A DNA stretch of 64,000 nucleotides from contig NGFH01000009.1 in assembly GCA_002215675.1 (NCBI GenBank), positions 1 to 64,000 of the forward strand, written 5' to 3'. Shown piece after piece: positions 1 to 64,000 of the stretch. Within the stretch, counting starts at the first letter, position 1, and each line of letters begins with the position of its first letter. A program made the translations under genes and the position numbers. The stretch comes from Bacteroidetes bacterium 2013_40CM_41_45. GTDB taxonomy: Bacteria > Bacteroidota > Bacteroidia > AKYH767-A > 2013-40CM-41-45. The notes beneath the pieces are model-generated. The model did not search any database, was not told the origin of the DNA, and saw only the letters and a program-made list of their open reading frames with translations.

Positions 1-2
1 CC

Positions 3-1286
3 CCTGCATGTATCGTGGACATCCGTCCCCCGGTTGAATTGAATTGCATTGTAACATCGCAGTATTTATTAGCGAGCTACAGTACAGATTTTGTCAACCC
101 CATATTTACATGGACCCGGAATAATGTATCGATTGGCGCGGGAATAAACGATGGAGTTGGTTTAGATTCTATTTTAATCACTCTGCCCGGAACCTACCGG
201 TTCATCATTACCAATCCGCTTAATGCGTCGGATACTTGCTTTGCTGAAGTAACTGTGACTCAGAATATCAATACACCAACCTGCGTCATTAATTTACCGT
301 CATCGGCACCTACGTGCAATTCAGCAGGCAATTCGCTGGGCGCAACAATAACAAGCGCTGACCCGGTAACATTTGTCTGGTCATCAAGTAATCCTGCATG
401 GGTTATCACCAGCAGTAACAATGTAAACCCGATTATATATACAGCAGGAACAGGAAGCACAACATGGACTTTGATTGTAACCAATACGATCAGCGGCTGT
501 GCTGATACGTGCACTGCGACAGATTCGTGTCAAACTCCGTTCATGGGCTGCACGTTAGGATTCTGGAAGAATCATCCTGCAATATGGAATGATTCGGGAG
601 ATCCGATATCAGCGTGCGTGGCAAATGCAATAGTAACGTTAGGAGCGCCTTACAGCGGCAATGGAACAACCAGTGCACTGTATAGAGCAACCTTCGGATT
701 AACTGCAACGCAAATGACAGCGGCCGGATACACTGCGAACCTGACCTTGCTGCAAGCGCTGAACTTAGGCGGAGGAGGATTTAACAAGCTCGCGCGCCAA
801 GGTGTTGCTTCATTGCTGAACTCATGCGCATTCCCTCCGAACTTCCAGTATACTTCGGCACAGGTACTTACCAACTTGCATAATGCAGTGGTAAATCTTA
901 CGCCTGAACCTACTGCAAGCCAGTTTGCATCAGCCAATGAAACGCAGCCGGAAGGTTGTCCTCCGGGCGGGCCTGCAACTCCAACCAGGAGCAGCAGAAG
1001 CAGGATAGGAGAAGATGGAAACAACAGCTTTGTATTTATAAAAGCATATCCGAATCCGTTCAGCTCGCATACTACTATTGAGTTTACAGTACCGGCTTCT
1101 CATGCAACCATTGAAATTTATAATAGCACCGGCGCTAAAGTGGCAGAGCTCTTTAATGGTAACACAATTGCTGATCAATTATACACGGTTGACTTCAATG
1201 GTGACTTATATCCTCCGGGAGTTTACTTCTACAGGCTCACCTATGAAGATTATATTTATTATGATAAACTGACGCTTATCAAATAG
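3..1286 (+). CDS. T9SS-exported protein with TLGFWKNH-type domain, 5' truncated
   Basis: The reading frame is open to the left edge, so the gene starts upstream. The visible part has Ig-like or PKD-like Ser/Thr-rich sequence. From about nt 545 a Cys-rich module begins with GCTLGFWKNHPAIW, a motif I know from secreted Bacteroidota proteins but without an assigned function. A short Arg/Ser linker (SRSRIGED) precedes a type A T9SS C-terminal domain of about 80 residues, with AYPNPF at its start, PPGVYFYRL, and the end DKLTLIK. The CTD directs export across the outer membrane by the Por machinery and is normally cleaved. A strong terminator follows the stop at once. Substrate or partner unknown. 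Confidence 0.85.
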   Translation, partial: PACIVDIRPPVELNCIVTSQYLLASYSTDFVNPIFTWTRNNVSIGAGINDGVGLDSILITLPGTYRFIITNPLNASDTCFAEVTVTQNINTPTCVINLPSSAPTCNSAGNSLGATITSADPVTFVWSSSNPAWVITSSNNVNPIIYTAGTGSTTWTLIVTNTISGCADTCTATDSCQTPFMGCTLGFWKNHPAIWNDSGDPISACVANAIVTLGAPYSGNGTTSALYRATFGLTATQMTAAGYTANLTLLQALNLGGGGFNKLARQGVASLLNSCAFPPNFQYTSAQVLTNLHNAVVNLTPEPTASQFASANETQPEGCPPGGPATPTRSSRSRIGEDGNNSFVFIKAYPNPFSSHTTIEFTVPASHATIEIYNSTGAKVAELFNGNTIADQLYTVDFNGDLYPPGVYFYRLTYEDYIYYDKLTLIK

Positions 1287-1314
1287 GGGATTCCGTCAGT
1301 GTGTTTTAGAGATG

Positions 1315-1352
1315 GAAGGGCTCTCACAAAAAGAGAGCCCTTCTTTTTTTTC
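1315..1352 (+). terminator. Rho-independent terminator of the T9SS protein gene
   Basis: Perfect 11-bp stem (GAAGGGCTCTC with GAGAGCCCTTC), 7-base A-rich loop and a run of eight or nine T, starting 28 bases after the stop codon. Confidence 0.92.
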
Positions 1353-1423
1353 TATCCCAATTAAATTCAATGTTTTTTATTATCTGAAATTTTTAACCTG
1401 TTATCGAAAATAATTATTGAACC

Positions 1424-1465
1424 ATCGAAAATGAAAATCACGCGGGAAAGGAAAGTATAATTTTC
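1424..1465 (+). promoter_or_regulatory. Candidate ATCGAAAA-N26-TAATTTTC promoter of the kaiB operon
   Basis: Octamer ATCGAAAA at 1424-1431, then 26 bases, then TAATTTTC at 1458-1465, a one-base variant of the Bacteroidota -7 box TAnnTTTG. Another ATCGAAAA lies at 1403-1410 without a box at that spacing. The start site would be near 1472, leaving a leader of about 100 nt before the kaiB start. The same layout recurs across the window. Confidence 0.6.
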
Positions 1466-1569
1466 ACGGCTTGACAAATTTCAGCAAATCTATTTGACAT
1501 TAATACTTGGATAGGGAGAAAGCAATCTTGTCACGCAATTTTTTTCATTGATACCATAGTTATCTTTTT

Positions 1570-1950
1570 ATGAAAGTAAAAACCAGCGCAGTATTCCCAA
1601 AAACACCTTCCGGCATAGATGGCCTGGATGAAATAACAGGCATGAAAAAGAACCCGCAGAAATTTGTTGTTGAAGGTAAGCTCGTTTTGCAGCTTTATGT
1701 GTCAGGCATGTCTCCCCGGTCTATGGATGCTATTGATAAAATAAAACATTTATGCGATGAGCATTTGCATGGCGCATTCGATTTGGAAATAATAGACCTG
1801 TACAAAAACCCTGAAGCGGCCAGCGAGCAGCAGATTATTTTCAGCCCATCGCTTATTAAGAGATTGCCGCTACCGAAAAAAACACTGGTAGGAAATTTTT
1901 CGGATACTGAGAAAGTGATTAAAGGATTAGGAATTATAATTGAAGAATAA
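1570..1950 (+). CDS. kaiB: KaiB-family protein fused to a KaiC N-terminal stub
   Basis: Residues 25-126 form a complete KaiB (thioredoxin-like) domain of about the normal length: LQLYVSGMSPRS, then LEIIDLYKNPE, SPSLIKRLPLP, and a C-terminal SDTEKVIKGLGI. Residues 10-24 (PKTPSGIDGLDEITG) instead match the conserved start of KaiC, just before its Walker A domain, and are joined directly to the Met that would start kaiB (nt 1642). No kaiC exists upstream. In other Bacteroidota kaiC, kaiB and a PAS kinase form one operon. I infer a deletion that removed almost all of kaiC and left kaiB behind kaiC's start signals. Translation from 1642 instead of 1570 is possible. The kinase gene starts 2 nt after the stop. 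Confidence 0.88.
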   Translation: MKVKTSAVFPKTPSGIDGLDEITGMKKNPQKFVVEGKLVLQLYVSGMSPRSMDAIDKIKHLCDEHLHGAFDLEIIDLYKNPEAASEQQIIFSPSLIKRLPLPKKTLVGNFSDTEKVIKGLGIIIEE

Positions 1951-1952
1951 CC

Positions 1953-3224
1953 GTGGAAACAGACGAAAATCTTGTATCGAAAATCCAGGAGCTGGAGAAC
2001 CGTCTTAATGAATCGGAGCAACTGATAGAAGCAATAAAAGCAGGCGAGGTAGATGCTTTTGCTTTGACAAAAAACAACCAGTCCGAAATTTTTACGCTTC
2101 AAAGCGGTGATTATGCTTACCGCATGCTGGTCGAAAATTTTGGTGAAGGAGCGTTGAACTTATCCGAAGAGGGGTTGATTGTTTACACGAACAAATATTT
2201 CCACGAATTGTTGGCGTTGCCTTATGAAAAAGTAATAGGACATTCTATTTATCTTTTTATACATCCTGGTTCCAAAGATGATTTCCTGGCGCTTTTCAGG
2301 AAAGGATTGGAAGGGCAGAGCAAAGGAGAAATAAATTTGTTTGTTAACGATAAAATAATTCCCGTGTATGTATCGCTTACTTCGTTATATCCAACGCTGC
2401 CTACAGTGGGAGTGATTATCACCGACCTTACAGAAAAGAAAAAACACGAGCAGCTCTTAGAGAAATATCAAACAGATTCAGAGGCAAAAAACCAGGAGCT
2501 TGCACAAAGCAATGCCGAGCTTGTTTCATTCTCATATATCGCCTCGCACGACTTGCAGGAACCTCTTCGTAAGATACAGACTTTTTCAGACCGCATACTC
2601 GATAAGGGGCATCACCAGCTTTCGCACGAATTGAAAGATTATTTTCATCGTATCATATCGGCAACGGGGCAGATGCAAAATCTTATTATAGCGCTGCTCG
2701 ATTATTCCAGGACAAATTCTTCTGAAATGATTTTTGAGGAGATAGACCTGGACAAGGCGGTTCAGAAAGTAAAGAATAACCTCTCTGAAATGCTTGAAGA
2801 AACACACGCTGTTATTGAAAACGCACCGCTTACGGTTTTACAAGTTGTTCCGCTTCAGTTTAAACAGCTTATTACAAATATTTGTTTGAATGCCATAAAA
2901 TACAGGAAGCCGGATGTTCTACCTGTTATTAAAATCAGCGGAGGTATAGCAGCTGCGAATGATTTGCGTGGCTTGAGCGCCAGACCGGGCAGGAGCTATT
3001 ATAAGCTAAGCATAGCAGACAACGGAATCGGTTTTGAGCAGGAGCACGCAGAAAAAATATTTGAATTGTTTCAAAGACTCCATGGCAAAAGTGAATACGA
3101 AGGAACAGGAATAGGACTCGCCATCTGCAAAAAAATAGTTCAGAATCATAAAGGATTTATCAGGGCAGAAAGCATGCCCGGTACCGGCTCAACGTTTACA
3201 ATTTATCTGCCGCTGAGGCACTAG
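1953..3224 (+). CDS. PAS sensor histidine kinase of the kaiB operon
   Basis: Soluble kinase of 423 residues. There is an N-terminal coiled coil (about 1-35) and a PAS domain (about 50-160). A second coiled coil leads into a HisKA domain with the phospho-accepting His199 in ASHDLQEPLRKI, followed by a HATPase_c domain (N box NICLNAIKYR; G1 DNGIGF; G2 GTGIGLAICKKIV; final GTGSTFTIYLP). No membrane segment, so it senses an internal signal. It starts with GTG two bases after kaiB, so it is probably translationally coupled. Kinases of this type accompany KaiB/KaiC in Bacteroidota, and SasA in cyanobacteria carries a KaiB-like sensor, so a KaiB-kinase interaction is a reasonable inference. No response regulator is adjacent; the NtrC-type regulator at 6.3 kb is the nearest. 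Confidence 0.93.
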   Translation: METDENLVSKIQELENRLNESEQLIEAIKAGEVDAFALTKNNQSEIFTLQSGDYAYRMLVENFGEGALNLSEEGLIVYTNKYFHELLALPYEKVIGHSIYLFIHPGSKDDFLALFRKGLEGQSKGEINLFVNDKIIPVYVSLTSLYPTLPTVGVIITDLTEKKKHEQLLEKYQTDSEAKNQELAQSNAELVSFSYIASHDLQEPLRKIQTFSDRILDKGHHQLSHELKDYFHRIISATGQMQNLIIALLDYSRTNSSEMIFEEIDLDKAVQKVKNNLSEMLEETHAVIENAPLTVLQVVPLQFKQLITNICLNAIKYRKPDVLPVIKISGGIAAANDLRGLSARPGRSYYKLSIADNGIGFEQEHAEKIFELFQRLHGKSEYEGTGIGLAICKKIVQNHKGFIRAESMPGTGSTFTIYLPLRH

Positions 3225-3249
3225 AATATCACGCGAAAAAATTTCTTAT

Positions 3250-4611
3250 TTACCAGTGGAGATTTTCCACATTCGCTGCAACCAACTCACCGCAGTGAAA
3301 ACCGTTTTCGTTATCGAATGAATAATGTATTCCTCCATACAAGCGTGATATAGCTGCCTCTTGCGCGGCTGCTTCAAAGCTGGTGAAAGAGCGTGTAGAA
3401 AACCCGTAAGGAATTTTTGTGCTGTCGGTGAATGAAAAATTTTCGCCCAATTCCGAAGTAAGAATTTTAGCAGCAGCTCCCGAAAAAGTAGAGTGGCCTG
3501 ATGTATAAGAGGGAAATGGCGGTGTTGCAATAAACGGGAGCCAGTTTGCATCAATATAATTATGGATATAGGTTACTGGACGAAGAAGGTTGGTAGAAAA
3601 TTTCGCACGCCAACAAATAATGCCGGCATCGTTTTCTGCTATGCCTGTTTTGGCGAGAAGAATAGCAGCATTGCCTAAATCAAAATTCATGTTACGGATA
3701 ATTTGTAAAACAATGGCAATATTATGCCCCGGCGGAGTAAATGTTCCACCGCCATCTGCCCAATATATTGCAATAGCTTGCTGTTCGGGCGTGAGATTAT
3801 TTACAGTTGTATAAACCTGGTTGGCGTAATTATAAAACGAAGAATTTATGTCAGCAGAAAATGCCGGAGCTGCGGGCGGGTCAATGGGCCCGGGAAGATT
3901 AGTTGATACCATGGGCCTGTTGTTTCCCCAATACGGAAGCATTGCACTTTGAAATGCAGGAGGAGTTGAAACCCAGAGACCATCACCTGCAGGCGGAACA
4001 TAATTCGAAGGAAAATTATGCAGGTATGCTTCGAAACCTCCGTCAGTTGTAGACCAGCTAAAGATGGCATCTGCCATAGCGTGCCCGTAATCACGGGAAC
4101 GATTTATAATATGTACGTTAAATTGCGATGAATACATAGCTTCATTCGCAGCTTCGAGTGAATCAATTCTTGTAACATTAGCTGAAGAAGTGTTAGCAAA
4201 AAGATTGCGCACAATGCGGGCTAACGCAGCATTGGCAATAACGGGAGGAGCATAAGAATTTCCATGGTCGCGCTCCGGCACTGCTGTAAGTGCATTGAGC
4301 TGCCCTGCGAGAGATTGATGGCCCGGATGCATTCCTTCCACAAGCGATTCATATAATGCAACTCCTGCATAACCAAAATTTCTCGCAGCAATGGGAGGAG
4401 TGTGTCCCGGAGTTTCAATGGTAAGCTTCAGCATGAGCTTGTACCATGTATCAATTACATAAGAATCATATCGCTCGGGGTTAAAACTTTTTGTTGTGAA
4501 AGGTTCTGTATAACCTACGGTGTCTTCTTCTTTTTTACAGGCGTTCAGAAAAAATAAAGTAAGAAGAAGAAAAAGAAATATTTTTTCAGATAGTAAGGTT
4601 TGTGATTTCAT
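3250..4611 (-). CDS. PAP2/vanadium-dependent haloperoxidase-like lipoprotein
   Basis: About 453 residues. The Met at 4611 gives a lipoprotein signal (MKSQTLLSEK, hydrophobic core, LNAC lipobox), so the mature protein is anchored in the envelope. The body matches the vanadium haloperoxidase branch of the PAP2 superfamily: LRPVTYIHNYID, then PPFPSYTSGHSTFSGAAA (core P-S-Y-x-SGH with catalytic His), and a final SRLYGGIHYSFDN supplying R and H of the third motif. Activity could be halide oxidation or phosphatase; sequence alone cannot decide. Earlier in-frame Met codons (4698, 4749) are less likely because a good promoter lies at 4640-4681. Faces the kinase gene tail to tail with a 25-bp gap. Confidence 0.85.
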   Translation of the reverse strand: MKSQTLLSEKIFLFLLLTLFFLNACKKEEDTVGYTEPFTTKSFNPERYDSYVIDTWYKLMLKLTIETPGHTPPIAARNFGYAGVALYESLVEGMHPGHQSLAGQLNALTAVPERDHGNSYAPPVIANAALARIVRNLFANTSSANVTRIDSLEAANEAMYSSQFNVHIINRSRDYGHAMADAIFSWSTTDGGFEAYLHNFPSNYVPPAGDGLWVSTPPAFQSAMLPYWGNNRPMVSTNLPGPIDPPAAPAFSADINSSFYNYANQVYTTVNNLTPEQQAIAIYWADGGGTFTPPGHNIAIVLQIIRNMNFDLGNAAILLAKTGIAENDAGIICWRAKFSTNLLRPVTYIHNYIDANWLPFIATPPFPSYTSGHSTFSGAAAKILTSELGENFSFTDSTKIPYGFSTRSFTSFEAAAQEAAISRLYGGIHYSFDNENGFHCGELVAANVENLHW

Positions 4612-4639
4612 AAGGGCTGTTTTGAATGGTTCCGAATCC

Positions 4640-4681
4640 CAAACATACTTAGCATTTATTTTTTCTTTTTGGGAATTCGAT
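4640..4681 (-). promoter_or_regulatory. ATCGAATT-N26-TATGTTTG promoter of the PAP2 lipoprotein gene
   Basis: Read on the minus strand: ATCGAATT (4681-4674), 26 bases, TATGTTTG (4647-4640), a perfect TAnnTTTG box. The start site would be near 4633, about 20 nt before the lipoprotein ATG at 4611, which supports that start codon. Confidence 0.65.
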
Positions 4682-4804
4682 GAGAGATATTTTTTCATCG
4701 GTGAATGAAAATTATTTCCCGATGACACGCAGTTAAGCTTCGAAAGCACTACAGCGAGGCAAATTCACGCGATTGAAATGTTTGCGCTGCACGATTTTTA
4801 AAAC

Positions 4805-4903
4805 ATCGAATTTTTTTTTCTTCCTAACGACAAAAAATCCTTTCACATCAAGCTCTCATTTGGCGGCAACATCTACTACGAGAGATTAACACTCATCAAA
4901 TAG
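4805..4903 (+). pseudogene. Remnant 3' end of a T9SS-exported protein gene
   Basis: In the frame ending at the TAG at 4901-4903 the last 13 codons read GGNIYYERLTLIK, preceded by KSFHIKLSF. This is the terminal beta-strand pattern of a type A T9SS sorting domain (compare YIYYDKLTLIK at nt 1286). It is followed by a factor-independent terminator of the same kind as after the first gene. No start, signal peptide or body is present upstream, so this is the tail of a deleted or decayed gene. In the 200 bases upstream I see only the promoter of the opposing gene. Confidence 0.6.
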
Positions 4904-4938
4904 TGCGGTTCTAATCGCAATATTCACCCAGCTAACCA

Positions 4939-4971
4939 GAAGAGCTCTCTTAAAGAGGGCTCTTCTTTTTT
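4939..4971 (+). terminator. Terminator left behind the T9SS gene remnant
   Basis: Stem GAAGAGCTCTCT with AGAGGGCTCTTC (one G-U pair), a very short loop and a T-run. It now has no intact gene upstream on its strand. Confidence 0.8.
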
Positions 4972-5134
4972 CAGGATAATTCACACCAATTATTTTTTAT
5001 GTGTAAGTTTTTCCACAATGAGAAATTTTTTACTAAACCACACTTTAATTTTATAAAATTTGATGCTGTTTTTTGCGAATTCTGATGGAATAAATATTGG
5101 GGCTTTATTGGTGAATAATTAAAAATCAATAACC

Positions 5135-5689
5135 ATGAAAATCTTAAAAACAATTTCAGCATTATTTATTTCTGCCGGTATAATTTTATTTACGGCTTTT
5201 GCGCAGGACTCTAATCCTCCAAAAAGCACCATACCGGCAAGCCAGGATTATAACACTGCAATCGGCGCGCGGCTGGGCGGCCTCACCAGTGGATTGACAA
5301 TAAAACATTTCACAAATCCGTCCACAGCGCTTGAGGGAATCCTTGGTTTCGGACATAGCAGTTCCGTCATAACAGGCTTATATGAAAAGCATGTCGACAT
5401 CAACTCATCTCCCGGACTTATGTGGCTTTACGGAATAGGCGGCCATGTAGGTTTTTTCCAATATCGCGGTTACTACTATTGGGTGGCTTATGACGACCAT
5501 CGGGTTTATTATGTGAGCTCTCCGGGACCAACGGCTGCAGTAGCAGGCGTTGATTTTATTCTGGGACTGGATTATAAATTTCGCGATGCACCATTCAATT
5601 TAGGGCTCGATGTTAAACCCTTTGTTGATTTTTATAACGGAGCGTACGGATATTTTGATGGTGCATTAAGCGTTCGCTTTGCTTTCTAA
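5135..5689 (+). CDS. Exported beta-barrel-like protein, function unknown
   Basis: 184 residues with a clear Sec signal peptide (MKILKTISALFISAGIILFT, cleavage after AFA-QD). The mature part has alternating aromatic/Gly-rich strands (GARLGGLTSGLTIKHF, GLMWLYGIGGHVGFF, GVDFILGLDYKF) and ends in SVRFAF, the terminal Phe typical of outer-membrane barrels. It resembles the small outer-membrane proteins common in Bacteroidota, but I do not recognise a named family. Single gene with its own terminator. Confidence 0.8.
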   Translation: MKILKTISALFISAGIILFTAFAQDSNPPKSTIPASQDYNTAIGARLGGLTSGLTIKHFTNPSTALEGILGFGHSSSVITGLYEKHVDINSSPGLMWLYGIGGHVGFFQYRGYYYWVAYDDHRVYYVSSPGPTAAVAGVDFILGLDYKFRDAPFNLGLDVKPFVDFYNGAYGYFDGALSVRFAF

Positions 5690-5722
5690 AGTTTTTAATT
5701 AATAAATCTGACAGGAGGAAAA

Positions 5723-5748
5723 GTCCCGATGGCGATATCGGGATTTTT
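5723..5748 (+). terminator. Terminator after the 184-residue exported protein
   Basis: Stem TCCCGAT with ATCGGGA around a GGCGAT loop, then five T. It lies 34 bases after the stop codon. Confidence 0.8.
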
Positions 5749-5785
5749 CTTATCACTAAAAGATTAACTAAAGAGTGACAAAAAT

Positions 5786-6199
5786 TCACGAGTAAATTGT
5801 GGCAATAATTTTTCTTTGATGCGGGCTGTTTCGAAATTCACATAGATAAATTCCCTGCCATGTTCCCAGGTTCAGCTTATGATTGGTAATGGGAACTGTA
5901 ACAGATGAACCTACAAGAGCGCTTTTTACGTGCGAAGGCATATCATCAGGCCCTTCCGCAGTATGAGTATATGAAGACAGATTTTCGGGAACAAGGTTAT
6001 TGAAAATCGTTTCGAAATCAGTTCTCACAGACGGGTCATAATTTTCATTTACGGTGAGCCCGGCAGAAGTATGATGGATAAAAACATGAAGCAATCCTTT
6101 TTCCGGAAACTGCGAATGAATTTCTTTAAGAACAAAATCAGTGATAAGATGAAACCCTCTTCTAAAAGCCGGAAGTTTTATTTCTTTTTGGTATATCAT
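5786..6199 (-). CDS. yjbQ: YjbQ family protein (UPF0047)
   Basis: 137 residues, the normal length. Family signatures are HVFIHHTSAGLTVNEN, then EGPDDMPSHVKSAL and LGTWQGIYLCEFR near the C terminus; the His/Glu/Asp residues line the presumed active site. Members can show weak thiamine-phosphate synthase activity in vitro and are often named for that, but the physiological role is not established. Cytoplasmic, monocistronic, divergent from the NtrC-type regulator. Confidence 0.92.
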   Translation of the reverse strand: MIYQKEIKLPAFRRGFHLITDFVLKEIHSQFPEKGLLHVFIHHTSAGLTVNENYDPSVRTDFETIFNNLVPENLSSYTHTAEGPDDMPSHVKSALVGSSVTVPITNHKLNLGTWQGIYLCEFRNSPHQRKIIATIYS

Positions 6200-6287
6200 A
6201 AGGCAACAAAATTAATCTACGAGAGCATTCGCCCAAATGACAGATACAGGAATAATTTATCATTTCATGGCTGATTTAGTGGCAAGC

Positions 6288-6329
6288 ATCGAAATTTAAT
6301 TGTATGAGGGAAAACCCTTTATAATTTTC
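6288..6329 (+). promoter_or_regulatory. ATCGAAAT-N26-TAATTTTC promoter of the NtrC-type regulator
   Basis: ATCGAAAT at 6288-6295, 26 bases, TAATTTTC at 6322-6329, the same -7 variant as in front of kaiB. The ATG at 6337 is only 8 bases after the box, so the transcript would be leaderless or nearly so. Confidence 0.6.
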
Positions 6330-6336
6330 GCCTTAT

Positions 6337-7680
6337 ATGCAACGAGTATTAATTGCCGATGACCATGTAGCCACGTGTCTCTTGCTTTCAAAGCTATTGC
6401 AGCGAACGGGCTACGAAACGGAAACTGCCCTCAGTGGCAAAAGCGCACTAGAGGGGCTTAGCCGGTTTAACGCAGACCTATGTATCTGTGATTTCCGCCT
6501 GGGTGACATTGACGGCATGGATATGATTGCGAAAATTAAAAATATTTATCCGTCCATGCCTGTTATCATGATAACGGGATATTCCGATACCCGCCTCGCG
6601 GTGAGCGCCATTAAGGCAGGAGCTTTCGATTACATTACTAAGCCCATCATTACTGACGAAATACTAAGCTCAGTAAAAAAAGCAATGTCGGTCAGCGGTG
6701 TGAAAAAAGTTCGTGCTGCTGCGTCACCTGTAACAGATGCCGAGAAAACGGAAAGTGAATATGTGCAGGGAATAAGCGTTCACTCCAAGCAACTGCAGAG
6801 ACAAATTGAATTAATTGCTCCTACCGATTACAGCATAATCATATACGGTGAAAGCGGTTCGGGCAAAGAAGCAGTTGCCAGAATCATTCATGAAAAAAGC
6901 TTGCGTGCCGGAAAGCCTTTTGTCGCAATGGATTGCGGAGCTATACCAAAAGATATTTCTGCCGGTGAGCTTTTTGGTTATGAAAAGGGCGCATTCACCG
7001 GTGCCGTAAATGCCAAGCCGGGTCATTTTGAAATGGCAAACGGTGGAACACTTTTTTTGGATGAAGTCGCAAACCTTCCATACAACGTTCAGGTTTCGCT
7101 GCTGCGCGTGGTGCAGGAAAGAATGTGCAGGCGCCTCGGCGGCACGCGAGACATTCATCTTGATATGAGAATTCTTGTTGCCTCAAATGAAAACCTGCAG
7201 GAAGCATATAAGGCAGGAAGATTCCGCGAAGACCTTTTTCACCGCTTCAACGAATTCAGTATTCATGTACACCCATTGCGCGAGCGCAAAAATGATATTC
7301 TTCCCCTGGCATATTATTTCCTCGATGTTGTTAATGTGGAGCAGGGCAAGAACACAAAGCGCTTTACGCCCAGGGCAGAACGCATGCTTCGTAATTATTG
7401 GTGGCCCGGCAATATCCGCGAGCTGAAAAATGTTATACGCCGCGCCATGCTTGTGGGCACTGGCAATGTACTGGATAGTATTTCTTTCCCTATTGAAATT
7501 GCTTCGCAACAGGACCGCCTCGCATTAAAATTAAAAGATGTAATTCACCTTGCTGAAATAGACAAAATCAGAAAAACGCTGAACGAGGTCGGCAATAATA
7601 AAAGCAAAGCAGCAAAAGCTCTTGAAATAGACCGTAAAACTCTTTATAATAAAATGAAGCTATTAAAGATTCATAGCTGA
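6337..7680 (+). CDS. NtrC-family sigma-54-dependent response regulator
   Basis: 447 residues in three domains. The receiver (1-120) has the acidic pair D8/D9, phospho-acceptor D52 (CDFRLGDIDG), T80 and K102. The AAA+ domain has Walker A GESGSGKE, GAFTGA for contact with sigma-54, and Walker B GGTLFLDEV. The C-terminal Fis-type helix-turn-helix reads NKSKAAKALEIDRKTLYNKMKLL. It should activate sigma-54 promoters when phosphorylated. No partner kinase is next to it; the orphan kinases at 1953 and 15780 are candidates. The ATG lies almost at the predicted transcription start. Confidence 0.96.
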   Translation: MQRVLIADDHVATCLLLSKLLQRTGYETETALSGKSALEGLSRFNADLCICDFRLGDIDGMDMIAKIKNIYPSMPVIMITGYSDTRLAVSAIKAGAFDYITKPIITDEILSSVKKAMSVSGVKKVRAAASPVTDAEKTESEYVQGISVHSKQLQRQIELIAPTDYSIIIYGESGSGKEAVARIIHEKSLRAGKPFVAMDCGAIPKDISAGELFGYEKGAFTGAVNAKPGHFEMANGGTLFLDEVANLPYNVQVSLLRVVQERMCRRLGGTRDIHLDMRILVASNENLQEAYKAGRFREDLFHRFNEFSIHVHPLRERKNDILPLAYYFLDVVNVEQGKNTKRFTPRAERMLRNYWWPGNIRELKNVIRRAMLVGTGNVLDSISFPIEIASQQDRLALKLKDVIHLAEIDKIRKTLNEVGNNKSKAAKALEIDRKTLYNKMKLLKIHS

Positions 7681-7724
7681 ATCTTTAGCAACATTGCTTT
7701 TCATAAAACGGGTGGGAGAAATTT

Positions 7725-8282
7725 TTAGAACCTATATCCTATCGAAATAATACCGTCGGGAATGGCGGCGGGACCTACAATATAATAGCTGAGATATTCC
7801 GCAGGAATACTTTTTTGACTGAGGTCCGAATGTGTTTCAACTGATTTAAATCCCAACGCTATGTCGAATTGCCAGTACTTATTTTTTCCAAATACAACCT
7901 GGTATCCGGCTCCTCCGCCAATACCATAACATTCATAGTATATGGATTTATCATCCGGCAATCCTTTATTTTTTCCATACACAGCCGTGCCATACATATA
8001 AATCCCTTCAGCATTTTCTCTTGCTGTAAACATTTTTACGAATGGCGAAACCTGGTAGCCCGGGTATTGCCTGGAGAAATAATATTTCAAATCAGTGCCA
8101 AAAGCAAAGCGATATTTTATTGAATGCTGAAACCGTATTCTTGCACTATTATAACTGCCGGCAACAAAGCCAAGCGGAGACAAAGCAAAAGAATTATGTT
8201 TTGTTGCTACTTCCTGTGCATTTGAGGTGTTAGAAAAAATAAATAAAATTCCCGTCAGGGTTTTTAGGAATGACATTTTCAT
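7725..8282 (-). CDS. Exported outer-membrane-like protein, function unknown
   Basis: 185 residues, signal peptide ending SNA-QE. The mature sequence has barrel-like strands (FALSPLGFVAGSYNSARIRF, YGIGGGAGYQVVFG, FDIALGFKSVE) and a C-terminal ISIGYRF with terminal Phe. This pattern fits small Bacteroidota outer-membrane proteins of the DUF3575-like type, but the family assignment is tentative. Met3 (8276) is an alternative start with an equally good signal peptide. It stands tail to tail with the NtrC-type regulator. Confidence 0.75.
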   Translation of the reverse strand: MKMSFLKTLTGILFIFSNTSNAQEVATKHNSFALSPLGFVAGSYNSARIRFQHSIKYRFAFGTDLKYYFSRQYPGYQVSPFVKMFTARENAEGIYMYGTAVYGKNKGLPDDKSIYYECYGIGGGAGYQVVFGKNKYWQFDIALGFKSVETHSDLSQKSIPAEYLSYYIVGPAAIPDGIISIGYRF

Positions 8283-8433
8283 CTGCGTGCCTTGAGATTA
8301 ATAAACCAAGGCGCAAAGTAAAAAAGATTTTATCGAATAAATATGAACCTCCTGATTTAGTTTTTCACCAAAATTAACTATGCCTCTATTCTTTCTTCCT
8401 TGCAGGAATTCGCAAATGGCAGATTATCTGCAT

Positions 8434-8460
8434 AAAAAAAGCAGGCATTTGGATGCCTGC
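8434..8460 (-). terminator. Terminator of the porin-family gene
   Basis: On the minus strand, an 8-bp stem GCAGGCAT with ATGCCTGC, 4-base loop, then seven T. It lies 30 bases after the stop of the gene at 8491-9267. Confidence 0.9.
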
Positions 8461-8490
8461 TTCACTTCATGTTACTAAACTATTGCCTTT

Positions 8491-9267
8491 TCAGAAAAGA
8501 AAAGTCACGCCTATATAACCTGAATATGTTTTGACGTGTGAACGGTCGAGCACGTAATATTGGTCGGTGGTAATGTTGTTGCTGCGGTCGCTGATATCTA
8601 CCAGCCCATACACCCCGCGGAAGCCAACGGCCAGCTTCACATTCTCCCCGCCAATGTCCAGCCCCACACCATAGGCAAGTCCTATATCAGCCGGTTTCAC
8701 TGCAAGAACTGCATGCAGGGTATCGGCTTCACTGCCGCTTTCAACCGTTAATTTACTTCCTGTATTAAAACCAACCTGCGGCCCTACACAGACATTAAAA
8801 TTAACGGGCTTATCCAAACCAGTATTAAATACCAGCATAAGCGGAACATTTACATAACTTAATTCTACCTTTTCGCTGAAGTTTCCTTGCTCAAATTTTT
8901 GTGCTATCTTTAAATAAATAACTTCCAGCTGTAAATTAAAATTGTCGGATGTTTTAACACCGATGAATCCGCCAAATCCATGGCTCACTATAAATGTGCC
9001 TTCTGCTTCGCCGTGCGATGTGTGAACATTAAACGCACTGATAGTTGGCATGTAACGGAAACCTGCCATGAAAGCGCCTTCACTTGATTTACTCCCCTGG
9101 GCGGCAGGTGCGGGTGCAGAAGCTGTGCTTTGAGGAGCACTCTTTTTATTAGTATCCGGAGACGAAGGACTTATAATAATTTGTTGTTGTTGCTGCTGCT
9201 GCTGCGGGTCTTGGGCTCGCAATGCGAAAGGGGTTATCGCAGCAATTAATAATAAATACTTTTTCAT
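8491..9267 (-). CDS. Porin-family outer-membrane beta-barrel protein (PorT-like)
   Basis: 258 residues. Signal peptide ending LRA-QD, then a run of eight Gln and a Pro/Ala/Ser-rich linker (about residues 20-60). The rest is an eight-strand-type barrel of the OMP_b-brl_2/PorT-like family (GAFMAGFRYMPTIS, VELSYVNVPLMLVF, VGPQVGFNTG, GLAYGVGLDIGG) ending GYIGVTFLF. Function in the outer membrane unknown; such proteins are numerous in the phylum. The poly-Gln linker is a low-complexity stretch that may vary in length between strains. Confidence 0.85.
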   Translation of the reverse strand: MKKYLLLIAAITPFALRAQDPQQQQQQQQIIISPSSPDTNKKSAPQSTASAPAPAAQGSKSSEGAFMAGFRYMPTISAFNVHTSHGEAEGTFIVSHGFGGFIGVKTSDNFNLQLEVIYLKIAQKFEQGNFSEKVELSYVNVPLMLVFNTGLDKPVNFNVCVGPQVGFNTGSKLTVESGSEADTLHAVLAVKPADIGLAYGVGLDIGGENVKLAVGFRGVYGLVDISDRSNNITTDQYYVLDRSHVKTYSGYIGVTFLF

Positions 9268-9316
9268 TTTTTCTTACTTTTTGAATATGGTTACACGTAC
9301 TAATTAAACTCACTTA

Positions 9317-9359
9317 CAAAATTACCTCTCTTATTTATCAGGGAAACTAAGTTTTCGAT
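9317..9359 (-). promoter_or_regulatory. ATCGAAAA-N27-TAATTTTG promoter of the porin-family gene
   Basis: Minus strand: ATCGAAAA (9359-9352), 27 bases, perfect -7 box TAATTTTG (9324-9317). The start would be near 9310, leaving a leader of about 43 nt. The spacing is one base longer than in most copies of this layout. Confidence 0.6.
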
Positions 9360-9458
9360 GCCACATAATTTCTTGTCGTTAGGTGGAAATAAATTAGCGA
9401 TGCATAAAAAAACATTGAACAGAATGGAAATGTTGTCAAGTTTTCGTGAAGGCGCCTG

Positions 9459-10037
9459 CTATTCCTTTGCAATTTTTCCCGACTCAATAATTACGCCTTT
9501 GCGGAGCATACCCAGAAAATAAATACCAGGAGGCAAGCCTTCAAGATTGAGCTGAACAGTGCCATTGCCCGGAGCCAGGTTTACATCTTTCATAATATTG
9601 CCGAGCATGTCATAAAGTATAATACGGTCTTTATCCTGGTAGCTGACTGTAATAGTTTCCACAAAAGGATTGGGTGCCAGCAAAGAAGCAGATAACGATG
9701 GTTCTTGAATTCCTGTTGCGCAGGTAGCAATGATGTTTGCTGTCATGGTTGGATGCACGGTACAGTAATAATTGTAAGTTCCTTCGCAGGGAATTACGAT
9801 GGAGTATGTCGATAATGTTGAGGTAATCGGTGCATTCCAGGCAGTACCGCATGAAGGAACTGAAGTGGAGGTTGTAGTGTGGGTGCCGCTTGACCAAACC
9901 CATGCAACAGTGTCGCCACAGTTAGCATTGACGCTTGCAGGAATGAAGTTAAAATCCGCCACTAGCACGGTGTGAATGGTGGCTATGGCATAGAGTGATG
10001 CCGTAGTCAGAATAAAAAAAGCATAAATTTTTTTCAT
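9459..10037 (-). CDS. Plastocyanin-like cupredoxin with T9SS sorting domain
   Basis: 192 residues. Signal peptide, then a cupredoxin domain (about 22-108) with the type 1 copper ligands visible: His in SGTHTT, then Cys, His and Met in YYCTVHPTM. A type A T9SS C-terminal domain follows (LLAPNPFVETITV, ILYDMLGNI, GLPPGIYFLGML). It is probably a surface-exposed or released blue copper protein, perhaps an electron carrier. Start and length fit the family. Upstream at 10038-10198 I see A/T-rich sequence and no convincing promoter. Confidence 0.88.
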   Translation of the reverse strand: MKKIYAFFILTTASLYAIATIHTVLVADFNFIPASVNANCGDTVAWVWSSGTHTTTSTSVPSCGTAWNAPITSTLSTYSIVIPCEGTYNYYCTVHPTMTANIIATCATGIQEPSLSASLLAPNPFVETITVSYQDKDRIILYDMLGNIMKDVNLAPGNGTVQLNLEGLPPGIYFLGMLRKGVIIESGKIAKE

Positions 10038-10198
10038 AAGTTTTTTGTTTTAAAAATTTTTTGATTCTATAGAAATATAATTACATCCATAAAGTTCGCG
10101 ATAAAAGAAAGAGGTAAGAAAAAATTACGATGAGCATATAGGAACTGTAGATAAATTACAAGATTTTATCGAAGGCTCATATCGGGGACACGGGAAAT

Positions 10199-10227
10199 AA
10201 AAAGCTCCCTTAATTGGGAGCTTTTTT
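10199..10227 (-). terminator. Bidirectional terminator downstream of the 158-residue protein gene
   Basis: Stem AAGCTCCC with GGGAGCTT flanked by A-run and T-run, so it can end transcription from either side. It lies 26 bases after the stop at 10253 and upstream of the cupredoxin gene. Confidence 0.88.
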
Positions 10228-10252
10228 GATTTTTAAAAACGGCGCTACTGAT

Positions 10253-10729
10253 TTATTTCCTATAGCTTTCGCTGGTTTTGGTTTTTGCTTTGTTTTTTTC
10301 GTCAGCATTTGTTTTCAAACCCCATAGCTCAACTTCCGCTTTTTTATCTTTCATATTATTTACAGTTGAATATGTAAACTGTACTTTTTTTAGCTCGCGT
10401 TCTGTGCCTTTCAAATCAATAACCTTGCTTTCACCCGGAGGCTGGATGGAAAAAGGCAAATTAGCAGTTACGTCTTCAATGGTTCCATCTTCATAAAATA
10501 CTTTCATGCTTTTTATGTTGATGGGTGCATCTTCAATCTTAAGTTTAAGCGCTGCAAACTTATCGGCAAGTAAAACAGAAATTTCATCTGTTTCCTTCTG
10601 AAAATCGGCATGTAATGAACCTATTTTGTGCCATCCTTTTGCATCGCTGATAACCACTCCGGGTTTTTGCGCGTTGGTGATGCCATAGCTTGTCGCCACA
10701 GTAAATAAAATAATAAGAATCTTTTTCAT
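10253..10729 (-). CDS. Exported protein of unknown function (DUF2541-like)
   Basis: 158 residues with a signal peptide (cleavage after TNA). The mature part contains GWHKIGSLHADFQKETDEI, LKIEDAPINIKSMKVFYEDG, PPGESKVIDLKG and VELWGLKT, a pattern I have seen in periplasmic Bacteroidota proteins and that resembles DUF2541; the name is not certain. A Lys-rich tail follows. No enzyme motif. It is controlled by one of the ATCGAAAA-type promoters. Confidence 0.75.
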   Translation of the reverse strand: MKKILIILFTVATSYGITNAQKPGVVISDAKGWHKIGSLHADFQKETDEISVLLADKFAALKLKIEDAPINIKSMKVFYEDGTIEDVTANLPFSIQPPGESKVIDLKGTERELKKVQFTYSTVNNMKDKKAEVELWGLKTNADEKNKAKTKTSESYRK

Positions 10730-10766
10730 TTTATTAATTTTTAAAAAGTGAATGTTTAACGTGGGG

Positions 10767-10808
10767 CAAAATTAAATTCTCAATCGGCTGCCAGACTCTA
10801 TTTTCGAT
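10767..10808 (-). promoter_or_regulatory. ATCGAAAA-N26-TAATTTTG promoter of the 158-residue protein gene
   Basis: Minus strand: ATCGAAAA (10808-10801), 26 bases, TAATTTTG (10774-10767). It shares ten leading bases (ATCGAAAATA) and an internal ATTGA with the small heat-shock gene promoter at 40524-40565, aligned without gaps. Start near 10760, leader about 31 nt. Confidence 0.65.
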
Positions 10809-11392
10809 AAACCGTTGAAGTCAGGTTATAAGTAATGGCAAACAGAGGATGATTTACGGGGGCAGGGAAATACCAGCCACGAACAACTAATTGTAAGTTT
10901 ATTTCCTGAATACATCCCGCAAAGCCCGAATAAAAAATTAAATTTTTCCATCTTCATCTGAAATAAACCTTATTTCTTTTCGTTATTATCAAGATATTCT
11001 AGTAAATATTTAATAACTTGTTAAAAAAAGTTTTCATAAAATATATTTATTCATTGAGTGTTCATATTTTTGTAGCAAGTTTATAGCATAGAATAAAAGA
11101 AACAGTTCACGCATTTCCCCCGTATAAAATTTCATTAGGTGAAGACAAGGCAGGATGTCGTCCCTGGTAAGTGGAAAAAATAGGTTTGAACTATAGTAGA
11201 ACAAGACCATAACATCTGCCATTCATTTAATTAAGACAGTAGTTACAAAGTGCGCTTTTAGTGCAAGAAATTTCTTCTTTGCACTGAAGAAGAATTATGT
11301 TTTAAATAAACAGAAATAAGAATTAATAATTAATCTCCCGTAAAAAAACCAAATCAACTGCTCTTTCCTCTACGCGGAAAAAATTTCGCACG

Positions 11393-11434
11393 CAAAGATA
11401 TTGCACGCTCCTAAGGGGTAAAAAAAATTTCGAT
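11393..11434 (-). promoter_or_regulatory. ATCGAAAT-N26-TATCTTTG leftward promoter
   Basis: Minus strand: ATCGAAAT (11434-11427), 26 bases, perfect -7 box TATCTTTG (11400-11393). It points into DNA without a recognised gene; the first downstream frame (62 codons, 11222-11034) is doubtful. Confidence 0.6.
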
Positions 11435-11471
11435 AACTCGCTTAAGAATATCGATACATGGTTATAATCTG

Positions 11472-11505
11472 CGGTTCTGTTGCAACAAACGTTGCAACAG
11501 AACCG
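11472..11505. repeat. Perfect 15-bp inverted repeat with AAAC loop
   Basis: CGGTTCTGTTGCAAC, loop AAAC, then the exact complement. No T-run follows on either strand, so it is not an ordinary terminator. It would form a very stable hairpin in the leftward transcript starting near 11562, or serve as a large operator. Confidence 0.85.
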
Positions 11506-11568
11506 AGATAATAACTCAACAAATAATAAAGAACGCGACCAAAAAAACAGAATAAAAGAATTAGGGGT

Positions 11569-11610
11569 CAAAGATACAAGCAGGAATAAAGAGCAGAATA
11601 AATTTTCGAT
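11569..11610 (-). promoter_or_regulatory. ATCGAAAA-N26-TATCTTTG leftward promoter
   Basis: Minus strand: ATCGAAAA (11610-11603), 26 bases, TATCTTTG (11576-11569). The -7 box is identical to that of the promoter 176 bp further left. The transcript would begin near 11562 and run through the 15-bp hairpin. Confidence 0.6.
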
Positions 11611-11749
11611 ACCTTGAAAGAAACAATCGATGAAATGAACATATCTCCCCATAGATAGCATAATCTTTAATTATCCCTGAAGGGCAGGACTTCTGGCGGA
11701 TAATGTCAATACGTTCTTTAAAAAATAATAAACCACCAAAACAAACAGA

Positions 11750-13609
11750 ATGAAAAAGAACATTAAACTGATGCTGGGCCTTTTTGCGGCATCAATGCTG
11801 ACTATCAGCGCCTGCCAAAAAGAAGAAGAACTTTTATCAGAAGGGCCTCCGGCTATTCCTCCAGTTTCAGTTCAGAATACCGATAACGGAGTATGCGGAG
11901 CATTGCTTTACGCAAACAATGCAGCCAAAAGCCGAATGGAAACAATGGAAAATCGCGTAAGGGATTTTATTAAACTTAACCCGGATGCCGTTAGCGCCAG
12001 CGCCAGAAGTATAATTACTATACCCGTTGTTATTCACGTAGTATATAGCGCTGCTGAGCAAAATCTTTCCACGGAACAATTGCAATCGCAGCTTGATGTT
12101 TTGAACGAAGACTTTAGTGCATCAAATGCAGACATTTCAAATGTACCGTCTGCTTTTCAGTCTTTAGTCGGTAATGCAAGCCTTCATTTTGTTTTAGCAG
12201 CACGCGACCCGTCAGGCAATGCAACCACCGGAATTACCCGCACACCTACTACAGTCACCTCATTCTCCAGCAATGGTTCGGTATGTTTTACAAGCCTGGG
12301 TGGATATGATGCATGGCCAGCAAGCCAATACCTGAATATATGGGTCTGCAATAAATCGGGCGCTGCCGGATATTCTTCATATCCGTGGAGCGGAAGCCCG
12401 GCAACCGATGGAATTATTGTAAAGTATACCTATGTAGGCAGAGTAGGAACATTCACCAATAATTGGAATTACCAAAAGGGGAGGACCATTACCCATGAAG
12501 TGGGCCACTGGCTTGGCCTTATTCATATTTGGGGCGATGCAACTTGCGGTGATGATTTGGTTAATGATACGCCTACGCAATCGGCTGCTAATGGTTCGTG
12601 TCCGGCATTTCCCGATATGTCTACATGCAGCCCTAATTCCAATGGCGACATGTTTATGAATTATATGGATTACACATATGATGCATGCAGAACTATGTTT
12701 TCGGCATTGCAGGTAACCAGAATGCTTGGCTACCTTAATACCACAAGAGCAAGCATCATGACTTCATTAGGCGGCACCCCACCATCGAGTTCAATTTGTA
12801 ATGTTCCGGGCGGATTAACCGCATCCTCAGTTACTTCAGCCACCGCAACACTGAATTGGATTTCAACAGGCGCCGCAAGCTATAATGTTAAATATAAACC
12901 AACATTGTCATCTACATGGACTACCGCAGCAGCATCGGCAACTTCGCTTTCCGTTTCAGGATTATCAGCATCAACAGCCTATGAATTCCAGGTGCAAAGC
13001 ATTTGCGCATCCGGTTCATCAGCATATTCTTCATCTTCAACTTTTGCAACACTTGCTCCTGCGCCTACCTGTAATGTACCTGGAGGCCTCATAGCATCTT
13101 CCATCACATCTGGCGGAGCAACACTCAACTGGATTTCTACCGGGGCTACCGGCTATAATATTCGATACAAGCCGGTATCTTCTTCTACCTGGACCATAAC
13201 GTCTTCTTCGTTAACCCCGAAAATTATTTCCGGATTATCAGCATCTACTGCGTATGAATTCCAGGTGCAGAGTATTTGTACATCCGGTTCATCGGCCTAT
13301 TCTTCATCAGCAACATTCTCGACTCTTTCAATTGTAACTGTCTGCAATGTGCCAACAGGATTGTTTGCCACTTCAATTACCCATAGCAGCGCAACACTTA
13401 ACTGGTCTTCGACAGGAGCTGTAAGCTATGTTGTAAGGTACAAGCAAACCAATTCTTCTTCATGGACCACAGTCAGCTCTTCTTCAACATCAAGAGTTAT
13501 TAACTGGTTAACGACAAATAAAAATTACGAATTCCAGGTTCAAAGTGTATGCGTATCCGGTTCATCATCGTTTTCTCCATCGTACTTTTTCAGTACAACT
13601 ACACCGTAA
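11750..13609 (+). CDS. M43 (cytophagalysin/pappalysin-like) zinc metalloprotease lipoprotein with three FN3 domains
   Basis: 619 residues. Lipoprotein signal with lipobox ISAC (Cys22). The catalytic domain (about 60-345) has the metzincin motif HEVGHWLGLIH (H249, E250, H253, H259) followed by WGD, and the Met-turn NYMDY. Three fibronectin type III repeats follow, each beginning CNVPxGL and containing YEFQVQS. The repeats are also similar at DNA level and so arose by recent duplication. No T9SS domain at the end, so surface delivery would rely on the lipid anchor. Role: degradation of extracellular protein. Own terminator downstream. Confidence 0.93.
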   Translation: MKKNIKLMLGLFAASMLTISACQKEEELLSEGPPAIPPVSVQNTDNGVCGALLYANNAAKSRMETMENRVRDFIKLNPDAVSASARSIITIPVVIHVVYSAAEQNLSTEQLQSQLDVLNEDFSASNADISNVPSAFQSLVGNASLHFVLAARDPSGNATTGITRTPTTVTSFSSNGSVCFTSLGGYDAWPASQYLNIWVCNKSGAAGYSSYPWSGSPATDGIIVKYTYVGRVGTFTNNWNYQKGRTITHEVGHWLGLIHIWGDATCGDDLVNDTPTQSAANGSCPAFPDMSTCSPNSNGDMFMNYMDYTYDACRTMFSALQVTRMLGYLNTTRASIMTSLGGTPPSSSICNVPGGLTASSVTSATATLNWISTGAASYNVKYKPTLSSTWTTAAASATSLSVSGLSASTAYEFQVQSICASGSSAYSSSSTFATLAPAPTCNVPGGLIASSITSGGATLNWISTGATGYNIRYKPVSSSTWTITSSSLTPKIISGLSASTAYEFQVQSICTSGSSAYSSSATFSTLSIVTVCNVPTGLFATSITHSSATLNWSSTGAVSYVVRYKQTNSSSWTTVSSSSTSRVINWLTTNKNYEFQVQSVCVSGSSSFSPSYFFSTTTP

Positions 13610-13645
13610 CAACTAAAAGAATGTAATGCTTTGCATTAGTGTTTG

Positions 13646-13683
13646 AATCGGGAGTCCGTTAAAATGGGCTCCCGATTTTTTTT
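13646..13683 (+). terminator. Terminator of the M43 protease gene
   Basis: Stem AATCGGGAGTCC with GGGCTCCCGATT (one mismatch), 8-base loop and a run of seven or eight T. Confidence 0.9.
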
Positions 13684-13833
13684 AACTCATCCGCTTCCCT
13701 GTGTCAATTATCGCCGATTCATTCGGGTTATCGAAAGTTTAAATGAATCATGCAATGTTCATAGTATTTTCGAGGTGAATTTTTACACGTCAAGCGAGGC
13801 AGGAAATCAAAACTTTAACGAAACCTACAAAAG

Positions 13834-14529
13834 ATGATTTGCGTGATAATTGATAAAGATGCCGTATCAAGACAAAATGTAGAAGGCATTTTGAAAGAAA
13901 TCACACACCTGGCGCTTATCAAGAGTTGCAAAAGTATTGTTGAAGCGACTGACATTTTAAAAAATAACAAAACGGATATTTTATTTATTGATATGAAGGG
14001 TGCAAGCAGAGATTGCCTGAACCTTTTAGATTCACTGGACTACGAAAGGCCTCGTATCATTGTAACAGCATCAGATACCGAAGCTGCAAAAGATGCATTT
14101 GACATGGACGCTGTCGATTTTGTTCCAAAGCCCATAACTTCCCAAAGAATGCTTAAAGCGCTATCTAAAGTTTTCAATGTACCGGCGCAGGTTATTTGGA
14201 AAAAAGAAAATGATATGCAGCGGGAGCTTTTTGTAAAACAAAATTCGCACTTCGAAAAAATTGACGTAAATACTATTTGCCGTATTGAGGCGCTCGCTGA
14301 TTATGTAAGCTTGTTTACAGACGGAAAAAGATACATCATTCACTCTACTTTGAAAGGCATACACAGCAAGCTGCCGGATAAAGATTTTGTACGCGTACAT
14401 AAGTCGCACATTGTTCGTGTCGACAGGATTTCTAAAATAAACGGTAAAGTATTGGAAGTCGAAAAACATACCGTGCCCATCAGTCATTCATTTAGAAAAA
14501 CATTATTCGACCGGCTGAATGTTATCTGA
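13834..14529 (+). CDS. LytTR response regulator with atypical receiver
   Basis: 231 residues. The receiver (1-115) keeps D7, phospho-acceptor D53, T78 and K99, but the second acid of the Mg2+-binding pair is Lys8 (IIDKD instead of IVDDD), and the usual MMPxMNG after the Asp is replaced by MKGASRDC. Phosphorylation may be weak or absent. The LytTR DNA-binding domain (about 130-231) is intact (FVRVHKSHIVRVDRI). It is paralogous to the regulator at 14909-15595, with the same length and many identical stretches. A possible ATCGAAAG-N27-TATTTTCG site lies at 13730-13772. Target genes unknown. Confidence 0.92.
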   Translation: MICVIIDKDAVSRQNVEGILKEITHLALIKSCKSIVEATDILKNNKTDILFIDMKGASRDCLNLLDSLDYERPRIIVTASDTEAAKDAFDMDAVDFVPKPITSQRMLKALSKVFNVPAQVIWKKENDMQRELFVKQNSHFEKIDVNTICRIEALADYVSLFTDGKRYIIHSTLKGIHSKLPDKDFVRVHKSHIVRVDRISKINGKVLEVEKHTVPISHSFRKTLFDRLNVI

Positions 14530-14629
14530 TTAACCCACTATTTTTTTATAAAAAATTTTCCGGCAGGTATGTTTCCTATATCCTGTCATACCTGATATCA
14601 GGTTAATGGGCTGTTTTTTCAGCCCATGC

Positions 14630-14671
14630 ATCGAAATTTTATTCCGCCTCACTAAAGGTGTAATATTTTGT
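14630..14671 (+). promoter_or_regulatory. ATCGAAAT-N26-TATTTTG candidate promoter
   Basis: ATCGAAAT at 14630-14637, 26 bases, then TATTTTGT at 14664-14671, one base short of a full TAnnTTTG box. It is 30 bases upstream of a 53-codon gene. Confidence 0.45.
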
Positions 14672-14702
14672 GTGCATTAATTTTATTCTCAAAAAATATT
14701 TT

Positions 14703-14864
14703 ATGAAAAAAGAAGAAATACTTGCGAAAGAAGATAACAGTGCGCACGAAGCTATTAAAAGCATCACCGTAAAGCTCGATGAGCACACATTTGTCACTCT
14801 TAGAAGACTCAGTTCATTTGAGAAATGGAAAGAAAGGTATCCCAAAGCAAAAATTATTCAATAA
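14703..14864 (+). CDS. Small hypothetical protein, 53 residues
   Basis: Begins MKKEEILAKEDNSAHEAIKS and ends WKERYPKAKIIQ. It is charged and has no signal peptide. The middle (ITVKLDEHTFVTLRRLSSF) looks like a regular beta-strand/helix protein rather than noise. Supported by a candidate promoter 30 bases upstream. It lies between the two LytTR genes and may belong with them; function unknown. Confidence 0.5.
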   Translation: MKKEEILAKEDNSAHEAIKSITVKLDEHTFVTLRRLSSFEKWKERYPKAKIIQ

Positions 14865-14908
14865 CTAATACAGTAAAATTAACGGGCAGGAAAAGATACC
14901 CTGGAAGA

Positions 14909-15595
14909 TTATAACATCTTCAGGCGGCCCATCAATTGCTCTCTGTGCGGGCGGCTCACCGGTATAAATTTCTTGTTAATGATAAGGGTGTTATCCTCAA
15001 TAGAAGAAATCTTATCGAGGCGAACGATGTACGAATTGTGCACACGAAGAAAATCATCCTGCGGCAGCTTGTCCAAAATTGATTTCATAGTTGAATGCAC
15101 AATATATTTTGAGGCCATGGTATGAACAGCAGCGTAATCAGCAAGCGCCTCGATGAATAAAACATCGTTGACATTTATTTTCGTGAGCACAGAGTCAACT
15201 TTCACAAAAAGATATTCAGCTTTGGGCGGGGTCCTTTTACTTTCAAAATTGTTTTTTGCTTTCGAGACTGCTTTCAGAAAACGTTCTTCGCCAATGGGCT
15301 TCACTATAAAATCAACCGCATCGAAATTAAATCCATCTACCGCATATTTTTTTTCAGAGGTCATTAAAATCACCTGCGGCTTGCGTTCGTGCAATGATTT
15401 CATCAACTCCAGTCCGTTCATTTCCGGCATCATTACATCCAGAAAAACCAAGTCTACCGGTTGCGAGGAAAGTATGTTAAATGCTTCCATGGCTTTAGAA
15501 CAGCTGCCTACAAGTTTCAGAAAAGGCAACTTGTTTACGAGGTGTTCTACTTCTGTCCTGACAATTCTATCGTCGTCAACAATTAAACAGTTCAT
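14909..15595 (-). CDS. LytTR response regulator
   Basis: 228 residues from the ATG at 15595 (a TTG three codons earlier is less likely). Canonical receiver: acidic triple D7-D9, phospho-acceptor D53 in FLDVMMPEMNG, T/S in MTSEKK, Lys in IVKPI. LytTR domain (about 125-228) with DDFLRVHNSYIVRLDKI. A DNA-binding regulator of the AlgR/LytR class. It is divergent from the large MASE1 kinase at 15780, its best candidate partner, and paralogous to the atypical LytTR gene 380 bp away. Confidence 0.95.
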   Translation of the reverse strand: MNCLIVDDDRIVRTEVEHLVNKLPFLKLVGSCSKAMEAFNILSSQPVDLVFLDVMMPEMNGLELMKSLHERKPQVILMTSEKKYAVDGFNFDAVDFIVKPIGEERFLKAVSKAKNNFESKRTPPKAEYLFVKVDSVLTKINVNDVLFIEALADYAAVHTMASKYIVHSTMKSILDKLPQDDFLRVHNSYIVRLDKISSIEDNTLIINKKFIPVSRPHREQLMGRLKML

Positions 15596-15632
15596 ATGTG
15601 ACAAATTTCTTTTACTATTTCATGTGATGTTC

Positions 15633-15674
15633 CAAAAATAACAATTTATGTCACATAACAATTGTAAATTCTAT
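15633..15674 (-). promoter_or_regulatory. TATTTTTG promoter of the LytTR gene, degenerate upstream octamer
   Basis: Minus strand: perfect -7 box TATTTTTG (15640-15633). 26 bases upstream is ATAGAATT (15674-15667), one base from the ATCGAATT form seen elsewhere. Counted only as a possible member of the set. Confidence 0.4.
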
Positions 15675-15779
15675 ATTTCGCATAGTGCAACCGATAACCC
15701 GCAATTTCCATACCTCTAATCAGGAAAAAGGAAACTATAATTCTGTATCTTGCAAAAGAAGTCGTTAAAAAAGCTGTAA

Positions 15780-18632
15780 ATGTTGCATCATTATCAAGGT
15801 CAATTTCGCAGGAATATTCTGCAAATTTTTATTGTGGCGGCAGTTTATTTTGTACTTGCCTGGTTAGGGTTACTGCTTGCTATAGAGAATTCAAACGTTT
15901 CACCGGTTTGGCCCTCTGCCGGATTCGCTTTTGCCATGATACTTTTGCTTGGGTACAGAATTACGCCGGGCATTTTATTAGGTGCATTTGTTGCCAACGT
16001 AGCTGTTTTTCTCTCCAACCATACATGTAATTTGCCCACAGCGCTCTGGGCATCTCTTGTGATATCCCTTGGTAATACCGGTGAGGCAGTAGCCGGCACT
16101 TACATGTTAAGGAAATTTGTTCCGGCAGTAAAAAACCATGACTTTTTTCTCAATTCCGGTTCCATATTCTGGTTCTTGTATACGGCAGCGATAACGTGCT
16201 TAATAAGCTGTACCATAGGGGCAACAGCTCTTTTGCTTTCCGGAATAATTACACAGCAGCATTACCTTACCATAGCATTTACCTGGTGGACAGGAGATGT
16301 TTCGGGCGTTCTTCTTATAGCTCCTTTGATTCTTACCTGGTGGCGGAAGCCATTGAAAAGTTTATTTGTATCCGGCCGGAAACATGGTAATCGTTTCGAA
16401 TCTGCCCTGATTTTTTTCTTTGTTGTAATTGTAAGCGGAATTGTTTTTGATGAATGGTTTATGGCCGCCCCGGTTTTCCGGTGGTCTTTTTGGGTTATTC
16501 CCGTCTTGGTTTGGGCCGCTGTTCGCCTGGAACAGCACGAGAGTATTACTGCCGTATTATTTTGTTCTGTAACAGCGGTTTGGGGAACTTTAAATGGCCA
16601 TGGCACCTTTTCGGAATTAACATTAAACGAAGGGCTTGTTTCGGTTGAAGGGTTTACTTCCGTGATTGTTATGACGACATTATTATTGAACAGCGCTGTA
16701 AGGGAACTAAGAGATACAGAAGCAAAACTCCGTACAGCGCATAATGAACTTGAAATGCGCATTAGCGAACGAACAACAAGTCTTCGCGAGCAAAAAGAAT
16801 TTGTCGAAACGCTTTTCAATTCAATCGAAGACATGATATCTGTATTTGACAGGCAGGGCAATTACATAGCTGTGAATAGGAAGACGGAAGAAATATACAA
16901 TCTTAAGAGAAAGGATTTTATCGGTAAAAATGTTTTCGAACTTTTTCCGGCTATCAAAAAAACCAATTTGCACGATAATTTTCTCAAGGCGCTGAAGGGA
17001 GAAGTGATTCACGACGTGTCTTACTTTTCGGAAACTACCGGGAAATATTTCGAAAATTTTTATATCCCTTTAAGAAACAACGAGCAGGAAATCTATGGTG
17101 TTTTAGCTATAGGGCATGACATAACAGAAATAAAAAGGTCAGAGGAGCTTGCCAAACGGAGCGAGGAAAAATTTAGCAAGCTGTTTGATTCATCTCCTTT
17201 TGGTATTGCTTTATCAGAAGTATCTTCAGGAAAATTTGTTGAAACCAATGATAATTTTTTGGATATGATGGGATACAGTCGTGAAGAAATAATCGGGCAT
17301 ACATCACTTGATTTCGATATGCTTGACGCTGGTGAAAGAAAAAAAATCATGCATGGGCTTGAGCAAAACGGTTCGGTAAAAAACCTGGAGGTGGAGATGA
17401 AAAAAAAATCGGGAGAAAAAATATGGGTAATGCAATCCACCGAATTAATTACGGTGGGCGAGGATAAATATCTTCTTAATGCTTTCAACGAAATCAATCA
17501 GCGTAAAAGAGCTGAAGAGCAACTTAAAGAAAGCGAAGAACGCATACAATCTATTTTCAGAAGTGCGCCTTATGCTGTAATTGTCATTGATTCGGCAGGC
17601 AAAATCATAGGATGGAATCCACAGGCAGAAACTATTTTCGGGTGGAAGGCAAAAGAAATTATAGGCAAGTATTTAAGCGATACGATTATACCGGAACGTC
17701 TGCGCGACGCGGGCAAAAACGAATTGTTGCATTATCTACAAACCGCAGCAGGCTCATTCTCAAACCAAACTATTGAGATGCCTGCGCTTGACAAAAGTGG
17801 CAGAGAATTCTTTGTGTACATCAGCATTTCCGTAACCATGATTAAGGGCCAGAAACACTTCACTGCTTTTATGAGTGATATTACCGAATTCAGAAAAGCA
17901 CAGGAAGCTGTAAAGCAAAAATCGAAGGAGCTTGAACGTTCAAACCTGGAACTGGAACAATTTGCCTATGCCGCTTCGCATGATTTGCAGGAACCCCTGC
18001 GTTCTGTTATCGCTTATCTTCAGATTATTGAAAAGAGATATAAAAATAAGCTGGATGCTGATGCAGATGAATTCATACAACGCTCTGTAGATAGCGCTGT
18101 CCGCATGCGCACGCTGATTAATGATTTGCTAAGCTATTCCAGGGTTGGAACTATGGATATTAAATTTGATAAAGTAGACAGCGGTTTTGTGGCAGGCGTA
18201 GCACTTGATAACCTGCATAAACTTATAGAGGAAAATAAAGGCGCTGTTTTATTTGATACTCCTATGCCTGTAGTAACCGGTAGTGATTTGCAACTTACAC
18301 TGTTGTTTCAAAACCTGATTTCAAACGGCATCAAATATAAAAACCAAAGACCACCTCAGGTTATGATAGCTGCTGAAGAAAAAAATTCTCAGTGGCAATT
18401 TTCTGTTAAGGATAATGGAATGGGAATCCGTAGCGAGGACCTCGAAAGGATATTTCTCATCTTTCAACGGCTGCATACACGCGCGGAATTTTCCGGCACC
18501 GGGATAGGGTTGGCGCTCTGCAAAAAAATTGTGCAGCGACACGGAGGAAATATTTGGGTTGAATCGGAACCAGGCAAGGGAAGCACATTTTATTTTACTA
18601 TTCCAAAAAGACCCACACCGGAAGCAGCCTGA
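15780..18632 (+). CDS. MASE1-PAS-PAS-PAS sensor histidine kinase
   Basis: 950 residues. The N-terminal MASE1 integral membrane sensor (about 1-305, some eight segments) carries the family motif SPVWPSAGFAFA and GILLGAFVAN. A coiled coil is followed by three PAS domains (about 340-455, 460-590, 590-705) and HisKA with His734 in AASHDLQEPLRSV. The HATPase_c domain has NLISNGIKYKN, DNGMGI and GTGIGLALCKKIV. It closely resembles the kaiB-operon kinase in its catalytic half. It probably signals to the divergent LytTR regulator or to another orphan. Membrane ligand unknown. Confidence 0.95.
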   Translation: MLHHYQGQFRRNILQIFIVAAVYFVLAWLGLLLAIENSNVSPVWPSAGFAFAMILLLGYRITPGILLGAFVANVAVFLSNHTCNLPTALWASLVISLGNTGEAVAGTYMLRKFVPAVKNHDFFLNSGSIFWFLYTAAITCLISCTIGATALLLSGIITQQHYLTIAFTWWTGDVSGVLLIAPLILTWWRKPLKSLFVSGRKHGNRFESALIFFFVVIVSGIVFDEWFMAAPVFRWSFWVIPVLVWAAVRLEQHESITAVLFCSVTAVWGTLNGHGTFSELTLNEGLVSVEGFTSVIVMTTLLLNSAVRELRDTEAKLRTAHNELEMRISERTTSLREQKEFVETLFNSIEDMISVFDRQGNYIAVNRKTEEIYNLKRKDFIGKNVFELFPAIKKTNLHDNFLKALKGEVIHDVSYFSETTGKYFENFYIPLRNNEQEIYGVLAIGHDITEIKRSEELAKRSEEKFSKLFDSSPFGIALSEVSSGKFVETNDNFLDMMGYSREEIIGHTSLDFDMLDAGERKKIMHGLEQNGSVKNLEVEMKKKSGEKIWVMQSTELITVGEDKYLLNAFNEINQRKRAEEQLKESEERIQSIFRSAPYAVIVIDSAGKIIGWNPQAETIFGWKAKEIIGKYLSDTIIPERLRDAGKNELLHYLQTAAGSFSNQTIEMPALDKSGREFFVYISISVTMIKGQKHFTAFMSDITEFRKAQEAVKQKSKELERSNLELEQFAYAASHDLQEPLRSVIAYLQIIEKRYKNKLDADADEFIQRSVDSAVRMRTLINDLLSYSRVGTMDIKFDKVDSGFVAGVALDNLHKLIEENKGAVLFDTPMPVVTGSDLQLTLLFQNLISNGIKYKNQRPPQVMIAAEEKNSQWQFSVKDNGMGIRSEDLERIFLIFQRLHTRAEFSGTGIGLALCKKIVQRHGGNIWVESEPGKGSTFYFTIPKRPTPEAA

Positions 18633-18671
18633 AGATTTATTTTTTTATTGATTGCAACTTACAAGCAATAA

Positions 18672-18701
18672 AAAAGGGCTGCTTTTGTGGACAGCCCTTT
18701 C
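18672..18701. terminator. Bidirectional terminator between kinase and small exported protein
   Basis: Stem AAAGGGCTG with CAGCCCTTT, 10-base loop, preceded by an A-run. It serves the kinase gene rightward and, with a better T-run, the gene at 18764-19108 leftward. Confidence 0.75.
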
Positions 18702-18763
18702 CGGCAGTTAGGTTTACACGCAGAAATTTTATGCCGGTTATCTTATTATCTTGACTCTCAATC

Positions 18764-19108
18764 TTAGCCTCCTGTATGCAATTTATCTATCTCTGTAGCA
18801 GAGAGCTTATCTACTTTCTTGATTTTAGCATTTGTTTGCAATACCGATGGCAATGAATTTCGAACATCTTCTTCTGATGCTCCCTCCACCACGCCGTAAA
18901 GAATATGGTCATTATAATTACATCCGAAATAAAATTTCGAAAGCTGAAATTCATCCTTCGCTTTCATGTCCTCTAGTGCTTTTCGGCATTGCTCAGGCGT
19001 GTGTGGTGCCATTACAAAGTAATAATCCTTTTTATCATTGCTTGATAGGGGATAATCTTTTGCCGCGGCAATAATTATACTTAAAAAAATGATGTAAAGT
19101 ATTTTCAT
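18764..19108 (-). CDS. Small exported protein, function unknown
   Basis: 114 residues; hydrophobic N terminus (ILYIIFLSIIIAAA) as signal peptide. The mature part is charged with two Cys (EQCRKAL and YFGCNYND) that could form a disulfide. FVMAPHTPEQCRKALEDMKA and HILYGVVEGASEEDVRNSLP suggest a small ferredoxin-like alpha-beta fold. No family recognised. Followed by a terminator. Confidence 0.7.
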   Translation of the reverse strand: MKILYIIFLSIIIAAAKDYPLSSNDKKDYYFVMAPHTPEQCRKALEDMKAKDEFQLSKFYFGCNYNDHILYGVVEGASEEDVRNSLPSVLQTNAKIKKVDKLSATEIDKLHTGG

Positions 19109-19165
19109 TTTTTTGCTTTCCTCGTTTTTTAAATTGCTGAATTATTTGTTTAATGTATTTTTTTT

Positions 19166-19204
19166 TAAAAAAACCCCTGCACGATACGATCCCGCAGGGG
19201 TATC
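19166..19204 (-). terminator. Orphan leftward terminator (end of putative sRNA)
   Basis: Minus strand: stem ACCCCTGC with GCAGGGGT, 16-base loop partly self-complementary, then seven T. It stands upstream of the gene at 19108 and has no protein gene behind it, only the promoter at 19293-19334. Confidence 0.85.
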
Positions 19205-19286
19205 CAACATTTGCCTGAAATGAAAACCAGTTATCGGCTGATTGATATTTCGGATGTGGATTTCTTGTTATCCCCCTTTGAATGCC
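19166..19286 (-). ncRNA. Putative small RNA of about 120 nt
   Basis: Defined by a complete promoter (octamer plus TACTTTTG box at 19293-19300) giving a start near 19286, and by a strong terminator ending near 19166. No open frame of sensible composition lies inside. It matches no RNA family I can recognise. The remaining stretch up to the next gene at 19622 (19335-19621) shows nothing but A/T-rich DNA. Confidence 0.55.
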
Positions 19287-19292
19287 ATAGTT

Positions 19293-19334
19293 CAAAAGTA
19301 CTTCAACCATCAGCCCTTGATTAAAATTTTCGAT
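19293..19334 (-). promoter_or_regulatory. ATCGAAAA-N26-TACTTTTG promoter of the putative sRNA
   Basis: Minus strand: ATCGAAAA (19334-19327), 26 bases, perfect -7 box TACTTTTG (19300-19293). Confidence 0.62.
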
Positions 19335-19621
19335 TACACAAAACAATAACCCGATAACTGGACAAAAAATAACGGCGGGTTATTTTCTCCAGCAAAATTT
19401 TGAAACAGGCACGAAATTTTCTGACTATCTTTACGATAAATAAGATTTAATAACTGTGTCAAACAACAGAGTAATACATTTTGAAATCTAGGCAGATGAT
19501 GTAGAAACTCCGCTACAAAATGAGCATTTTTTTTCTCAAGCTCACGAATAACTTTTCAGTAAACAGGGCCAAAGAATTTATGGTATAATTTTTAAAGAAT
19601 ATATAGTAAAAAATTATAGCC

Positions 19622-19804
19622 ATGGCTAAGTACTCAAAGAAAGCACAGGATACTGTGAGAAGCGCAGTTAAGCGCGCCAAAAAAGGAACGCTTCGTTCAG
19701 GACGCAGCGGTAAAAAAGTAACAAGCCGGAGACAGGCGATTGCTATAGGACTGAGTGAAGCAAGAAAAAAAGGAGCAAAAGTTCCAAAGAACCCTTCAAG
19801 TTAA
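19622..19804 (+). CDS. DUF6496 small basic protein
   Basis: 60 residues, very Lys/Arg-rich. The C-terminal half has the family core SGKKVTSRRQAIAIGLSEARKKGAKVPK. Members are short, histone-like in composition, and often stand near ligD/ku in soil and environmental bacteria; the function is not established. DNA binding is an inference from charge. The next gene starts 6 nt after its stop, so the two are co-transcribed. Confidence 0.88.
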   Translation: MAKYSKKAQDTVRSAVKRAKKGTLRSGRSGKKVTSRRQAIAIGLSEARKKGAKVPKNPSS

Positions 19805-19810
19805 TTCATC

Positions 19811-20173
19811 ATGAAAAAGGATATACCGTTTGAAACCGAAGCTCATTCACTTGCCGGAAGAGCCGCAATGGATTTATTTCCCGAAGAAGATTTAAATGCA
19901 TTGGCTTCGAGGTTGATTCCGCTCTATAACCCGGAAAGGTTTGACGCTGCTGCGTTGAGATTATACCTGCAGAAAGGGGAGCAGATTATTACTTTGTATG
20001 CCGTAGATAAATTCAAGCAGGAGCAAAGCAATTATCCGAAAGATAAACTGCCTGTAAAAAAATTTAAGATAAGAATACCGCCACGCGAATTTCTCAGATA
20101 TGTTAAGAGATTTGACCTTACACTTACCAACGATGCTTACGACATCCAGGATATGCTGGTAATAAATAGATAA
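19811..20173 (+). CDS. Hypothetical protein of the ligD locus
   Basis: 120 residues, cytoplasmic, no named family. Readable features are ETEAHSLAGRAAMDLFPEED, LYLQKGEQIITLYAVDKFKQ and a basic stretch KKFKIRIPPREFLRYVKRFD. It follows the DUF6496 gene by 6 nt and precedes ligD by 75 nt, which suggests a role with end joining or stress resistance, but only by association. Confidence 0.75.
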   Translation: MKKDIPFETEAHSLAGRAAMDLFPEEDLNALASRLIPLYNPERFDAAALRLYLQKGEQIITLYAVDKFKQEQSNYPKDKLPVKKFKIRIPPREFLRYVKRFDLTLTNDAYDIQDMLVINR

Positions 20174-20223
20174 GTTTCATGTGAGGGGATTTTTCTAATT
20201 CTGCTAATCAACACGAATTGGAA

Positions 20224-20231
20224 TAATTTTG
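20224..20231 (+). promoter_or_regulatory. Candidate -7 box of ligD
   Basis: TAATTTTG, a perfect TAnnTTTG box 17 bases upstream of the ATG at 20249. It overlaps a GTG at 20231 that would otherwise be the upstream start, so the ATG is preferred. No ATCGAAAA octamer 26 bases upstream. Confidence 0.45.
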
Positions 20232-20248
20232 TGATTAATCCTGCAATC

Positions 20249-22768
20249 ATGGGGCTGAAAGAATACAAGCAAAAACGGAATTTCCGGAAAACCAAGGAAC
20301 CGGAAGGGAAGAAAAAAAGGAAATCATCCTCTCATATTTTTGTTGTGCAACAGCATGCTGCAACCCGCTTGCACTATGATTTTCGTCTCGGACTGAACGG
20401 TGTTTTAAAAAGCTGGGCAGTTCCCAAAGGCCCTTCCATGAATCCCAATGATAAGCGCCTTGCCATGATGGTGGAAGACCATCCATTTGCTTACAAAGAT
20501 TTTGAAGGAACTATTCCCGAGGGAAATTATGGTGCCGGAAATGTTATTGTATGGGATAACGGGATTTATCATGGCATAGGAAAGGATGGAGGTAGTGACG
20601 ATAAATCTTTGCTGAAAGGGATAGAAAAAGGGCACATTAGTTTTTTCCTGGAGGGTAAAAAACTCAAAGGAGAATTTTCTCTTATCAAAATGCAGGGTAG
20701 CCCCCAGCCGAATGCATGGCTGCTCATAAAAAAAGATGATGAGTATGCTTTGAAAGAAGACATTCTGAAAAAAAATAAATCTGTCTTTACAGGTAAAAAA
20801 CTGGAAGAAAGAAAAAAGGAAAAAAAAAATTCTACAAGACCTTCTAAGCCGAAAATTGAAAAGACTGAAAAGCTCCGCATAAAAAAAGCAGAGCTGGTCA
20901 AGCCCATGGCGGCAGAACTTGCTGATGAGCCGTTTGATGACAAAGATTGGGTTTTTGAAATGAAGTACGATGGTTACAGGGCGCTTGCTTCGTTGGACGG
21001 AAATGGAAATGTGCTGCTTTATAGCAGGAATCTTTTATCATTCAATAATGCGTATCCTGAAATTGTCAATGAATTAGAAAAAATTAATTACGAGGCATTA
21101 CTTGATGGAGAAATAGTAATTGAGGATGAAAAAGGACGCTCACATTTTCAACTCTTGCAGAATTATAAGGCGACCGGCAAGGGGCCTCTTAAGTATTATG
21201 TCTTTGATTTATTACGCCTGAATGGAGAGGACACTATGCGGCTTACCTTGCTGCAGCGAAAAGAATTACTTCGTGAGCTGATCAGGAAATTTTCGTTCAC
21301 CAATGTCTTTTATTCCGACCATATTGCCGAAAAGGGAAAAGCCTTTTTTTCTGCGGCGGTCAAAAACAAGCTCGAGGGAATTATGGCGAAGAATGCTGAG
21401 AGCACTTACATTCCGGGCAAGCGTACCCGGAGTTGGCTGAAAATAAAAATTGCCCATCAGCAGGAAGCCGTAATCGCCGGCATCACTGAACCAAAAGGAG
21501 CGCGAACTTTATTTGGCTCGCTTTTGTTGGGAGTATATGAAAATGGAAACCTGGAATACATCGGCCACTGCGGTACCGGTTTTGATGAAGCGACATTAAA
21601 AGAACTTTATAATAAATTTAAACCGTACTTCGTTTCGCAGTCGCCTTTTCCAAAGAAGGTAAATGTGAATGCAAAAGCACAATGGCTGAAGCCAAAGTTT
21701 GTTTGCGAAGTTAAATTTAGCGAGTGGACTGAAGATGGCTCTATGAGACATCCTGTATTCCTGGGGTTGAGAGAGGATAAAAGCCCTGAGGAAGTAAAAA
21801 GAGAAATTGTTGATATAGCAGAAAATAAAAAACCTGCCATGAAAGAAAAAAAATCTACCGATAACTATGAATTAAAAATCGGGAAAGTAACATTGAAGCT
21901 TACTAATCAAAATAAAATATATTTTCCCGGAGAAGGAATAACGAAGGGCGATTTGATAAATTATTATTCGGAAATTTCGTCCGTCATTTTACCTTACCTG
22001 AAGGACCGCCCTCAATCGATGAACCGGTTTCCAAATGGTATTCAGCAGGGAAGTTTTTATCAGAAGGACGTAGACAAAAAAACAATTCCGGAGTGGGTAA
22101 CGACTGAAAAAGTTTATTCTGAATCAAATAAAAAAAATATAAACTATCTTATATGTAACGATAAGGCAACGTTGATTTATATGGCCAACCTGGGATGCAT
22201 AGAAATCAACCCGTGGAATTCCAGGATTACAAACTTGCACAACCCGGATTGGATGGTGATTGACCTTGACCCGGAAAAAATTCCTTTCAAAGAAGTGGCA
22301 AGAGCAGCACAGGAAGTAAGAAAAGTTTTAGACGAACTTGAAATTGAAAGCTATTGTAAAACATCTGGCGCTACCGGCTTGCATATATATGTTCCTCTGG
22401 CAGCAAAATATGATTACGATGTTGTAAAAGAATTTGCGGAGCTTATTGCTCATATTACACATGAGAGATTGCCAAAAACTACGAGTATACTTCGGCTTCC
22501 ATCTAAACGGCAGGGAAAAGTTTATCTCGATTTTTTGCAAAACCGCAGAGGGCAAACGCTGGCGGCTCCTTATTCGGTCAGGCCGAAACCCGGGGCACCG
22601 GTGTCAACGCCACTGGAGTGGAATGAAGTAACTGAAAAACTTGATCCCTCCGCGTATACAATAAAAACTATTCTAAAGCGCTTAGAAAAAAAAGGCGATA
22701 TGTGGGAACCGGTAATCGGAAAGGGAGTTAATCTTGCTAAAACATTAAAAGCACTTAACTCGGGATAA
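20249..22768 (+). CDS. ligD: ATP-dependent DNA ligase LigD (phosphoesterase-ligase-polymerase)
   Basis: 839 residues, all three domains of bacterial NHEJ ligase. 3'-phosphoesterase (about 1-170): HIFVVQQHAATRLHYDFRL and FEGTIPEGNYGAG. Adenylating ligase (about 215-530): catalytic Lys239 in FEMKYDGYRA, then DGEIVIED. Primase-like polymerase (about 550-835): DRPQSMNRFPNG, WMVIDLDP, SGATGLHIYVPL. The order PE-Lig-Pol is that of Pseudomonas, not Mycobacterium. A Lys-rich linker joins the first two domains. It works with Ku to trim, fill and seal double-strand breaks. Its stop is 15 nt from the convergent ku stop. Confidence 0.97.
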   Translation: MGLKEYKQKRNFRKTKEPEGKKKRKSSSHIFVVQQHAATRLHYDFRLGLNGVLKSWAVPKGPSMNPNDKRLAMMVEDHPFAYKDFEGTIPEGNYGAGNVIVWDNGIYHGIGKDGGSDDKSLLKGIEKGHISFFLEGKKLKGEFSLIKMQGSPQPNAWLLIKKDDEYALKEDILKKNKSVFTGKKLEERKKEKKNSTRPSKPKIEKTEKLRIKKAELVKPMAAELADEPFDDKDWVFEMKYDGYRALASLDGNGNVLLYSRNLLSFNNAYPEIVNELEKINYEALLDGEIVIEDEKGRSHFQLLQNYKATGKGPLKYYVFDLLRLNGEDTMRLTLLQRKELLRELIRKFSFTNVFYSDHIAEKGKAFFSAAVKNKLEGIMAKNAESTYIPGKRTRSWLKIKIAHQQEAVIAGITEPKGARTLFGSLLLGVYENGNLEYIGHCGTGFDEATLKELYNKFKPYFVSQSPFPKKVNVNAKAQWLKPKFVCEVKFSEWTEDGSMRHPVFLGLREDKSPEEVKREIVDIAENKKPAMKEKKSTDNYELKIGKVTLKLTNQNKIYFPGEGITKGDLINYYSEISSVILPYLKDRPQSMNRFPNGIQQGSFYQKDVDKKTIPEWVTTEKVYSESNKKNINYLICNDKATLIYMANLGCIEINPWNSRITNLHNPDWMVIDLDPEKIPFKEVARAAQEVRKVLDELEIESYCKTSGATGLHIYVPLAAKYDYDVVKEFAELIAHITHERLPKTTSILRLPSKRQGKVYLDFLQNRRGQTLAAPYSVRPKPGAPVSTPLEWNEVTEKLDPSAYTIKTILKRLEKKGDMWEPVIGKGVNLAKTLKALNSG

Positions 22769-22783
22769 AATTCTGAAAAAAAT

Positions 22784-23560
22784 TCATGAAACTTTTTTTC
22801 TCTTCTCTTCAAGACTGGCTTTCAACAGCGACATGAGGTCAGAAGACTTTCTATGCACGAGTTGCATTTTAGGCTTTTTTGGTTTTATGCCTTTTGACTT
22901 TTGCTTAATAATATCAAGCAGCTTTTCCGTATAAGTATCCTTGTATGCTGAAACATCAAATTTTTCTGTAAGCTGGTCAATCAATTTTATAGCCATATCC
23001 ATTTCTTTTGGTTTTGACTTTGTCGCTTCGGGAACATTTAATTCATTCTTGTCTCGTATTTCCTGCTCGAAACGAATTCGTTCCAGCATAAGCACATCTT
23101 CATAAGGTTTCAGGATAGCAAGTGTTTCCCTATTTCGCATCACGAAAGAACCTACGCCAACTTTACCTGACTTGGCAAGGGCATCTCTGAAAATAGCGTA
23201 TGCTTTTTCGCCGCCTTTGTCCGGTTCAATATAATACGGTGACTCATAATAAATCGGGTCGATCTCGTTCTCGCTAACAAAATTTGTTATTTCAATCGTG
23301 TGAGTTTTTTTAGCGTCCGCACTTTCAAAATCTTCAGGCTCCAGCACAACGTATTCATCTTGATACATGTATCCTTTTACAATATTCTCGTAAGGAACTT
23401 CTTTACCCGTATTTGCATTAACACGTTTAAATTTTATGTTAGCTAAATCCTTGCTGTCAAGCATGTCAAGGTCGAGGGAACTGCTCTGAACGGCTGAATA
23501 CAACTTTACCGGGATATTGACCAGCCCAAAACTGATGGCTCCTTTCCAAATTGATTTCAT
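22784..23560 (-). CDS. ku: Ku protein, NHEJ end-binding
   Basis: 258 residues from the ATG at 23560 ([20 protein letters not shown] is the standard Ku start; an ATG 13 codons upstream adds unrelated residues). The bacterial Ku core homodimerises into a ring on DNA ends and recruits LigD. Conserved [29 protein letters not shown] and the Lys-rich C terminus ([15 protein letters not shown]) that extends DNA binding. Convergent with ligD; both are needed for NHEJ. Confidence 0.97.
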
Positions 23561-23612
23561 GGCATCATTTTTTATAAATAGAATAACATACGGCATCATT
23601 TGCCGCCTTTAA

Positions 23613-23620
23613 CAAAGATA
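23613..23620 (-). promoter_or_regulatory. Candidate -7 box of ku
   Basis: TATCTTTG on the minus strand, 52 bases upstream of the ku ATG. No octamer at the 26-base spacing. Confidence 0.4.
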
Positions 23621-23656
23621 AAAAATCATACCAAATATTTCTTATTTTAATACGCT

Positions 23657-24433
23657 GTGTTGAGTCGTAAAAGACAGAAAAAATATTTTAAAAAGAGATG
23701 GAAGGCACTGAAGGCGCACCTTTTGGCCTTTTTTGAAACAATAAACCCTGAAGAGCTGCACAGGATGCGCGTGGAAATAAAAAAAATAAATGCCTTAATA
23801 ATCTTTTTACATGATTATTCAAGAAAAAAAACGATTTCAGATTCCTTTAAACCGATTAAGAAAATATTTAAACGGGCTGGCTTAACCCGGAGCGCTCATG
23901 TGAATTTACAATTCGTTGAAAAATACCATTTATTCCATGAGGAATTCAAAAACGAGCAGAATAGGAACTTGGTTTATCAAACCGGAAAGTTTTGTCAGAA
24001 GCGTGACGAATATTTATCTCTGATAAAAGAAGCACACAAAGACATTTCGGGGAATTTTCGCAACATAAATAGTAAATTTATTCTGCAGGTTTTCGAAAAA
24101 CAAAAAAACCAATTATCCTGGCTCTTTGCTATAGATAATCCCGAAAAAAAATTGCATCGCTGCAGGAAAAAAATAAAATTCTTATTGTACCTGCATCATA
24201 TGCTGCCTAAGCGCATTGCCGGTAAATTACAGGTTGATACAAATTATTTAAGCCAGTTGGAAGAATCTATCGGAAAATGGCATGATACAGTTTCTGCAAT
24301 GGAGCTTTTAAAAATTAAGGACTATTCTGATAAAGCTGTCTTAACTCAACTCGAAAAGCAAGCACAAAGAACCTTACACCTGATTAACACACGGTCTTCT
24401 GATTTTTTAGAAAAAGTTAAGGGCAAAAAATAA
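23657..24433 (+). CDS. CHAD domain protein
   Basis: 258 residues, strongly basic, all alpha. CHAD repeats are marked by ELHRMRVEIKKINA near the N terminus and LHRCRKKIKFLLYL in the second half, with His/Lys/Arg placed to bind polyphosphate. The family targets polyphosphate granules; no CYTH phosphatase domain is attached here. GTG start at 23657 (TTG in the next codon is also possible). Divergent from ku. The link to stress biology fits the neighbourhood. Confidence 0.88.
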   Translation: MLSRKRQKKYFKKRWKALKAHLLAFFETINPEELHRMRVEIKKINALIIFLHDYSRKKTISDSFKPIKKIFKRAGLTRSAHVNLQFVEKYHLFHEEFKNEQNRNLVYQTGKFCQKRDEYLSLIKEAHKDISGNFRNINSKFILQVFEKQKNQLSWLFAIDNPEKKLHRCRKKIKFLLYLHHMLPKRIAGKLQVDTNYLSQLEESIGKWHDTVSAMELLKIKDYSDKAVLTQLEKQAQRTLHLINTRSSDFLEKVKGKK

Positions 24434-24499
24434 AAATTGCCATTGCAGATTTTCTTTCGGAATGATATTTGAATTCTTTTTCCGGTTAATACCTGGAAA

Positions 24500-24820
24500 A
24501 TGAGCCTGCTTAATACTTTATTGCGTTTAGGGATTATCTCAAGTCTTTCAGACAGGGAAGCGTTTATTAATAAAACATCGCAGCTTATAGAGCGATATTA
24601 TGATGACTCCCAGACTGCAGAACGCCTAGCAAAGGTTCTTGCAACTTATCTGGAAGATGTAAAAGATAATCTTAACATGAGCCGCGCTGTTAAAAATTCA
24701 TTAAACAAAACAGATGTTGCAACGAAGGAAGACATTGCAGAAATAAACAAAATACTGCAAGATTTAATTGTGGAACTCCGGGAACAAAAGAACAAGAATC
24801 CTGATGACGGAATTTCTTAA
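24500..24820 (+). CDS. Small hypothetical protein coupled to the ABC1 kinase gene
   Basis: 106 residues, helical and charged (SDREAFINKTSQLIERYYDD, VKNSLNKTDVATKEDIAEIN, LQDLIVELREQKNK), with a predicted C-terminal coiled coil. Its end overlaps the kinase start by 17 nt, so translation is coupled. Possibly a regulatory or targeting subunit of the kinase. No family recognised. Confidence 0.75.
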   Translation: MSLLNTLLRLGIISSLSDREAFINKTSQLIERYYDDSQTAERLAKVLATYLEDVKDNLNMSRAVKNSLNKTDVATKEDIAEINKILQDLIVELREQKNKNPDDGIS

Positions 24821-26456
24821 AATAAACTCTTATTATCTGCGCTCCATTAGAGGATTAAACATTGGGTTTATCCTGCTTGGATATTTTATGATTACCTGGT
24901 TGAGCAGGCGTAAAATTACTGCAGGACTAATCCCGAAAAAATACAGGAGCAATGGCAGTGTCATATCAAGACCTGCACGTTTACGTATGGTGGTTGAAAG
25001 GCTCGGTCCCACGTTTGTCAAATTCGGACAGATATTGGCAGACCGTCCTGATATTATTTCTGACCGGTTCAGAGTAGAATTGAAAAAACTTCAATCGTCT
25101 GCCAAGCCGTTTAACCATGATATTGCCATGGAGCAGATCGAAAATGAATTGGGCGCCCCGATTGAAAATTATTTTAAAGATATCAACAATGAATGCATAG
25201 GTTCGGCATCCATCGGGCAGGTTTACCTGGGAAAATTGAAAAACGGCAGGAGAGTAGTTGTCAAGATTCAGCGCCCCGATATTAAAAATAAAATAAAGCT
25301 CGATTTGGAACTGCTTGAATTTATGGCAGGCCGTCTCGCGGTTGAATACCCTGAGCTTGTAATAGTGGACATAACGGGAGTAGTAAAAGAATTTGGTGAA
25401 ATGATGACGAAGGAATTAAATTATCTTAACGAAGCAGGCAATGCCATTCGTTTTGCTGAGATGTTCCGTGACGTTCCCTATTGTAAAATACCCCACGTGT
25501 ATTCTGAAATCTCCACAGACAAATTGCTGGTGATGGAATATGTTGAAGGCATTACTCCCGATAGCGCTGAAAGACTTGAGCGCTATGGATACAACCCCAT
25601 GGAAGTAGCAAGCAACGGAATAAATATTTTTCTGAAAATGATTTTTGAGCATGGATTTTTCCACGCCGACCCTCATTCAGGCAATTTTTTTATACAGGAA
25701 AATAACCGCGTTGCTATTATTGATTTCGGTATGACCGGGGCTTTGAAACCTTCACATATGAAATTTCTCTCCGAATTTACGTTAGGACTTGCAACTAAAA
25801 GAGCAGAAACAATCAGTGATGCCCTCTTGCAGCTCAGTGACCGAAAATTTTTCAAAGAGAAAGAAGACCTTGAGTTTCACATCAAGGAAATGCTCAATCG
25901 CTATGCACACACGTCTTATGAAAAAGTAAATTTTTCCCAGGTGCTAAGTGAGTGCGTAAAAATCATACACAAGTTCGAATTAAAAATACCGAACAATATT
26001 TATCTTCTGCTGAAAGCGCTTGCATCGCTTGAAAAACTTGGCTCCAATCTTCATAGTGAGATATCGTTGGCTTCTTATATAAAACCTTATGCAACGGCGC
26101 TGGTCAAAAGGCAATATTCCCCAATGGAACTCGCTGGTGATGTATTTGAAACTCTAAAAAGTTATGTCAGCCTGGTGCGCACTTTCCCGGGAGAAATGAG
26201 CGAGATCCTTTACAAAGCAAAACAGGGAAAGCTGGTGCATGATATAGAAATCAGCAACCAGGATTTTATAAATAATTCTTTGAAGCAGCTTAGCCGCAGA
26301 ATATCAACAGTAGTAATTCTTGGCTTTATGTTTACCGGTTCTATCATTGCAGATATATGGGGAACGCCTACCGTATACACCAAGTTCATTTTTATAATTT
26401 CTTCTGTGTTATCAATCTGGCTGCTGGTAAGATTGTTTTTTAAGACGAGAGTTTGA
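24804..26456 (+). CDS. ABC1/UbiB/AarF family atypical kinase
   Basis: 551 residues from the ATG at 24804. Family motifs: LGPTFVKFGQILADRPDII (KxGQ), ASIGQVYLGKLKNGRRVVVKIQRP, LVMEYVEG, FFHADPHSGNFF and IIDFGMTG. Two membrane segments at the C terminus (about 490-550) anchor it to the inner membrane. Members support quinone or other isoprenoid lipid metabolism; no ubiquinone pathway genes are nearby, so the substrate is unknown. Overlaps the preceding small gene by 17 nt. Confidence 0.93.
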   Translation: MTEFLKINSYYLRSIRGLNIGFILLGYFMITWLSRRKITAGLIPKKYRSNGSVISRPARLRMVVERLGPTFVKFGQILADRPDIISDRFRVELKKLQSSAKPFNHDIAMEQIENELGAPIENYFKDINNECIGSASIGQVYLGKLKNGRRVVVKIQRPDIKNKIKLDLELLEFMAGRLAVEYPELVIVDITGVVKEFGEMMTKELNYLNEAGNAIRFAEMFRDVPYCKIPHVYSEISTDKLLVMEYVEGITPDSAERLERYGYNPMEVASNGINIFLKMIFEHGFFHADPHSGNFFIQENNRVAIIDFGMTGALKPSHMKFLSEFTLGLATKRAETISDALLQLSDRKFFKEKEDLEFHIKEMLNRYAHTSYEKVNFSQVLSECVKIIHKFELKIPNNIYLLLKALASLEKLGSNLHSEISLASYIKPYATALVKRQYSPMELAGDVFETLKSYVSLVRTFPGEMSEILYKAKQGKLVHDIEISNQDFINNSLKQLSRRISTVVILGFMFTGSIIADIWGTPTVYTKFIFIISSVLSIWLLVRLFFKTRV

Positions 26457-26636
26457 GCTTTTATGTAGGAAAATGCCAACGATGTTGTTGAATATTTTCT
26501 ACATAAAAGGACAATTCTAAATAGCGCATGGAGATTTTCTTTGAAATCCTTTTCTAAGGAGGCAATCTTAAAATTTTCTTTCACGGTATGCTTTTGGTTT
26601 AATAAAAGTCATCTTATCGTCTGATTATTAAATGTT

Positions 26637-26678
26637 GTCGAAAAATCTTATTCTAAAGCAGTAGTAGTAATATTTTTG
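26637..26678 (+). promoter_or_regulatory. GTCGAAAA-N26-TATTTTTG promoter of the coiled-coil pair
   Basis: GTCGAAAA at 26637-26644, 26 bases, perfect -7 box TATTTTTG at 26671-26678; start near 26685, leader about 34 nt. Confidence 0.6.
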
Positions 26679-26718
26679 AAATACATTTAATAATTAAACC
26701 CTTTTCAAAAAATTAACG

Positions 26719-27162
26719 ATGAAGATCAAAATGTTAAGACCGGTTGTCGTACTAGGATTCATGACAGTTGCAATGGTTTCGTGCAATAACCCTTCTGAAA
26801 ACAAAGTAGAAAATGCCAACGAAAAAGTAAATGAAGCCAAGGAAAATGTGAACAAAGCGATGGAGGAAGCTCGCCAGGAATGGGAGAAATTCAGAGACGA
26901 AGCGCGGGAAAAAATCAGGGATAATGAGGTTAAAATTGAAAAGTTTAAAGAAAAAATGGAAAATGGTAACGAAAAGGATAAAGCAAAATACAGGAAAAGA
27001 ATTGGGGAACTTGAAACTAAAAATAATGAGCTAAGAAGAAAAATAGACGAATACAAATATGAAAATGAAAGTGCCTGGCAGGAATTTAAACGCGAATTCA
27101 ACCATGATATGGACGAATTAGGCAGGGCGATAGATGACATATTTAAAGACAATGTTAAATAG
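26719..27162 (+). CDS. Coiled-coil lipoprotein
   Basis: 147 residues. Lipoprotein signal (MKIKMLRPVVVLGFMTVAMV, lipobox VSC, Cys22), then an almost continuous charged coiled coil (about 30-140) rich in Glu, Lys and Asn, ending DELGRAIDDIFKDNVK. Overall architecture recalls Lpp/BON-less stress lipoproteins, but there is no named family. The gene directly downstream encodes a paralogous coiled coil without the signal, 40 nt away. Probably envelope stress related, given its promoter type. Confidence 0.85.
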   Translation: MKIKMLRPVVVLGFMTVAMVSCNNPSENKVENANEKVNEAKENVNKAMEEARQEWEKFRDEAREKIRDNEVKIEKFKEKMENGNEKDKAKYRKRIGELETKNNELRRKIDEYKYENESAWQEFKREFNHDMDELGRAIDDIFKDNVK

Positions 27163-27202
27163 ATATAATTCTTATAAAAATAAAATCTAAAATCTCAATG
27201 TT

Positions 27203-27652
27203 ATGGCACAAAGAAAAATAATTGATGTAGCAAAAGAGCTGCTCGAGGAAAAAATTATTTCCTACATTGAACCATCAGAAAAAAAAGTTGAATCTGCCAG
27301 GAGGAAAGTGGAGGAGGCAAAACAAAACCTGAAAAAGGCGGAGGAGAAAGCGAGGCTTGAAAAGGAGCAATGGCTGAAATTAAAGAAAGAGTTTGCAGGT
27401 AAAATAGATGCTAACCGCATCAGTATAAATAATTTTAAAAAGAAGCTTAATAGTGCCAGCGATAAAGTTAAAGCGAAGTATGAAGAGAAGCTTCATGAGC
27501 TCGAGGGAAAAAATAAGAAGATGATGGTAAGAATAGGGAAGTATAAAGATGAGCGGGCAGAGAAATGGGTGTCGTTTAAAAATGTTCTTGTTCGGGATGT
27601 GGAAGAAATTGGTTCTTCACTTAGTGATTTATCAAAGTCATTCCTGAAATAA
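27203..27652 (+). CDS. Cytoplasmic coiled-coil paralogue of the lipoprotein
   Basis: 149 residues, no signal peptide. The coiled coil aligns with the preceding lipoprotein over about 110 residues, e.g. KAKYEEKLHELEGKNKKM against KAKYRKRIGELETKNNEL, and WVSFKNVLVRDVEEIG against WQEFKREFNHDMDELG. The N terminus (AQRKIIDVAKELLEEKIISYI) replaces the lipobox region. Tandem duplication followed by a change of compartment is the simplest explanation. Function unknown. Confidence 0.85.
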   Translation: MAQRKIIDVAKELLEEKIISYIEPSEKKVESARRKVEEAKQNLKKAEEKARLEKEQWLKLKKEFAGKIDANRISINNFKKKLNSASDKVKAKYEEKLHELEGKNKKMMVRIGKYKDERAEKWVSFKNVLVRDVEEIGSSLSDLSKSFLK

Positions 27653-28118
27653 TTTATATCAACCCGGGTTGTAATTCTACCTCAACAGAACTATATTGCA
27701 GTTGACTTGACGATGTTTACATCTCCCCGTAAACAACCGCACCAGGTAAATTCAATAAGACCGGAAACAATAAAAAGGCCTGGAATAAAATAGCAAAGAC
27801 ATTGAAGTTAATTTTAGAATAATACATTTTAAAAAACAGACTCCCGGGTTACCGGGAGTCTGTTATGATCATCCTTTTTCCTTTCGCCAGTATTACCTGT
27901 TTCAAGTTATGAGGGTTTATTTCTCAGATTTCAACTTTCGGAATCTCCCCTAAAAAGATAACCAACCTTGGTTAAATATACGAAATAATTATGCCAGAAA
28001 TTTTTTATGGTTAAACAAAAAGTAAGTAACTTACAATAACATAATATATAGAAGTGAATGAAGTTCCACAAAGTGGGGAATTAACTGCCCCGCTAGGGCA
28101 AATTCTTTTTAAGATATG
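27653..28118. other. Gene-free 466-bp stretch with one strong hairpin
   Basis: No supported gene. It holds the 13-bp hairpin at 27835-27864 and a short TGCCC/GGGCA hairpin with T-rich tail near 28086-28110. Otherwise A/T-rich DNA without repeats. Confidence 0.5.
27835..27864 (-). terminator. Strong hairpin, probable leftward terminator
   Basis: Perfect 13-bp stem AACAGACTCCCGG with its complement, loop GTTA. The minus strand continues with a T-run; on the plus strand no T-run follows directly. It could end leftward transcription from the small gene at 28119-28268, or stop the coiled-coil operon as well. Confidence 0.7.
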
Positions 28119-28268
28119 TCAATGATGCTTGAAATATTGTACAGCGCGTTCATGCTTTTCAGCGGCTGCTCTATTCTTGAAAGTACCCAGGTTTCTGCGT
28201 TTGCCGGTCTTTGGATTTTTTTTCTTTGAATAAAGACGGTACGTTCCGGATTTTAATTTCTTAATCAT
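28119..28268 (-). CDS. Small conserved basic protein, 49 residues
   Basis: Starts MIKKLKSGTYRLYSKKKNPK and continues to TGKRRNLGTFKNRAAAEKH, ending QYFKHH. I recognise this as a short conserved hypothetical found in many proteobacteria and Bacteroidota, often close to ku/ligD; it is too short for many gene finders. Very basic (about one third Lys/Arg), so nucleic-acid binding is likely but unproven. Transcribed in the same direction as the two small genes to its right, 50 bp away. Confidence 0.82.
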   Translation of the reverse strand: MIKKLKSGTYRLYSKKKNPKTGKRRNLGTFKNRAAAEKHERAVQYFKHH

Positions 28269-28317
28269 TTTTTTTCTTTATCACCCTTTTTGCTCTCTAT
28301 TCACGATTAGAAAAAAA

Positions 28318-28584
28318 TTATTCTTTCTTTCTTGGCAATTTCGGAATACTGTCTTCTCTGTACCGGTCAATCGGGTTGACGCGCCTTCCTCCTTTGCTAG
28401 GTGAATCTTTCCCGTTGATTGAATCAATTTCAGCAGGCCCTTTATATATTGGATTCTTATATGCAGTATCCGGTGGCTGCCTGGTTTTTTTCTGAATCGG
28501 TATCGTATCTTTTCTTGGATTTTCTTGCGCCATGGCAGAAACGCATAAGATCAGCCCTAAGCCAAATGCAATTATTTTTTTCAT
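28318..28584 (-). CDS. Small exported protein, function unknown
   Basis: 88 residues, signal peptide ending AMA-QE. The mature part is polar, Pro/Lys/Asp-rich and probably disordered (KKTRQPPDTAYKNPIYKGP, RYREDSIPKLPRKKE). Two bases separate it from the upstream gene, so the two form an operon. Confidence 0.7.
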   Translation of the reverse strand: MKKIIAFGLGLILCVSAMAQENPRKDTIPIQKKTRQPPDTAYKNPIYKGPAEIDSINGKDSPSKGGRRVNPIDRYREDSIPKLPRKKE

Positions 28585-28586
28585 GA

Positions 28587-28937
28587 TTATAATAAAACGA
28601 TGAGAAGTAAAATTAGTAGAAGAGCTGTTAGCGATATATATATTACATAATCCTGCGTGTGAAGAATTTGTTTTATGTCTTTAACTTCTTTTCGCAAAGC
28701 ACGCTTATCTTCCCGCGACAATTGCTTTTTATCCATACCCCGAATTTCGTACAATCGGCTAACGAGACAATTAATTTCTTCCTCGCTTAGCTTATCTGCG
28801 ACTTTATTTTTCTCATAGGCGATAGAAGAAACAATTACTTTATCTGCTTTCGTCTCTTCTGCCTTATCTGCAAAAGCAGGAATAGTAATACTTCCCGTGA
28901 ACATCACAAGAAGTATAATCAAAAGGTTTTTTTTCAT
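28587..28937 (-). CDS. Small membrane protein with coiled coil and C-terminal anchor
   Basis: 116 residues. N-terminal signal peptide (cleavage after AFA-DK), a charged helical middle (SEEEINCLVSRLYEIRGMDK, LSREDKRALRKEVKDIKQ), and a C-terminal membrane helix (YISLTALLLILLLIVLL). This layout is a recurrent Bacteroidota family; members have no assigned function. First gene of a leftward operon with the 88-residue gene. An ATCGAAAA octamer lies upstream (28994-29001) but in the opposite orientation and without a -7 box at 26 bases. Confidence 0.78.
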   Translation of the reverse strand: MKKNLLIILLVMFTGSITIPAFADKAEETKADKVIVSSIAYEKNKVADKLSEEEINCLVSRLYEIRGMDKKQLSREDKRALRKEVKDIKQILHTQDYVIYISLTALLLILLLIVLL

Positions 28938-29181
28938 GATTAGTTAGATTACGTTTTTTTACGATATTAAATTTCTATGTTTATGTAAAAGGTATCGAAA
29001 ATTTAATGCCACAGATGCGGGTGTTCCTGAGAGGCTCTGTCTATGGGTATTTTTGTTGACTATTGTCCTCATAATGGGGTAAATAATTCACAATTAAATT
29101 TTGATATGCGTAAATTACTTTTAAGCAAAAATTAAAATTTCATATGGCAGGATTTTCACTTATCTTTAATGAAAAAAGAAA

Positions 29182-29511
29182 ATGGAAGATGAATTTAATA
29201 ATGAGGACTTGAGTACTCTGGTATCCTGTCTTAACACGCTTATTAAAAGAGGCTACACTGAAGATTATAAAGTCACAGAGCAGGGATTGAAGTCGATACA
29301 GAGTCGAAAAATTTATTCGCCGGAAGAACTAAGTGAAGTTAATTTCTATCGTTTCGAAGGAAACTCTGACCCTGCAGATAATTCAATCCTGTTTGCGATT
29401 GAAACAAAAGACGGCAGCCGCGGAACCTTGGTAGATGCATTTGGCCCTTATGCCGATTCAAAGGTTGCTTCTTTTATGCAGCAAGTGAAAGTTGTGAATA
29501 AAAAAACATAA
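29182..29511 (+). CDS. Conserved hypothetical (often misnamed PRPP synthetase)
   Basis: 109 residues. The pattern LNTLIKRGYTEDYKV, EVNFYRFEGNSDPADNSILF and DGSRGTLVDAFGPYADS identifies a short Bacteroidota family that databases often call phosphoribosylpyrophosphate synthetase although it lacks any part of that enzyme. Cytoplasmic, function unknown. Convergent with the Omp85-like gene, 12-nt gap. Confidence 0.85.
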   Translation: MEDEFNNEDLSTLVSCLNTLIKRGYTEDYKVTEQGLKSIQSRKIYSPEELSEVNFYRFEGNSDPADNSILFAIETKDGSRGTLVDAFGPYADSKVASFMQQVKVVNKKT

Positions 29512-29523
29512 GTGGTTTATTCT

Positions 29524-31347
29524 TTATTGATAACCCAGCGTTGCGGGTTTTCCTATGATGTAATCACCGAGACCAAAATCTGTTGTTGCAATAACATTTA
29601 CTTTAAAAACGTTTTTCCCGTCACCGGGAATACTCGGGTAGAATGCAAGAGAGACCTGGAAAATATTATAGACAAGAAAATCATTTTTAATCAGAACACC
29701 AACGCCATACTGCGAAAATACCTGGCTGCTTTTAAACCCCGATGTTTCATTTCCAAGCATGCCCAGCGAATGAATTAAATATGGCCCGAAGCGAAAACCC
29801 AGGATATTCCATGGTGCATAGGATTGGGTCTGAAGCGTTAAAAGAATTTTTTTCGTACCCGTTAAAGTCGTGGCTCCGAAGCCACGCAAACCGTTTTCAT
29901 TGTTGATAGTGATTTTCTCATACGCAAACCTGTTTATTCCCATGGTGAATTGCGGTTTTATAAACTGCCGGAAATGCCATGTACCGATTTTGAAGAGGCT
30001 TGTAAAATAATCAGTACCTGCAGTAAAAACACCTTGTTCAAATTGTGATGCCCTAAAGAATGTACCATACTCCAGGTTCCAGCTTAGATAGCCCCAGTTA
30101 TTGTAATTCCCAGACGCAATTCGTACTCCTAAATATGTACGACCGGTGTTTTTTTCCTGGTATCCTCCTGTTAACTCATAAACATTTCCGGCCGGAACGT
30201 CTTCAATGAAACCGTAATTAAAAATATATTTATCCTTGATGTATCTTCTTCGTGAAACGCCAATACTTGCTAAATAAAAATTTTCATTAGAATAAATATT
30301 CAGTGAGTCATAAAGCGCAACAGGTTTTTGCTGGTAACGCGTTCTAAGGAAACGCCCGTTAAATACTAAATTAGTTGTGCGGAAGTCTTCTGTATTGCCT
30401 CTGAAAATCTGCCATGCATGGCCTGCCCAGTAATCCTGTACATTGAACTTAAGGTCCTCTTGAGAAGGAACCATTTTATTAACGGAATTGCTTTGAAACC
30501 GCTCCAGGAAAGAGAAGCCCCCGGCCCATTTTGCCACCGGTGAATAAAACGGCCGGTCGACTGTTAAACTCCTGACAATGCTCCTGTGTTCATCTATTTC
30601 GTAGTGAAGTGTTGTATTAATGTAAGTGTTCCTGATGTTGGGGATATAATAATTTGTACTGAAAGAATTGGGGGCTTCGTTATAATTACCGGTAAAAATA
30701 TTTTGAAACTCATGGCCTAACCCTAAAAAGTTTTTTTCTTTCAAACCTATTCTGAAACTTGAAGTGGAAATAGCACCTTCGCCAATAAGGCTCCACTTAT
30801 CAACGACACGAATAAAAACATCTACCGAGTCGGAATTCTCTTGAGCAGATTCAAAATCGAAAAAAACTTCCTGTACATATTTTTGGCTGCGGATTAAACG
30901 TTCTGATTCTTTTACAAGCAAGGAATCAAATGGTTCATTTTTATGTATGAGCAAAAGATTCTTTATCGTTATGCGTTGCGTTCTAATGTGAGCTTTGTTT
31001 CCGATTTTGTATAAAAAGTTTTGGGCAACGATGGATGTGTCAGTCGCTGAATAGCCGAACGGGTCTAAGGAAGTGATTTGAATTTTCCTGATAATTTTTC
31101 CTTCAAAATCGCTGTAGCAAACCTGGATATCACAGACTTCATTTTGTGTTTTTTGATCAGGCGGAACATCCACCGGTTTAAAGAAAATACGATAAATAAA
31201 ACGTGTTGCTTTCCTTTTCTTTGAAAATTTTTCTATATCCCTGTAAAGCTTCAGAGAATCGCTCTCGGCAGGAGTTTTCTGTGCAAATGCAAAATCACTA
31301 ATGAAAAATGGAACAAATAAAATAATGAAAATATTCCTTACCCTCAT
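29524..31347 (-). CDS. Omp85-like outer-membrane protein (POTRA plus beta-barrel)
   Basis: 607 residues. Signal peptide ending AFA-QK. The N-terminal part (about 75-200) contains POTRA-like repeats (IRKIQITSLDPFG, LIRSQKYVQEVFFDFESA, VDVFIRVVDKWSL). The rest is a transmembrane barrel with strands of alternating aromatics and the RGFGATTL-like element (GLRGFGATTLTG) typical of Omp85/TamA proteins. It lies 50 bp downstream of the MCE gene in the same direction, so it may be the outer-membrane partner of the MlaEFD-type transporter. Confidence 0.82.
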   Translation of the reverse strand: MRVRNIFIILFVPFFISDFAFAQKTPAESDSLKLYRDIEKFSKKRKATRFIYRIFFKPVDVPPDQKTQNEVCDIQVCYSDFEGKIIRKIQITSLDPFGYSATDTSIVAQNFLYKIGNKAHIRTQRITIKNLLLIHKNEPFDSLLVKESERLIRSQKYVQEVFFDFESAQENSDSVDVFIRVVDKWSLIGEGAISTSSFRIGLKEKNFLGLGHEFQNIFTGNYNEAPNSFSTNYYIPNIRNTYINTTLHYEIDEHRSIVRSLTVDRPFYSPVAKWAGGFSFLERFQSNSVNKMVPSQEDLKFNVQDYWAGHAWQIFRGNTEDFRTTNLVFNGRFLRTRYQQKPVALYDSLNIYSNENFYLASIGVSRRRYIKDKYIFNYGFIEDVPAGNVYELTGGYQEKNTGRTYLGVRIASGNYNNWGYLSWNLEYGTFFRASQFEQGVFTAGTDYFTSLFKIGTWHFRQFIKPQFTMGINRFAYEKITINNENGLRGFGATTLTGTKKILLTLQTQSYAPWNILGFRFGPYLIHSLGMLGNETSGFKSSQVFSQYGVGVLIKNDFLVYNIFQVSLAFYPSIPGDGKNVFKVNVIATTDFGLGDYIIGKPATLGYQ

Positions 31348-31397
31348 TTGTGTTTCTGGTTATTTGCATATTGGTACTAAACGATGAATTATTTCTT

Positions 31398-32102
31398 TTA
31401 TTTTTTATCCGCTTCTTTAAGTTTTTCAGCTTCTTTCTTTTTCTTGTTAAAGTATCCTCTCAAAAGAAAATTATGTTTTGCCGCTTCCATGTTTTCATTC
31501 AATCCTTTGCTGCCTTTTTTAAGATTCTCTATAGTTTGATTAATATTTTCTGCAATGGTTGAATCCTGTATTAACCTTCCAAGAATTCCATTTCCGTTAT
31601 TTATCTTAAATGTTATTTCTGCGAGCTGGCCTGTAATAATTTCGGCATTTCCGGCGGATATTTTTAGACTTGCTATAATTTCATCGGTTTCAACCGGCTC
31701 TCTGGAGGGCAGTTTCTGTCCATCTTTTACTTCCGCGGCCCCGTTGCTTCCTTGTGTAATGGTTAAAAGGCGATCACCCACAATTCCCTCTGAACCTATG
31801 CCAACTTCGCAATCCTCCTTAATAAATTGCTGAACTTCTTTTTTAACAATCATGTCAACGCGCACAGTGGAGTCGTTGATAATTTTGATATTGTCAACGG
31901 TTCCGACATTGATTCCTGCAAAGCGTACATTGTTTCCAACCTGTAATCCGCTGATGCTGTAAAAAGTTGTGGTGAGCTTAAAGACGGGGTCGAATAAATT
32001 TTTCTGTTTTCCAATCACGAAAATAGCAATGACAAACAACGCCAATCCCCCGGCGATGAACATTCCCAGGCGAACTTTAAACTTTGGTCTTTGAGTATCC
32101 AT
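31398..32102 (-). CDS. mlaD: MCE/MlaD-type lipid-transport protein
   Basis: 234 residues: one N-terminal membrane helix (VRLGMFIAGGLALFVIAIFV) and an MCE domain (about 38-120; VGNNVRFAGINVGTVDNIKI, GIGSEGIVGDRLLTIT). A charged tail (about 170-234), rich in Lys and Glu, replaces the longer helical region of some homologues. MCE proteins form a hexameric ring in the periplasm for phospholipid passage. Third gene of the mlaE-mlaF-mlaD operon, 24 nt after mlaF. Confidence 0.93.
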   Translation of the reverse strand: MDTQRPKFKVRLGMFIAGGLALFVIAIFVIGKQKNLFDPVFKLTTTFYSISGLQVGNNVRFAGINVGTVDNIKIINDSTVRVDMIVKKEVQQFIKEDCEVGIGSEGIVGDRLLTITQGSNGAAEVKDGQKLPSREPVETDEIIASLKISAGNAEIITGQLAEITFKINNGNGILGRLIQDSTIAENINQTIENLKKGSKGLNENMEAAKHNFLLRGYFNKKKKEAEKLKEADKK

Positions 32103-32126
32103 AACAGTGATTTTAAATGAATAGTC

Positions 32127-32882
32127 TTACTGACGCTTAAAGAATGCTTTTATTGCGGGGTCGTCTGATTTTTCAAACTCGTCCAACTGTCCTTCGTGGT
32201 ATATTTCTGTATCCTTTAGCATAATAAGCCGGTTTGCTGTAATGCGCGCACATGAAATATCATGCGTGATAATAAGAGAAGAAGTTTTATATTTTTTCTG
32301 GACTTCAGTTATAAGAGCACTTATTTCATCAGCAGTTACAGGGTCAAGCCCCGCGGTTGGCTCGTCATACAGCATAATTAAAGGGTCAGCAACAATGGTG
32401 CGAGCCAGGCTGATTCGCTTGCGCATGCCACCCGATAATTCTGATGGCATTTTATTTAATGCTTCAGCCAGCCCTACATTTTCAAGGGCTTCAATTATTT
32501 TTTCATCTCTTTTTTTCTGAGTCAGTTCCTTCCTGATTCTTTGCAACGGAAATTCCAGGTTTTGTTTTACCGTCATGGAATCATACAGTGCCCCACTTTG
32601 GAAAAGAAAGCCGATTTTTTTTCTCAGCTCTCTCAATTCTTCATTGTTCAGGGAGCTAACTTTTTGCCCAAGTACATTAATAGTTCCTTCATCGGCATTC
32701 AGCAGCCCAACAATGCATTTAATCAATACTGTTTTGCCAGAGCCCGATTTACCAAGTACAGCCAGGTTTTCCCCTGCAGCAAGATTGAAAGAAATATTTC
32801 TCAACACTTCCTGCTCGCCAAACCCTTTGCACAAATTATTTATTTCTATAACCCGTTGTTTATCCGCATTGGCATTTATCAT
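32127..32882 (-). CDS. mlaF: MlaF-type ABC transporter ATPase
   Basis: 251 residues: Walker A GKSGSGKT, Q-loop FLFQSGALYDSMTV, signature LSGGMRKRISLAR, Walker B LIMLYDEPTAGLDP and H-loop ITHD. The LFQSGALYDSMTV stretch is characteristic of the lipid-transporting Mla subfamily. It drives phospholipid movement with the permease upstream, whose end it overlaps by 4 nt (ATGA). Confidence 0.95.
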   Translation of the reverse strand: MINANADKQRVIEINNLCKGFGEQEVLRNISFNLAAGENLAVLGKSGSGKTVLIKCIVGLLNADEGTINVLGQKVSSLNNEELRELRKKIGFLFQSGALYDSMTVKQNLEFPLQRIRKELTQKKRDEKIIEALENVGLAEALNKMPSELSGGMRKRISLARTIVADPLIMLYDEPTAGLDPVTADEISALITEVQKKYKTSSLIITHDISCARITANRLIMLKDTEIYHEGQLDEFEKSDDPAIKAFFKRQ

Positions 32883-33712
32883 ATCATGTCCGTTATTTGT
32901 ACTGCAATCATGTCAACGATTATTATCAGGAGAGAAGATATAACCACAGCTGAGTTGGCTGCTGCGCCTACGCTTTCAGTTCCCCGCCCTGCATTGTACC
33001 CTTTGTAACATCCCACCAAACCTATTACTGCTCCGAAAAAAAAAGATTTTATTACAGCAGGTATAAAATCCAAAAGCTCAACATGGCTAAACGCTTGTGA
33101 GAAAAATAATATAAGACTTACATCGCCCTTAATATTTGCCCCTATCCAGCTTCCGAAAATTGCTATGGCATCGGCATATAGAATTAATAAGGGAACCATA
33201 AACGTTGCAGCCAGCACCCGTGTAACCACCAGGAATTTAATGGGATTGACAGATGACACTTCCATGGCATCTATCTGTTCGCTCACTTTCATTGAACCTA
33301 GTTCGGCCCCCATTCCGGAACCAATTTTTCCTGCGCATATCAATGCCGTGATGACAGGGCCAATCTCCCTGATGATAGACACAGCAACCATCCCCGGAAG
33401 CAAACTCACTGCTCCGAAATCGAGAAGCGTGGGGCGCGTTTGAATTGTGAAGACCAACCCAATAATAATTGCAGTCACCGAAACAAGCGCTAGTGATTTA
33501 TTCCCGATTTGAAAACACTGATTTATAAATTCTCTGAATTCAAAATCACCTGAAAAGGTTTCTCTTACGGTACGGGTGACGAATAAAAAAAAATCAGCGA
33601 CTCCGGAAAAAAAATTACGCACTGCCCCGGTTTTTTCGATGGTTCTTTCGCTAAGCTTTATAGACTTTTCACCGACATAGCCCTTTACCTTGTGAACAGG
33701 AAACCTTTTCAT
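32879..33712 (-). CDS. mlaE: MlaE-type ABC transporter permease
   Basis: 277 residues; about 30 extra N-terminal residues, then the MlaE domain with five or six membrane helices and the family stretch REIGPVITALICAGKIGSGMGAEL and MKVSEQIDAMEV. First gene of the operon. No perfect -7 box upstream. The adjoining 33713-34034 region contains only a degenerate copy of another gene's leader (33911-33990). Confidence 0.95.
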   Translation of the reverse strand: MKRFPVHKVKGYVGEKSIKLSERTIEKTGAVRNFFSGVADFFLFVTRTVRETFSGDFEFREFINQCFQIGNKSLALVSVTAIIIGLVFTIQTRPTLLDFGAVSLLPGMVAVSIIREIGPVITALICAGKIGSGMGAELGSMKVSEQIDAMEVSSVNPIKFLVVTRVLAATFMVPLLILYADAIAIFGSWIGANIKGDVSLILFFSQAFSHVELLDFIPAVIKSFFFGAVIGLVGCYKGYNAGRGTESVGAAANSAVVISSLLIIIVDMIAVQITDMI

Positions 33713-33910
33713 GCCTTAAAGCTTTGCAACACTCGTGCCTGTTTTGATAATGACAGAAACAGGATTTCAAAATAAAATTCACAAGTGAGTAATTTTTTTC
33801 TTCTGAAATGGGGAATTTTAATTACTCGGGATTGAGGATATTATTCCCCAGAAAAATCGCTCTAAAGTTTTTCAGACTAATTATTCCGGTAAATTATTTC
33901 AGTTCATTAA

Positions 33911-33990
33911 GCAGGAGGTATGGTATTTGCCTTTTTTACCTATAAAAAAACAGGACCTGATGCATCATGAACAAAAAAAGAGTAGAAGTA
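33911..33990 (+). repeat. Degenerate copy of the leader and start of the 72-residue membrane protein gene
   Basis: GCAGGAGGTATGGTATTTGC, then a T-rich stretch and an ATG followed by AACAAAAAAAGAGTAGAAGT (frame M-N-K-K-R-V-E-V-stop). The true gene at 35102 has GCAGGTATGGTCTTTGC and M-Q-A-K-R-V-G. The two segments match along about 75 bases. Probably a decayed duplicate. Confidence 0.4.
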
Positions 33991-34034
33991 TAAGGAAAGC
34001 AAGTTAAGAAGGAAATTTTAAAAATGTAATAACA

Positions 34035-34196
34035 ATGTTTAAACGTATGTTAATGAATTCTTTCAGAAGGCACAAGGGAATCGCACTGATGACTCTTATG
34101 TATTACTTTTTTTCTCTTGGAAAAAAGAAACTAAGGGAAAATGCGGCGCCGGAAAATCCGCTTTCACGAAAGAGGAATTCCGAAAGAAGAAGATAA
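34035..34196 (+). CDS. Possible small basic protein, 53 residues
   Basis: Open frame starting MFKRMLMNSFRRHKGIALMT and ending with an Arg-rich tail (SRKRNSERRR). The middle is weakly hydrophobic (LMYYFFSLG). No family recognised and no promoter seen; composition is plausible for a small real gene but could be chance. Confidence 0.35.
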   Translation: MFKRMLMNSFRRHKGIALMTLMYYFFSLGKKKLRENAAPENPLSRKRNSERRR

Positions 34197-34299
34197 ATAT
34201 TTTTTGCGAGTGGTGCTCTCCAACGCGGTTTAGAAAATATCAACTAAAAGGCTTGAGTTTATTTGATATTGATAATTTTGATGTCAAATTAATAAACTC

Positions 34300-34559
34300 A
34301 TGTGGAGCGATACCCCGTTTTATGTAAGGGCAACTGCAAAGCTTATGCTGGTTGCGCTCGTGGTGCTGACCGTAGTTGTGGCACGCGAGTTTCTTATTTC
34401 GTTTACCATTGCATACCTGTAACCGGCATGGTGAAAGTGATATGTGACAATGCAGAGGCGTTAAAACCTTACGGATTTATTAGGGGAGAGGAAATAAATT
34501 TTGATGAACCCAGGTCAAAGCGGCCTCCATTTTGGAAAAAGGATCACGCGAAAAAATAA
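34300..34559 (+). pseudogene. AI-2E family transporter, large internal deletion
   Basis: The first 40 codons (ATG at 34300, ending in a stop at 34420) read MWSDTPFYVRATAKLMLVAL then VVLTVVVAREFLISFTIAYL, a normal AI-2E transporter N terminus with its first membrane helices. In the +2 frame, overlapping the break, the text from about 34411 to 34559 reads PVTGMVKVICDNAEALKPYG, FIRGEE and a basic end KRPPFWKK, the normal C terminus. About 270 central codons are missing and the join is out of frame, so no transporter is made. A -7 box TAATTTTG precedes it at about 34272-34280. Confidence 0.68.
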
Positions 34560-34589
34560 AACAGTTGTACCCAAATAAAAACCCCAATT

Positions 34590-35057
34590 ATGAAAACAAA
34601 AAATTCCCAAAAAAATGTCTTTGAAAAATTTTCATCCTATGTGACCAAAAAAGCGGGAAGCACCGGAGCTTTCGTTATTGCAATAGCAATCATAATTATT
34701 TGGCTTATTACAGGGCCCTTTTTTCATTACTCCGATACATGGCAACTGGTTATTAATACTGCCACAACCATTATTACTTTTATTATGGTATTTCTAATTC
34801 AGAGAAGTCAGAATAAGGAATCTCTTGCGATGCAGCTAAAACTTAATGAACTTATTTCATCAAGCAACCTGGCAAGTAACCGGCTTATTGACGTTGAAGA
34901 CCTGACGGAAGAAGAATTAATAACACTTGAAAAATATTATGCAGAGCTTGTAAAGATGAGTAAAAGCCACAGTGATACGCACCAATCTCATTCAATAGAA
35001 GAAGCAATAGAAATGCACGATTTAAAAGAAAGGCACAGGAGGAAAATACTGGAATAA
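34590..35057 (+). CDS. Low-affinity iron permease family protein
   Basis: 155 residues, two membrane helices (GAFVIAIAIIIIWLITGPFF and LVINTATTIITFIMVFLIQ) followed by RSQNKESLAMQLKLNELI, the signature of PF04120 (named after yeast Fet4-like permeases). The bacterial proteins are much shorter than Fet4 and their iron transport is not demonstrated. A charged soluble C terminus follows with His-rich SHSDTHQSHS. Confidence 0.87.
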   Translation: MKTKNSQKNVFEKFSSYVTKKAGSTGAFVIAIAIIIIWLITGPFFHYSDTWQLVINTATTIITFIMVFLIQRSQNKESLAMQLKLNELISSSNLASNRLIDVEDLTEEELITLEKYYAELVKMSKSHSDTHQSHSIEEAIEMHDLKERHRRKILE

Positions 35058-35101
35058 CTCTTTAGCAGGTATGGTCTTTGCTTTTTAATTTTTTAAAAAT
35101 C

Positions 35102-35320
35102 ATGCAAGCAAAAAGAGTAGGAATTATTTTAATCGTAGCAGGAGTCATTATGATGATATACACCGGGTTTACTTACATAACCAAAGAAAAAGTGGTTGAC
35201 GTGGGTCCGGTTGAAATAACGAAGGAAGAAAAACATCCTGTTCAGTGGTCGCCTATTGTGGGTGGCTTGCTGCTTGTGGGTGGTATTCTCATTGTTACAA
35301 CCAATAAAAAGAGCGGTTAA
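35102..35320 (+). CDS. Small two-helix membrane protein (DUF3185-like)
   Basis: 72 residues from the ATG at 35102. Two membrane helices (VGIILIVAGVIMMIYTGF and IVGGLLLVGGILIVTT) flank a short loop TKEKVVDVGPVEITKEE. This is a small family common in Bacteroidota; function unknown. Its leader is repeated in degenerate form at 33911. The gap to the preceding gene is 44 nt. Confidence 0.72.
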   Translation: MQAKRVGIILIVAGVIMMIYTGFTYITKEKVVDVGPVEITKEEKHPVQWSPIVGGLLLVGGILIVTTNKKSG

Positions 35321-35496
35321 AAATTCAGGCGCTTTCACGCGTCCGAAAATTTTTGTTTCCCTCCGAAAAATTTTTAATCAGGTTTCAATCCTAACTTTTA
35401 ATTCTTGTCAGGATAATTCAAGGCAGAAAACCATTGTAAGTGTAAGGCATATTCCCTAAAAAAACAGGAAGAACAGGTTCCTTAAAATCAAAAAAA

Positions 35497-35661
35497 TCAT
35501 TTTGTTTCTGCGCTAGTGCGATGTTCAAAGCCGTCATCGCGTACTTTTTTATTACGCCTTTTTATGAGCGGCCGGTTCCTAAGATTTTTATTGTTGTTTG
35601 GGTCAAGTTTGTTTAACCTCTTGAATACTTTTTCCTTTTTTTTCCTGATACTATTTCTCAT
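35497..35661 (-). CDS. Possible small basic protein, 54 residues
   Basis: Frame starting MRNSIRKKKEKVFKRLNKLD and continuing PNNNKNLRNRPLIKRRNKKV to TSAETK. Strongly basic, no stop-rich composition, and it fills most of an otherwise empty 500-bp gap (35321-35824). No family recognised. The 35321-35496 part shows nothing else. Confidence 0.42.
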   Translation of the reverse strand: MRNSIRKKKEKVFKRLNKLDPNNNKNLRNRPLIKRRNKKVRDDGFEHRTSAETK

Positions 35662-35746
35662 GGTTTTTAAAGTGAACGCAGAACATTTTTAAAAGTCAAT
35701 AATTGTGCCGCGCATTAGCGGGATTATCGAGGCATTTATCGATACT

Positions 35747-35788
35747 ATCGAATTTACCGGGCAACGGTCTCTCGTTGTAGTAGTTTTA
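35747..35788 (+). promoter_or_regulatory. ATCGAATT-N26-TAGTTTTA promoter of the RS-rich peptide gene
   Basis: ATCGAATT at 35747-35754, 26 bases, TAGTTTTA at 35781-35788 (last base differs from TAnnTTTG). Two further ATCGA pentamers lie just upstream (35725-35745). Leader about 30 nt. Confidence 0.5.
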
Positions 35789-35824
35789 TGTAATTATCTT
35801 TTTAACGATTTAAATTTATGTACA

Positions 35825-36070
35825 ATGAAAAACTTAACTGAAGGATTTGAAATCAACCAAAGTTATTTCTCTAATGATGCAGAACAAAGCCGCTACGAAA
35901 GTGGCGATGATAACCGAAGCTCACATGGTTCTTCAGGAATGAGTGGCCGTGGCCGCAGCTCACGCAGTGGAAGCAGAAGTGGAAATGGACGGTCTGCTTC
36001 TTCGCGCAGTCATTCACGTAGTTCCGGGAACAGAAGCAGAAGTTCTTCCTCCCGTTCACGCGGTCGCTGA
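35825..36070 (+). CDS. Small protein with Arg/Ser-rich C-terminal domain
   Basis: 81 residues. The first 25 are a normal acidic start (MKNLTEGFEINQSYFSND). From residue about 35 onward it is almost only Ser, Arg and Gly (SGRGRSSRSGSRSGNGRS and similar), recalling eukaryotic RS/RGG domains and surely disordered. Such a tail could bind RNA or DNA. No bacterial family known to me. The ATG at 35825 is chosen over an upstream GTG because it follows the promoter. Confidence 0.72.
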   Translation: MKNLTEGFEINQSYFSNDAEQSRYESGDDNRSSHGSSGMSGRGRSSRSGSRSGNGRSASSRSHSRSSGNRSRSSSSRSRGR

Positions 36071-36111
36071 TAATAGTTAGTGCTTACCAGCAGCGACTAT
36101 ACGAAATAACC

Positions 36112-36342
36112 TCACCCTGTTACTGCATTATTTCTTACAGGAGGATTTTGATTTATGTATGTAGCTAAACCCTTTCCGTTCACCGCCAGTGCTTTCATTC
36201 TCTCGATATGGTATTTTGCAATCCGCGAGTTTGCATAATAATACACTGCACGTTCGCCTGTAAACTTAACCGCAACATAATCATCATCGATTTCATAATG
36301 CGTTATACCCGAAATGCCGCTTAAATTTTTATAGACATTCAT
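36112..36342 (-). CDS. Small KTSC-like protein
   Basis: 76 residues: ISGITHYEIDDDYVAVKFTG, AVYYYANSRIAKYHIERMKA, NGKGLATYINQN. The pattern resembles KTSC-type small domains thought to bind nucleic acid or proteins, but the assignment is tentative. A -7 box TAATTTTG ends about 6 bases before its ATG, suggesting a leaderless transcript. Convergent with the RS-rich gene. Confidence 0.72.
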   Translation of the reverse strand: MNVYKNLSGISGITHYEIDDDYVAVKFTGERAVYYYANSRIAKYHIERMKALAVNGKGLATYINQNPPVRNNAVTG

Positions 36343-36467
36343 CTCACAAAATTAATTTATACAATTGTGGTTTCTGTGAGGAAATGCCGTAGAAAATTTT
36401 GAGTGAAATTTTTAAAAAAGGTTCTCGATTTCTTTTTTTTGCTTTTACCACCCGGCAAATGCTGCAC

Positions 36468-36510
36468 AAAAAAAGAACCCGCACCTTACGGACATAAATG
36501 AGCGGGTTCT
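36468..36510 (-). terminator. Terminator of the 78-residue protein gene
   Basis: Minus strand: stem AGAACCCGC with GCGGGTTCT, 19-base loop, then seven T. It lies 30 bases after the stop at 36540. Confidence 0.87.
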
Positions 36511-36539
36511 ATCGTGGAATAATACTAAAGACTATTTAC

Positions 36540-36776
36540 TCATTCATCTTCAGATATCTCAAAATCCACAATATTAGGAGGTCTTAAAACAATTTCTTTT
36601 TCTAATTCATCGGGCTTAAACTTGTATATAACTTCAGACATATCCCGTATTCTGCAGATAATCAATCCATGTTCCTTATCTATATCAGTAACCACAAATG
36701 TTAATTCTGTTTTTATAAGAGGAACAACACTTTCACCAATCTTGAAGTTATCAAGAACATACTTTTTGCTCGCCAT
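36540..36776 (-). CDS. Small hypothetical protein (DUF2158-like)
   Basis: 78 residues, acidic. FKIGESVVPLIKTELTFVVT followed by DIDKEHGLIICRI and YKFKPDELE resembles the small SH3-like DUF2158/YodC group (GDxVxLKSGGPxMTV...), with the central Gly-Pro replaced. Function unknown. Monocistronic. Confidence 0.65.
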   Translation of the reverse strand: MASKKYVLDNFKIGESVVPLIKTELTFVVTDIDKEHGLIICRIRDMSEVIYKFKPDELEKEIVLRPPNIVDFEISEDE

Positions 36777-36847
36777 GTAAATACATTAGCAAAAACCAAG
36801 CCCTCCAGAAACAAACAAATAATGATACTTTGTTTGAAACTGTAGGG

Positions 36848-36878
36848 AAAAAAATCCACGCTTTCAATAAAGTGTGGA
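36848..36878 (-). terminator. Terminator of the ferritin gene cluster
   Basis: Minus strand: stem TCCACACTTT with AAAGCGTGGA (one G-T pair), 4-base loop, then seven T. It ends the leftward cluster from about 39523 to 36895. Confidence 0.85.
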
Positions 36879-36894
36879 ATAAATTCCGGCTTTT

Positions 36895-37392
36895 TTATTT
36901 CTTCCCGGGCATTGCCCCTAATTCATTGTCAAAAAGATAAAGGCCGCCTTTATCACTGCCAATGAGAGCTAGTTTATCCAGGATGTTGCGGGCGGTTCGT
37001 TCTTCGTCTATCTGCTCGGCAACATACCATTGCAAAAAATTATTTGTCGTATAGTCTTTTTCTTTCTGACACATATCTACAAGCTCATTAATTTCCCCCG
37101 ATACTTTTATTTCATGCTTCAATACCTGTTCAAAAATTTCCTGTATAGTTTGAAACGACTTTGGTGGAATTTTTGCGTCAGGCACAAGGGCATGCCCGCC
37201 ACGCTCATTAATGTAATGAAACAGCTTGAGCATATGTGCCCGTTCCTCATCGCTCTGCAGATAAAGAAATTTTGTGATGCCATGGTATCCTTTTACCTCT
37301 GCCCATGAAGCCATGGAAAGATAATACTGTGATGATTCATGCTCAAGAGCAATCTGCTCGTTAAGCGCTGACTCTATTTTTTTATTCAACAT
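36895..37392 (-). CDS. ftnA: Ferritin
   Basis: 165 residues from the ATG at 37392 (an upstream Met would add sequence that overlaps the preceding gene entirely). Non-haem ferritin with ferroxidase residues in LNEQIALEHESSQYYLSMA, SDEERAHMLKLFHYINERGG and AEQIDEERTARNIL. A 24-mer iron store that oxidises Fe2+. Last gene of a leftward stress cluster; it overlaps the end of the Cys-rich gene by 11 nt. Confidence 0.95.
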   Translation of the reverse strand: MLNKKIESALNEQIALEHESSQYYLSMASWAEVKGYHGITKFLYLQSDEERAHMLKLFHYINERGGHALVPDAKIPPKSFQTIQEIFEQVLKHEIKVSGEINELVDMCQKEKDYTTNNFLQWYVAEQIDEERTARNILDKLALIGSDKGGLYLFDNELGAMPGKK

Positions 37393-37726
37393 AATGTTGA
37401 AGTTGATAGGAGCGGCAAAGAGCAGCACAATTGCTGCAAACGCGTTTACACTCGCGGCAATGTTCGTAGTCATGCTTTTGACATTCATCGGCGCATATTT
37501 CACAGATATCAGCGCAAAGCTTTACAAATTTGTCCGCATTCTCCGAGTCCCGCGAAATCAACGATGCAGTTAGCTGGCATAAATCGGCACACTCACGGTC
37601 CAGTTCAATGCAACGGGTCATCATGCTCACGTCTTCCTCGTTGAGGCAGGCGTTGTAGCAAATGTTGCAGACATTGGCGCAGGCATTCAGCTCTTGCAGA
37701 ATTTCATGATTAATTTTTTTCAACAT
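37382..37726 (-). CDS. Four-helix-bundle Cys-rich copper-binding protein (DUF326/Csp-like)
   Basis: 114 residues with 16 Cys arranged as CxxxC/CxxC on helices (CANVCNICYNAC, CADICEICADEC, CKRVCSNCAALC). This is the DUF326/copper-storage-protein pattern; Csp proteins bind many Cu(I) inside the bundle. No signal peptide, so cytosolic. Overlaps its neighbours at both ends (17 nt with the SRPBCC gene, 11 nt with ferritin). Role: copper buffering, by family. Confidence 0.92.
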   Translation of the reverse strand: MLKKINHEILQELNACANVCNICYNACLNEEDVSMMTRCIELDRECADLCQLTASLISRDSENADKFVKLCADICEICADECQKHDYEHCRECKRVCSNCAALCRSYQLQHYVE

Positions 37727-38138
37727 ATCTCTTTAGAGAAGTTCCTATGATGCTTTCCCAACCTTGCTGATGACTTTGGCGCGAAAAATCCCTGTCCCCG
37801 GTCGGAATTTTTTCCAACCCTTCATGGGTGAGGCGCACTTTTGTTTTGTCCCCCTCATCAGAGAGTCTGAAAGTAACGGTGGTGATTGCAGGATGCTCAT
37901 CGTAGCTCCAGGTATAAGCTATCTTTTTTCCTTTCTCTACTTCTGTTATGATGCACGATGTAGGGAATTTTTTTCCTTCTTTCTCTCCATAAAATTTAAA
38001 GCTGTATCCTATCTTGGGTTTAAAATCTTCGATGTCGAAGTACCACTTCTTCATTTCTTTTTTGTCCGTGAGCGCCTTCCATACCTTGGAAGCAGGCGCA
38101 TTAACAATTACTTCTTTTATTAGAGGTTCGTTAACCAT
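37710..38138 (-). CDS. SRPBCC/AHSA1 domain protein
   Basis: 142 residues: VNAPASKVWKALTDKKEMKK, WYFDIEDFKPKIG, TRLTHEGLE-type end (VRLTHEGLEKI, GWESIIGTSLKRYVEKN). Activator-of-Hsp90-homologue subfamily of the START-like fold, binding hydrophobic ligands; specific role unknown. Overlaps the next gene by 17 nt. Confidence 0.9.
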   Translation of the reverse strand: MVNEPLIKEVIVNAPASKVWKALTDKKEMKKWYFDIEDFKPKIGYSFKFYGEKEGKKFPTSCIITEVEKGKKIAYTWSYDEHPAITTVTFRLSDEGDKTKVRLTHEGLEKIPTGDRDFSRQSHQQGWESIIGTSLKRYVEKN

Positions 38139-38150
38139 AGTTTACCGGAT

Positions 38151-38594
38151 TTAATTTTGTTCCTGAATGATGTTTGATTTTGGTGCCACTGCTGAAAAAT
38201 ATTTATCCACTGCCTGCGGGTCTGCAAAGAAATGCCTGCCTTCAATGATTTTCCCGTTTTCAATTGTCCATAAAACAGCATTGTAATGTTCAAGATTATT
38301 TCCATCCTTCCGGTTTGTTTTGCTTCGCTGGCATTCTATAAAATAATGGTCGTTTTCAGCAACAATCAGTTTATCCATTTTTGTGTTTGACTGACCCATG
38401 ATTTTTCCCATGGTGTCAAAGAATTCGATCACTTCATTGATTCCTTTTTTAACTCCCGCCACCGGGCTTTTGCCTAAGAAATACCACGTCACATTATCAG
38501 CCATAACTTTCCTGATGCCGCTCATATCATGGTCTTTATAGGCATCAAAAAAAATGTCGATAATTTCCTGGTTTGTATTCTTATTCTTTTTCAA
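38151..38594 (-). CDS. SnoaL-like/NTF2-like protein
   Basis: 147 residues: EIIDIFFDAYKDHDMSGIRK, VMADNVTWYFLG, HYNAVLWTIENGKIIEGRHF. NTF2-like cone fold of the SnoaL type; members may be small enzymes or ligand binders. No catalytic residues can be assigned. Overlaps the dodecin gene by 14 nt. Confidence 0.88.
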   Translation of the reverse strand: MKKNKNTNQEIIDIFFDAYKDHDMSGIRKVMADNVTWYFLGKSPVAGVKKGINEVIEFFDTMGKIMGQSNTKMDKLIVAENDHYFIECQRSKTNRKDGNNLEHYNAVLWTIENGKIIEGRHFFADPQAVDKYFSAVAPKSNIIQEQN

Positions 38595-38781
38595 AAGCTA
38601 TTTTGCAGTTTAACCTCCATAAAGATACTTTTCCGTTTTTTACTTCTGCATTCAGATTCTTTATATACACAGAGCGGATATTACGAATACTCTTTGATGC
38701 CTCTGCTACTGCACTTTGCGCAGCATCTTCCCAGCTGACGTTTGATTCTGCAAGAAGCTCAATTACTTTAATGATTGCCAT
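38581..38781 (-). CDS. Dodecin-family protein
   Basis: 66 residues: IIKVIELLAESNVSWEDAAQ, SAVAEASKSIRNIRSVYIKN, VSLWRLNCKIAFE. Dodecins form 12-mers that store flavin. The Trp that sandwiches the flavin in well-studied dodecins (position of Ser in NIRSVYI) and the nearby Gln are not conserved, so the ligand may differ. Overlaps neighbours on both sides by 14 nt. Confidence 0.87.
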   Translation of the reverse strand: MAIIKVIELLAESNVSWEDAAQSAVAEASKSIRNIRSVYIKNLNAEVKNGKVSLWRLNCKIAFEKE

Positions 38782-39034
38782 GAGTTTTATTTTTATAGTG
38801 ATACACTAGCGCTATTTCATTGTTTGAAAAGTCGCGGCTCAGCAAAATGTAAGGCTCGCCAATTTCGCCGGAAATTTTTCTTCCAAATGAAAAATCTTCG
38901 TCTTTCAGTAAAACATAATTCGGCTCTTTTCCCGAACCATCGGTAATATTTCGTTCTGATCGGCCCACTTTCATCTCTTCATATGAATTTTGTTTAGAAA
39001 TTTTGTTCAGTAATTTGATGTGACTTTTCCTCAT
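38768..39034 (-). CDS. Hypothetical protein coupled to dodecin
   Basis: 88 residues, basic N-terminal half (MRKSHIKLLNKISKQNSYEE) and a strand-rich C-terminal half (YVLLKDEDFSFGRKISG, PYILLSRDFSNNEIALVYHY). No family recognised. It overlaps the dodecin gene by 14 nt and follows the PEBP gene by 6 nt. Confidence 0.7.
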   Translation of the reverse strand: MRKSHIKLLNKISKQNSYEEMKVGRSERNITDGSGKEPNYVLLKDEDFSFGRKISGEIGEPYILLSRDFSNNEIALVYHYKNKTHGNH

Positions 39035-39040
39035 TCTAAA

Positions 39041-39523
39041 TTAAAAGTATTTTGATTTTTCTTCTGCTGATTTCCGATAAACGCCTACCAATTCGCCATA
39101 GCCAAGAATATGGTCTCGCATTGCTTTCTCAAGCGTTTTCAATTTTGCGCCTTGTTCAATGTCAAGCAGCGTGTCCAGCGCATACACTTTAAAAAAATAC
39201 CGGTGAGTTCCGGTGGGCGGGCAGGGGCCCTGGTAATGTGTTGCACCAAAGCTGTTATTGCCTTCGGTGCCGGGAACAGCATTTTCCAAAATCATTTCCA
39301 TAGGGCGAATGTTCCAGATAACCCAATGGATGAAGGTTCCTCCCGGGGCATCTGGGTCATCAACAATAACTGCTAAGCTTTTTGCTCCCGAAGGAATATT
39401 TTCAATAGTCAGAGGAGGATTCACATTTTCTCCTTCACAGGTATATTTAGAAGGAATAAAATCTTTCGGCCCGAATTCAGAACTGCCTATAGTAAGCGTT
39501 GTGGTTTGTGTGAGCGTTGTCAT
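39041..39523 (-). CDS. YbhB/YbcL family (PEBP-like, Raf-kinase-inhibitor-like) protein
   Basis: 160 residues from the Met at 39523 (an ATG at 39547 adds eight residues). PEBP core: PSKYTCEGENVNPPLTIENI, VDDPDAPGGTFIHWVIWNI, GPCPPTGTHRYFFKVYALD. A small cytosolic ligand-binding fold; physiological role in bacteria unknown. First gene of the leftward stress cluster (39523-36895). No octamer upstream. Confidence 0.93.
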   Translation of the reverse strand: MTTLTQTTTLTIGSSEFGPKDFIPSKYTCEGENVNPPLTIENIPSGAKSLAVIVDDPDAPGGTFIHWVIWNIRPMEMILENAVPGTEGNNSFGATHYQGPCPPTGTHRYFFKVYALDTLLDIEQGAKLKTLEKAMRDHILGYGELVGVYRKSAEEKSKYF

Positions 39524-39626
39524 AATGTTCAAAATGGGTAAATTCATTGTTGATTTTATTTAAACGTTTTAATTAATCTATTCTCGAAACGATTAAAATT
39601 CCTCCCGGCAAAAGGCTTAAATAATT

Positions 39627-40058
39627 TTATTTGAAAAAGGTTAACTGTGGAAAAGCTCGTGAACGAGTCTTGAAAAAGGCAGGAGCATAAATTTTTTCTA
39701 ATTCCAGCGATGCGTTGCTCATCATAATGCGGTAATTGAAATTCTGTATGTCTGTAATTTCATTAAAGTTGATTGAGCCCGCTAAATCTTTTTCCCAACA
39801 ATACACCAGGTTTTTATACAGTTGATTCAGGTACTGCAGGTTTTTCGCAGCTTCTGCACCAACACAACTTCTTCCGTATAAAAAATCCTTGAAATAAAAT
39901 TTGTATTTGGAAAGCAATTCATTTTTTCTTATCGAGCCTCGCTCAATCAATACTTCGCCATCATGTTCAACTATTACATCATGATAATTGATGTAATCAT
40001 TACAACCTGCAATAAGAGCACTTAATTGCGATAGACAGGGACTGTAAAATAAATTCAT
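39627..40058 (-). CDS. Hypothetical protein next to the small heat-shock gene
   Basis: 143 residues, mixed helices and strands (YINYHDVIVEHDGEVLIERG, KNELLSKYKFYFKDFLYGRS, YCWEKDLAGSINFNEITDIQ). No signal peptide or named family. Lies 42 bp downstream of the Hsp20 gene in the same direction, so probably co-transcribed and stress-regulated. Confidence 0.7.
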   Translation of the reverse strand: MNLFYSPCLSQLSALIAGCNDYINYHDVIVEHDGEVLIERGSIRKNELLSKYKFYFKDFLYGRSCVGAEAAKNLQYLNQLYKNLVYCWEKDLAGSINFNEITDIQNFNYRIMMSNASLELEKIYAPAFFKTRSRAFPQLTFFK

Positions 40059-40100
40059 ATAGATATTTTTTAATAATTAATTAACGAGATGCAAGATTTG

Positions 40101-40487
40101 TTATTCCACAATTATTTTATGGATTTTATTTTTTTGTTTTTCGTGTTTTTTAGGAATGAAAAGATTAAGCACTGCATTGTTATATGATGCTGCAATGCTA
40201 GCAGCATCGGCATCATCAGGAATAACGAATGAGCGGTAGAATGATTCCCTTTCGCAAGAAAGGGTTATTAAATTTCTTCCAACTTCAATATTGAAATCAT
40301 CCTTTTTCAGACCGGGAGCAAACATTTTAACATTATAATTTCCGCCTTCTTCCATAACATAAATGGATGGAAATATTTCAGGAATTCCACCATTCCAGTA
40401 GTCCTGAAAATCATTTCTGAATAAAGGGATGAATGTTTTATTCTCAGTAGATAAATCATTCGATTGATTTTTTACAAGGGCAGGCAT
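40101..40487 (-). CDS. Small heat-shock protein, Hsp20/IbpA family
   Basis: 128 residues. Alpha-crystallin domain: FPSIYVMEEGGNYNVKMFAP, GLKKDDFNIEVGRNLITLSC and NAVLNLFIPKK (the usual A-x-x-x-x-G-V-L becomes NAVLNL). N-terminal arm about 45 residues, C-terminal tail Lys-rich without a clear IxI motif. ATP-independent holdase for unfolding proteins. Its promoter is the best match to the octamer-type promoter of the 158-residue exported protein at 10.7 kb. Confidence 0.9.
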   Translation of the reverse strand: MPALVKNQSNDLSTENKTFIPLFRNDFQDYWNGGIPEIFPSIYVMEEGGNYNVKMFAPGLKKDDFNIEVGRNLITLSCERESFYRSFVIPDDADAASIAASYNNAVLNLFIPKKHEKQKNKIHKIIVE

Positions 40488-40523
40488 GGTTTTAAGATTT
40501 TATTTGTAAAAAAATTTATATGC

Positions 40524-40565
40524 CAAAACTATTTCTTCAATTTCTCATCTGAACATATTTTCGAT
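40524..40565 (-). promoter_or_regulatory. ATCGAAAA-N26-TAGTTTTG promoter of the small heat-shock gene
   Basis: Minus strand: ATCGAAAA (40565-40558), 26 bases, perfect -7 box TAGTTTTG (40531-40524). Start near 40517, leader about 30 nt. Confidence 0.67.
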
Positions 40566-40694
40566 GGGCTAGGAGAAAAGCGGGATAGTTGGGGAAAAAC
40601 CATAGATAATTATTTTAAAAAAACTTTCAGATGTAGTAACCGCCAAAGAATTTTTCACTATGGTTGCTTTAACCGAACTGAAAATTCGTTTCTC

Positions 40695-40808
40695 ATGAAA
40701 AAACTCAAAGGCACCGGCAAATATTACTGTCCCATGCACCCTGAAATTATTTCTGACATTGCCGGCAAATGTCCAGAATGTGGCATGGATTTGGAGAAAG
40801 TAAAATAG
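40695..40808 (+). CDS. Heavy-metal-binding mini-protein (HMBD), 37 residues
   Basis: Starts MKKLKGTGKYYCPMHPEIIS and contains the complete heavy-metal-binding domain: YYCPMHPE, then CPECGMDLE. This domain usually sits at the N terminus of CusA/CusB/CopA-type proteins; here it stands alone as the whole gene. Probably binds copper or zinc, consistent with the Cys-rich protein 3 kb away. The ATG fits the domain border. 22 bases from the convergent pyrE stop. Confidence 0.75.
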   Translation: MKKLKGTGKYYCPMHPEIISDIAGKCPECGMDLEKVK

Positions 40809-40829
40809 GACCGAGGGACGGAGCCGGGG

Positions 40830-41465
40830 CTACCGTTTCCAGCCGGCAGGATTTATTCGCCATTCCTTCAGCACTTCAAGTTCCGATTCTTTAACGTAAT
40901 TTTTTTCTGCTGCTTTTTTTAGCAGCGTATCGTAACTGCATAGTGGGGCAAGTTTGCAATCGGCTGCTTCGAAGCTGTCTTCTGCAGTTTTGAATCCATA
41001 TGTAAAAATGCAAACCATTCCTTTTACAATACATCCTGCATCTCTCAATGCCTGAACTGCTTTAATGCTGCTCTGCCCTGTAGAAACAAGGTCTTCAATA
41101 ACAACAACGCTCTGTCCTGCTTTCACTTCGCCCTCAATAAGATTTTCCATGCCGTGGTCTTTTGCTTTGGGACGAACGTAAACGAAAGGAAGCTTCAATG
41201 CTTCTGAAACTAATGCACCTTGTGCGATGGCGGCAGTAGCCACGGCTGCAACAACATCGGGGATGCCGAATTCCTGCTCAATCTTTTTTACAAGAGAGCG
41301 GCAGATGTAATTTCTTATTTCAGGATGAGACAATGTTATCCGGTTGTCGCAATAGATGGGCGATTTCCATCCCGAAGCCCAGGTAAATGGCTGCGAAGGC
41401 TGGAGCTTTACCGCTTTAATTTGCAGCAGGAATTCCGCTACTTTTAACGCCACTTCGTCTTCCAT
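40830..41465 (-). CDS. pyrE: Orotate phosphoribosyltransferase
   Basis: 211 residues, full length. PRPP-binding loop VVVIEDLVSTGQSS, FVYVRPKAKDHGMENLIEG and SGWKSPIYCDNRI at the start. Converts orotate and PRPP to OMP in pyrimidine synthesis. The ATG (41463-41465) overlaps the ATG of the divergent NUDIX gene within the palindrome CATG, so there is no intergenic space for promoters. Confidence 0.97.
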   Translation of the reverse strand: MEDEVALKVAEFLLQIKAVKLQPSQPFTWASGWKSPIYCDNRITLSHPEIRNYICRSLVKKIEQEFGIPDVVAAVATAAIAQGALVSEALKLPFVYVRPKAKDHGMENLIEGEVKAGQSVVVIEDLVSTGQSSIKAVQALRDAGCIVKGMVCIFTYGFKTAEDSFEAADCKLAPLCSYDTLLKKAAEKNYVKESELEVLKEWRINPAGWKR

Positions 41466-41958
41466 GTCCGGTCAAAAATATAAAGTTTTTATCAACGACA
41501 ACGTAGTTTGCTTTGATGATGATTCATCGTTCAGGGAATTCTGCAGCCGATTTACAATAGTGGAGGCAGCAGGCGGGCTAGTGAAAAATAATTTTGGTGA
41601 GTATCTTTTTATTTACAGGCGCGGCAAATGGGATTTGCCCAAAGGAAAGGCAGATGACGATGAAACGGGAGAAGACACCGCCCTGCGCGAGGTGAGAGAA
41701 GAATGCGGCTTGAACGATTTGAAAATAATCAGTGAGCTGCCTTCAACGTACCATTCATTTCCTGAAAAAGGAAAAAATATTCTCAAACACACCAGATGGT
41801 TTCTGATGACAACAAAACAAGCTGAAGTTGTTCTTCAGACAGAAGAAGATATAGAAGCGCACCGTTGGCTGAAGAAGGAAGAGATTTTTTCCTTCATTAA
41901 AGGAAAGACATACGCCTCGCTTGTGGAGATGCTAAAGGAAACGGAACTCCTGTTGTGA
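41464..41958 (+). CDS. NUDIX hydrolase
   Basis: 164 residues. Perfect NUDIX box: GKADDDETGEDTALREVREE followed by CGL. N-terminal part FINDNVVCFDDD and a core IVEAAGGLVKNNFGEYLFIYRRGKWDLPKG split across the strands resemble diadenosine-polyphosphate or 8-oxo-dGTP type enzymes; substrate unknown. Start codon shares CATG with pyrE on the other strand. Its promoter must lie inside pyrE. Confidence 0.92.
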   Translation: MSGQKYKVFINDNVVCFDDDSSFREFCSRFTIVEAAGGLVKNNFGEYLFIYRRGKWDLPKGKADDDETGEDTALREVREECGLNDLKIISELPSTYHSFPEKGKNILKHTRWFLMTTKQAEVVLQTEEDIEAHRWLKKEEIFSFIKGKTYASLVEMLKETELLL

Positions 41959-41967
41959 AGGAGTAAG

Positions 41968-43479
41968 TTACTCTTTCACAAACTTTCCTACGCGGCAGGA
42001 TTTATCTGCGGTAATTTTAACAATGTACATTCCGGGAGCGAGTTTTGTAATATCAATTATTGGCTGGTGGCTGTTAGCAAATAGCTGTTGGCCAAAAACT
42101 TTTTCTCCTATGGCATTGTAAATATCTATGTTTTGGATTTCAGATGTAATATTTGGAATTTCTATTTGAGTCGTGGCCGGGTTAGGATAAATATCAAGAC
42201 GTTCGACCGAAGATTGGTTTTCCGAAATGCCTGTGGGATAATCAAAGCAAATCATCAAGAGAGGATGCAAGGCAAGATTAGAATGGTCGCTCGAAGCAAA
42301 CATCAAGCTCCTGTAATATGTTTCATTCACAAGCCGCAGCATGAATCCGAAACTCTGCGCAGGATTATTCACCATATCCTGTACCAATGCTGTTACATTA
42401 ATATTAAGATAATCTTGTGTTGAGGATGTACTGGCAGGCAGGTTTACTTCGTTTTGATTTGTAATGGTGGGTTGCGTGTTCCAGGTCACTGTTGATTCAT
42501 CCCATGTTGAAGTGATGCGCTGAAGCAAGCCATCGTTAAGACCGCTTAATTGTGAATGACCCGGGTTACCGCTGGCTGGATTCGGGTTGTGGAATAAAGA
42601 AAGAAATGCGCTTGTTATTTGCGCTGATGGAGGGATACTGCTTAAATCAAACTGCACCAGCCCTCTTTCGTTCGATGGGTTTCCGCTGTTGGTCCATGCA
42701 ATGGCGGCAAGTTCATCTGCAGCGCCAAAGTTCATATTATCGTACCCGCAGGGGACACAATCTGCAATGATGGCATCCTTACCTCCGCACATACCGGTGC
42801 CCGGTTTAAACGACAAACAGGTAGCTGCTGCTGATGGAAGGAAAGTAACTAAAAGCTGAGGATGCAGAGCTGCATTAGGATAGTCGCTCGAGGCGAAAAG
42901 CAGAGATCTGTAATATGTTTCAGTCACCTCCCGCAGCATGAATCCGAAACTTTGCGCAGGGTTGTTCACCATATCCTGCACCAATGCCGTGACATCAATA
43001 TTGATATAATCCTGCGTGCTGGACGTGCTTGCCGGCAGTGTCACTTCGTTTTGGTTTGTAATGGTGGGTTGCGTGTTCCATGTCACCGTTTGCTCATCCC
43101 ATGTCGAAGTAATTCGCTGAAGCAACGCATCGTTAGGACCGCTTAATTGTGAATGACCCGGGTTGCCGCTCGCTGGATTCGGATTATGAAATAATGAGAG
43201 CTGTGCGCTGACGATAATTGAGGATTGGGGAATTGCGCTTAAATCAAATTGTATTAATCCTCTTTCGTTCGAAGGATTTCCGCTGTTGGTCCATGCAATG
43301 GCAGCAAGCTCATCGGCAGCGCCAAAGTTCATATTATCGTATCCGCAGGGAACGCAATCGGCTATAATAGCATCCTTGCCTGAGCAGGCATCCTGCTTTA
43401 GATCGAGTGTAATCTGCGCAAAGCCATTATTAAGAATAAGAATCAATAACAGTGCGAATAAAGCAGTAGTTTTTTTCAT
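41968..43479 (-). CDS. DNRLRE-domain protein with duplicated domain and T9SS sorting domain
   Basis: 503 residues. Signal peptide ending GFA-QI. Two nearly identical DNRLRE domains (about 28-215 and 228-410), each starting with GKDAIIADCVPCGYDNMNFG and containing ERGLxQFDLSxIP and TSTWDExTVTWNTQPTITNQ. The copies are also nearly identical in DNA (about 570 bp), a recent tandem duplication. A type A T9SS C-terminal domain closes it (LDIYPNPATTQIEIPN, KLAPGMYIVKI). A surface protein, probably adhesive or part of extracellular matrix. Confidence 0.92.
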   Translation of the reverse strand: MKKTTALFALLLILILNNGFAQITLDLKQDACSGKDAIIADCVPCGYDNMNFGAADELAAIAWTNSGNPSNERGLIQFDLSAIPQSSIIVSAQLSLFHNPNPASGNPGHSQLSGPNDALLQRITSTWDEQTVTWNTQPTITNQNEVTLPASTSSTQDYINIDVTALVQDMVNNPAQSFGFMLREVTETYYRSLLFASSDYPNAALHPQLLVTFLPSAAATCLSFKPGTGMCGGKDAIIADCVPCGYDNMNFGAADELAAIAWTNSGNPSNERGLVQFDLSSIPPSAQITSAFLSLFHNPNPASGNPGHSQLSGLNDGLLQRITSTWDESTVTWNTQPTITNQNEVNLPASTSSTQDYLNINVTALVQDMVNNPAQSFGFMLRLVNETYYRSLMFASSDHSNLALHPLLMICFDYPTGISENQSSVERLDIYPNPATTQIEIPNITSEIQNIDIYNAIGEKVFGQQLFANSHQPIIDITKLAPGMYIVKITADKSCRVGKFVKE

Positions 43480-43525
43480 GGTTTTTAATAAAAAAATAGT
43501 ACAAATTAATGTTTAATGGCAGCGG

Positions 43526-43556
43526 CAAACATAAGTAAATCAATGTATTGAGTCAA
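43526..43556 (-). promoter_or_regulatory. Housekeeping-type promoter of the DNRLRE gene
   Basis: Minus strand: TTG (43556-43554), 20 bases, perfect -7 box TATGTTTG (43533-43526). The -33/-7 arrangement is the classic Bacteroidota one and lacks the ATCGAAAA octamer. Confidence 0.55.
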
Positions 43557-43671
43557 TACTCCAAAAGGTTGAATTTATAAGATATAAATATGAAAGCCCA
43601 ATCTTTAGGTTGATTCAAAAGCGAGTCTGTCAACATATAGGGAACCTATTTAAAGATAGGAAAAATGTTTG

Positions 43672-43679
43672 TAGGTTTG
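43672..43679 (+). promoter_or_regulatory. Candidate -7 box of the mgtC-like gene
   Basis: TAGGTTTG, a perfect TAnnTTTG box 26 bases upstream of the ATG at 43706. No octamer. Confidence 0.45.
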
Positions 43680-43705
43680 GGGGAAGCAAAATAAATCATA
43701 AGCAT

Positions 43706-44341
43706 ATGGAATTTTCGCAAATCGATTTAATTAAAATTCTTCTTTCATTACTGATTGGAGGCATGATAGGAGCAGAACGAGAGTTCAGGAATAAATCTGC
43801 CGGTTTCCGGACTATAATTCTTATTACCCTGGGTTCTACATTGTTTACTATTCTCTCTTACCACATAGGAATGGGCACTGCGCCCGAACGAATTGCTTCA
43901 AACATTGTGGTAGGTGTTGGGTTCCTCGGAGCGGGAGTTATTTTTAAGACCGAGCATCGTGTTAACGGACTTACCACTGCGTCTGCAATCTGGATTGCAG
44001 CTGCGCTGGGAATGGGTATCGGAAGCGGTTATTATGCAATCAGTTTTTTTACAACAGTACTGGTTCTGTGTATTCTTTACGGATTCACCCTGATGGAAAA
44101 ATATATTGACAGTGCCCACCAGTCACGCAATTATGAAATTGTGTGCCATTACAACCACGAAACGCTCAACCATTATGAAGCGCTTTTCAAAGAGCATCAC
44201 CTTAAATTTCAAAGAATAAAACAAAGTAAAAAAGGCGACTTAATTTCGGGCTCTTGGAACGTCCATGGCTCGGCCAACAATCACGAAAAGCTGGTGAGTG
44301 TTCTTTTAAAAGATGAACGCATTACCGAATTTGAATTTTAA
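43706..44341 (+). CDS. MgtC/SapB family membrane protein
   Basis: 211 residues from the ATG at 43706 (a longer frame lacks support). Four membrane helices with the family stretch GGMIGAEREFRNKSAGFRT and GVGFLGAGVIFKTEHRVNGL, TTASAIWIAAALGMGIG. A short cytoplasmic ACT-like tail follows. MgtC proteins are tied to growth at low Mg2+ and to ATP synthase control in Salmonella; here the role is open. Convergent with the phosphoesterase gene (9-nt gap). Confidence 0.92.
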   Translation: MEFSQIDLIKILLSLLIGGMIGAEREFRNKSAGFRTIILITLGSTLFTILSYHIGMGTAPERIASNIVVGVGFLGAGVIFKTEHRVNGLTTASAIWIAAALGMGIGSGYYAISFFTTVLVLCILYGFTLMEKYIDSAHQSRNYEIVCHYNHETLNHYEALFKEHHLKFQRIKQSKKGDLISGSWNVHGSANNHEKLVSVLLKDERITEFEF

Positions 44342-44350
44342 AAGCGTTCG

Positions 44351-45610
44351 CTAAGCCAACTCCCGCTTCAATTCAAACACGGTAATCTCCGGAAGTATTC
44401 CCACTCTGCCGGGATAACCGATAAAGCCCAGTCCGCGGTTAACATACAACCGCTGCGATTTATTCTGATATAAGTCCATCCATTCTTTGTAGACATATTG
44501 CACGGGGCTCCACCGGAAACCGGGAATATCAACTCCGAACTGCATGCCGTGCGTGTGTCCTGAAAGTGTTAGGTCCAGGTATTGATACGTGGAAGTAATT
44601 TCAGCATTCCAGTGCGATGGGTCGTGTGAAAGTAAAATATTGAAAGGTTGCTTTTCAAAATTCTGCACAGCATCTTTCATGTTGCCGTATTTCTTAAAGC
44701 GCAAGTTTTTGCTCCAGTTCTCTACACCCACCAACCCCAAGCGCGAGTTGTTTCGTTCAATATATGTATGTGAATTGTTCAGCATTTTCCAGCCAAACTG
44801 CTTTTGAAGATTTTTAAGTGACTGGAGATTTTGTTTTTTCTCCTCAAGAGAATCCCAGTGAACGTAATCACCATAGTCATGATTGCCAAGGATAGAATAT
44901 ACGCCCATGGGCGCTTTTATTCTTTCGAAGATGCGGCCGAATTCTTCCGCCTCGGTACTCCGGTCATTCACCAAATCACCTGTGAAAAATATCAGGTCAG
45001 CGCCCTGGTCAAGAGAAAGTGAGACGGCATTTTCCAGGTATTTACTTCCGGCAAAACTTCCCGAGTGAATATCAGAAAGCTGGATGATTTTTATTCCATC
45101 TAAACCCTCGGGCAATTCAGGAAAAGCGAGTGAAACTTTCCTGACGCGAATATCATAAGCGCCCCTCGCCATGCCATACAACAGCGAAATAAACTGTACG
45201 CCGGCAATTGCCGCACCTACCTGGGTAAAAAATTTAATACGCGAAATATTCGGTAACGTAGAGGCAACTTCGGGTTTTGAAGAAAATTTATCTGCTATAA
45301 ATTCATACACAAACCGCACAGCACGGATTACATCATCAAGAAGTAAAAAAACAACAATAAAAAGCTTGGAAATATAGATGACCGCAATAACAGCAAAAGG
45401 ATATATCTTTAACGGACGATACCACAAATTCCATTTTGTGGTGGCTGCAGCCAATATAAAAATGAGAGCAATTACAGGTATGCTCCAATATAAAATGTAC
45501 CAGAGATTTCTTCCTGCGCCCTTCGAAGGAAACAAAAGTTTAAATCCCTGGAAGACATAAAAATCAATGATAAGAAGAACTGCGAATATGATGAGTGCAC
45601 GTAAAAACAT
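44351..45610 (-). CDS. Membrane-anchored metallophosphoesterase (YkuE-like)
   Basis: 419 residues. Three or four N-terminal membrane helices (about 1-100), another near 135-155, then a calcineurin-like domain with all metal motifs: LSDIHSGSF, FTGDLVND, LGNHDYGDY, LLSHDPSHW, LSGHTHGMQFG. Substrate unknown; YkuE-type enzymes act at the outer face of the membrane. Followed by pdxH (upstream on the same strand, 40-bp gap). Confidence 0.92.
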   Translation of the reverse strand: MFLRALIIFAVLLIIDFYVFQGFKLLFPSKGAGRNLWYILYWSIPVIALIFILAAATTKWNLWYRPLKIYPFAVIAVIYISKLFIVVFLLLDDVIRAVRFVYEFIADKFSSKPEVASTLPNISRIKFFTQVGAAIAGVQFISLLYGMARGAYDIRVRKVSLAFPELPEGLDGIKIIQLSDIHSGSFAGSKYLENAVSLSLDQGADLIFFTGDLVNDRSTEAEEFGRIFERIKAPMGVYSILGNHDYGDYVHWDSLEEKKQNLQSLKNLQKQFGWKMLNNSHTYIERNNSRLGLVGVENWSKNLRFKKYGNMKDAVQNFEKQPFNILLSHDPSHWNAEITSTYQYLDLTLSGHTHGMQFGVDIPGFRWSPVQYVYKEWMDLYQNKSQRLYVNRGLGFIGYPGRVGILPEITVFELKRELA

Positions 45611-45650
45611 TTTTAATTTTGCTTTAAGCTTTAGAAACTGAATTTAATTT

Positions 45651-46298
45651 TTATGGAAAAAGGCGGAATATCTTCCACATATTTCCTTTAATCTTTTTGT
45701 AAACAATCCTGTCGTGCAGGCGGCTTGTTCTGCCTTGCCAGAACTCAAAATAAGTTGGCACAATTCTAAATCCTCCCCAGTGCGAAGGCCTGGGGATTTT
45801 TTTACCTGCAAATTTTTTTTCAAAAAATTTATAACGTTCTTCGAGCGCTTTCCTACCGGCAAGCACCTGACTTTGTTCAGAGGCCATAGCGCCCAGTTGG
45901 CTTTCGCGCGGTCGGCTGCTGAAATATTGGTCTGATTCGGCAGCCGGTATTTTTTCAGCCCGTCCTTCAATACGAACCTGCTTATGAATCTCCGGCCAGT
46001 AAAAAACCATATAGGCAGATTTACTTTGTATGAGCTCTGCAGATTTTTTGCTTTTGTAATTGGTAAAAAAAACAAGACCCTTTGCGTTATAACCCTTGAG
46101 CAAAACAATCCGCGCGGACGGATTTCCATTCTTGTCGCATGTGGCAAGAGTTAATGCGGTTGGATCCGGACTTTTCTCAATCGCCATTTTCATCCACAAA
46201 TCAAACAGCGCCAGGGGCGAGGAGGGAAGATTTTTTTCATCAAGAACTTCTTCTCTCATGTTACTCCTCAAGTGGTGAATTTTCCTCACTGATTTCAT
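45651..46298 (-). CDS. pdxH: Pyridoxamine 5'-phosphate oxidase
   Basis: 215 residues, normal length. FMN-binding split barrel: ARIVLLKGYNAKGLVFFTNY, KSAELIQSKSAYMVFYWPEI, QVRIEGRAEKI, SRPRESQLGAMASEQS and the C-terminal EFWQGRTSRLHDRIVY with catalytic Arg/His, ending WKIFRLFP. Makes pyridoxal phosphate from PNP/PMP. Start uncertain by up to 13 residues (second Met at 46259). Confidence 0.95.
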   Translation of the reverse strand: MKSVRKIHHLRSNMREEVLDEKNLPSSPLALFDLWMKMAIEKSPDPTALTLATCDKNGNPSARIVLLKGYNAKGLVFFTNYKSKKSAELIQSKSAYMVFYWPEIHKQVRIEGRAEKIPAAESDQYFSSRPRESQLGAMASEQSQVLAGRKALEERYKFFEKKFAGKKIPRPSHWGGFRIVPTYFEFWQGRTSRLHDRIVYKKIKGNMWKIFRLFP

Positions 46299-46332
46299 CT
46301 GAAACTTTTTTTTATTTTAAGGACAGATGGAG

Positions 46333-46376
46333 CCTGCATGATTTTATTTCTATTTGTATCAATTGTATCATGCAGG
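46333..46376. repeat. Inverted repeat between bcp and pdxH
   Basis: CCTGCATGAT and its exact complement ATCATGCAGG separated by 24 bases that contain a smaller palindrome (ATCAATTGTAT). No T-run, so more likely an operator or RNA structure than a terminator; it begins 2 bases after the bcp stop. Confidence 0.6.
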
Positions 46377-46378
46377 AT

Positions 46379-46846
46379 TCATCCGTTTAAAATTTGCTTC
46401 GCATGAGCATCGCTGTCCACATCAGTAATAATTCTTTCAATAAATCCTTTCTCATCAATGATGTAAGTTATTCTGTGAATTCCATCATACGTTCTTCCAA
46501 AAAGTATCTTTTCACCATAAACATCATAATCATTAACCACTTTTTTTTCAATATCAGCTCCAAGCTTAAAAGGAAGTCCGAATTTTTTTTCAAACTTTTT
46601 ATGCGATTTCACAGTATCATTACTTACGCCGATAACCTCATAGCCATTTCGTTTTAATTTGGAATAATTGTCACGGAGGTTGCACGACTCGACTGTGCAG
46701 GTGGCTGTATCGTCTTTAGGGTAGAAGTAAAGGACAACTTTTTTGCCCTTAAAATCAGACAGGTGAATCGTGTTATTATCCTGGTCCCGAATTTCAAAAT
46801 CTGGGGCTTTATCTCCGGGCTTCAGTTTTGGGATTCGTTTCAACAT
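46379..46846 (-). CDS. bcp: Peroxiredoxin, BCP/PrxQ type
   Basis: 155 residues from the Met at 46846 (an in-frame Met 16 codons upstream adds a basic extension). Motifs: KPGDKAPDFEIRDQDNNTIH, VVLYFYPKDDTATCTVESCN with the peroxidatic Cys and a second Cys five residues later as in atypical 2-Cys PrxQ, and GRTYDGIHRITYIIDEKG. The usual TPGCT is TATCT, so the conserved Pro is lost. Thiol-dependent reduction of hydroperoxides. Confidence 0.93.
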   Translation of the reverse strand: MLKRIPKLKPGDKAPDFEIRDQDNNTIHLSDFKGKKVVLYFYPKDDTATCTVESCNLRDNYSKLKRNGYEVIGVSNDTVKSHKKFEKKFGLPFKLGADIEKKVVNDYDVYGEKILFGRTYDGIHRITYIIDEKGFIERIITDVDSDAHAKQILNG

Positions 46847-47052
46847 ATTTTTTGAGGCTGTTTTTGTGATTTTATGCACTAATTTTTTCAGCACGGAATT
46901 TGATGTAAGATTTCTGCCATTTAATAATGAACAAACAGAAAAACAAGTTGTAAAACTAACACAAAAAAATCCGACTCTATCTTCTAACCGTAAATTAAAT
47001 TAAGTTTCATAATCCGCTCACAAAACAAAAATTAAATTTAAAAATTACTGCT

Positions 47053-47616
47053 ATGAAAAACGGAATCGTTAAACCTACAATGGGAAAGCTGCTTATCTCT
47101 GAACCGTTTATGATGGATTCTTATTTCCAGCGTTCGGTGGTGTTACTTACGGAGCATGGCAATGAAGGAACTATTGGTTTCATTCTTAATAAACAAACCA
47201 ATGTATTAGTGTGCGATGTGTTGAATGGTTTTCCTGAAACAGATTTACCGCTTTATTTTGGCGGACCGGTTCAAACAGACACCATCCATTTTCTGCACAC
47301 GCTTGGAGCGTCATTGGAAGGAAGCAAAGAAGTGATGAAGGGTATTTATTGGGGCGGTAATCTTGAGCAGCTTAAATACATGGTCGAGAAAAAAATGGTA
47401 TCGCAGAACGATATTAAATTCTTTGCAGGATATTCCGGTTGGGACCCGAATCAGCTTAAGCAGGAATTAAAACATCATACGTGGTTGCTTTATGAATGCT
47501 CTAAAAAGCTGGCATTCATAGAGGATCCGCAAAAACTTTGGGGAACAGTATTAAAAACCATGGGCAGCGATTACGCGATTATGGCAAACTTCCCGGTTGA
47601 CCCATCGCTGAACTGA
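47053..47616 (+). CDS. yqgE: YqgE/AlgH family protein
   Basis: 187 residues: GKLLISEPFMMDSYFQRSVV, LLTEHGNEGTIGFILNK, YFGGPVQTDTIHFLHTLG, FAGYSGWDPNQLKQEL. A conserved cytosolic family (UPF0301) without a proven biochemical role. Followed by a terminator and tRNA-Pro. Confidence 0.95.
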   Translation: MKNGIVKPTMGKLLISEPFMMDSYFQRSVVLLTEHGNEGTIGFILNKQTNVLVCDVLNGFPETDLPLYFGGPVQTDTIHFLHTLGASLEGSKEVMKGIYWGGNLEQLKYMVEKKMVSQNDIKFFAGYSGWDPNQLKQELKHHTWLLYECSKKLAFIEDPQKLWGTVLKTMGSDYAIMANFPVDPSLN

Positions 47617-47649
47617 TGTTTACCCTGAACATTTTTTTACATCTTTGCA

Positions 47650-47677
47650 TCCCGCTTTCAAGCGGGATTATTTTTTT
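47650..47677 (+). terminator. Terminator of yqgE
   Basis: Perfect 9-bp stem ATCCCGCTT with AAGCGGGAT, 2-base loop, then TA and seven T, directly in front of the tRNA gene. Confidence 0.9.
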
Positions 47678-47680
47678 GTT

Positions 47681-47755
47681 CGGGGTGTAGCGAAGCCCGG
47701 TTATCGCGCCACGTTCGGGACGTGGAGACCGGCAGTTCGAATCTGCCCACCCCGA
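47681..47755 (+). tRNA. tRNA-Pro (anticodon CGG)
   Basis: 75 nt. Acceptor CGGGGTG with CACCCCG; D stem GCGA/TCGC with the invariant GG; anticodon stem CCACG/CGTGG with loop TTCGGGA (anticodon CGG, codon CCG); five-base variable loop; T stem GGCAG/CTGCC with loop TTCGAAT; discriminator A. CCA is not encoded. Three degenerate copies of its 3' half follow. Confidence 0.95.
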
Positions 47756-47760
47756 CTGGG

Positions 47761-47877
47761 AGACCGTGGCGCTGAAGGCGCCATCACTCTGACAATAAGC
47801 TGGAGACAGTGCCGCTGAAGGCGCCACTACCCCGATAGTAAACAAGAGGCCATGGTGCTGAGACGCCACCACCTCGA
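47761..47877 (+). repeat. Three tandem degenerate copies of the tRNA-Pro 3' half
   Basis: Units begin at 47761, 47804 and 47847, an exact 43-base period. Each unit starts with AGACC/AGACA/AGGCC (the tRNA variable loop is AGACC at 47726), continues with a self-complementary arm (e.g. GTGGCGC, TGAAG, GCGCCAT) where the tRNA has its T arm, and ends CACTCTGA, TACCCCGA or CACCTCGA against the tRNA acceptor end CACCCCGA. The last unit is followed by six T. No protein-coding potential. Confidence 0.75.
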
Positions 47878-47910
47878 CTTTTTTAATTTTGTCTTTAATC
47901 ATATAACCTA

Positions 47911-48561
47911 ATGAAACCAATAATTTTAGTTTACCTGGGGTCATTATCATCTTCACTGTTCTTTTTTTCAAGTCATAGTTTATCCGGCAGTGGATTTGTG
48001 AACAGCGCAAAACAGAAGATACAAGCTGCAGAAATAAATAATTTATTAAAGGAAAATGCAATTCAATCAGGCGATGTAGTTTTTCGCTTAGGGCATGGAT
48101 TTATAAGTGAATCCATGAGAAAATTTTCTTTAAAAGATCCGAGATATTCTCATGCGGGAATTATCAGCGTGGAAAACGGAAAACCTATGGTGTATCATCT
48201 CCTTGGTGGAGAATCGTCAGCCTCTGTGATACAGAAAGAACTCCTTCAAAATTTTTGTTCTCGGTATAAAGCGGCATCATTCGCAGTGTACCGTTCTTCT
48301 CTCACCGATGCCCAGAAAAAAACCGTCGATTCTCTCAATCGCTTTTATTTCCGTATAAAACTTCCGTACGACAGTCAGTTTGATTTAACCACAGACTCGG
48401 CAATGTATTGCACCGAATATGTTTACAAGGTTCTTTCTAAAGCCGGTGGAAAAAATATTTTAATATCTTCGTCAATATTATCAGAACGCGCGTACATTGC
48501 CTGCGATGATATCTATCTTAACCCGGCCATACACAAAGTTTTCAGTTTTAGTTATGAATAA
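47911..48561 (+). CDS. YiiX/YebB-like permuted papain-like amidase
   Basis: 216 residues. A weak N-terminal signal/anchor, then the permuted NlpC/P60 fold: IQSGDVVFRLGHGFISESMR, RYSHAGIISVENGKPMVYHL (catalytic His) and LPYDSQFDLTTDSAMYCTEY with the catalytic Cys in YCTEYVYK. Relatives cleave amide bonds in peptidoglycan or lipids; the substrate is unknown. Overlaps the next gene by 8 nt. Confidence 0.87.
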   Translation: MKPIILVYLGSLSSSLFFFSSHSLSGSGFVNSAKQKIQAAEINNLLKENAIQSGDVVFRLGHGFISESMRKFSLKDPRYSHAGIISVENGKPMVYHLLGGESSASVIQKELLQNFCSRYKAASFAVYRSSLTDAQKKTVDSLNRFYFRIKLPYDSQFDLTTDSAMYCTEYVYKVLSKAGGKNILISSSILSERAYIACDDIYLNPAIHKVFSFSYE

Positions 48562-49006
48562 GCCGTTACCGTTTTTTTTTAATGCACTGTGCCTGCTTTC
48601 CATAATATTTTTTGCAGGATGCTCGCCCGAAAACCCTAAGTCAGTTGCAAACAAATTTTTGACTGCTGCTGCCGAAATGAATTACCAGGAGGCAAAGAAA
48701 TATTCTACACCCTCTACCGGAAAACTTTTAGATATGCTCGCGGGAGCTGAGGCCTACACTCCCGATTCAATAAAGAAAAAGATGATGTCTAATTTCACTA
48801 TTGTTAAGGAATACTCCCGGACAGACACCGCTACCATTGTACTGTATCACCTAAAAAATTCTGACACAGACCAGATACTGAACCTTGTAAAACGAAATGG
48901 GAAATGGCTGGTTAATATTTCTAAGGAGGAATTAAACACTCGCGATGCTGAACCACCTGTCGAAGCTGAAGAAGACCGGTTAGATAGTCTCGCCGGAAGA
49001 AAATGA
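48554..49006 (+). CDS. DUF4878-like lipoprotein
   Basis: 150 residues from the ATG at 48554, which overlaps the amidase stop by 8 nt. Lipoprotein signal (MNKPLPFFFNALCLLSIIFF, lipobox AGC). Body: PKSVANKFLTAAAEMNYQEA, KKYSTPSTGKLLD and LVKRNGKWLVNISKEE, an NTF2-like domain of the DUF4878 type. Translational coupling suggests that it works with the amidase in the envelope. Confidence 0.85.
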   Translation: MNKPLPFFFNALCLLSIIFFAGCSPENPKSVANKFLTAAAEMNYQEAKKYSTPSTGKLLDMLAGAEAYTPDSIKKKMMSNFTIVKEYSRTDTATIVLYHLKNSDTDQILNLVKRNGKWLVNISKEELNTRDAEPPVEAEEDRLDSLAGRK

Positions 49007-49015
49007 CAGGCAATT

Positions 49016-49519
49016 TCAGATTTTACCTCTTTCTCCAAGCTCAATTACTTCCACGTTACTTATATTATTTTCTGCGATTGAAAAACGGATAGCTGTGCGC
49101 ATTTTGTGCATGCCATATTTTCCGGCCGCACCGGGATTCATGTGAAGCAGGTTATATTTCTCGTCACGCGTTATTTTTAATATGTGAGAGTGACCGCAAA
49201 TAAACAGGCCGGGTTTATGCTCTAAAAGCTCTTCTCTTATGCCAGGAGAATAATTCCCGGGATAACCTCCAATGTGAATCATAAAAACTTTCACCTGTTC
49301 GCATAAGAAAATATTTTTCTCCGGGTATTTCGCTCTTATTTCTGTGCCGTCTATGTTCCCGAATACGCACCGGAATGGCTTAAAACTTTCCAGGCGATTG
49401 CTGACCGATGCGGTACCAATATCACCGGCATGCCATATTTCATCGCAGCCGGAAAATAAATCAAAAAATTTTTCGTCTAAGAAACCGTGTGTATCAGAAA
49501 GCAACCCGATTTTTTTCAA
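49016..49519 (-). CDS. Metallophosphoesterase, YfcE/MJ0936 family
   Basis: 167 residues with all metal-binding motifs: LLSDTHGFLD, WHAGDIG, VFGNIDG, FMIHIGGYPG, FICGHSHI and NPGAAGKYG. Cytosolic phosphodiesterase, substrate unknown in this phylum. Ends 9 bp from the convergent lipoprotein gene; located just downstream of the Bat operon on the same strand (11-nt gap), so possibly co-transcribed. Confidence 0.93.
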   Translation of the reverse strand: MKKIGLLSDTHGFLDEKFFDLFSGCDEIWHAGDIGTASVSNRLESFKPFRCVFGNIDGTEIRAKYPEKNIFLCEQVKVFMIHIGGYPGNYSPGIREELLEHKPGLFICGHSHILKITRDEKYNLLHMNPGAAGKYGMHKMRTAIRFSIAENNISNVEVIELGERGKI

Positions 49520-49530
49520 GAGCCGCTGAA

Positions 49531-50307
49531 TCAGATAATTTCAAAAGTGTTTTGCGTTACCCACCCAATACTTCCGTTTGCAATACGGATTTTTTTCCAC
49601 CCGTTCAGTTCGTCAAGCAGGTCTACTTTGGTTCCTTCGTGAAGAATAAATAAATCGCTGCTTTTCTCATCGGGAGAACTTTTCACATACACACTCGGAG
49701 AAGTGATTATAGCCCGCTCGGTTCCGTAAATCAGGTTTTGCTGGTGAAACGCCAGCGCATACGAGAAAATTATAAGCAGTAGCGTAATCATAACTAAAAA
49801 AAATCCCAGCTTCCTTATTACGACCGATGGAATGAGAAAATAGCAAAGCAGAAAAATCACTAAAAGCCAGAACAGTGTTACAATAATTAAAGCCCAATCA
49901 TCGGATGAAAGCCAAAAGGAGGCAGTATCAATCCACTGGAGATAAAATATCCTGGGCAGCGGATCAATCTTATCTGTAACGCGAAGATTAGCAACGTGCA
50001 GGTTAAAATCAATATCGTCATCAGCCGGTGAAAGTTTTTTTGCGCGCTCATAGCATAAAATTGTTTTTGCAAGTTCGCCTTTGCGGAAATAAACATTGCC
50101 CAGGTTGAACCATACTTCGGCAAGTGAAGAATCGTACTGAAGAATAGTGCTATAAACCTTTTCCGCGCTATCATATTCTTCCTTCTGAAAATAAAGATTT
50201 GCTTTAGAAAATAATTCGGCAGCAGGTTCTTTGGCAAAAACATTTAAAGTTCCTCCAAAAAAGAAACATGCGCAAAAGAAATACATAGAAAATTTTCCTC
50301 TTGTCAT
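49531..50307 (-). CDS. batE: BatE, TPR and SH3 domain protein
   Basis: 258 residues. Signal peptide (VFA-KE), two or three TPR motifs (about 30-105; AEVWFNLGNVYFRKGELAKT), two membrane helices (about 132-195; LIIVTLFWLLVIFLLCYFLI) and a C-terminal bacterial SH3 domain (VDLLDELNGWKKIRIANGSI). Last member of the MoxR/DUF58/Bat operon; 2-nt gap after batD. Proposed to help envelope integrity under oxidative stress. Confidence 0.93.
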   Translation of the reverse strand: MTRGKFSMYFFCACFFFGGTLNVFAKEPAAELFSKANLYFQKEEYDSAEKVYSTILQYDSSLAEVWFNLGNVYFRKGELAKTILCYERAKKLSPADDDIDFNLHVANLRVTDKIDPLPRIFYLQWIDTASFWLSSDDWALIIVTLFWLLVIFLLCYFLIPSVVIRKLGFFLVMITLLLIIFSYALAFHQQNLIYGTERAIITSPSVYVKSSPDEKSSDLFILHEGTKVDLLDELNGWKKIRIANGSIGWVTQNTFEII

Positions 50308-50309
50308 TT

Positions 50310-52142
50310 CTATCTGCGAGATTTATAGAGTTCTGTTAGCACCTTAATTCCCTTATTATAGATATCCTCGAGGCGGTAATCCTCGCTTGGAGGAGCAAAC
50401 CGCGCGTATTCACACGCATCTACTGTTTCGTTAAAAGAGGAAATAATTTCTTCGGGCATGTTTTTTAAAGCAAGCTCTTCACGAATTTTTTCCCGCGATA
50501 ATTCTGAAACCGGTATGCGTAATTTATCCGAAGCGAATCCCCATAATGCGCGAAACATTTCGTCCAAAAACTTTTGCTTTTCATTGGCGGCAAGAAATTT
50601 TTTAGCTGTCTTTAACCGCTTTCTTGCAACACTGTCCGCTTTGCGGCTGCGCATTAAAGCAATATTACTTTGTTGTTGAATTTGTTTTCTGCGCACGAAT
50701 AAAACTATCAGCATCGCGGCAAACGGAAAGGCCTGCAGCATATAGAAAGCAGGGGAGAGGAAAATCAATTTTTCTGAAGAGGAATCTTGCAATGGTCCCG
50801 TTTTAATGAAGCGGATATCTTTGTTCAACATCCTGACGTCTTCTTTTGACGTGCCCGAAACAGTAGCAGCGCCCGATTCAGTTCCGCGCTCAACCATCAC
50901 CGACAATTCAGGAGGAGTTATTTTTACATAACTTTTTTTCGCTACATCAAAATAGCAAAACCCATCAAGGGGAATTTTGTAATGACCGGGTTTACGCGGT
51001 ATTAAAAGATATTCGAAAGACTTGCTTCCGCTGGAACCGCCCGCTGCTACGGTAATATTTTCATTTACTTTAGGGTCATAACTTTCAATATCGGGAGGCA
51101 AATTAACAGCAGGCGCCTCGATTAACTTTATGTTTCCTTTACCACTGAATTTTATTTTTAAGGTAACGGCTTCATTTGTCTTTGTTTCTTTTTTATCGAG
51201 GGAAAATTCGGCATTGAACTTTCCAACTGTACCGCTGAAGTTACAATCAGTGGGAGCCTTGGGTAATTCCCCAACCGTAATTTTTGCCGGTTCACTTTTA
51301 ATCGGATACTTTACATCACGGATGGAGTTATTAAAGAACGGGTCATTGAAAAAATTATCAAACGGGTCATTCGATTGCTGGCGGTTTCGTTTTACCTGTA
51401 CGCGTGCAATCACTTCTCCTTCCATAGGGTCAACGGTAAGTGTACCGGACCGCTGCGGATAGATGACAACTTTTTTTACATCGGCAACGCTGTAGAGCAC
51501 ACCATCAATCGTTTGTCTCGAAAACTGAAGCTGTTGCTGCAAGGGAATATCTTCGTTCCAAAACCCAGTGAAGGAAGGAAGTTTAGTAATATTATAGCTT
51601 ACCAGGTTAACTTTTGTACACAGCTTGTATGTTACGGTAATGGCTTCTCCGAGCAAAACATTTGAGCGGTCAACAAAAGTGCGAATGAAAACGCTTTTTG
51701 AATCCAGCCCCGCTGAGGATGATTGCTGATTGCCGCTGCTTCCCTGCGCCTGCTGTTGTTGTTGCGGATTACCCTTCACTACAGTAATCCGGAGTGAATT
51801 GGATTGAAGTTTTTTTCCGTTCACTTCAACAGTTGCAGAAGGAATTTCATACGTTCCTTCTCTCTGTGCAATGAGAACGTATGTATAACTTACCGATTGG
51901 GAAAAACTTCCGTTCACGATTTGAGTGCTCATGGACTGGCTGGGCCCCATCACCACATCAAAATCCCTGAATGCGGGCGCCTGGAATTTACTTGCATTTC
52001 CGTTTACAGAATAGGTGACCTGGAATTGTTCTCCTGCAGCTACAGTTGTGCTACTTGCGCTTGCAGTAAATGTAACATCCTGGGCAAAAGTTTGTCCGCT
52101 CAACAATAAAAAGATGAAACAATATTTAATCAGCTTCTGCAT
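50310..52142 (-). CDS. batD: BatD, oxygen-tolerance protein
   Basis: 610 residues. Signal peptide (TFA-QD), several Ig-like beta domains exposed to the periplasm (about 20-440; FTASASSTTVAAGEQFQVTY, SVFIRTFVDRSNVLLGEAIT), one membrane helix near 455-475 (FYMLQAFPFAAMLIVLFV) and a cytosolic helical tail. A Gln-rich stretch (about 125-145) interrupts the first Ig-like domains. Long central protein of the Bat system. Confidence 0.94.
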   Translation of the reverse strand: MQKLIKYCFIFLLLSGQTFAQDVTFTASASSTTVAAGEQFQVTYSVNGNASKFQAPAFRDFDVVMGPSQSMSTQIVNGSFSQSVSYTYVLIAQREGTYEIPSATVEVNGKKLQSNSLRITVVKGNPQQQQQAQGSSGNQQSSSAGLDSKSVFIRTFVDRSNVLLGEAITVTYKLCTKVNLVSYNITKLPSFTGFWNEDIPLQQQLQFSRQTIDGVLYSVADVKKVVIYPQRSGTLTVDPMEGEVIARVQVKRNRQQSNDPFDNFFNDPFFNNSIRDVKYPIKSEPAKITVGELPKAPTDCNFSGTVGKFNAEFSLDKKETKTNEAVTLKIKFSGKGNIKLIEAPAVNLPPDIESYDPKVNENITVAAGGSSGSKSFEYLLIPRKPGHYKIPLDGFCYFDVAKKSYVKITPPELSVMVERGTESGAATVSGTSKEDVRMLNKDIRFIKTGPLQDSSSEKLIFLSPAFYMLQAFPFAAMLIVLFVRRKQIQQQSNIALMRSRKADSVARKRLKTAKKFLAANEKQKFLDEMFRALWGFASDKLRIPVSELSREKIREELALKNMPEEIISSFNETVDACEYARFAPPSEDYRLEDIYNKGIKVLTELYKSRR

Positions 52143-52156
52143 TATCTTCTAAGTTT

Positions 52157-52822
52157 TTACCAATCCTTATCCACCCTTATACGTCCTGAAGCAACTTTTG
52201 CTTTTTTCTTATGCTTGTCTTTTTCATCATTATTAAGCGCCTGCAAAATTCGCTCAGCATCTTCTTTTGAAATTTCTTTCTTCTGCTGCTGCTGTTTTTG
52301 CTGCTCCTGGTTCTTCTTCTGCTGGTCTTTTTTATCTTCTTTGTTCTTGTCCTGGTTCTGTTGTTGCTGCTGTTGCTGTTGTTTCAACATTGCTTGTGCA
52401 TAAGCAAGGTTATACCGTGTATCCTCATCCTTAGGGTTTAGCTTCAATGCCTCCTTATATGCTTCAATACTCTCCGGGTACTTTTGACTCTGCAGCAATG
52501 TATTTCCTAAATTGTGAAGAGCTGCAGCATTGGAGTTCTTGTCTTTCTTCTGCAATTTAAGCATATCAAATTGTTTTGCTGCTTCGTCATATTTTCCCTG
52601 CTTGTAATATGCATCACCAAGATTAAAATTTCCCTCGTACGATTCTTGGTTTTTACCCAGCGATTTTTTATAAGCCACTTCTGCATCGCTGTACTTTTTA
52701 TTTTCAAATGACGTATTGCCTTCACGAATAAATTTCCGTTCCGATTGCGCAAAAACAGTATTGACGGCAACCAGCAGGAAACCCAAAATCAAAAGCCAAA
52801 AATTATTTTTACGAGTTCTCAC
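52157..52822 (-). CDS. batC: BatC, TPR protein with Gln/Lys-rich tail
   Basis: 221 residues. Signal peptide (VFA-QS), three TPR motifs (about 25-145; AEVAYKKSLGKNQESYEGNF, LNPKDEDTRYNLAYAQAM), then a 45-residue low-complexity segment of Gln, Lys and Asn and a basic end. Overlaps batB by 4 nt. The Q/K tail may expand or contract between strains. Confidence 0.93.
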   Translation of the reverse strand: MRTRKNNFWLLILGFLLVAVNTVFAQSERKFIREGNTSFENKKYSDAEVAYKKSLGKNQESYEGNFNLGDAYYKQGKYDEAAKQFDMLKLQKKDKNSNAAALHNLGNTLLQSQKYPESIEAYKEALKLNPKDEDTRYNLAYAQAMLKQQQQQQQQNQDKNKEDKKDQQKKNQEQQKQQQQKKEISKEDAERILQALNNDEKDKHKKKAKVASGRIRVDKDW

Positions 52823-53886
52823 GCAGCTTTTTTATTTTTTGCTTTGGTAAATATAGTGCTGTCAAAAAGACGGAATTGTGAAAACCATTTGCTTCTGCGC
52901 TCGGAGATTAGAAATTCAATGAGTAAAAGTAATAACCCTGCCCCCAGAAAATATTGGTAGCGGTCTTCGTAATCGGTTATCATTTTAGCTCCGAATTCTG
53001 CCTTCTCCATTTTGTTTATTTCTTTGATTATAGCGGCAAGCCCGTCATCCGAATTCGTTGCGCGTATAAATTTTCCACCGCCTTCTGAAGAAATACTACT
53101 CAACGCAGCAGGGTCGAGTTTGCTGATAATAATATTCCCCTCATTATCTTTTTTGAAGTCAACCTGCACCTTATTGTGCACAACTGGAATAGGCGCTCCT
53201 TCAACAGAGCCCATTCCTATAGTATGCACGATGATTCCTTTTTCATAAGCTTTTTTGGCGGCAGCAACCGCATCGTCTTCGTGATTTTCTCCGTCCGTGA
53301 TTACTATGATTGCCTTGTTGTGTTTGCTATCCTGCGGAAACGATTCCACAGCAAGTTCAATGGCTGAGCCGATGGCCGTTCCCTGTGTCGGAACAATATC
53401 TGTATCGATATAATTCAGAAAAAGTTTTGCTGCAGCGTAATCCGTGGTAATAGGAAGCTGCACATACGCCTCGCCCGCAAAAACAATAATGCCTATCCTG
53501 TCTCCCTCCAGTTTATCAACAAGCCGCGCAATGGCTTGCTTAGCGCGCCCTAGACGGCTGGGCTGAATGTCTTGTGCTTTCATGCTGTTGGAAACATCGA
53601 GCGCAATAATGATGTCAGCGCCTTTGCGTTTCACTTCTTCAAGCCGCGAACCAATTTGCGGGCCGGCTGCTGCAAGAATAATGGCAGCATTGCCAAGTAA
53701 AAACAAAGCATGCCGCACATTTTGTCTTATGCCTGAAGTGTATGGAGCAAGTTTTCCGACCAGGGATGCATCTCCCATTCTCTGAAGCGATTTCTTTTTT
53801 GTGATGCGGTAAATAATAAAGAGAACCAGGTACACCGGAAGTACAGCAAGCAAATAGAGAAATTCAGGATGTGCGAACCGGAACAT
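52819..53886 (-). CDS. batB: BatB, membrane von Willebrand factor A protein
   Basis: 355 residues: two N-terminal membrane helices, a VWA domain (about 90-290) with complete MIDAS (ALDVSNSMKAQD, then VPTQGTAIGSA and VITDGENHED), and a C-terminal membrane helix (YFLGAGLLLLLIEFLI). Paralogue of BatA. Overlaps batA by 1 nt and batC by 4 nt. Confidence 0.95.
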   Translation of the reverse strand: MFRFAHPEFLYLLAVLPVYLVLFIIYRITKKKSLQRMGDASLVGKLAPYTSGIRQNVRHALFLLGNAAIILAAAGPQIGSRLEEVKRKGADIIIALDVSNSMKAQDIQPSRLGRAKQAIARLVDKLEGDRIGIIVFAGEAYVQLPITTDYAAAKLFLNYIDTDIVPTQGTAIGSAIELAVESFPQDSKHNKAIIVITDGENHEDDAVAAAKKAYEKGIIVHTIGMGSVEGAPIPVVHNKVQVDFKKDNEGNIIISKLDPAALSSISSEGGGKFIRATNSDDGLAAIIKEINKMEKAEFGAKMITDYEDRYQYFLGAGLLLLLIEFLISERRSKWFSQFRLFDSTIFTKAKNKKAA

Positions 53887-54875
53887 CAGGGAATAGTTTT
53901 TAAAAATGTATAACGCGAAATTCCTTCGGCAAGCAGAAGTAAAAGCCCGGCAAGCACCAGCGGCAAAAACTCTTCTCCCTTTCTGCGAAACTCTGTGACT
54001 TCAATAACGGTTTTTTCCATGCGGTCTATTTCCTGGTAAATCTCTTTGAGTTTACTGTTGTCAGTTGCCCTGAAATATTTTCCTCCTGTATCTTTTGCAA
54101 TCTGCCTAAGAATGTCTTCATCAATCTGCACTTCCATATTCTGGTATTGAATCCCGAAAGGAGTTTTTACAGGATAAGGCGCATAGCCATTTGTTCCTAC
54201 ACCAATAGTATAGACCTTTATTCCGAATGACTTTGCAATTTCTCCCGCAGTAATCGGGTCAACGGAACCTGCGTTATTAACACCATCCGTCAAAAGAATT
54301 ACTACTTTACTTTTTGCTTTGCTGTCTTTGATGCGGCTCACAGCCGTTGCGAGACCTTCGCCTATGGCGGTGCCGTCAACCAGCATTCCGCTGTTTATGT
54401 CTCTTAAAAGATTCTTAATTACGGAATGGTCGGTTGTAAGCGGGCACTGGGTAAAACTTTCTCCGCTGAAAATTACAAGAGCTATTCTGTCATTAGGCCT
54501 GCTATCTATGAAATCCAGTGCAACTTTTTTAGCCGCTTCAATACGGTTGGGCTTAAAATCTTCGGCCAGCATACTTCCTGAAATATCGAGGCACAACACG
54601 ATATCAATTCCTTCTGAATTTATGCTTTGCGATTGTGAGGTTGATTGCGGACGTGCCATTGCAACAATAAACACAGACAAAGCAAGCAGGCGGAAAATAA
54701 CAGGCATGTGAATGAACCGCTGCCTGAATGTTTTGTTAATCCCTTTGAAAGTACCGAGAGATGAATAATGAACTGCAGGTCTTTTTCTGTTCAGGAAAAG
54801 AAAATAATATGCAGCGAGCAGCGGAATTAAGACCAGCAGCCAGAAAAAGAACGGATGTGCATAGGTGATTATCAT
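53886..54875 (-). CDS. batA: BatA, membrane von Willebrand factor A protein
   Basis: 329 residues: N-terminal membrane helices, VWA domain with MIDAS residues (CLDISGSMLAED, VDGTAIGEG, LLTDGVNNAG) and a C-terminal helix (LPLVLAGLLLLLAEGISRY). In Bacteroides fragilis bat genes were linked to aerotolerance, later work points to envelope or MoxR-dependent maturation. Overlaps the preceding gene by 4 nt. Confidence 0.95.
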   Translation of the reverse strand: MIITYAHPFFFWLLVLIPLLAAYYFLFLNRKRPAVHYSSLGTFKGINKTFRQRFIHMPVIFRLLALSVFIVAMARPQSTSQSQSINSEGIDIVLCLDISGSMLAEDFKPNRIEAAKKVALDFIDSRPNDRIALVIFSGESFTQCPLTTDHSVIKNLLRDINSGMLVDGTAIGEGLATAVSRIKDSKAKSKVVILLTDGVNNAGSVDPITAGEIAKSFGIKVYTIGVGTNGYAPYPVKTPFGIQYQNMEVQIDEDILRQIAKDTGGKYFRATDNSKLKEIYQEIDRMEKTVIEVTEFRRKGEEFLPLVLAGLLLLLAEGISRYTFLKTIP

Positions 54876-55840
54876 GCCGCTGCTGTTTGTGTTTGTGACT
54901 CGGTAACTTCCTTCATTTCCCTTATCGCATTTATAAATTCATACGATTGTTGCATAGACATTTCATTTTCTCCGGGCAATGGCTGCACTTTTGCAAACTT
55001 TACCATGTCAGCAAGTGTGAGCAGGTGCGAAAGTTTTTCTGCAATGATGCTCTCAATGTTCAGGTTTCTCACCGCCTGCATAATTTCTCCCGTAGTCATT
55101 TCCATGGCAATAATTCCAAATCTATGCTCAATATATGTGCGTATTATATCTGTAAGGCGAGAATGATATTGCTTAATTAAGCCTTGCTGCCACAAGCGTT
55201 CACCTTCAAGTTTCTTCAGCTCTTCAAGCGCAATTTCATGAGGCGGACGTTTAGGAATAACAATAGCAGGTTTTATTACTTCTTTCTTTTTGAATTTCTT
55301 TCTGAGATAAATAATAAGCAGTATCAATGCGATTATTCCAACGCCTGCAAGGATATAGGGGAGCGCCTCGGCAAAAGAGAAAGGAACTTTCAGCGGCATC
55401 TTTATGTCTCGGATGTTTTGCGCTGTATCCACCCGAATTCCCTGGACAGAAATCAATATCGCTTCCGTTTCGGCAATGTGAGTGGTGGTATCGTCCGGTT
55501 GCTGATACGTAAATGTGAGTGGCGGAATAGGGTAGTAGCCCGAATCAAAAGAGGTGACGGTGAGAACCTGTTTGTATGAATAAATTTTTTTGTCCTGCAG
55601 AACTGCAGTGTCAATTTTAGAACGGTCTACTATTTCCAGCTTCGTGATGGTGTCAGGCACCTGCGGAAAACTGAATTTGTATCCCGGTGGCGATTGCGCT
55701 TCAAGAATTAATTTAAACTGTTCACCGATTTTTATTGAAGAGATATCTGTTCTTGCTTCGGCTTTGAAGGATTGCGCATTTACTGTGAAAGAAAAAAAGG
55801 AAACAAAAAGGCACAGTAAAATAGAATGATAGACTTTCAT
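54872..55840 (-). CDS. Bat-operon membrane protein (BatD-like N terminus, DUF4381-like)
   Basis: 322 residues. Signal peptide (VNA-QS), one Ig-like domain resembling the start of BatD (SFKAEARTDISSIKIGEQFK), one membrane helix (about 160-182; ALPYILAGVGIIALILLII) and a cytosolic helical domain (EIALEELKKLEGERLWQQGL, YIEHRFGIIAMEMTTGEI). Gene between DUF58 and batA, as in many Bacteroidota; exact role unknown. One base after the DUF58 gene. Confidence 0.9.
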   Translation of the reverse strand: MKVYHSILLCLFVSFFSFTVNAQSFKAEARTDISSIKIGEQFKLILEAQSPPGYKFSFPQVPDTITKLEIVDRSKIDTAVLQDKKIYSYKQVLTVTSFDSGYYPIPPLTFTYQQPDDTTTHIAETEAILISVQGIRVDTAQNIRDIKMPLKVPFSFAEALPYILAGVGIIALILLIIYLRKKFKKKEVIKPAIVIPKRPPHEIALEELKKLEGERLWQQGLIKQYHSRLTDIIRTYIEHRFGIIAMEMTTGEIMQAVRNLNIESIIAEKLSHLLTLADMVKFAKVQPLPGENEMSMQQSYEFINAIREMKEVTESQTQTAAA

Positions 55841-55841
55841 C

Positions 55842-56717
55842 TCAAAACCTCCTTCCTCTCCTTTTAAACAAGCCCATCAGCGGCCGCACGTATGACTGGT
55901 CAGTAAACAGCGTGGTGAAATCAACCCCTGAGCGGTTAAATATTTCAGATAACTTTTTATCTTCTATAGCACGCTGTGTTTCTATCGCCCTGCGATTTTT
56001 GGCATCCGACAAATCCACCAGAATAGTTTTCCCGGTTTCGTTATCCATAAATTTCACCAGCCCCATATCGGGCAAGGATTGTTCGCGTTTGTCGCTGATG
56101 CAAAAGGCAACCACATCGTGCTTGCGCGCAGCAACTCTAAGAGCATGTTCAAAGTTGGCAGAAGCAAAATCTGAAATGATAAATGCAATGCTCTTTTTCT
56201 TGATCGCGTTGGTAAAAAATTTTAAAGCGGTCGCTATATCTGTTCCCTTGCTTTCCGGTTTAAATTCTATTAGCTCACGGATTATACGTAGAATGTGTGA
56301 CTTCCCTTTTTTGGGAGGAATGAATTTTTCAATCTTGTCAGAAAAAAATATAACGCCTGTCTTGTCATTATTTTGTATGGCTGAAAAAGAAAGCACAGCA
56401 CACAATTCAGTAATAAGGTCATTCTTGAATTGTGTCTTTGTTCCGAAATAAGAAGAGCCGCTCATATCCACAAGAAGCATAACGGTGAGTTCGCGCTCCT
56501 CTTCGTAAACTTTTATGTAGGGATGATTGAATCGGGCCGTAACATTCCAGTCAATAGAACGAGTCGGGTCTCCCGGCTGATACTCGCGCACCTCACTGAA
56601 GGCCATTCCACGTCCCTTAAAAGCGCTATGGTACTCACCCGAAAATATATGGCTGGTGAGGCCGCGCGTTTTTATTTCAATCTTGCGGACTTTCTTGAGA
56701 AGTTCTGTTGTTTCCAT
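55842..56717 (-). CDS. DUF58 domain protein
   Basis: 291 residues, cytosolic. Core motif FSEVREYQPGDPTRSIDWNV followed by TARFNHPYIKVYEEERE, then a VWA-like domain with LLVDMSGSSYFG (MIDAS DxSxS). DUF58 proteins always pair with MoxR ATPases and VWA proteins; here between moxR and the Bat genes. Confidence 0.95.
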   Translation of the reverse strand: METTELLKKVRKIEIKTRGLTSHIFSGEYHSAFKGRGMAFSEVREYQPGDPTRSIDWNVTARFNHPYIKVYEEERELTVMLLVDMSGSSYFGTKTQFKNDLITELCAVLSFSAIQNNDKTGVIFFSDKIEKFIPPKKGKSHILRIIRELIEFKPESKGTDIATALKFFTNAIKKKSIAFIISDFASANFEHALRVAARKHDVVAFCISDKREQSLPDMGLVKFMDNETGKTILVDLSDAKNRRAIETQRAIEDKKLSEIFNRSGVDFTTLFTDQSYVRPLMGLFKRRGRRF

Positions 56718-56798
56718 TTTCTAAAAATTGCGAATCGCGAAATTTGAATTGCGGATTAAAATCAATTCAAAATTTTGACAATCCCAAATCCGAAATCA

Positions 56799-57785
56799 TC
56801 AAGGAACTTCCACTGCATTCAAAATATCATTCACAATATTTTCTGAAGTAATATTTTCTGCTTCGGCTTCATACGTTAACCCGATTCTGTGACGCAGAAC
56901 ATCGTGGCATACAGCGCGCACGTCCTCGGGAATGACATAGCCTCTGCGCTTGATGAAAGCAAATGCTTTGGATGCCAGGGCGAGACTAATGCTTGCGCGC
57001 GGAGAACCGCCATAACTAATAAGCTGTGTTAATTTATCGAGTCGGTACTCGCGGGGCGAACGGGTAGCAAAAACAATATCGAGAATGTAACGCTCAATTT
57101 TTTCGTCCATGTAAACTTCTTTCACCACCTGGCGGGCACGCATAATTTCATCTGTTTTTGCAACGGTATTCACCGTAGGAAATTCTGCAGCAATATTTTG
57201 CCGCATAATTAATTTTTCTTCTTCCATATTCGGATAGCCGATAACTACTTTAAGCATAAAGCGGTCAACCTGCGCTTCGGGCAAAGGATAAGTCCCTTCC
57301 TGCTCAATGGGATTTTGCGTAGCAAGCACCAGAAAAGGTTCCTCCAGCCTGAAAGTATGCTCGCCTATGGTGACCTGCTTTTCCTGCATCGCTTCAAGCA
57401 AAGCACTCTGCACTTTAGCTGGAGCACGGTTTATTTCATCGGCCAGAATAAAATTGGCGAAGATGGGCCCCTTGCGGACGGTGAACTCTTCCTTCTTCTG
57501 GTTGTAAATCTGGGTGCCGATTAAGTCAGCCGGAAGAAGGTCGGGCGTAAATTGTATCCGGTTGAATTTTGCATGGATGCATGAAGCAATGGATTTAATG
57601 GCAAGCGTTTTTGCAAGGCCGGGTACTCCCTCAAGCAAAATATGCCCGTTAGACAGTAATCCTACCAGCAAACGGTCAATCATATACCGTTGACCTATAA
57701 TTACTTTACTTACTTCCATCTGAAGCAAGTCAACAAATGCGCTTTCGCGCTGTATTTTTTCGTTTAATTCTTTTAAATCAGCCAT
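56799..57785 (-). CDS. MoxR-family AAA+ ATPase
   Basis: 328 residues from the ATG at 57785 (TTG two codons earlier is unlikely). Walker A LEGVPGLAKT (variant GxxGxAKT of the MoxR group), Walker B FILADEINRAPAKVQSALLE, sensor 1 LATQNPIEQEGTYPLPEAQ. Chaperone-like ATPase that matures VWA-domain proteins. First gene of the operon moxR-DUF58-(54872)-batA-B-C-D-E. Confidence 0.96.
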   Translation of the reverse strand: MADLKELNEKIQRESAFVDLLQMEVSKVIIGQRYMIDRLLVGLLSNGHILLEGVPGLAKTLAIKSIASCIHAKFNRIQFTPDLLPADLIGTQIYNQKKEEFTVRKGPIFANFILADEINRAPAKVQSALLEAMQEKQVTIGEHTFRLEEPFLVLATQNPIEQEGTYPLPEAQVDRFMLKVVIGYPNMEEEKLIMRQNIAAEFPTVNTVAKTDEIMRARQVVKEVYMDEKIERYILDIVFATRSPREYRLDKLTQLISYGGSPRASISLALASKAFAFIKRRGYVIPEDVRAVCHDVLRHRIGLTYEAEAENITSENIVNDILNAVEVP

Positions 57786-57950
57786 AGACAATGATTTATA
57801 TTATTAAAAACTTAAAACTTTCTGGCCTTGCTTTAGCAGGCAGTTGGTAAAAATACATTTTTTAAAGCCGCCAATTTTAGAAAAAAACGAGTGAAAAAAA
57901 AATGAATGGGCCCGCTTTAAGATGGATTTTCAATGATACATAATGATGTT

Positions 57951-57958
57951 TATATTTG
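57951..57958 (+). promoter_or_regulatory. Housekeeping -7 box of rpsT
   Basis: TATATTTG, a perfect TAnnTTTG box 21 bases before the rpsT ATG; no ATCGAAAA octamer upstream, as expected for a growth-rate gene. Confidence 0.6.
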
Positions 57959-57979
57959 CCCCTCAATCCACAAACCTAA

Positions 57980-58234
57980 ATGGCAAACCATAAATCTTCA
58001 ATTAAAAGAATCCGCACCAATAACAGGAGACGTGACCGCAACAGTTACCAAACCGTAACCGCACGGACATCTATAAAAAAAATCTTTACGGCAACCGATA
58101 AGAAAGAAGCACAGGCACTGTTGCCCAAAGTTCATTCGCTCCTCGACCGTTTAGCAAAAAAACATATCATCCATAAAAACAAGGCCGCCAACCTCAAATC
58201 TGAGCTTGCTGTCCATGTGGGCAAAATGAAATAG
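57980..58234 (+). CDS. rpsT: Ribosomal protein bS20
   Basis: 84 residues, normal length, basic helical: MANHKSSIKRIRTNNRRRDR, FTATDKKEAQALLPKVHSLL, DRLAKKHIIHKNKAANLKSE. 16S rRNA-binding protein of the small subunit. Own promoter and terminator. Confidence 0.97.
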   Translation: MANHKSSIKRIRTNNRRRDRNSYQTVTARTSIKKIFTATDKKEAQALLPKVHSLLDRLAKKHIIHKNKAANLKSELAVHVGKMK

Positions 58235-58261
58235 GAAATTTTATTTTCAAGGTTTTTTATT

Positions 58262-58292
58262 GGTCTATTCTTACAACGATTAGACCTTTTTT
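58262..58292 (+). terminator. Terminator of rpsT
   Basis: Stem GGTCTA with TAGACC, 13-base loop and six T, 28 bases after the stop. Confidence 0.8.
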
Positions 58293-58340
58293 ATTTTATT
58301 ATTTTTGATTGATAAATCCTGCATCCATTAATACGCAACA

Positions 58341-59033
58341 GTGAGCAGCAACGGAATAAAATCATGGGCAGCAGACGACCGCCCGCGCGAAAAGCTTTTG
58401 CTTAAGGGAAGAAGTGCGTTGAGCGATGCAGAGCTTATTGCCATACTGATTGGCTCGGGCAATGCTGAAGAGTCGGCTGTAGAAGTGGCGCGGAAAATTC
58501 TTAAAGATGAAAAAGTAAAAGATAACCTGGTGGAACTTGGAAAGCTTTCTGTGAATGAATTGATAAAACACAAAGGCATTGGTGAAGCAAAAGCCATTAC
58601 CATAGTTGCGGCAATGGAACTTGGCAACCGCAGGCGCGAAACCGAAGCGCTGCAGCGCGAGCAGGTTACTTCCAGTAAAGATGCGGCAGCAGCTATCCAG
58701 CGGCATCTTGCCGATTTACCGCACGAGGAGTTCTGGATACTAATGCTGAACCGAGCTAATAAGATTATTGGCAAGCATCCGGTAAGCCAGGGAGGCATTG
58801 CCGGAACGGTAGTAGATGCAAAAATGGTTTTTAAGCCGGCTGTAGAAAACAGCGCATCGTCTGTAATTCTTTGCCACAACCACCCGTCAGGAAACCTGCA
58901 GCCAAGCAATGAAGACATTAAGCTGACAAAAAAACTCCAGGATGCAGGCGTCAATCTTGATGTTAAGGTTATAGACCACATCATCATTACCGATAGCGGC
59001 TATTTCAGCTTTGCTGATGAGGGATTGATTTAG
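58341..59033 (+). CDS. radC: RadC family protein (JAB/MPN-type)
   Basis: 230 residues. Helix-hairpin-helix region (DDRPREKLLLKGRSALSDAE, LIKHKGIGEAKAITIVAAME), then the JAB domain with the metal motif LCHNHPSGNLQPSNED and upstream Glu in LPHEEFWILML. GTG start. The old link of radC to recombination repair is not supported by later work; function unknown. Confidence 0.94.
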   Translation: MSSNGIKSWAADDRPREKLLLKGRSALSDAELIAILIGSGNAEESAVEVARKILKDEKVKDNLVELGKLSVNELIKHKGIGEAKAITIVAAMELGNRRRETEALQREQVTSSKDAAAAIQRHLADLPHEEFWILMLNRANKIIGKHPVSQGGIAGTVVDAKMVFKPAVENSASSVILCHNHPSGNLQPSNEDIKLTKKLQDAGVNLDVKVIDHIIITDSGYFSFADEGLI

Positions 59034-59039
59034 CATAAA

Positions 59040-59119
59040 GTTATCAGTTATTCGTTATCGGTTATCAGTTTAAAGGAAACATCAATTAACGAATAACGAA
59101 TAACAGGTAACAGATAACA
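59040..59119. repeat. GTTATC-rich interrupted palindrome
   Basis: The left arm consists of imperfect repeats of GTTATCAGTTATTCGTTATC (59040-59070), the right arm of the complementary units AACGAATAACGAATAAC and GGTAACAGATAAC (59086-59119). The 15 bases between are unique. It fills the gap between radC and the next gene and would fold into a long A/T-rich hairpin. Similar repeats are common in Bacteroidota genomes. Confidence 0.75.
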
Positions 59120-59123
59120 ACGC

Positions 59124-60428
59124 ATGCTGCTGATTTTCGCTCCTAAAATTACACCCCGCCTTCGGTATATTTTTGATTTCATCTTTAATGATATTCTCGG
59201 AACCGATTTCCAGATTACCACTGACAAAGATGAGTTTATCCGGAGCAATTCACCCAAACTAAATTACAGCAGCGCTCCATTCGGCAATGAAATGTTTGTT
59301 CCGGCTGCGAACTTGCTTTTTGAAAGGGGAATACGCGAGCAGGAATTATCCTTTAATATCTGGAATGAAACACCGGTTTTGTTTTACACGCATCCGCGCT
59401 ACGAATTTCCATTTGATTTGTTTGCCGCTTCATTTTACCTCATTACCCGCTATGAAGAATATCTTCCTCACCTTCGTGATATCTACGACCGTTACAACCC
59501 TTCCGCTTCTGTTGCGGTGAAGAAAAAATTTGTTCACAAGCCGGTTGTTGACCAATGGGCGCTTCATTTTAAAAAATTCCTTTCAAAAAATTTCCCTGAA
59601 ATTCAATACAGGGAACGTAAGTACAATTATATTTCCACTATTGATATTGATAATGCGTACGCATATCTTGAAAAAGGTCTTCTGCGCTCAACGGCAGCAT
59701 ACATCCGTTCATTATTAAAGTTTGAGCTGAAGGATTTTTCTGACCGCCTGCGCTCGCAGCTCGGGTTGATGCATGACCCATATGATACATATACTATGCA
59801 GCTTGAGATACAAAAGAAGTACAACATAAAGGTAATTTACTTTTTTCTGTTGGGCGATTATGATTTGAATGATAAAAATGTTTCGTACGACAGCCAGCGA
59901 TACCGCTCCCTGATACAGTATCTTTCCGATATAGCTGATACCGGCATTCATCCTTCGTTTGCATCCAATGCCCTGCCACAGAAGCTGAATAAAGAAATAG
60001 CGCGCCTCAGCAAAACTTCGAGAAGAGAAGTGAAAAAGAGCCGGCAGCATTTTCTTAAACTGCAATTTCCACATACATACCGGCAGTTGCTTGAGAACGA
60101 TATTACAGACGATTACTCGATGGGCTTTGCGCAAATTACCGGCTTCCGCGCCGGCACATGCACTGCCTTCCGTTTCTACGACCTTGACCGCGAGGAAATG
60201 ACAAAGCTTAAGGTACATCCTTTTGCCGTTATGGATGCAACACTCAGGTATTACATGAATATATCTCCGCAGGAATCAGGAGCGCATATTCTTTCTTTGA
60301 TAAATGAAGTGAAGGCAGTGAACGGAACTTTTATTTCACTTTGGCATAATGAATCGCTCAGCGATTACAAGCAATGGAAAGGATGGAAAAATGTTTATGA
60401 AGAGGTGGTGCGCCTTGCCGTTAGCTGA
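59124..60428 (+). CDS. Polysaccharide-deacetylase-like protein (DUF7033 type)
   Basis: 434 residues. Begins with a DUF7033-like domain (about 1-140; PKITPRLRYIFDFIFNDILG, PFDLFAASFYLITRYEEYLP), then a divergent NodB-type barrel (ISTIDIDNAYAYLEKG with metal-binding Asp, DTGIHPSFASNA with the His, FRAGTCTAFRFYDL, FISLWHNESLSDYKQW). Deacetylase activity is inferred from family only. The next gene, a GNAT acyltransferase, follows after 15 nt, as in many Bacteroidota. Confidence 0.88.
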   Translation: MLLIFAPKITPRLRYIFDFIFNDILGTDFQITTDKDEFIRSNSPKLNYSSAPFGNEMFVPAANLLFERGIREQELSFNIWNETPVLFYTHPRYEFPFDLFAASFYLITRYEEYLPHLRDIYDRYNPSASVAVKKKFVHKPVVDQWALHFKKFLSKNFPEIQYRERKYNYISTIDIDNAYAYLEKGLLRSTAAYIRSLLKFELKDFSDRLRSQLGLMHDPYDTYTMQLEIQKKYNIKVIYFFLLGDYDLNDKNVSYDSQRYRSLIQYLSDIADTGIHPSFASNALPQKLNKEIARLSKTSRREVKKSRQHFLKLQFPHTYRQLLENDITDDYSMGFAQITGFRAGTCTAFRFYDLDREEMTKLKVHPFAVMDATLRYYMNISPQESGAHILSLINEVKAVNGTFISLWHNESLSDYKQWKGWKNVYEEVVRLAVS

Positions 60429-60443
60429 CCCTTCTTGAGGCCT

Positions 60444-61358
60444 ATGATTTTATATGTTGAAAATAAAGACATTGACCGCACGCGGTGGGATAATCTTATT
60501 GCACAGTCGCCCAACGGATTAATTTATTCCCGCTCATGGTTTCTTGACCGTGTTTGCGAAAACTGGGATGCGCTCATTGAAGATGAATACAATGCAGTGC
60601 TTCCTTTACCCAGAAGAAAAAAGTTTAGTATAGAATATGTCTTTCAACCATTTTATACCAATCAGTTCGGTATAATTTCCAGGGATATTGTCGATGAGAA
60701 AAAAGCAAATTCTTTTTTGCAAAACATCCCCGAAAAATTCAGATACGTTGATATTATGCTGAATTTTCAAAATCGAACAACCGCTGTAGGTTATAGCGTT
60801 ACCGAGCGCAGAGCGCAATTTCTTCGGCTTCATTCCGGCTATGATGAATTGAGGAAAAAGTATGATAATAACCTGAAAAGAAATTTACAGAAAGCAGAAA
60901 AAAATAATTTGACTGTACGGACAGATATATCGCCCGAAAAGGTAACCGACTACTTCCGGAAAGGGAGAGGGAAAGAACTTGGAAATTTTTCTACAAAAGA
61001 TTATGAAACGTTAACTAAGATTTTAACAAAGGCTGTTCACACAGACAATGGCTTCACACTGGGCGCTTATGCCAATAATAATGAACTTCTTGCTGCAGCA
61101 GGATTTTTACAGGACGACAAGAGAATAATTTTTCTCAAAGGAGGTTCATCTGATGCAGGAAAGGAACTCGGAGCCATGCACATGATTATGGATTCTGTTA
61201 TACGCCAGAACCAAAACAAAAACCTGCTGTTTGATTTTGGAGGTTCTGTTGTCCCCTCTGTGGCGCGGTTTTATAAAAGCTTCGGAACAGAAGATTATTT
61301 ATATTTACATGTGAAAAGAAACCTACTTCCCGTTTATATTCGCTGGCTCAAAAAATAA
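60444..61358 (+). CDS. GNAT/FemAB-like acyltransferase
   Basis: 304 residues from the ATG at 60444 (a TTG at 60435 is less likely). FemAB/GNAT_6-like features: YDNNLKRNLQKAEKNNLTVR, FTLGAYANNNELLAAAGFLQ, IFLKGGSSDAGKELGAMHMI and LLFDFGGSVVPSVARFYKSF. Probably transfers an acyl or aminoacyl group to a glycan or lipid; substrate unknown. Stop is 2 nt before upp. Confidence 0.87.
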   Translation: MILYVENKDIDRTRWDNLIAQSPNGLIYSRSWFLDRVCENWDALIEDEYNAVLPLPRRKKFSIEYVFQPFYTNQFGIISRDIVDEKKANSFLQNIPEKFRYVDIMLNFQNRTTAVGYSVTERRAQFLRLHSGYDELRKKYDNNLKRNLQKAEKNNLTVRTDISPEKVTDYFRKGRGKELGNFSTKDYETLTKILTKAVHTDNGFTLGAYANNNELLAAAGFLQDDKRIIFLKGGSSDAGKELGAMHMIMDSVIRQNQNKNLLFDFGGSVVPSVARFYKSFGTEDYLYLHVKRNLLPVYIRWLKK

Positions 61359-61360
61359 TC

Positions 61361-62008
61361 ATGCTTAATATCCTCGGTAATCAGAATTCAATCGTTAATC
61401 AGTATATCTCCGAACTGCGCGATGTAGAAATACAGAAAGACCGTCTTCGCTTCAGAAGAAATCTTGAGCGGCTCGGTGAAATTTTTGCGTACGAAATAAG
61501 CAAGCATCTCGAGTACACTTTGCGCGAAGTAACGACCCCGCTGGGCATTGCCACGGTGCCGGTTCTCAAGGAACAGCCCGTTATCGGCACCATACTTCGT
61601 GCAGGAATTCCTTTGCACCAGGGGCTGCTTAATATTTTTGACCATGCCGATAATGCTTTCATCAGTGCATACCGCAAGCATCACAAAGACGGAAGTTTTG
61701 ATATTAAACTCGAGTACGTATCTACTCCTCGCCTTGATAACCGGGTTCTGATTCTAAGCGACCCTATGCTCGCTACCGGTTCTTCAATTGTTACCACGTA
61801 CAGAACGCTTATGGAACGCGGCACACCACAGCAAACTCATATTGTGGCAGCGCTCGCCAGCAGCGAAGGTGTTACGTATGTCAGGAGCCATCTCTCATCA
61901 GAAGTTACGCTTTGGGTAGGAGCCGTGGATGAAGAGCTTACCGCCCAGGCATACATTGTACCCGGTCTCGGTGATGCCGGTGACCTTGCCTACGGAGGGA
62001 AATTCTGA
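61361..62008 (+). CDS. upp: Uracil phosphoribosyltransferase
   Basis: 215 residues: GTILRAGIPLHQGLLNIFDH, VLILSDPMLATGSSIVTTYR (PRPP loop), IVPGLGDAGDLAYGGKF at the end, the diagnostic UPRT C terminus. Salvages uracil to UMP with PRPP. Starts 2 nt after the acyltransferase gene. Confidence 0.97.
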   Translation: MLNILGNQNSIVNQYISELRDVEIQKDRLRFRRNLERLGEIFAYEISKHLEYTLREVTTPLGIATVPVLKEQPVIGTILRAGIPLHQGLLNIFDHADNAFISAYRKHHKDGSFDIKLEYVSTPRLDNRVLILSDPMLATGSSIVTTYRTLMERGTPQQTHIVAALASSEGVTYVRSHLSSEVTLWVGAVDEELTAQAYIVPGLGDAGDLAYGGKF

Positions 62009-62076
62009 AATCGTTACAAGAATTTTTGTTGCCGTGATGAAATTATTTCGGGAATAAAAATCGGAATGAATCAACT

Positions 62077-62679
62077 ATGTTTCAACTGCTTTCCATTTTT
62101 AATATTGAAGACAACAAGTTGCAAAACCTGATCAGGGTTATTACTTTAATTCTACTAAGCAGCGTCAAGTTCGTTGCAGGCCCCACGGTAGTTTACTTCA
62201 ATCAAAAATATGACTTCTCTTTTTTAAAGACTAACCTGTATACCATTATAGGAGGAATGCTGGGTGTGGCTGTAGTACTTTATTTGTCGCCATTTATTAT
62301 GCGGTTCTGGTACTGGATTAAGTTTTTATATCACAGGCGCTTTGTCAAACACGACCCCTATTTTTCGGACCCGACAGTTGATATTTCCCTGCCTGTGGAA
62401 ATTCACTATCGTTACATATCAGGCAAGAAGAAAAAAATATTTTCTCCGCGCAGCAGGCGCATTGTTCGCCTTTGGAAACGATACGGATTTGCAGGCGTTG
62501 CTGCTATTACACCCATTTTGCTGTCCATCCCGTTGGGCACATTTATTCTTACCCGTTTCGAAAGCAAGAAGAAAAAAATCCTGGTTTATCTTTTCATCTC
62601 CATTGTCTTCTGGTCATTTACGCTTACCTCGGTATTTGAATTGCTTCGTGTACGCAGTATTCCTGAAATTTTACCATGA
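62077..62679 (+). CDS. Small multi-pass membrane protein, function unknown
   Basis: 200 residues with four membrane helices (about 19-40, 56-82, 145-165, 175-195: VITLILLSSVKFVAGPTVVY, IIGGMLGVAVVLYLSPFIMR, AAITPILLSIPLGTFILTRF, ILVYLFISIVFWSFTLTSVF) and a basic cytosolic loop (SGKKKKIFSPRSRRIVRLWK). No family identified. Overlaps the HAD gene by 4 nt (ATGA). Confidence 0.82.
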   Translation: MFQLLSIFNIEDNKLQNLIRVITLILLSSVKFVAGPTVVYFNQKYDFSFLKTNLYTIIGGMLGVAVVLYLSPFIMRFWYWIKFLYHRRFVKHDPYFSDPTVDISLPVEIHYRYISGKKKKIFSPRSRRIVRLWKRYGFAGVAAITPILLSIPLGTFILTRFESKKKKILVYLFISIVFWSFTLTSVFELLRVRSIPEILP

Positions 62680-63380
62680 AGAAAAAAAATTACAGGCATA
62701 TTTTTTTTGACCTCGATGACACGCTTTGGGATTTCAGGACCAATTCGGGCGAATCGCTTCGCGCTCTTTATTCGAAATATGCTCTCGATAAAACCGCTGG
62801 GATTTCTTCGGTGGAAGAATTCATAAGCAAATACCAGGAGCGTAACGTGATGATGTGGGAACAATACCGCTTAGGCGCCATTGACAAAACAACGTTGCGA
62901 AGCAGGCGGTTTGAATTAACCTTCTGGGATATGGGTATTGATTCTTCGCTGGTTCCTCCCGGGATGGCTGAGGATTATCTCGCTCATCTGACTTCGCGGA
63001 GCAATTTATTTCCGCACACCCGGGAAGCGCTGGAATACCTTAGCGCGAAATATTCTCTCTGCATCATTACCAACGGCTTTCCTGATGTTCAGCATAATAA
63101 ACTAAAAAGCAGCGGCATCAGTGATTTTTTTTCAGGTGTTTTCACCTCGGAAGTGGCAGGATATCGCAAGCCCGATGTGAATATTTTTTTTCATGCCCTT
63201 CAATCCAGCGGGGCAGTTGCAGATGAATCCATTATGGTTGGCGATGGTCTTGAAGTGGACATTGCAGGTGCGCGCAATGCCGGAATGGACCAGGTTTATT
63301 TTAATCCCGAAAAAATTCCTCACCAGCACCAGGTAACTCATGAAGTACATTCGCTTCAAGAGCTAAAGAATTTTCTGTAG
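62676..63380 (+). CDS. yjjG: YjjG-type HAD pyrimidine nucleotidase
   Basis: 234 residues. HAD motif I FFDLDDTLWDF, motif II CIITNGFPDVQHNKL, motif III Lys in AGYRKPDVNIF, motif IV VGDGLEVDIAGARNAG. Family members remove non-canonical pyrimidine nucleotides (house-cleaning). The 3' end overlaps the convergent acpH gene by 18 bp. Confidence 0.94.
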   Translation: MKKKNYRHIFFDLDDTLWDFRTNSGESLRALYSKYALDKTAGISSVEEFISKYQERNVMMWEQYRLGAIDKTTLRSRRFELTFWDMGIDSSLVPPGMAEDYLAHLTSRSNLFPHTREALEYLSAKYSLCIITNGFPDVQHNKLKSSGISDFFSGVFTSEVAGYRKPDVNIFFHALQSSGAVADESIMVGDGLEVDIAGARNAGMDQVYFNPEKIPHQHQVTHEVHSLQELKNFL

Positions 63381-63956
63381 TTCAGAGCTGCTGGCGCAGT
63401 ATTTTACCAGTTCAGGAAAAAATTGGAGAAATTCCTGTTCGTAGAAAGCGAAGTCTTTTTTTAAATCTTCTGCAGCATTCTCCATTCCAGATTCAAATGT
63501 TGCTCTCATTGCCAGTCCGCGCAAAGCACGCTCAATCCCTTCCAATGTTCTGTAAGATGTAAGCCAATCGTGCAATGCCATGTAATGCAGCGCTCTCTTA
63601 GCGCGTTCAGGAAAAATCTCTTCATATTGTTTAAGTGTTCCATAAATTTCTGCGGAAAATTTTTCAAGAGGTGTCTTCTCAAAAGAATTCCAATGGATGG
63701 CAAGAAAATGGTCATAGTATACATCGGTAATCACCATAGCATATTTATGATAGGTACTCCGCAGGCGTTGCCGGCTGGCCTGTACAATGGGGTGCTTATC
63801 CGTGAAGGAATCTATTCTCCTGTGGATATTTATGCCTTTGGTAATTTTTTTGCTGAAGTGATTTTGTCCGTTTCCTCTTACAAAATCGGCCAGGAAATTT
63901 CCAACGGTTAATTCATTGTTGTATCGGGTAAGATAAAAATGAGCCAGGAAATTCAT
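63363..63956 (-). CDS. acpH: Acyl-carrier-protein phosphodiesterase (AcpH-like)
   Basis: 197 residues from the Met at 63956, which gives the standard start MNFLAHFYLTRYN; an ATG five codons earlier is possible. Family features: VGNFLADFVRG, GINIHRRIDSFTDKHPIVQA, MVITDVYYDHFLAIHW, the His/Asp pattern of the HD-like AcpH fold. Removes 4'-phosphopantetheine from ACP. Overlaps yjjG tail to tail. The last 44 bases of the window show nothing further. Confidence 0.92.
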   Translation of the reverse strand: MNFLAHFYLTRYNNELTVGNFLADFVRGNGQNHFSKKITKGINIHRRIDSFTDKHPIVQASRQRLRSTYHKYAMVITDVYYDHFLAIHWNSFEKTPLEKFSAEIYGTLKQYEEIFPERAKRALHYMALHDWLTSYRTLEGIERALRGLAMRATFESGMENAAEDLKKDFAFYEQEFLQFFPELVKYCASSSELQKIL

Positions 63957-64000
63957 CGTAAAAACATTCATGCAAAGATAACATAGACTAATCTTAACTT

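Follow-up and report, generated by a model that had tools for sequence, protein, structure and literature searches.

Every Kai timer is regarded as having KaiC at its core, and the usual view is that KaiB acts via KaiC. In the survey of Schmelling et al. (2017), which used a genome set filtered on KaiC, KaiB was found only where full-length KaiC was present, and the Bacteroidetes were described with only KaiB2/KaiC2-type systems (PMC5520375). A genome scan for close relatives of the KaiB treated here gave seven, all of them within operons of the order kaiC - kaiB1 - kaiB2 - kinase (L012-L018), and the same order is present in G732. The gene order that the first-pass annotation had suggested comparing at related loci is thus that of an intact kaiC - kaiB1 - kaiB2 - PAS histidine kinase operon.

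The window analysed here is a stretch of 64,000 nucleotides from Bacteroidetes bacterium 2013_40CM_41_45, starting at base 1 of contig C2 in an assembly of 3.38 Mb, 11 contigs and 99.46% completeness. On its + strand, a 126-aa ORF at 1570..1950 begins with kaiC codons 1-24, which run in frame into a complete kaiB. The window and the Bacteroidota operon (L012-L018, L086) share the order and spacing of kaiB2 and the kinase, and the kaiC start region, but the window has lost the whole of kaiB1 and everything of kaiC past codon 24, and the start codons of kaiC are fused to kaiB2. We give a probability of about 65% to the reading that this is a decapitated kai operon, produced by a probably recent in-frame deletion, and we infer for it a kinase that most likely works without KaiC and a KaiB2 that is a passenger or a weak modulator.

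Other described systems resemble the locus in part. The Rhodobacter sphaeroides KaiBC hourglass (PMC10076222) also has a KaiB-family protein, and the intact relatives of the window have a two-domain KaiC, in some cases with a long C-terminal tail; the window differs from the hourglass in being without KaiC, hence without a timer, and in encoding a kinase beside KaiB. As in SasA, a KaiB-fold module lies beside a histidine kinase, and the SasA N-terminal domain (1t4y) is among the structures matched by the model made for the window protein. However, whereas SasA is a single chain, here KaiB and the kinase are separate proteins, encoded by ORFs in different frames (1570-1950 and 1953-3224), the N terminus of the kinase is PAS and not KaiB, and there is no KaiC to bind. 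In structure, the moderate-confidence model of the window protein comes closest to the KaiB of Legionella pneumophila (4kun), a KaiB2-type protein that was crystallised in the thioredoxin-like state (PMC5520375, PMC10808063). Legionella keeps its KaiC, the autophosphorylation of which is cited in PMC6989803, whereas the window genome is without one.

The identity of the leader is clear from its alignment with the KaiC N termini of L012-L018 and L028 and from a KaiC N-terminal HMM. Residues 1-24 of the fusion (MKVKTSAVFPKTPSGIDGLDEITG; 1570..1641, + strand) align without gaps to KaiC residues 1-24 of relatives such as L013 and L014, and the kaiC remnant stops immediately short of the CI-domain GG(L/F)P turn and Walker A motif. 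With an HMM made from nine KaiC N termini, the window being left out, and with 1,496 window frames as the target, the fusion ORF scored 41.8 bits (E 5.5e-12) and the runner-up frame 5.6 bits. The leader by itself scored 47.6 bits, against a top score of 14.6 bits among 20,000 shuffles, which rules out a chance resemblance to KaiC. The first-pass annotation was therefore right in recognising a KaiC N terminus ahead of the KaiB start methionine. It had also considered that the extension might be an ancestral feature of KaiB; this is contradicted by the relatives, whose KaiBs are without it, and in every relative examined the peptide begins a complete upstream kaiC.

The deletion junction lies at 1641..1642 on the + strand, where the operon order and spacing in relatives place kaiC codon 24 (GGC) directly against the ATG of kaiB2. 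Met25 of the fusion aligns with the start methionine of the second KaiB of relatives, at an about equal spacing to the first strand. The GGC at the junction could derive from kaiC codon 24 or from an intergenic ...GGC before kaiB2, as found in L015, so that the breakpoint can be placed only within a few bases, and the homology shared between the two breakpoints is at most about 3 bp (GGC). The equivalent interval from kaiC codon 24 to kaiB2 is 1,667-1,833 bp in relatives; by this comparison, about 1.7 kb is absent from the window, comprising kaiC from codon 25 to its end and all of kaiB1.

That kaiB1 went with kaiC is indicated by the tree position of the survivor. In a KaiB tree covering L012-L018, L086 and L101-L119, the first and second KaiBs of the Bacteroidota operons form two groups, KaiB1 being slowly evolving and KaiB2 much more variable, and this sequence grouping indicates that they are distinct types. 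The window protein falls among the second KaiBs, beside L012 and L086 and apart from all first KaiBs, and since close relatives have two, it was not the only KaiB of the ancestral operon. Thus, the proposal of the first-pass annotation, an in-frame joining of kaiC codon ~24 with the start codon of kaiB, stands as far as the joint is concerned but was incomplete, the loss of kaiB1 having been overlooked. The surviving gene is a complete kaiB2 (102 aa, 1642..1950, + strand), with 77% identity to the kaiB2 of L012.

Pfam KaiB (PF07689) matches residues 42-121 of the fusion at 69.9 bits (cut-off 27), and P93, P100 and P102, three prolines that are invariant across the family alignment, are present. 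The equivalog cut-off for circadian KaiB sensu stricto (NCBIfam TIGR02654) is not reached by the window protein (68.2 bits vs 145.3), and both KaiBs of the intact relative L013 are likewise under it. An AF2 model from 33 sequences (mean pLDDT 71.6) has the thioredoxin-like, fold-switched order, which is the state that AF2 is known to prefer for KaiB (PMC10808063), and in the same model the leader is of low confidence and without secondary structure. A model from the nine closest sequences (pLDDT 52) was too low in confidence to inform on the fold state. Besides the Legionella protein and the SasA N-terminal domain, the best PDB matches of the moderate-confidence model included KaiB in complex with KaiC.

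No kaiC was found elsewhere in the source genome. Its PF06745 matches are RecA, DnaB and a protein of the primase/helicase type. Querying it with a Bacteroidota KaiC gave no match, whereas the same query detected KaiC, at E values of 1e-140 or lower, in 18 of the other 19 genomes with KaiB in the class sample. Relocation of kaiC is thereby ruled out for this assembly, and the two-domain KaiC ATPase that would mark a KaiBC timing system is absent from the source genome. This bears out the earlier description of an operon that has lost its ATPase and in which a PAS histidine kinase follows KaiB. A search of the same 99.46%-complete assembly for a second KaiB also found none.

An alternative is that the organism has kaiC and that the gene was skipped at the joint, as an assembly artefact or a minority variant. 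In favour of this, the contig end lies only 1.57 kb upstream of the ORF. Against this, homology of at most about 3 bp is too small to collapse an assembly graph, the joint is in frame and on a start codon, and kaiC and kaiB1 are found nowhere else in the assembly. We therefore regard an artefact as highly improbable and a single in-frame deletion in this genome as almost certainly real. The state is known from one genome of the genus, and fixation in the species is not implied.

On our reading, an ancestral kaiC - kaiB1 - kaiB2 - histidine kinase operon of the Bacteroidota type has lost ~1.7 kb through a single in-frame deletion, and what was the start codon of kaiC now directs a 126-aa protein made of a 24-residue, probably unstructured KaiC leader and a complete KaiB2. 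With KaiC gone, there would be neither an ATPase nor a phosphorylation timer, and timekeeping of the Kai kind would be beyond the locus. The kinase would most likely persist as an ordinary PAS-sensing kinase freed of KaiC control, with the KaiB2 fusion as a passenger or weak modulator. A natural deletion of this kind separates the parts of the system, since it removed KaiC and one KaiB and spared the second KaiB and the kinase.

The leader also provides an indication of when the deletion occurred. In leave-one-out models it scored 44-49 bits, whereas the real KaiC N termini tested all scored lower, at 28-43 bits. In simulations of neutral drift, a score of at least 41 bits was kept by at most 5.5% of sequences after 0.1 substitutions per site and by at most 0.5% after 0.2. 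The undecayed state of the leader thus points to a probably young deletion, one far more recent than the split from the relatives, unless the leader is constrained; this estimate assumes that an unconstrained leader drifts, and with a functional leader the deletion could be older. The synonymous divergence between the window and its relatives is mostly saturated, and dN/dS was set aside as a test of selection because saturated sites, together with a possibly recent deletion, make it uninformative on the period after the event.

Given the probable youth of the deletion, the fact that kaiB2 and the kinase are well preserved is weak evidence for their use afterwards, and the locus may be heading for loss. 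It may be that the whole operon is already useless and that kaiB2 and the kinase are merely free of lesions so far, in which case the locus simply documents, in an ordinary way, that a timer has been lost. The apparent youth of the leader suits such decay, as does the decay of Kai loci elsewhere: G558 is another decaying kai locus, with only a C-terminal fragment of kaiB (L087:3667-3822) and no KaiC, in a genus in which most sampled members have both. In addition, neither KaiB nor KaiC was found in any of the order's other 41 genomes. However, both frames (102 and 423 codons) are open, all the kinase motifs are kept and the joint is in frame. Simple decay is unlikely in our view, though it is the leading alternative to an operon with a working kinase. 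The position of the joint exactly at a start codon and in frame, with kaiB2 and the kinase whole, would also suit selection for their continued expression.

The kinase (423 aa, 1953..3224, + strand) is intact, with Pfam PAS, HisKA and HATPase_c matches, and its ORF begins 2 nt past the kaiB2 stop. Its phospho-acceptor region reads ASHDLQEPLRKI and the N and G boxes are retained. It shares 42-59% identity with the kinases of the L012-L018 operons and is orthologous to the kinase found in last place in the operon of relatives; kaiB2 and the adjoining PAS kinase of the Bacteroidota operon are therefore present, and kaiC and kaiB1 are missing apart from kaiC codons 1-24. On balance, the kinase probably still works without KaiC.

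A different possibility is that KaiB2 and the kinase are a retained, KaiC-free module, in which KaiB2 or the fusion would bind the PAS kinase and set its activity, by analogy with the KaiB-like domain that SasA carries within one chain. Both proteins are complete and their tight spacing is kept, which speaks for such a module. Some operons carry just one of the two KaiBs, and this, with the greater variability of KaiB2, suggests that the two KaiBs may have different partners. The distribution of the kinase points the other way. Its N-terminal region (coil plus PAS) travels with the kai operon in relatives, and outside the window every examined kinase with this region sits in an operon with KaiC. 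In two genomes, G403 and G609, the region is accompanied by KaiC and KaiB1 and not by KaiB2, so KaiB2 is no universal need of the kinase, and in the ~245-nt gap at the kaiB2 position of these loci (L101, L102) no KaiB2 remnant was seen in three forward frames. In G070 it occurs with KaiC and a KaiB2-type protein only; neither KaiB is thus strictly required alongside the kinase.

The first-pass annotation had gone further and proposed that KaiB acts directly on the kinase. This proposal is unsupported here, since the undecayed leader suggests a deletion too recent for conservation to indicate retained function. We consider the KaiC-free module unlikely, and a real KaiC-independent role of KaiB2 on the kinase is similarly improbable.

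KaiB without a two-domain KaiC does occur elsewhere in the phylum. Among 25 further KaiB-bearing genomes of a phylum-wide sample that were checked for KaiC, three (G431, G564 and G737) have an intact KaiB and no two-domain KaiC; KaiC is missing too from G558 with its KaiB fragment, and in G593 just pieces were found, at contig ends. In G564 (L084:4109-4381) and G737 (L085:3849-4118), a KaiB of 90 aa is flanked on one side by a histidine kinase and on the other by a REC-PAS-kinase-REC hybrid, and an ATPase that resembles KaiC more distantly is encoded tens of kb away. In G431 (L083:3547-3834), a lone KaiB lies near transaldolase-like and ROK-kinase genes. The nineteenth genome of the class sample (G087, L029:4293-5084) has no KaiC, and its KaiB domain is attached on the C-terminal side of a response-regulator receiver domain. 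Thus, the earlier remark that a KaiC-free KaiB output system would be unusual was fair, but given the three other phylum genomes with intact KaiB, the state is rare rather than unique.

These loci resemble the window in having a KaiB-family gene in a genome without a two-domain KaiC. They differ from it in having a KaiB of another group and no KaiC leader, and in their arrangement, which is kinase-KaiB-hybrid kinase, lone KaiB or REC-KaiB. As independent KaiC-less KaiB loci, placed between kinases in G564 and G737 and fused to a receiver domain in G087, they lend something to the idea of a KaiC-free module. In its fullest form, this idea would have loss of the ATPase turn a timer into a plain sensor that uses KaiB, with G564 and G737 as an independent instance, and here it is slightly less probable still. 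The window and the G564 and G737 loci together make it testable whether KaiB acts on a kinase directly.

The operon itself was likely gained horizontally before the deletion, the alternative being repeated loss. Its distribution is scattered, close relatives coming from an Algoriphagus and from MAGs, one of them a Puia, while KaiB and KaiC are absent from the other 41 genomes of the order. One relative with the intact operon, L016, is the culturable Algoriphagus ratkowskyi. A flanking PAP2 gene has a counterpart in a single other member of the family, with 36% identity, and gave no syntenic empty site. The intergenic region upstream of the fusion (1287..1569, + strand), between the end of a type IX secretion ORF at 1286 and the kaiC start codon, would hold the former kaiC promoter. 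That upstream ORF (3-1286) carries a type IX secretion C-terminal sorting domain and lies at the contig edge, the contig end falling inside it.
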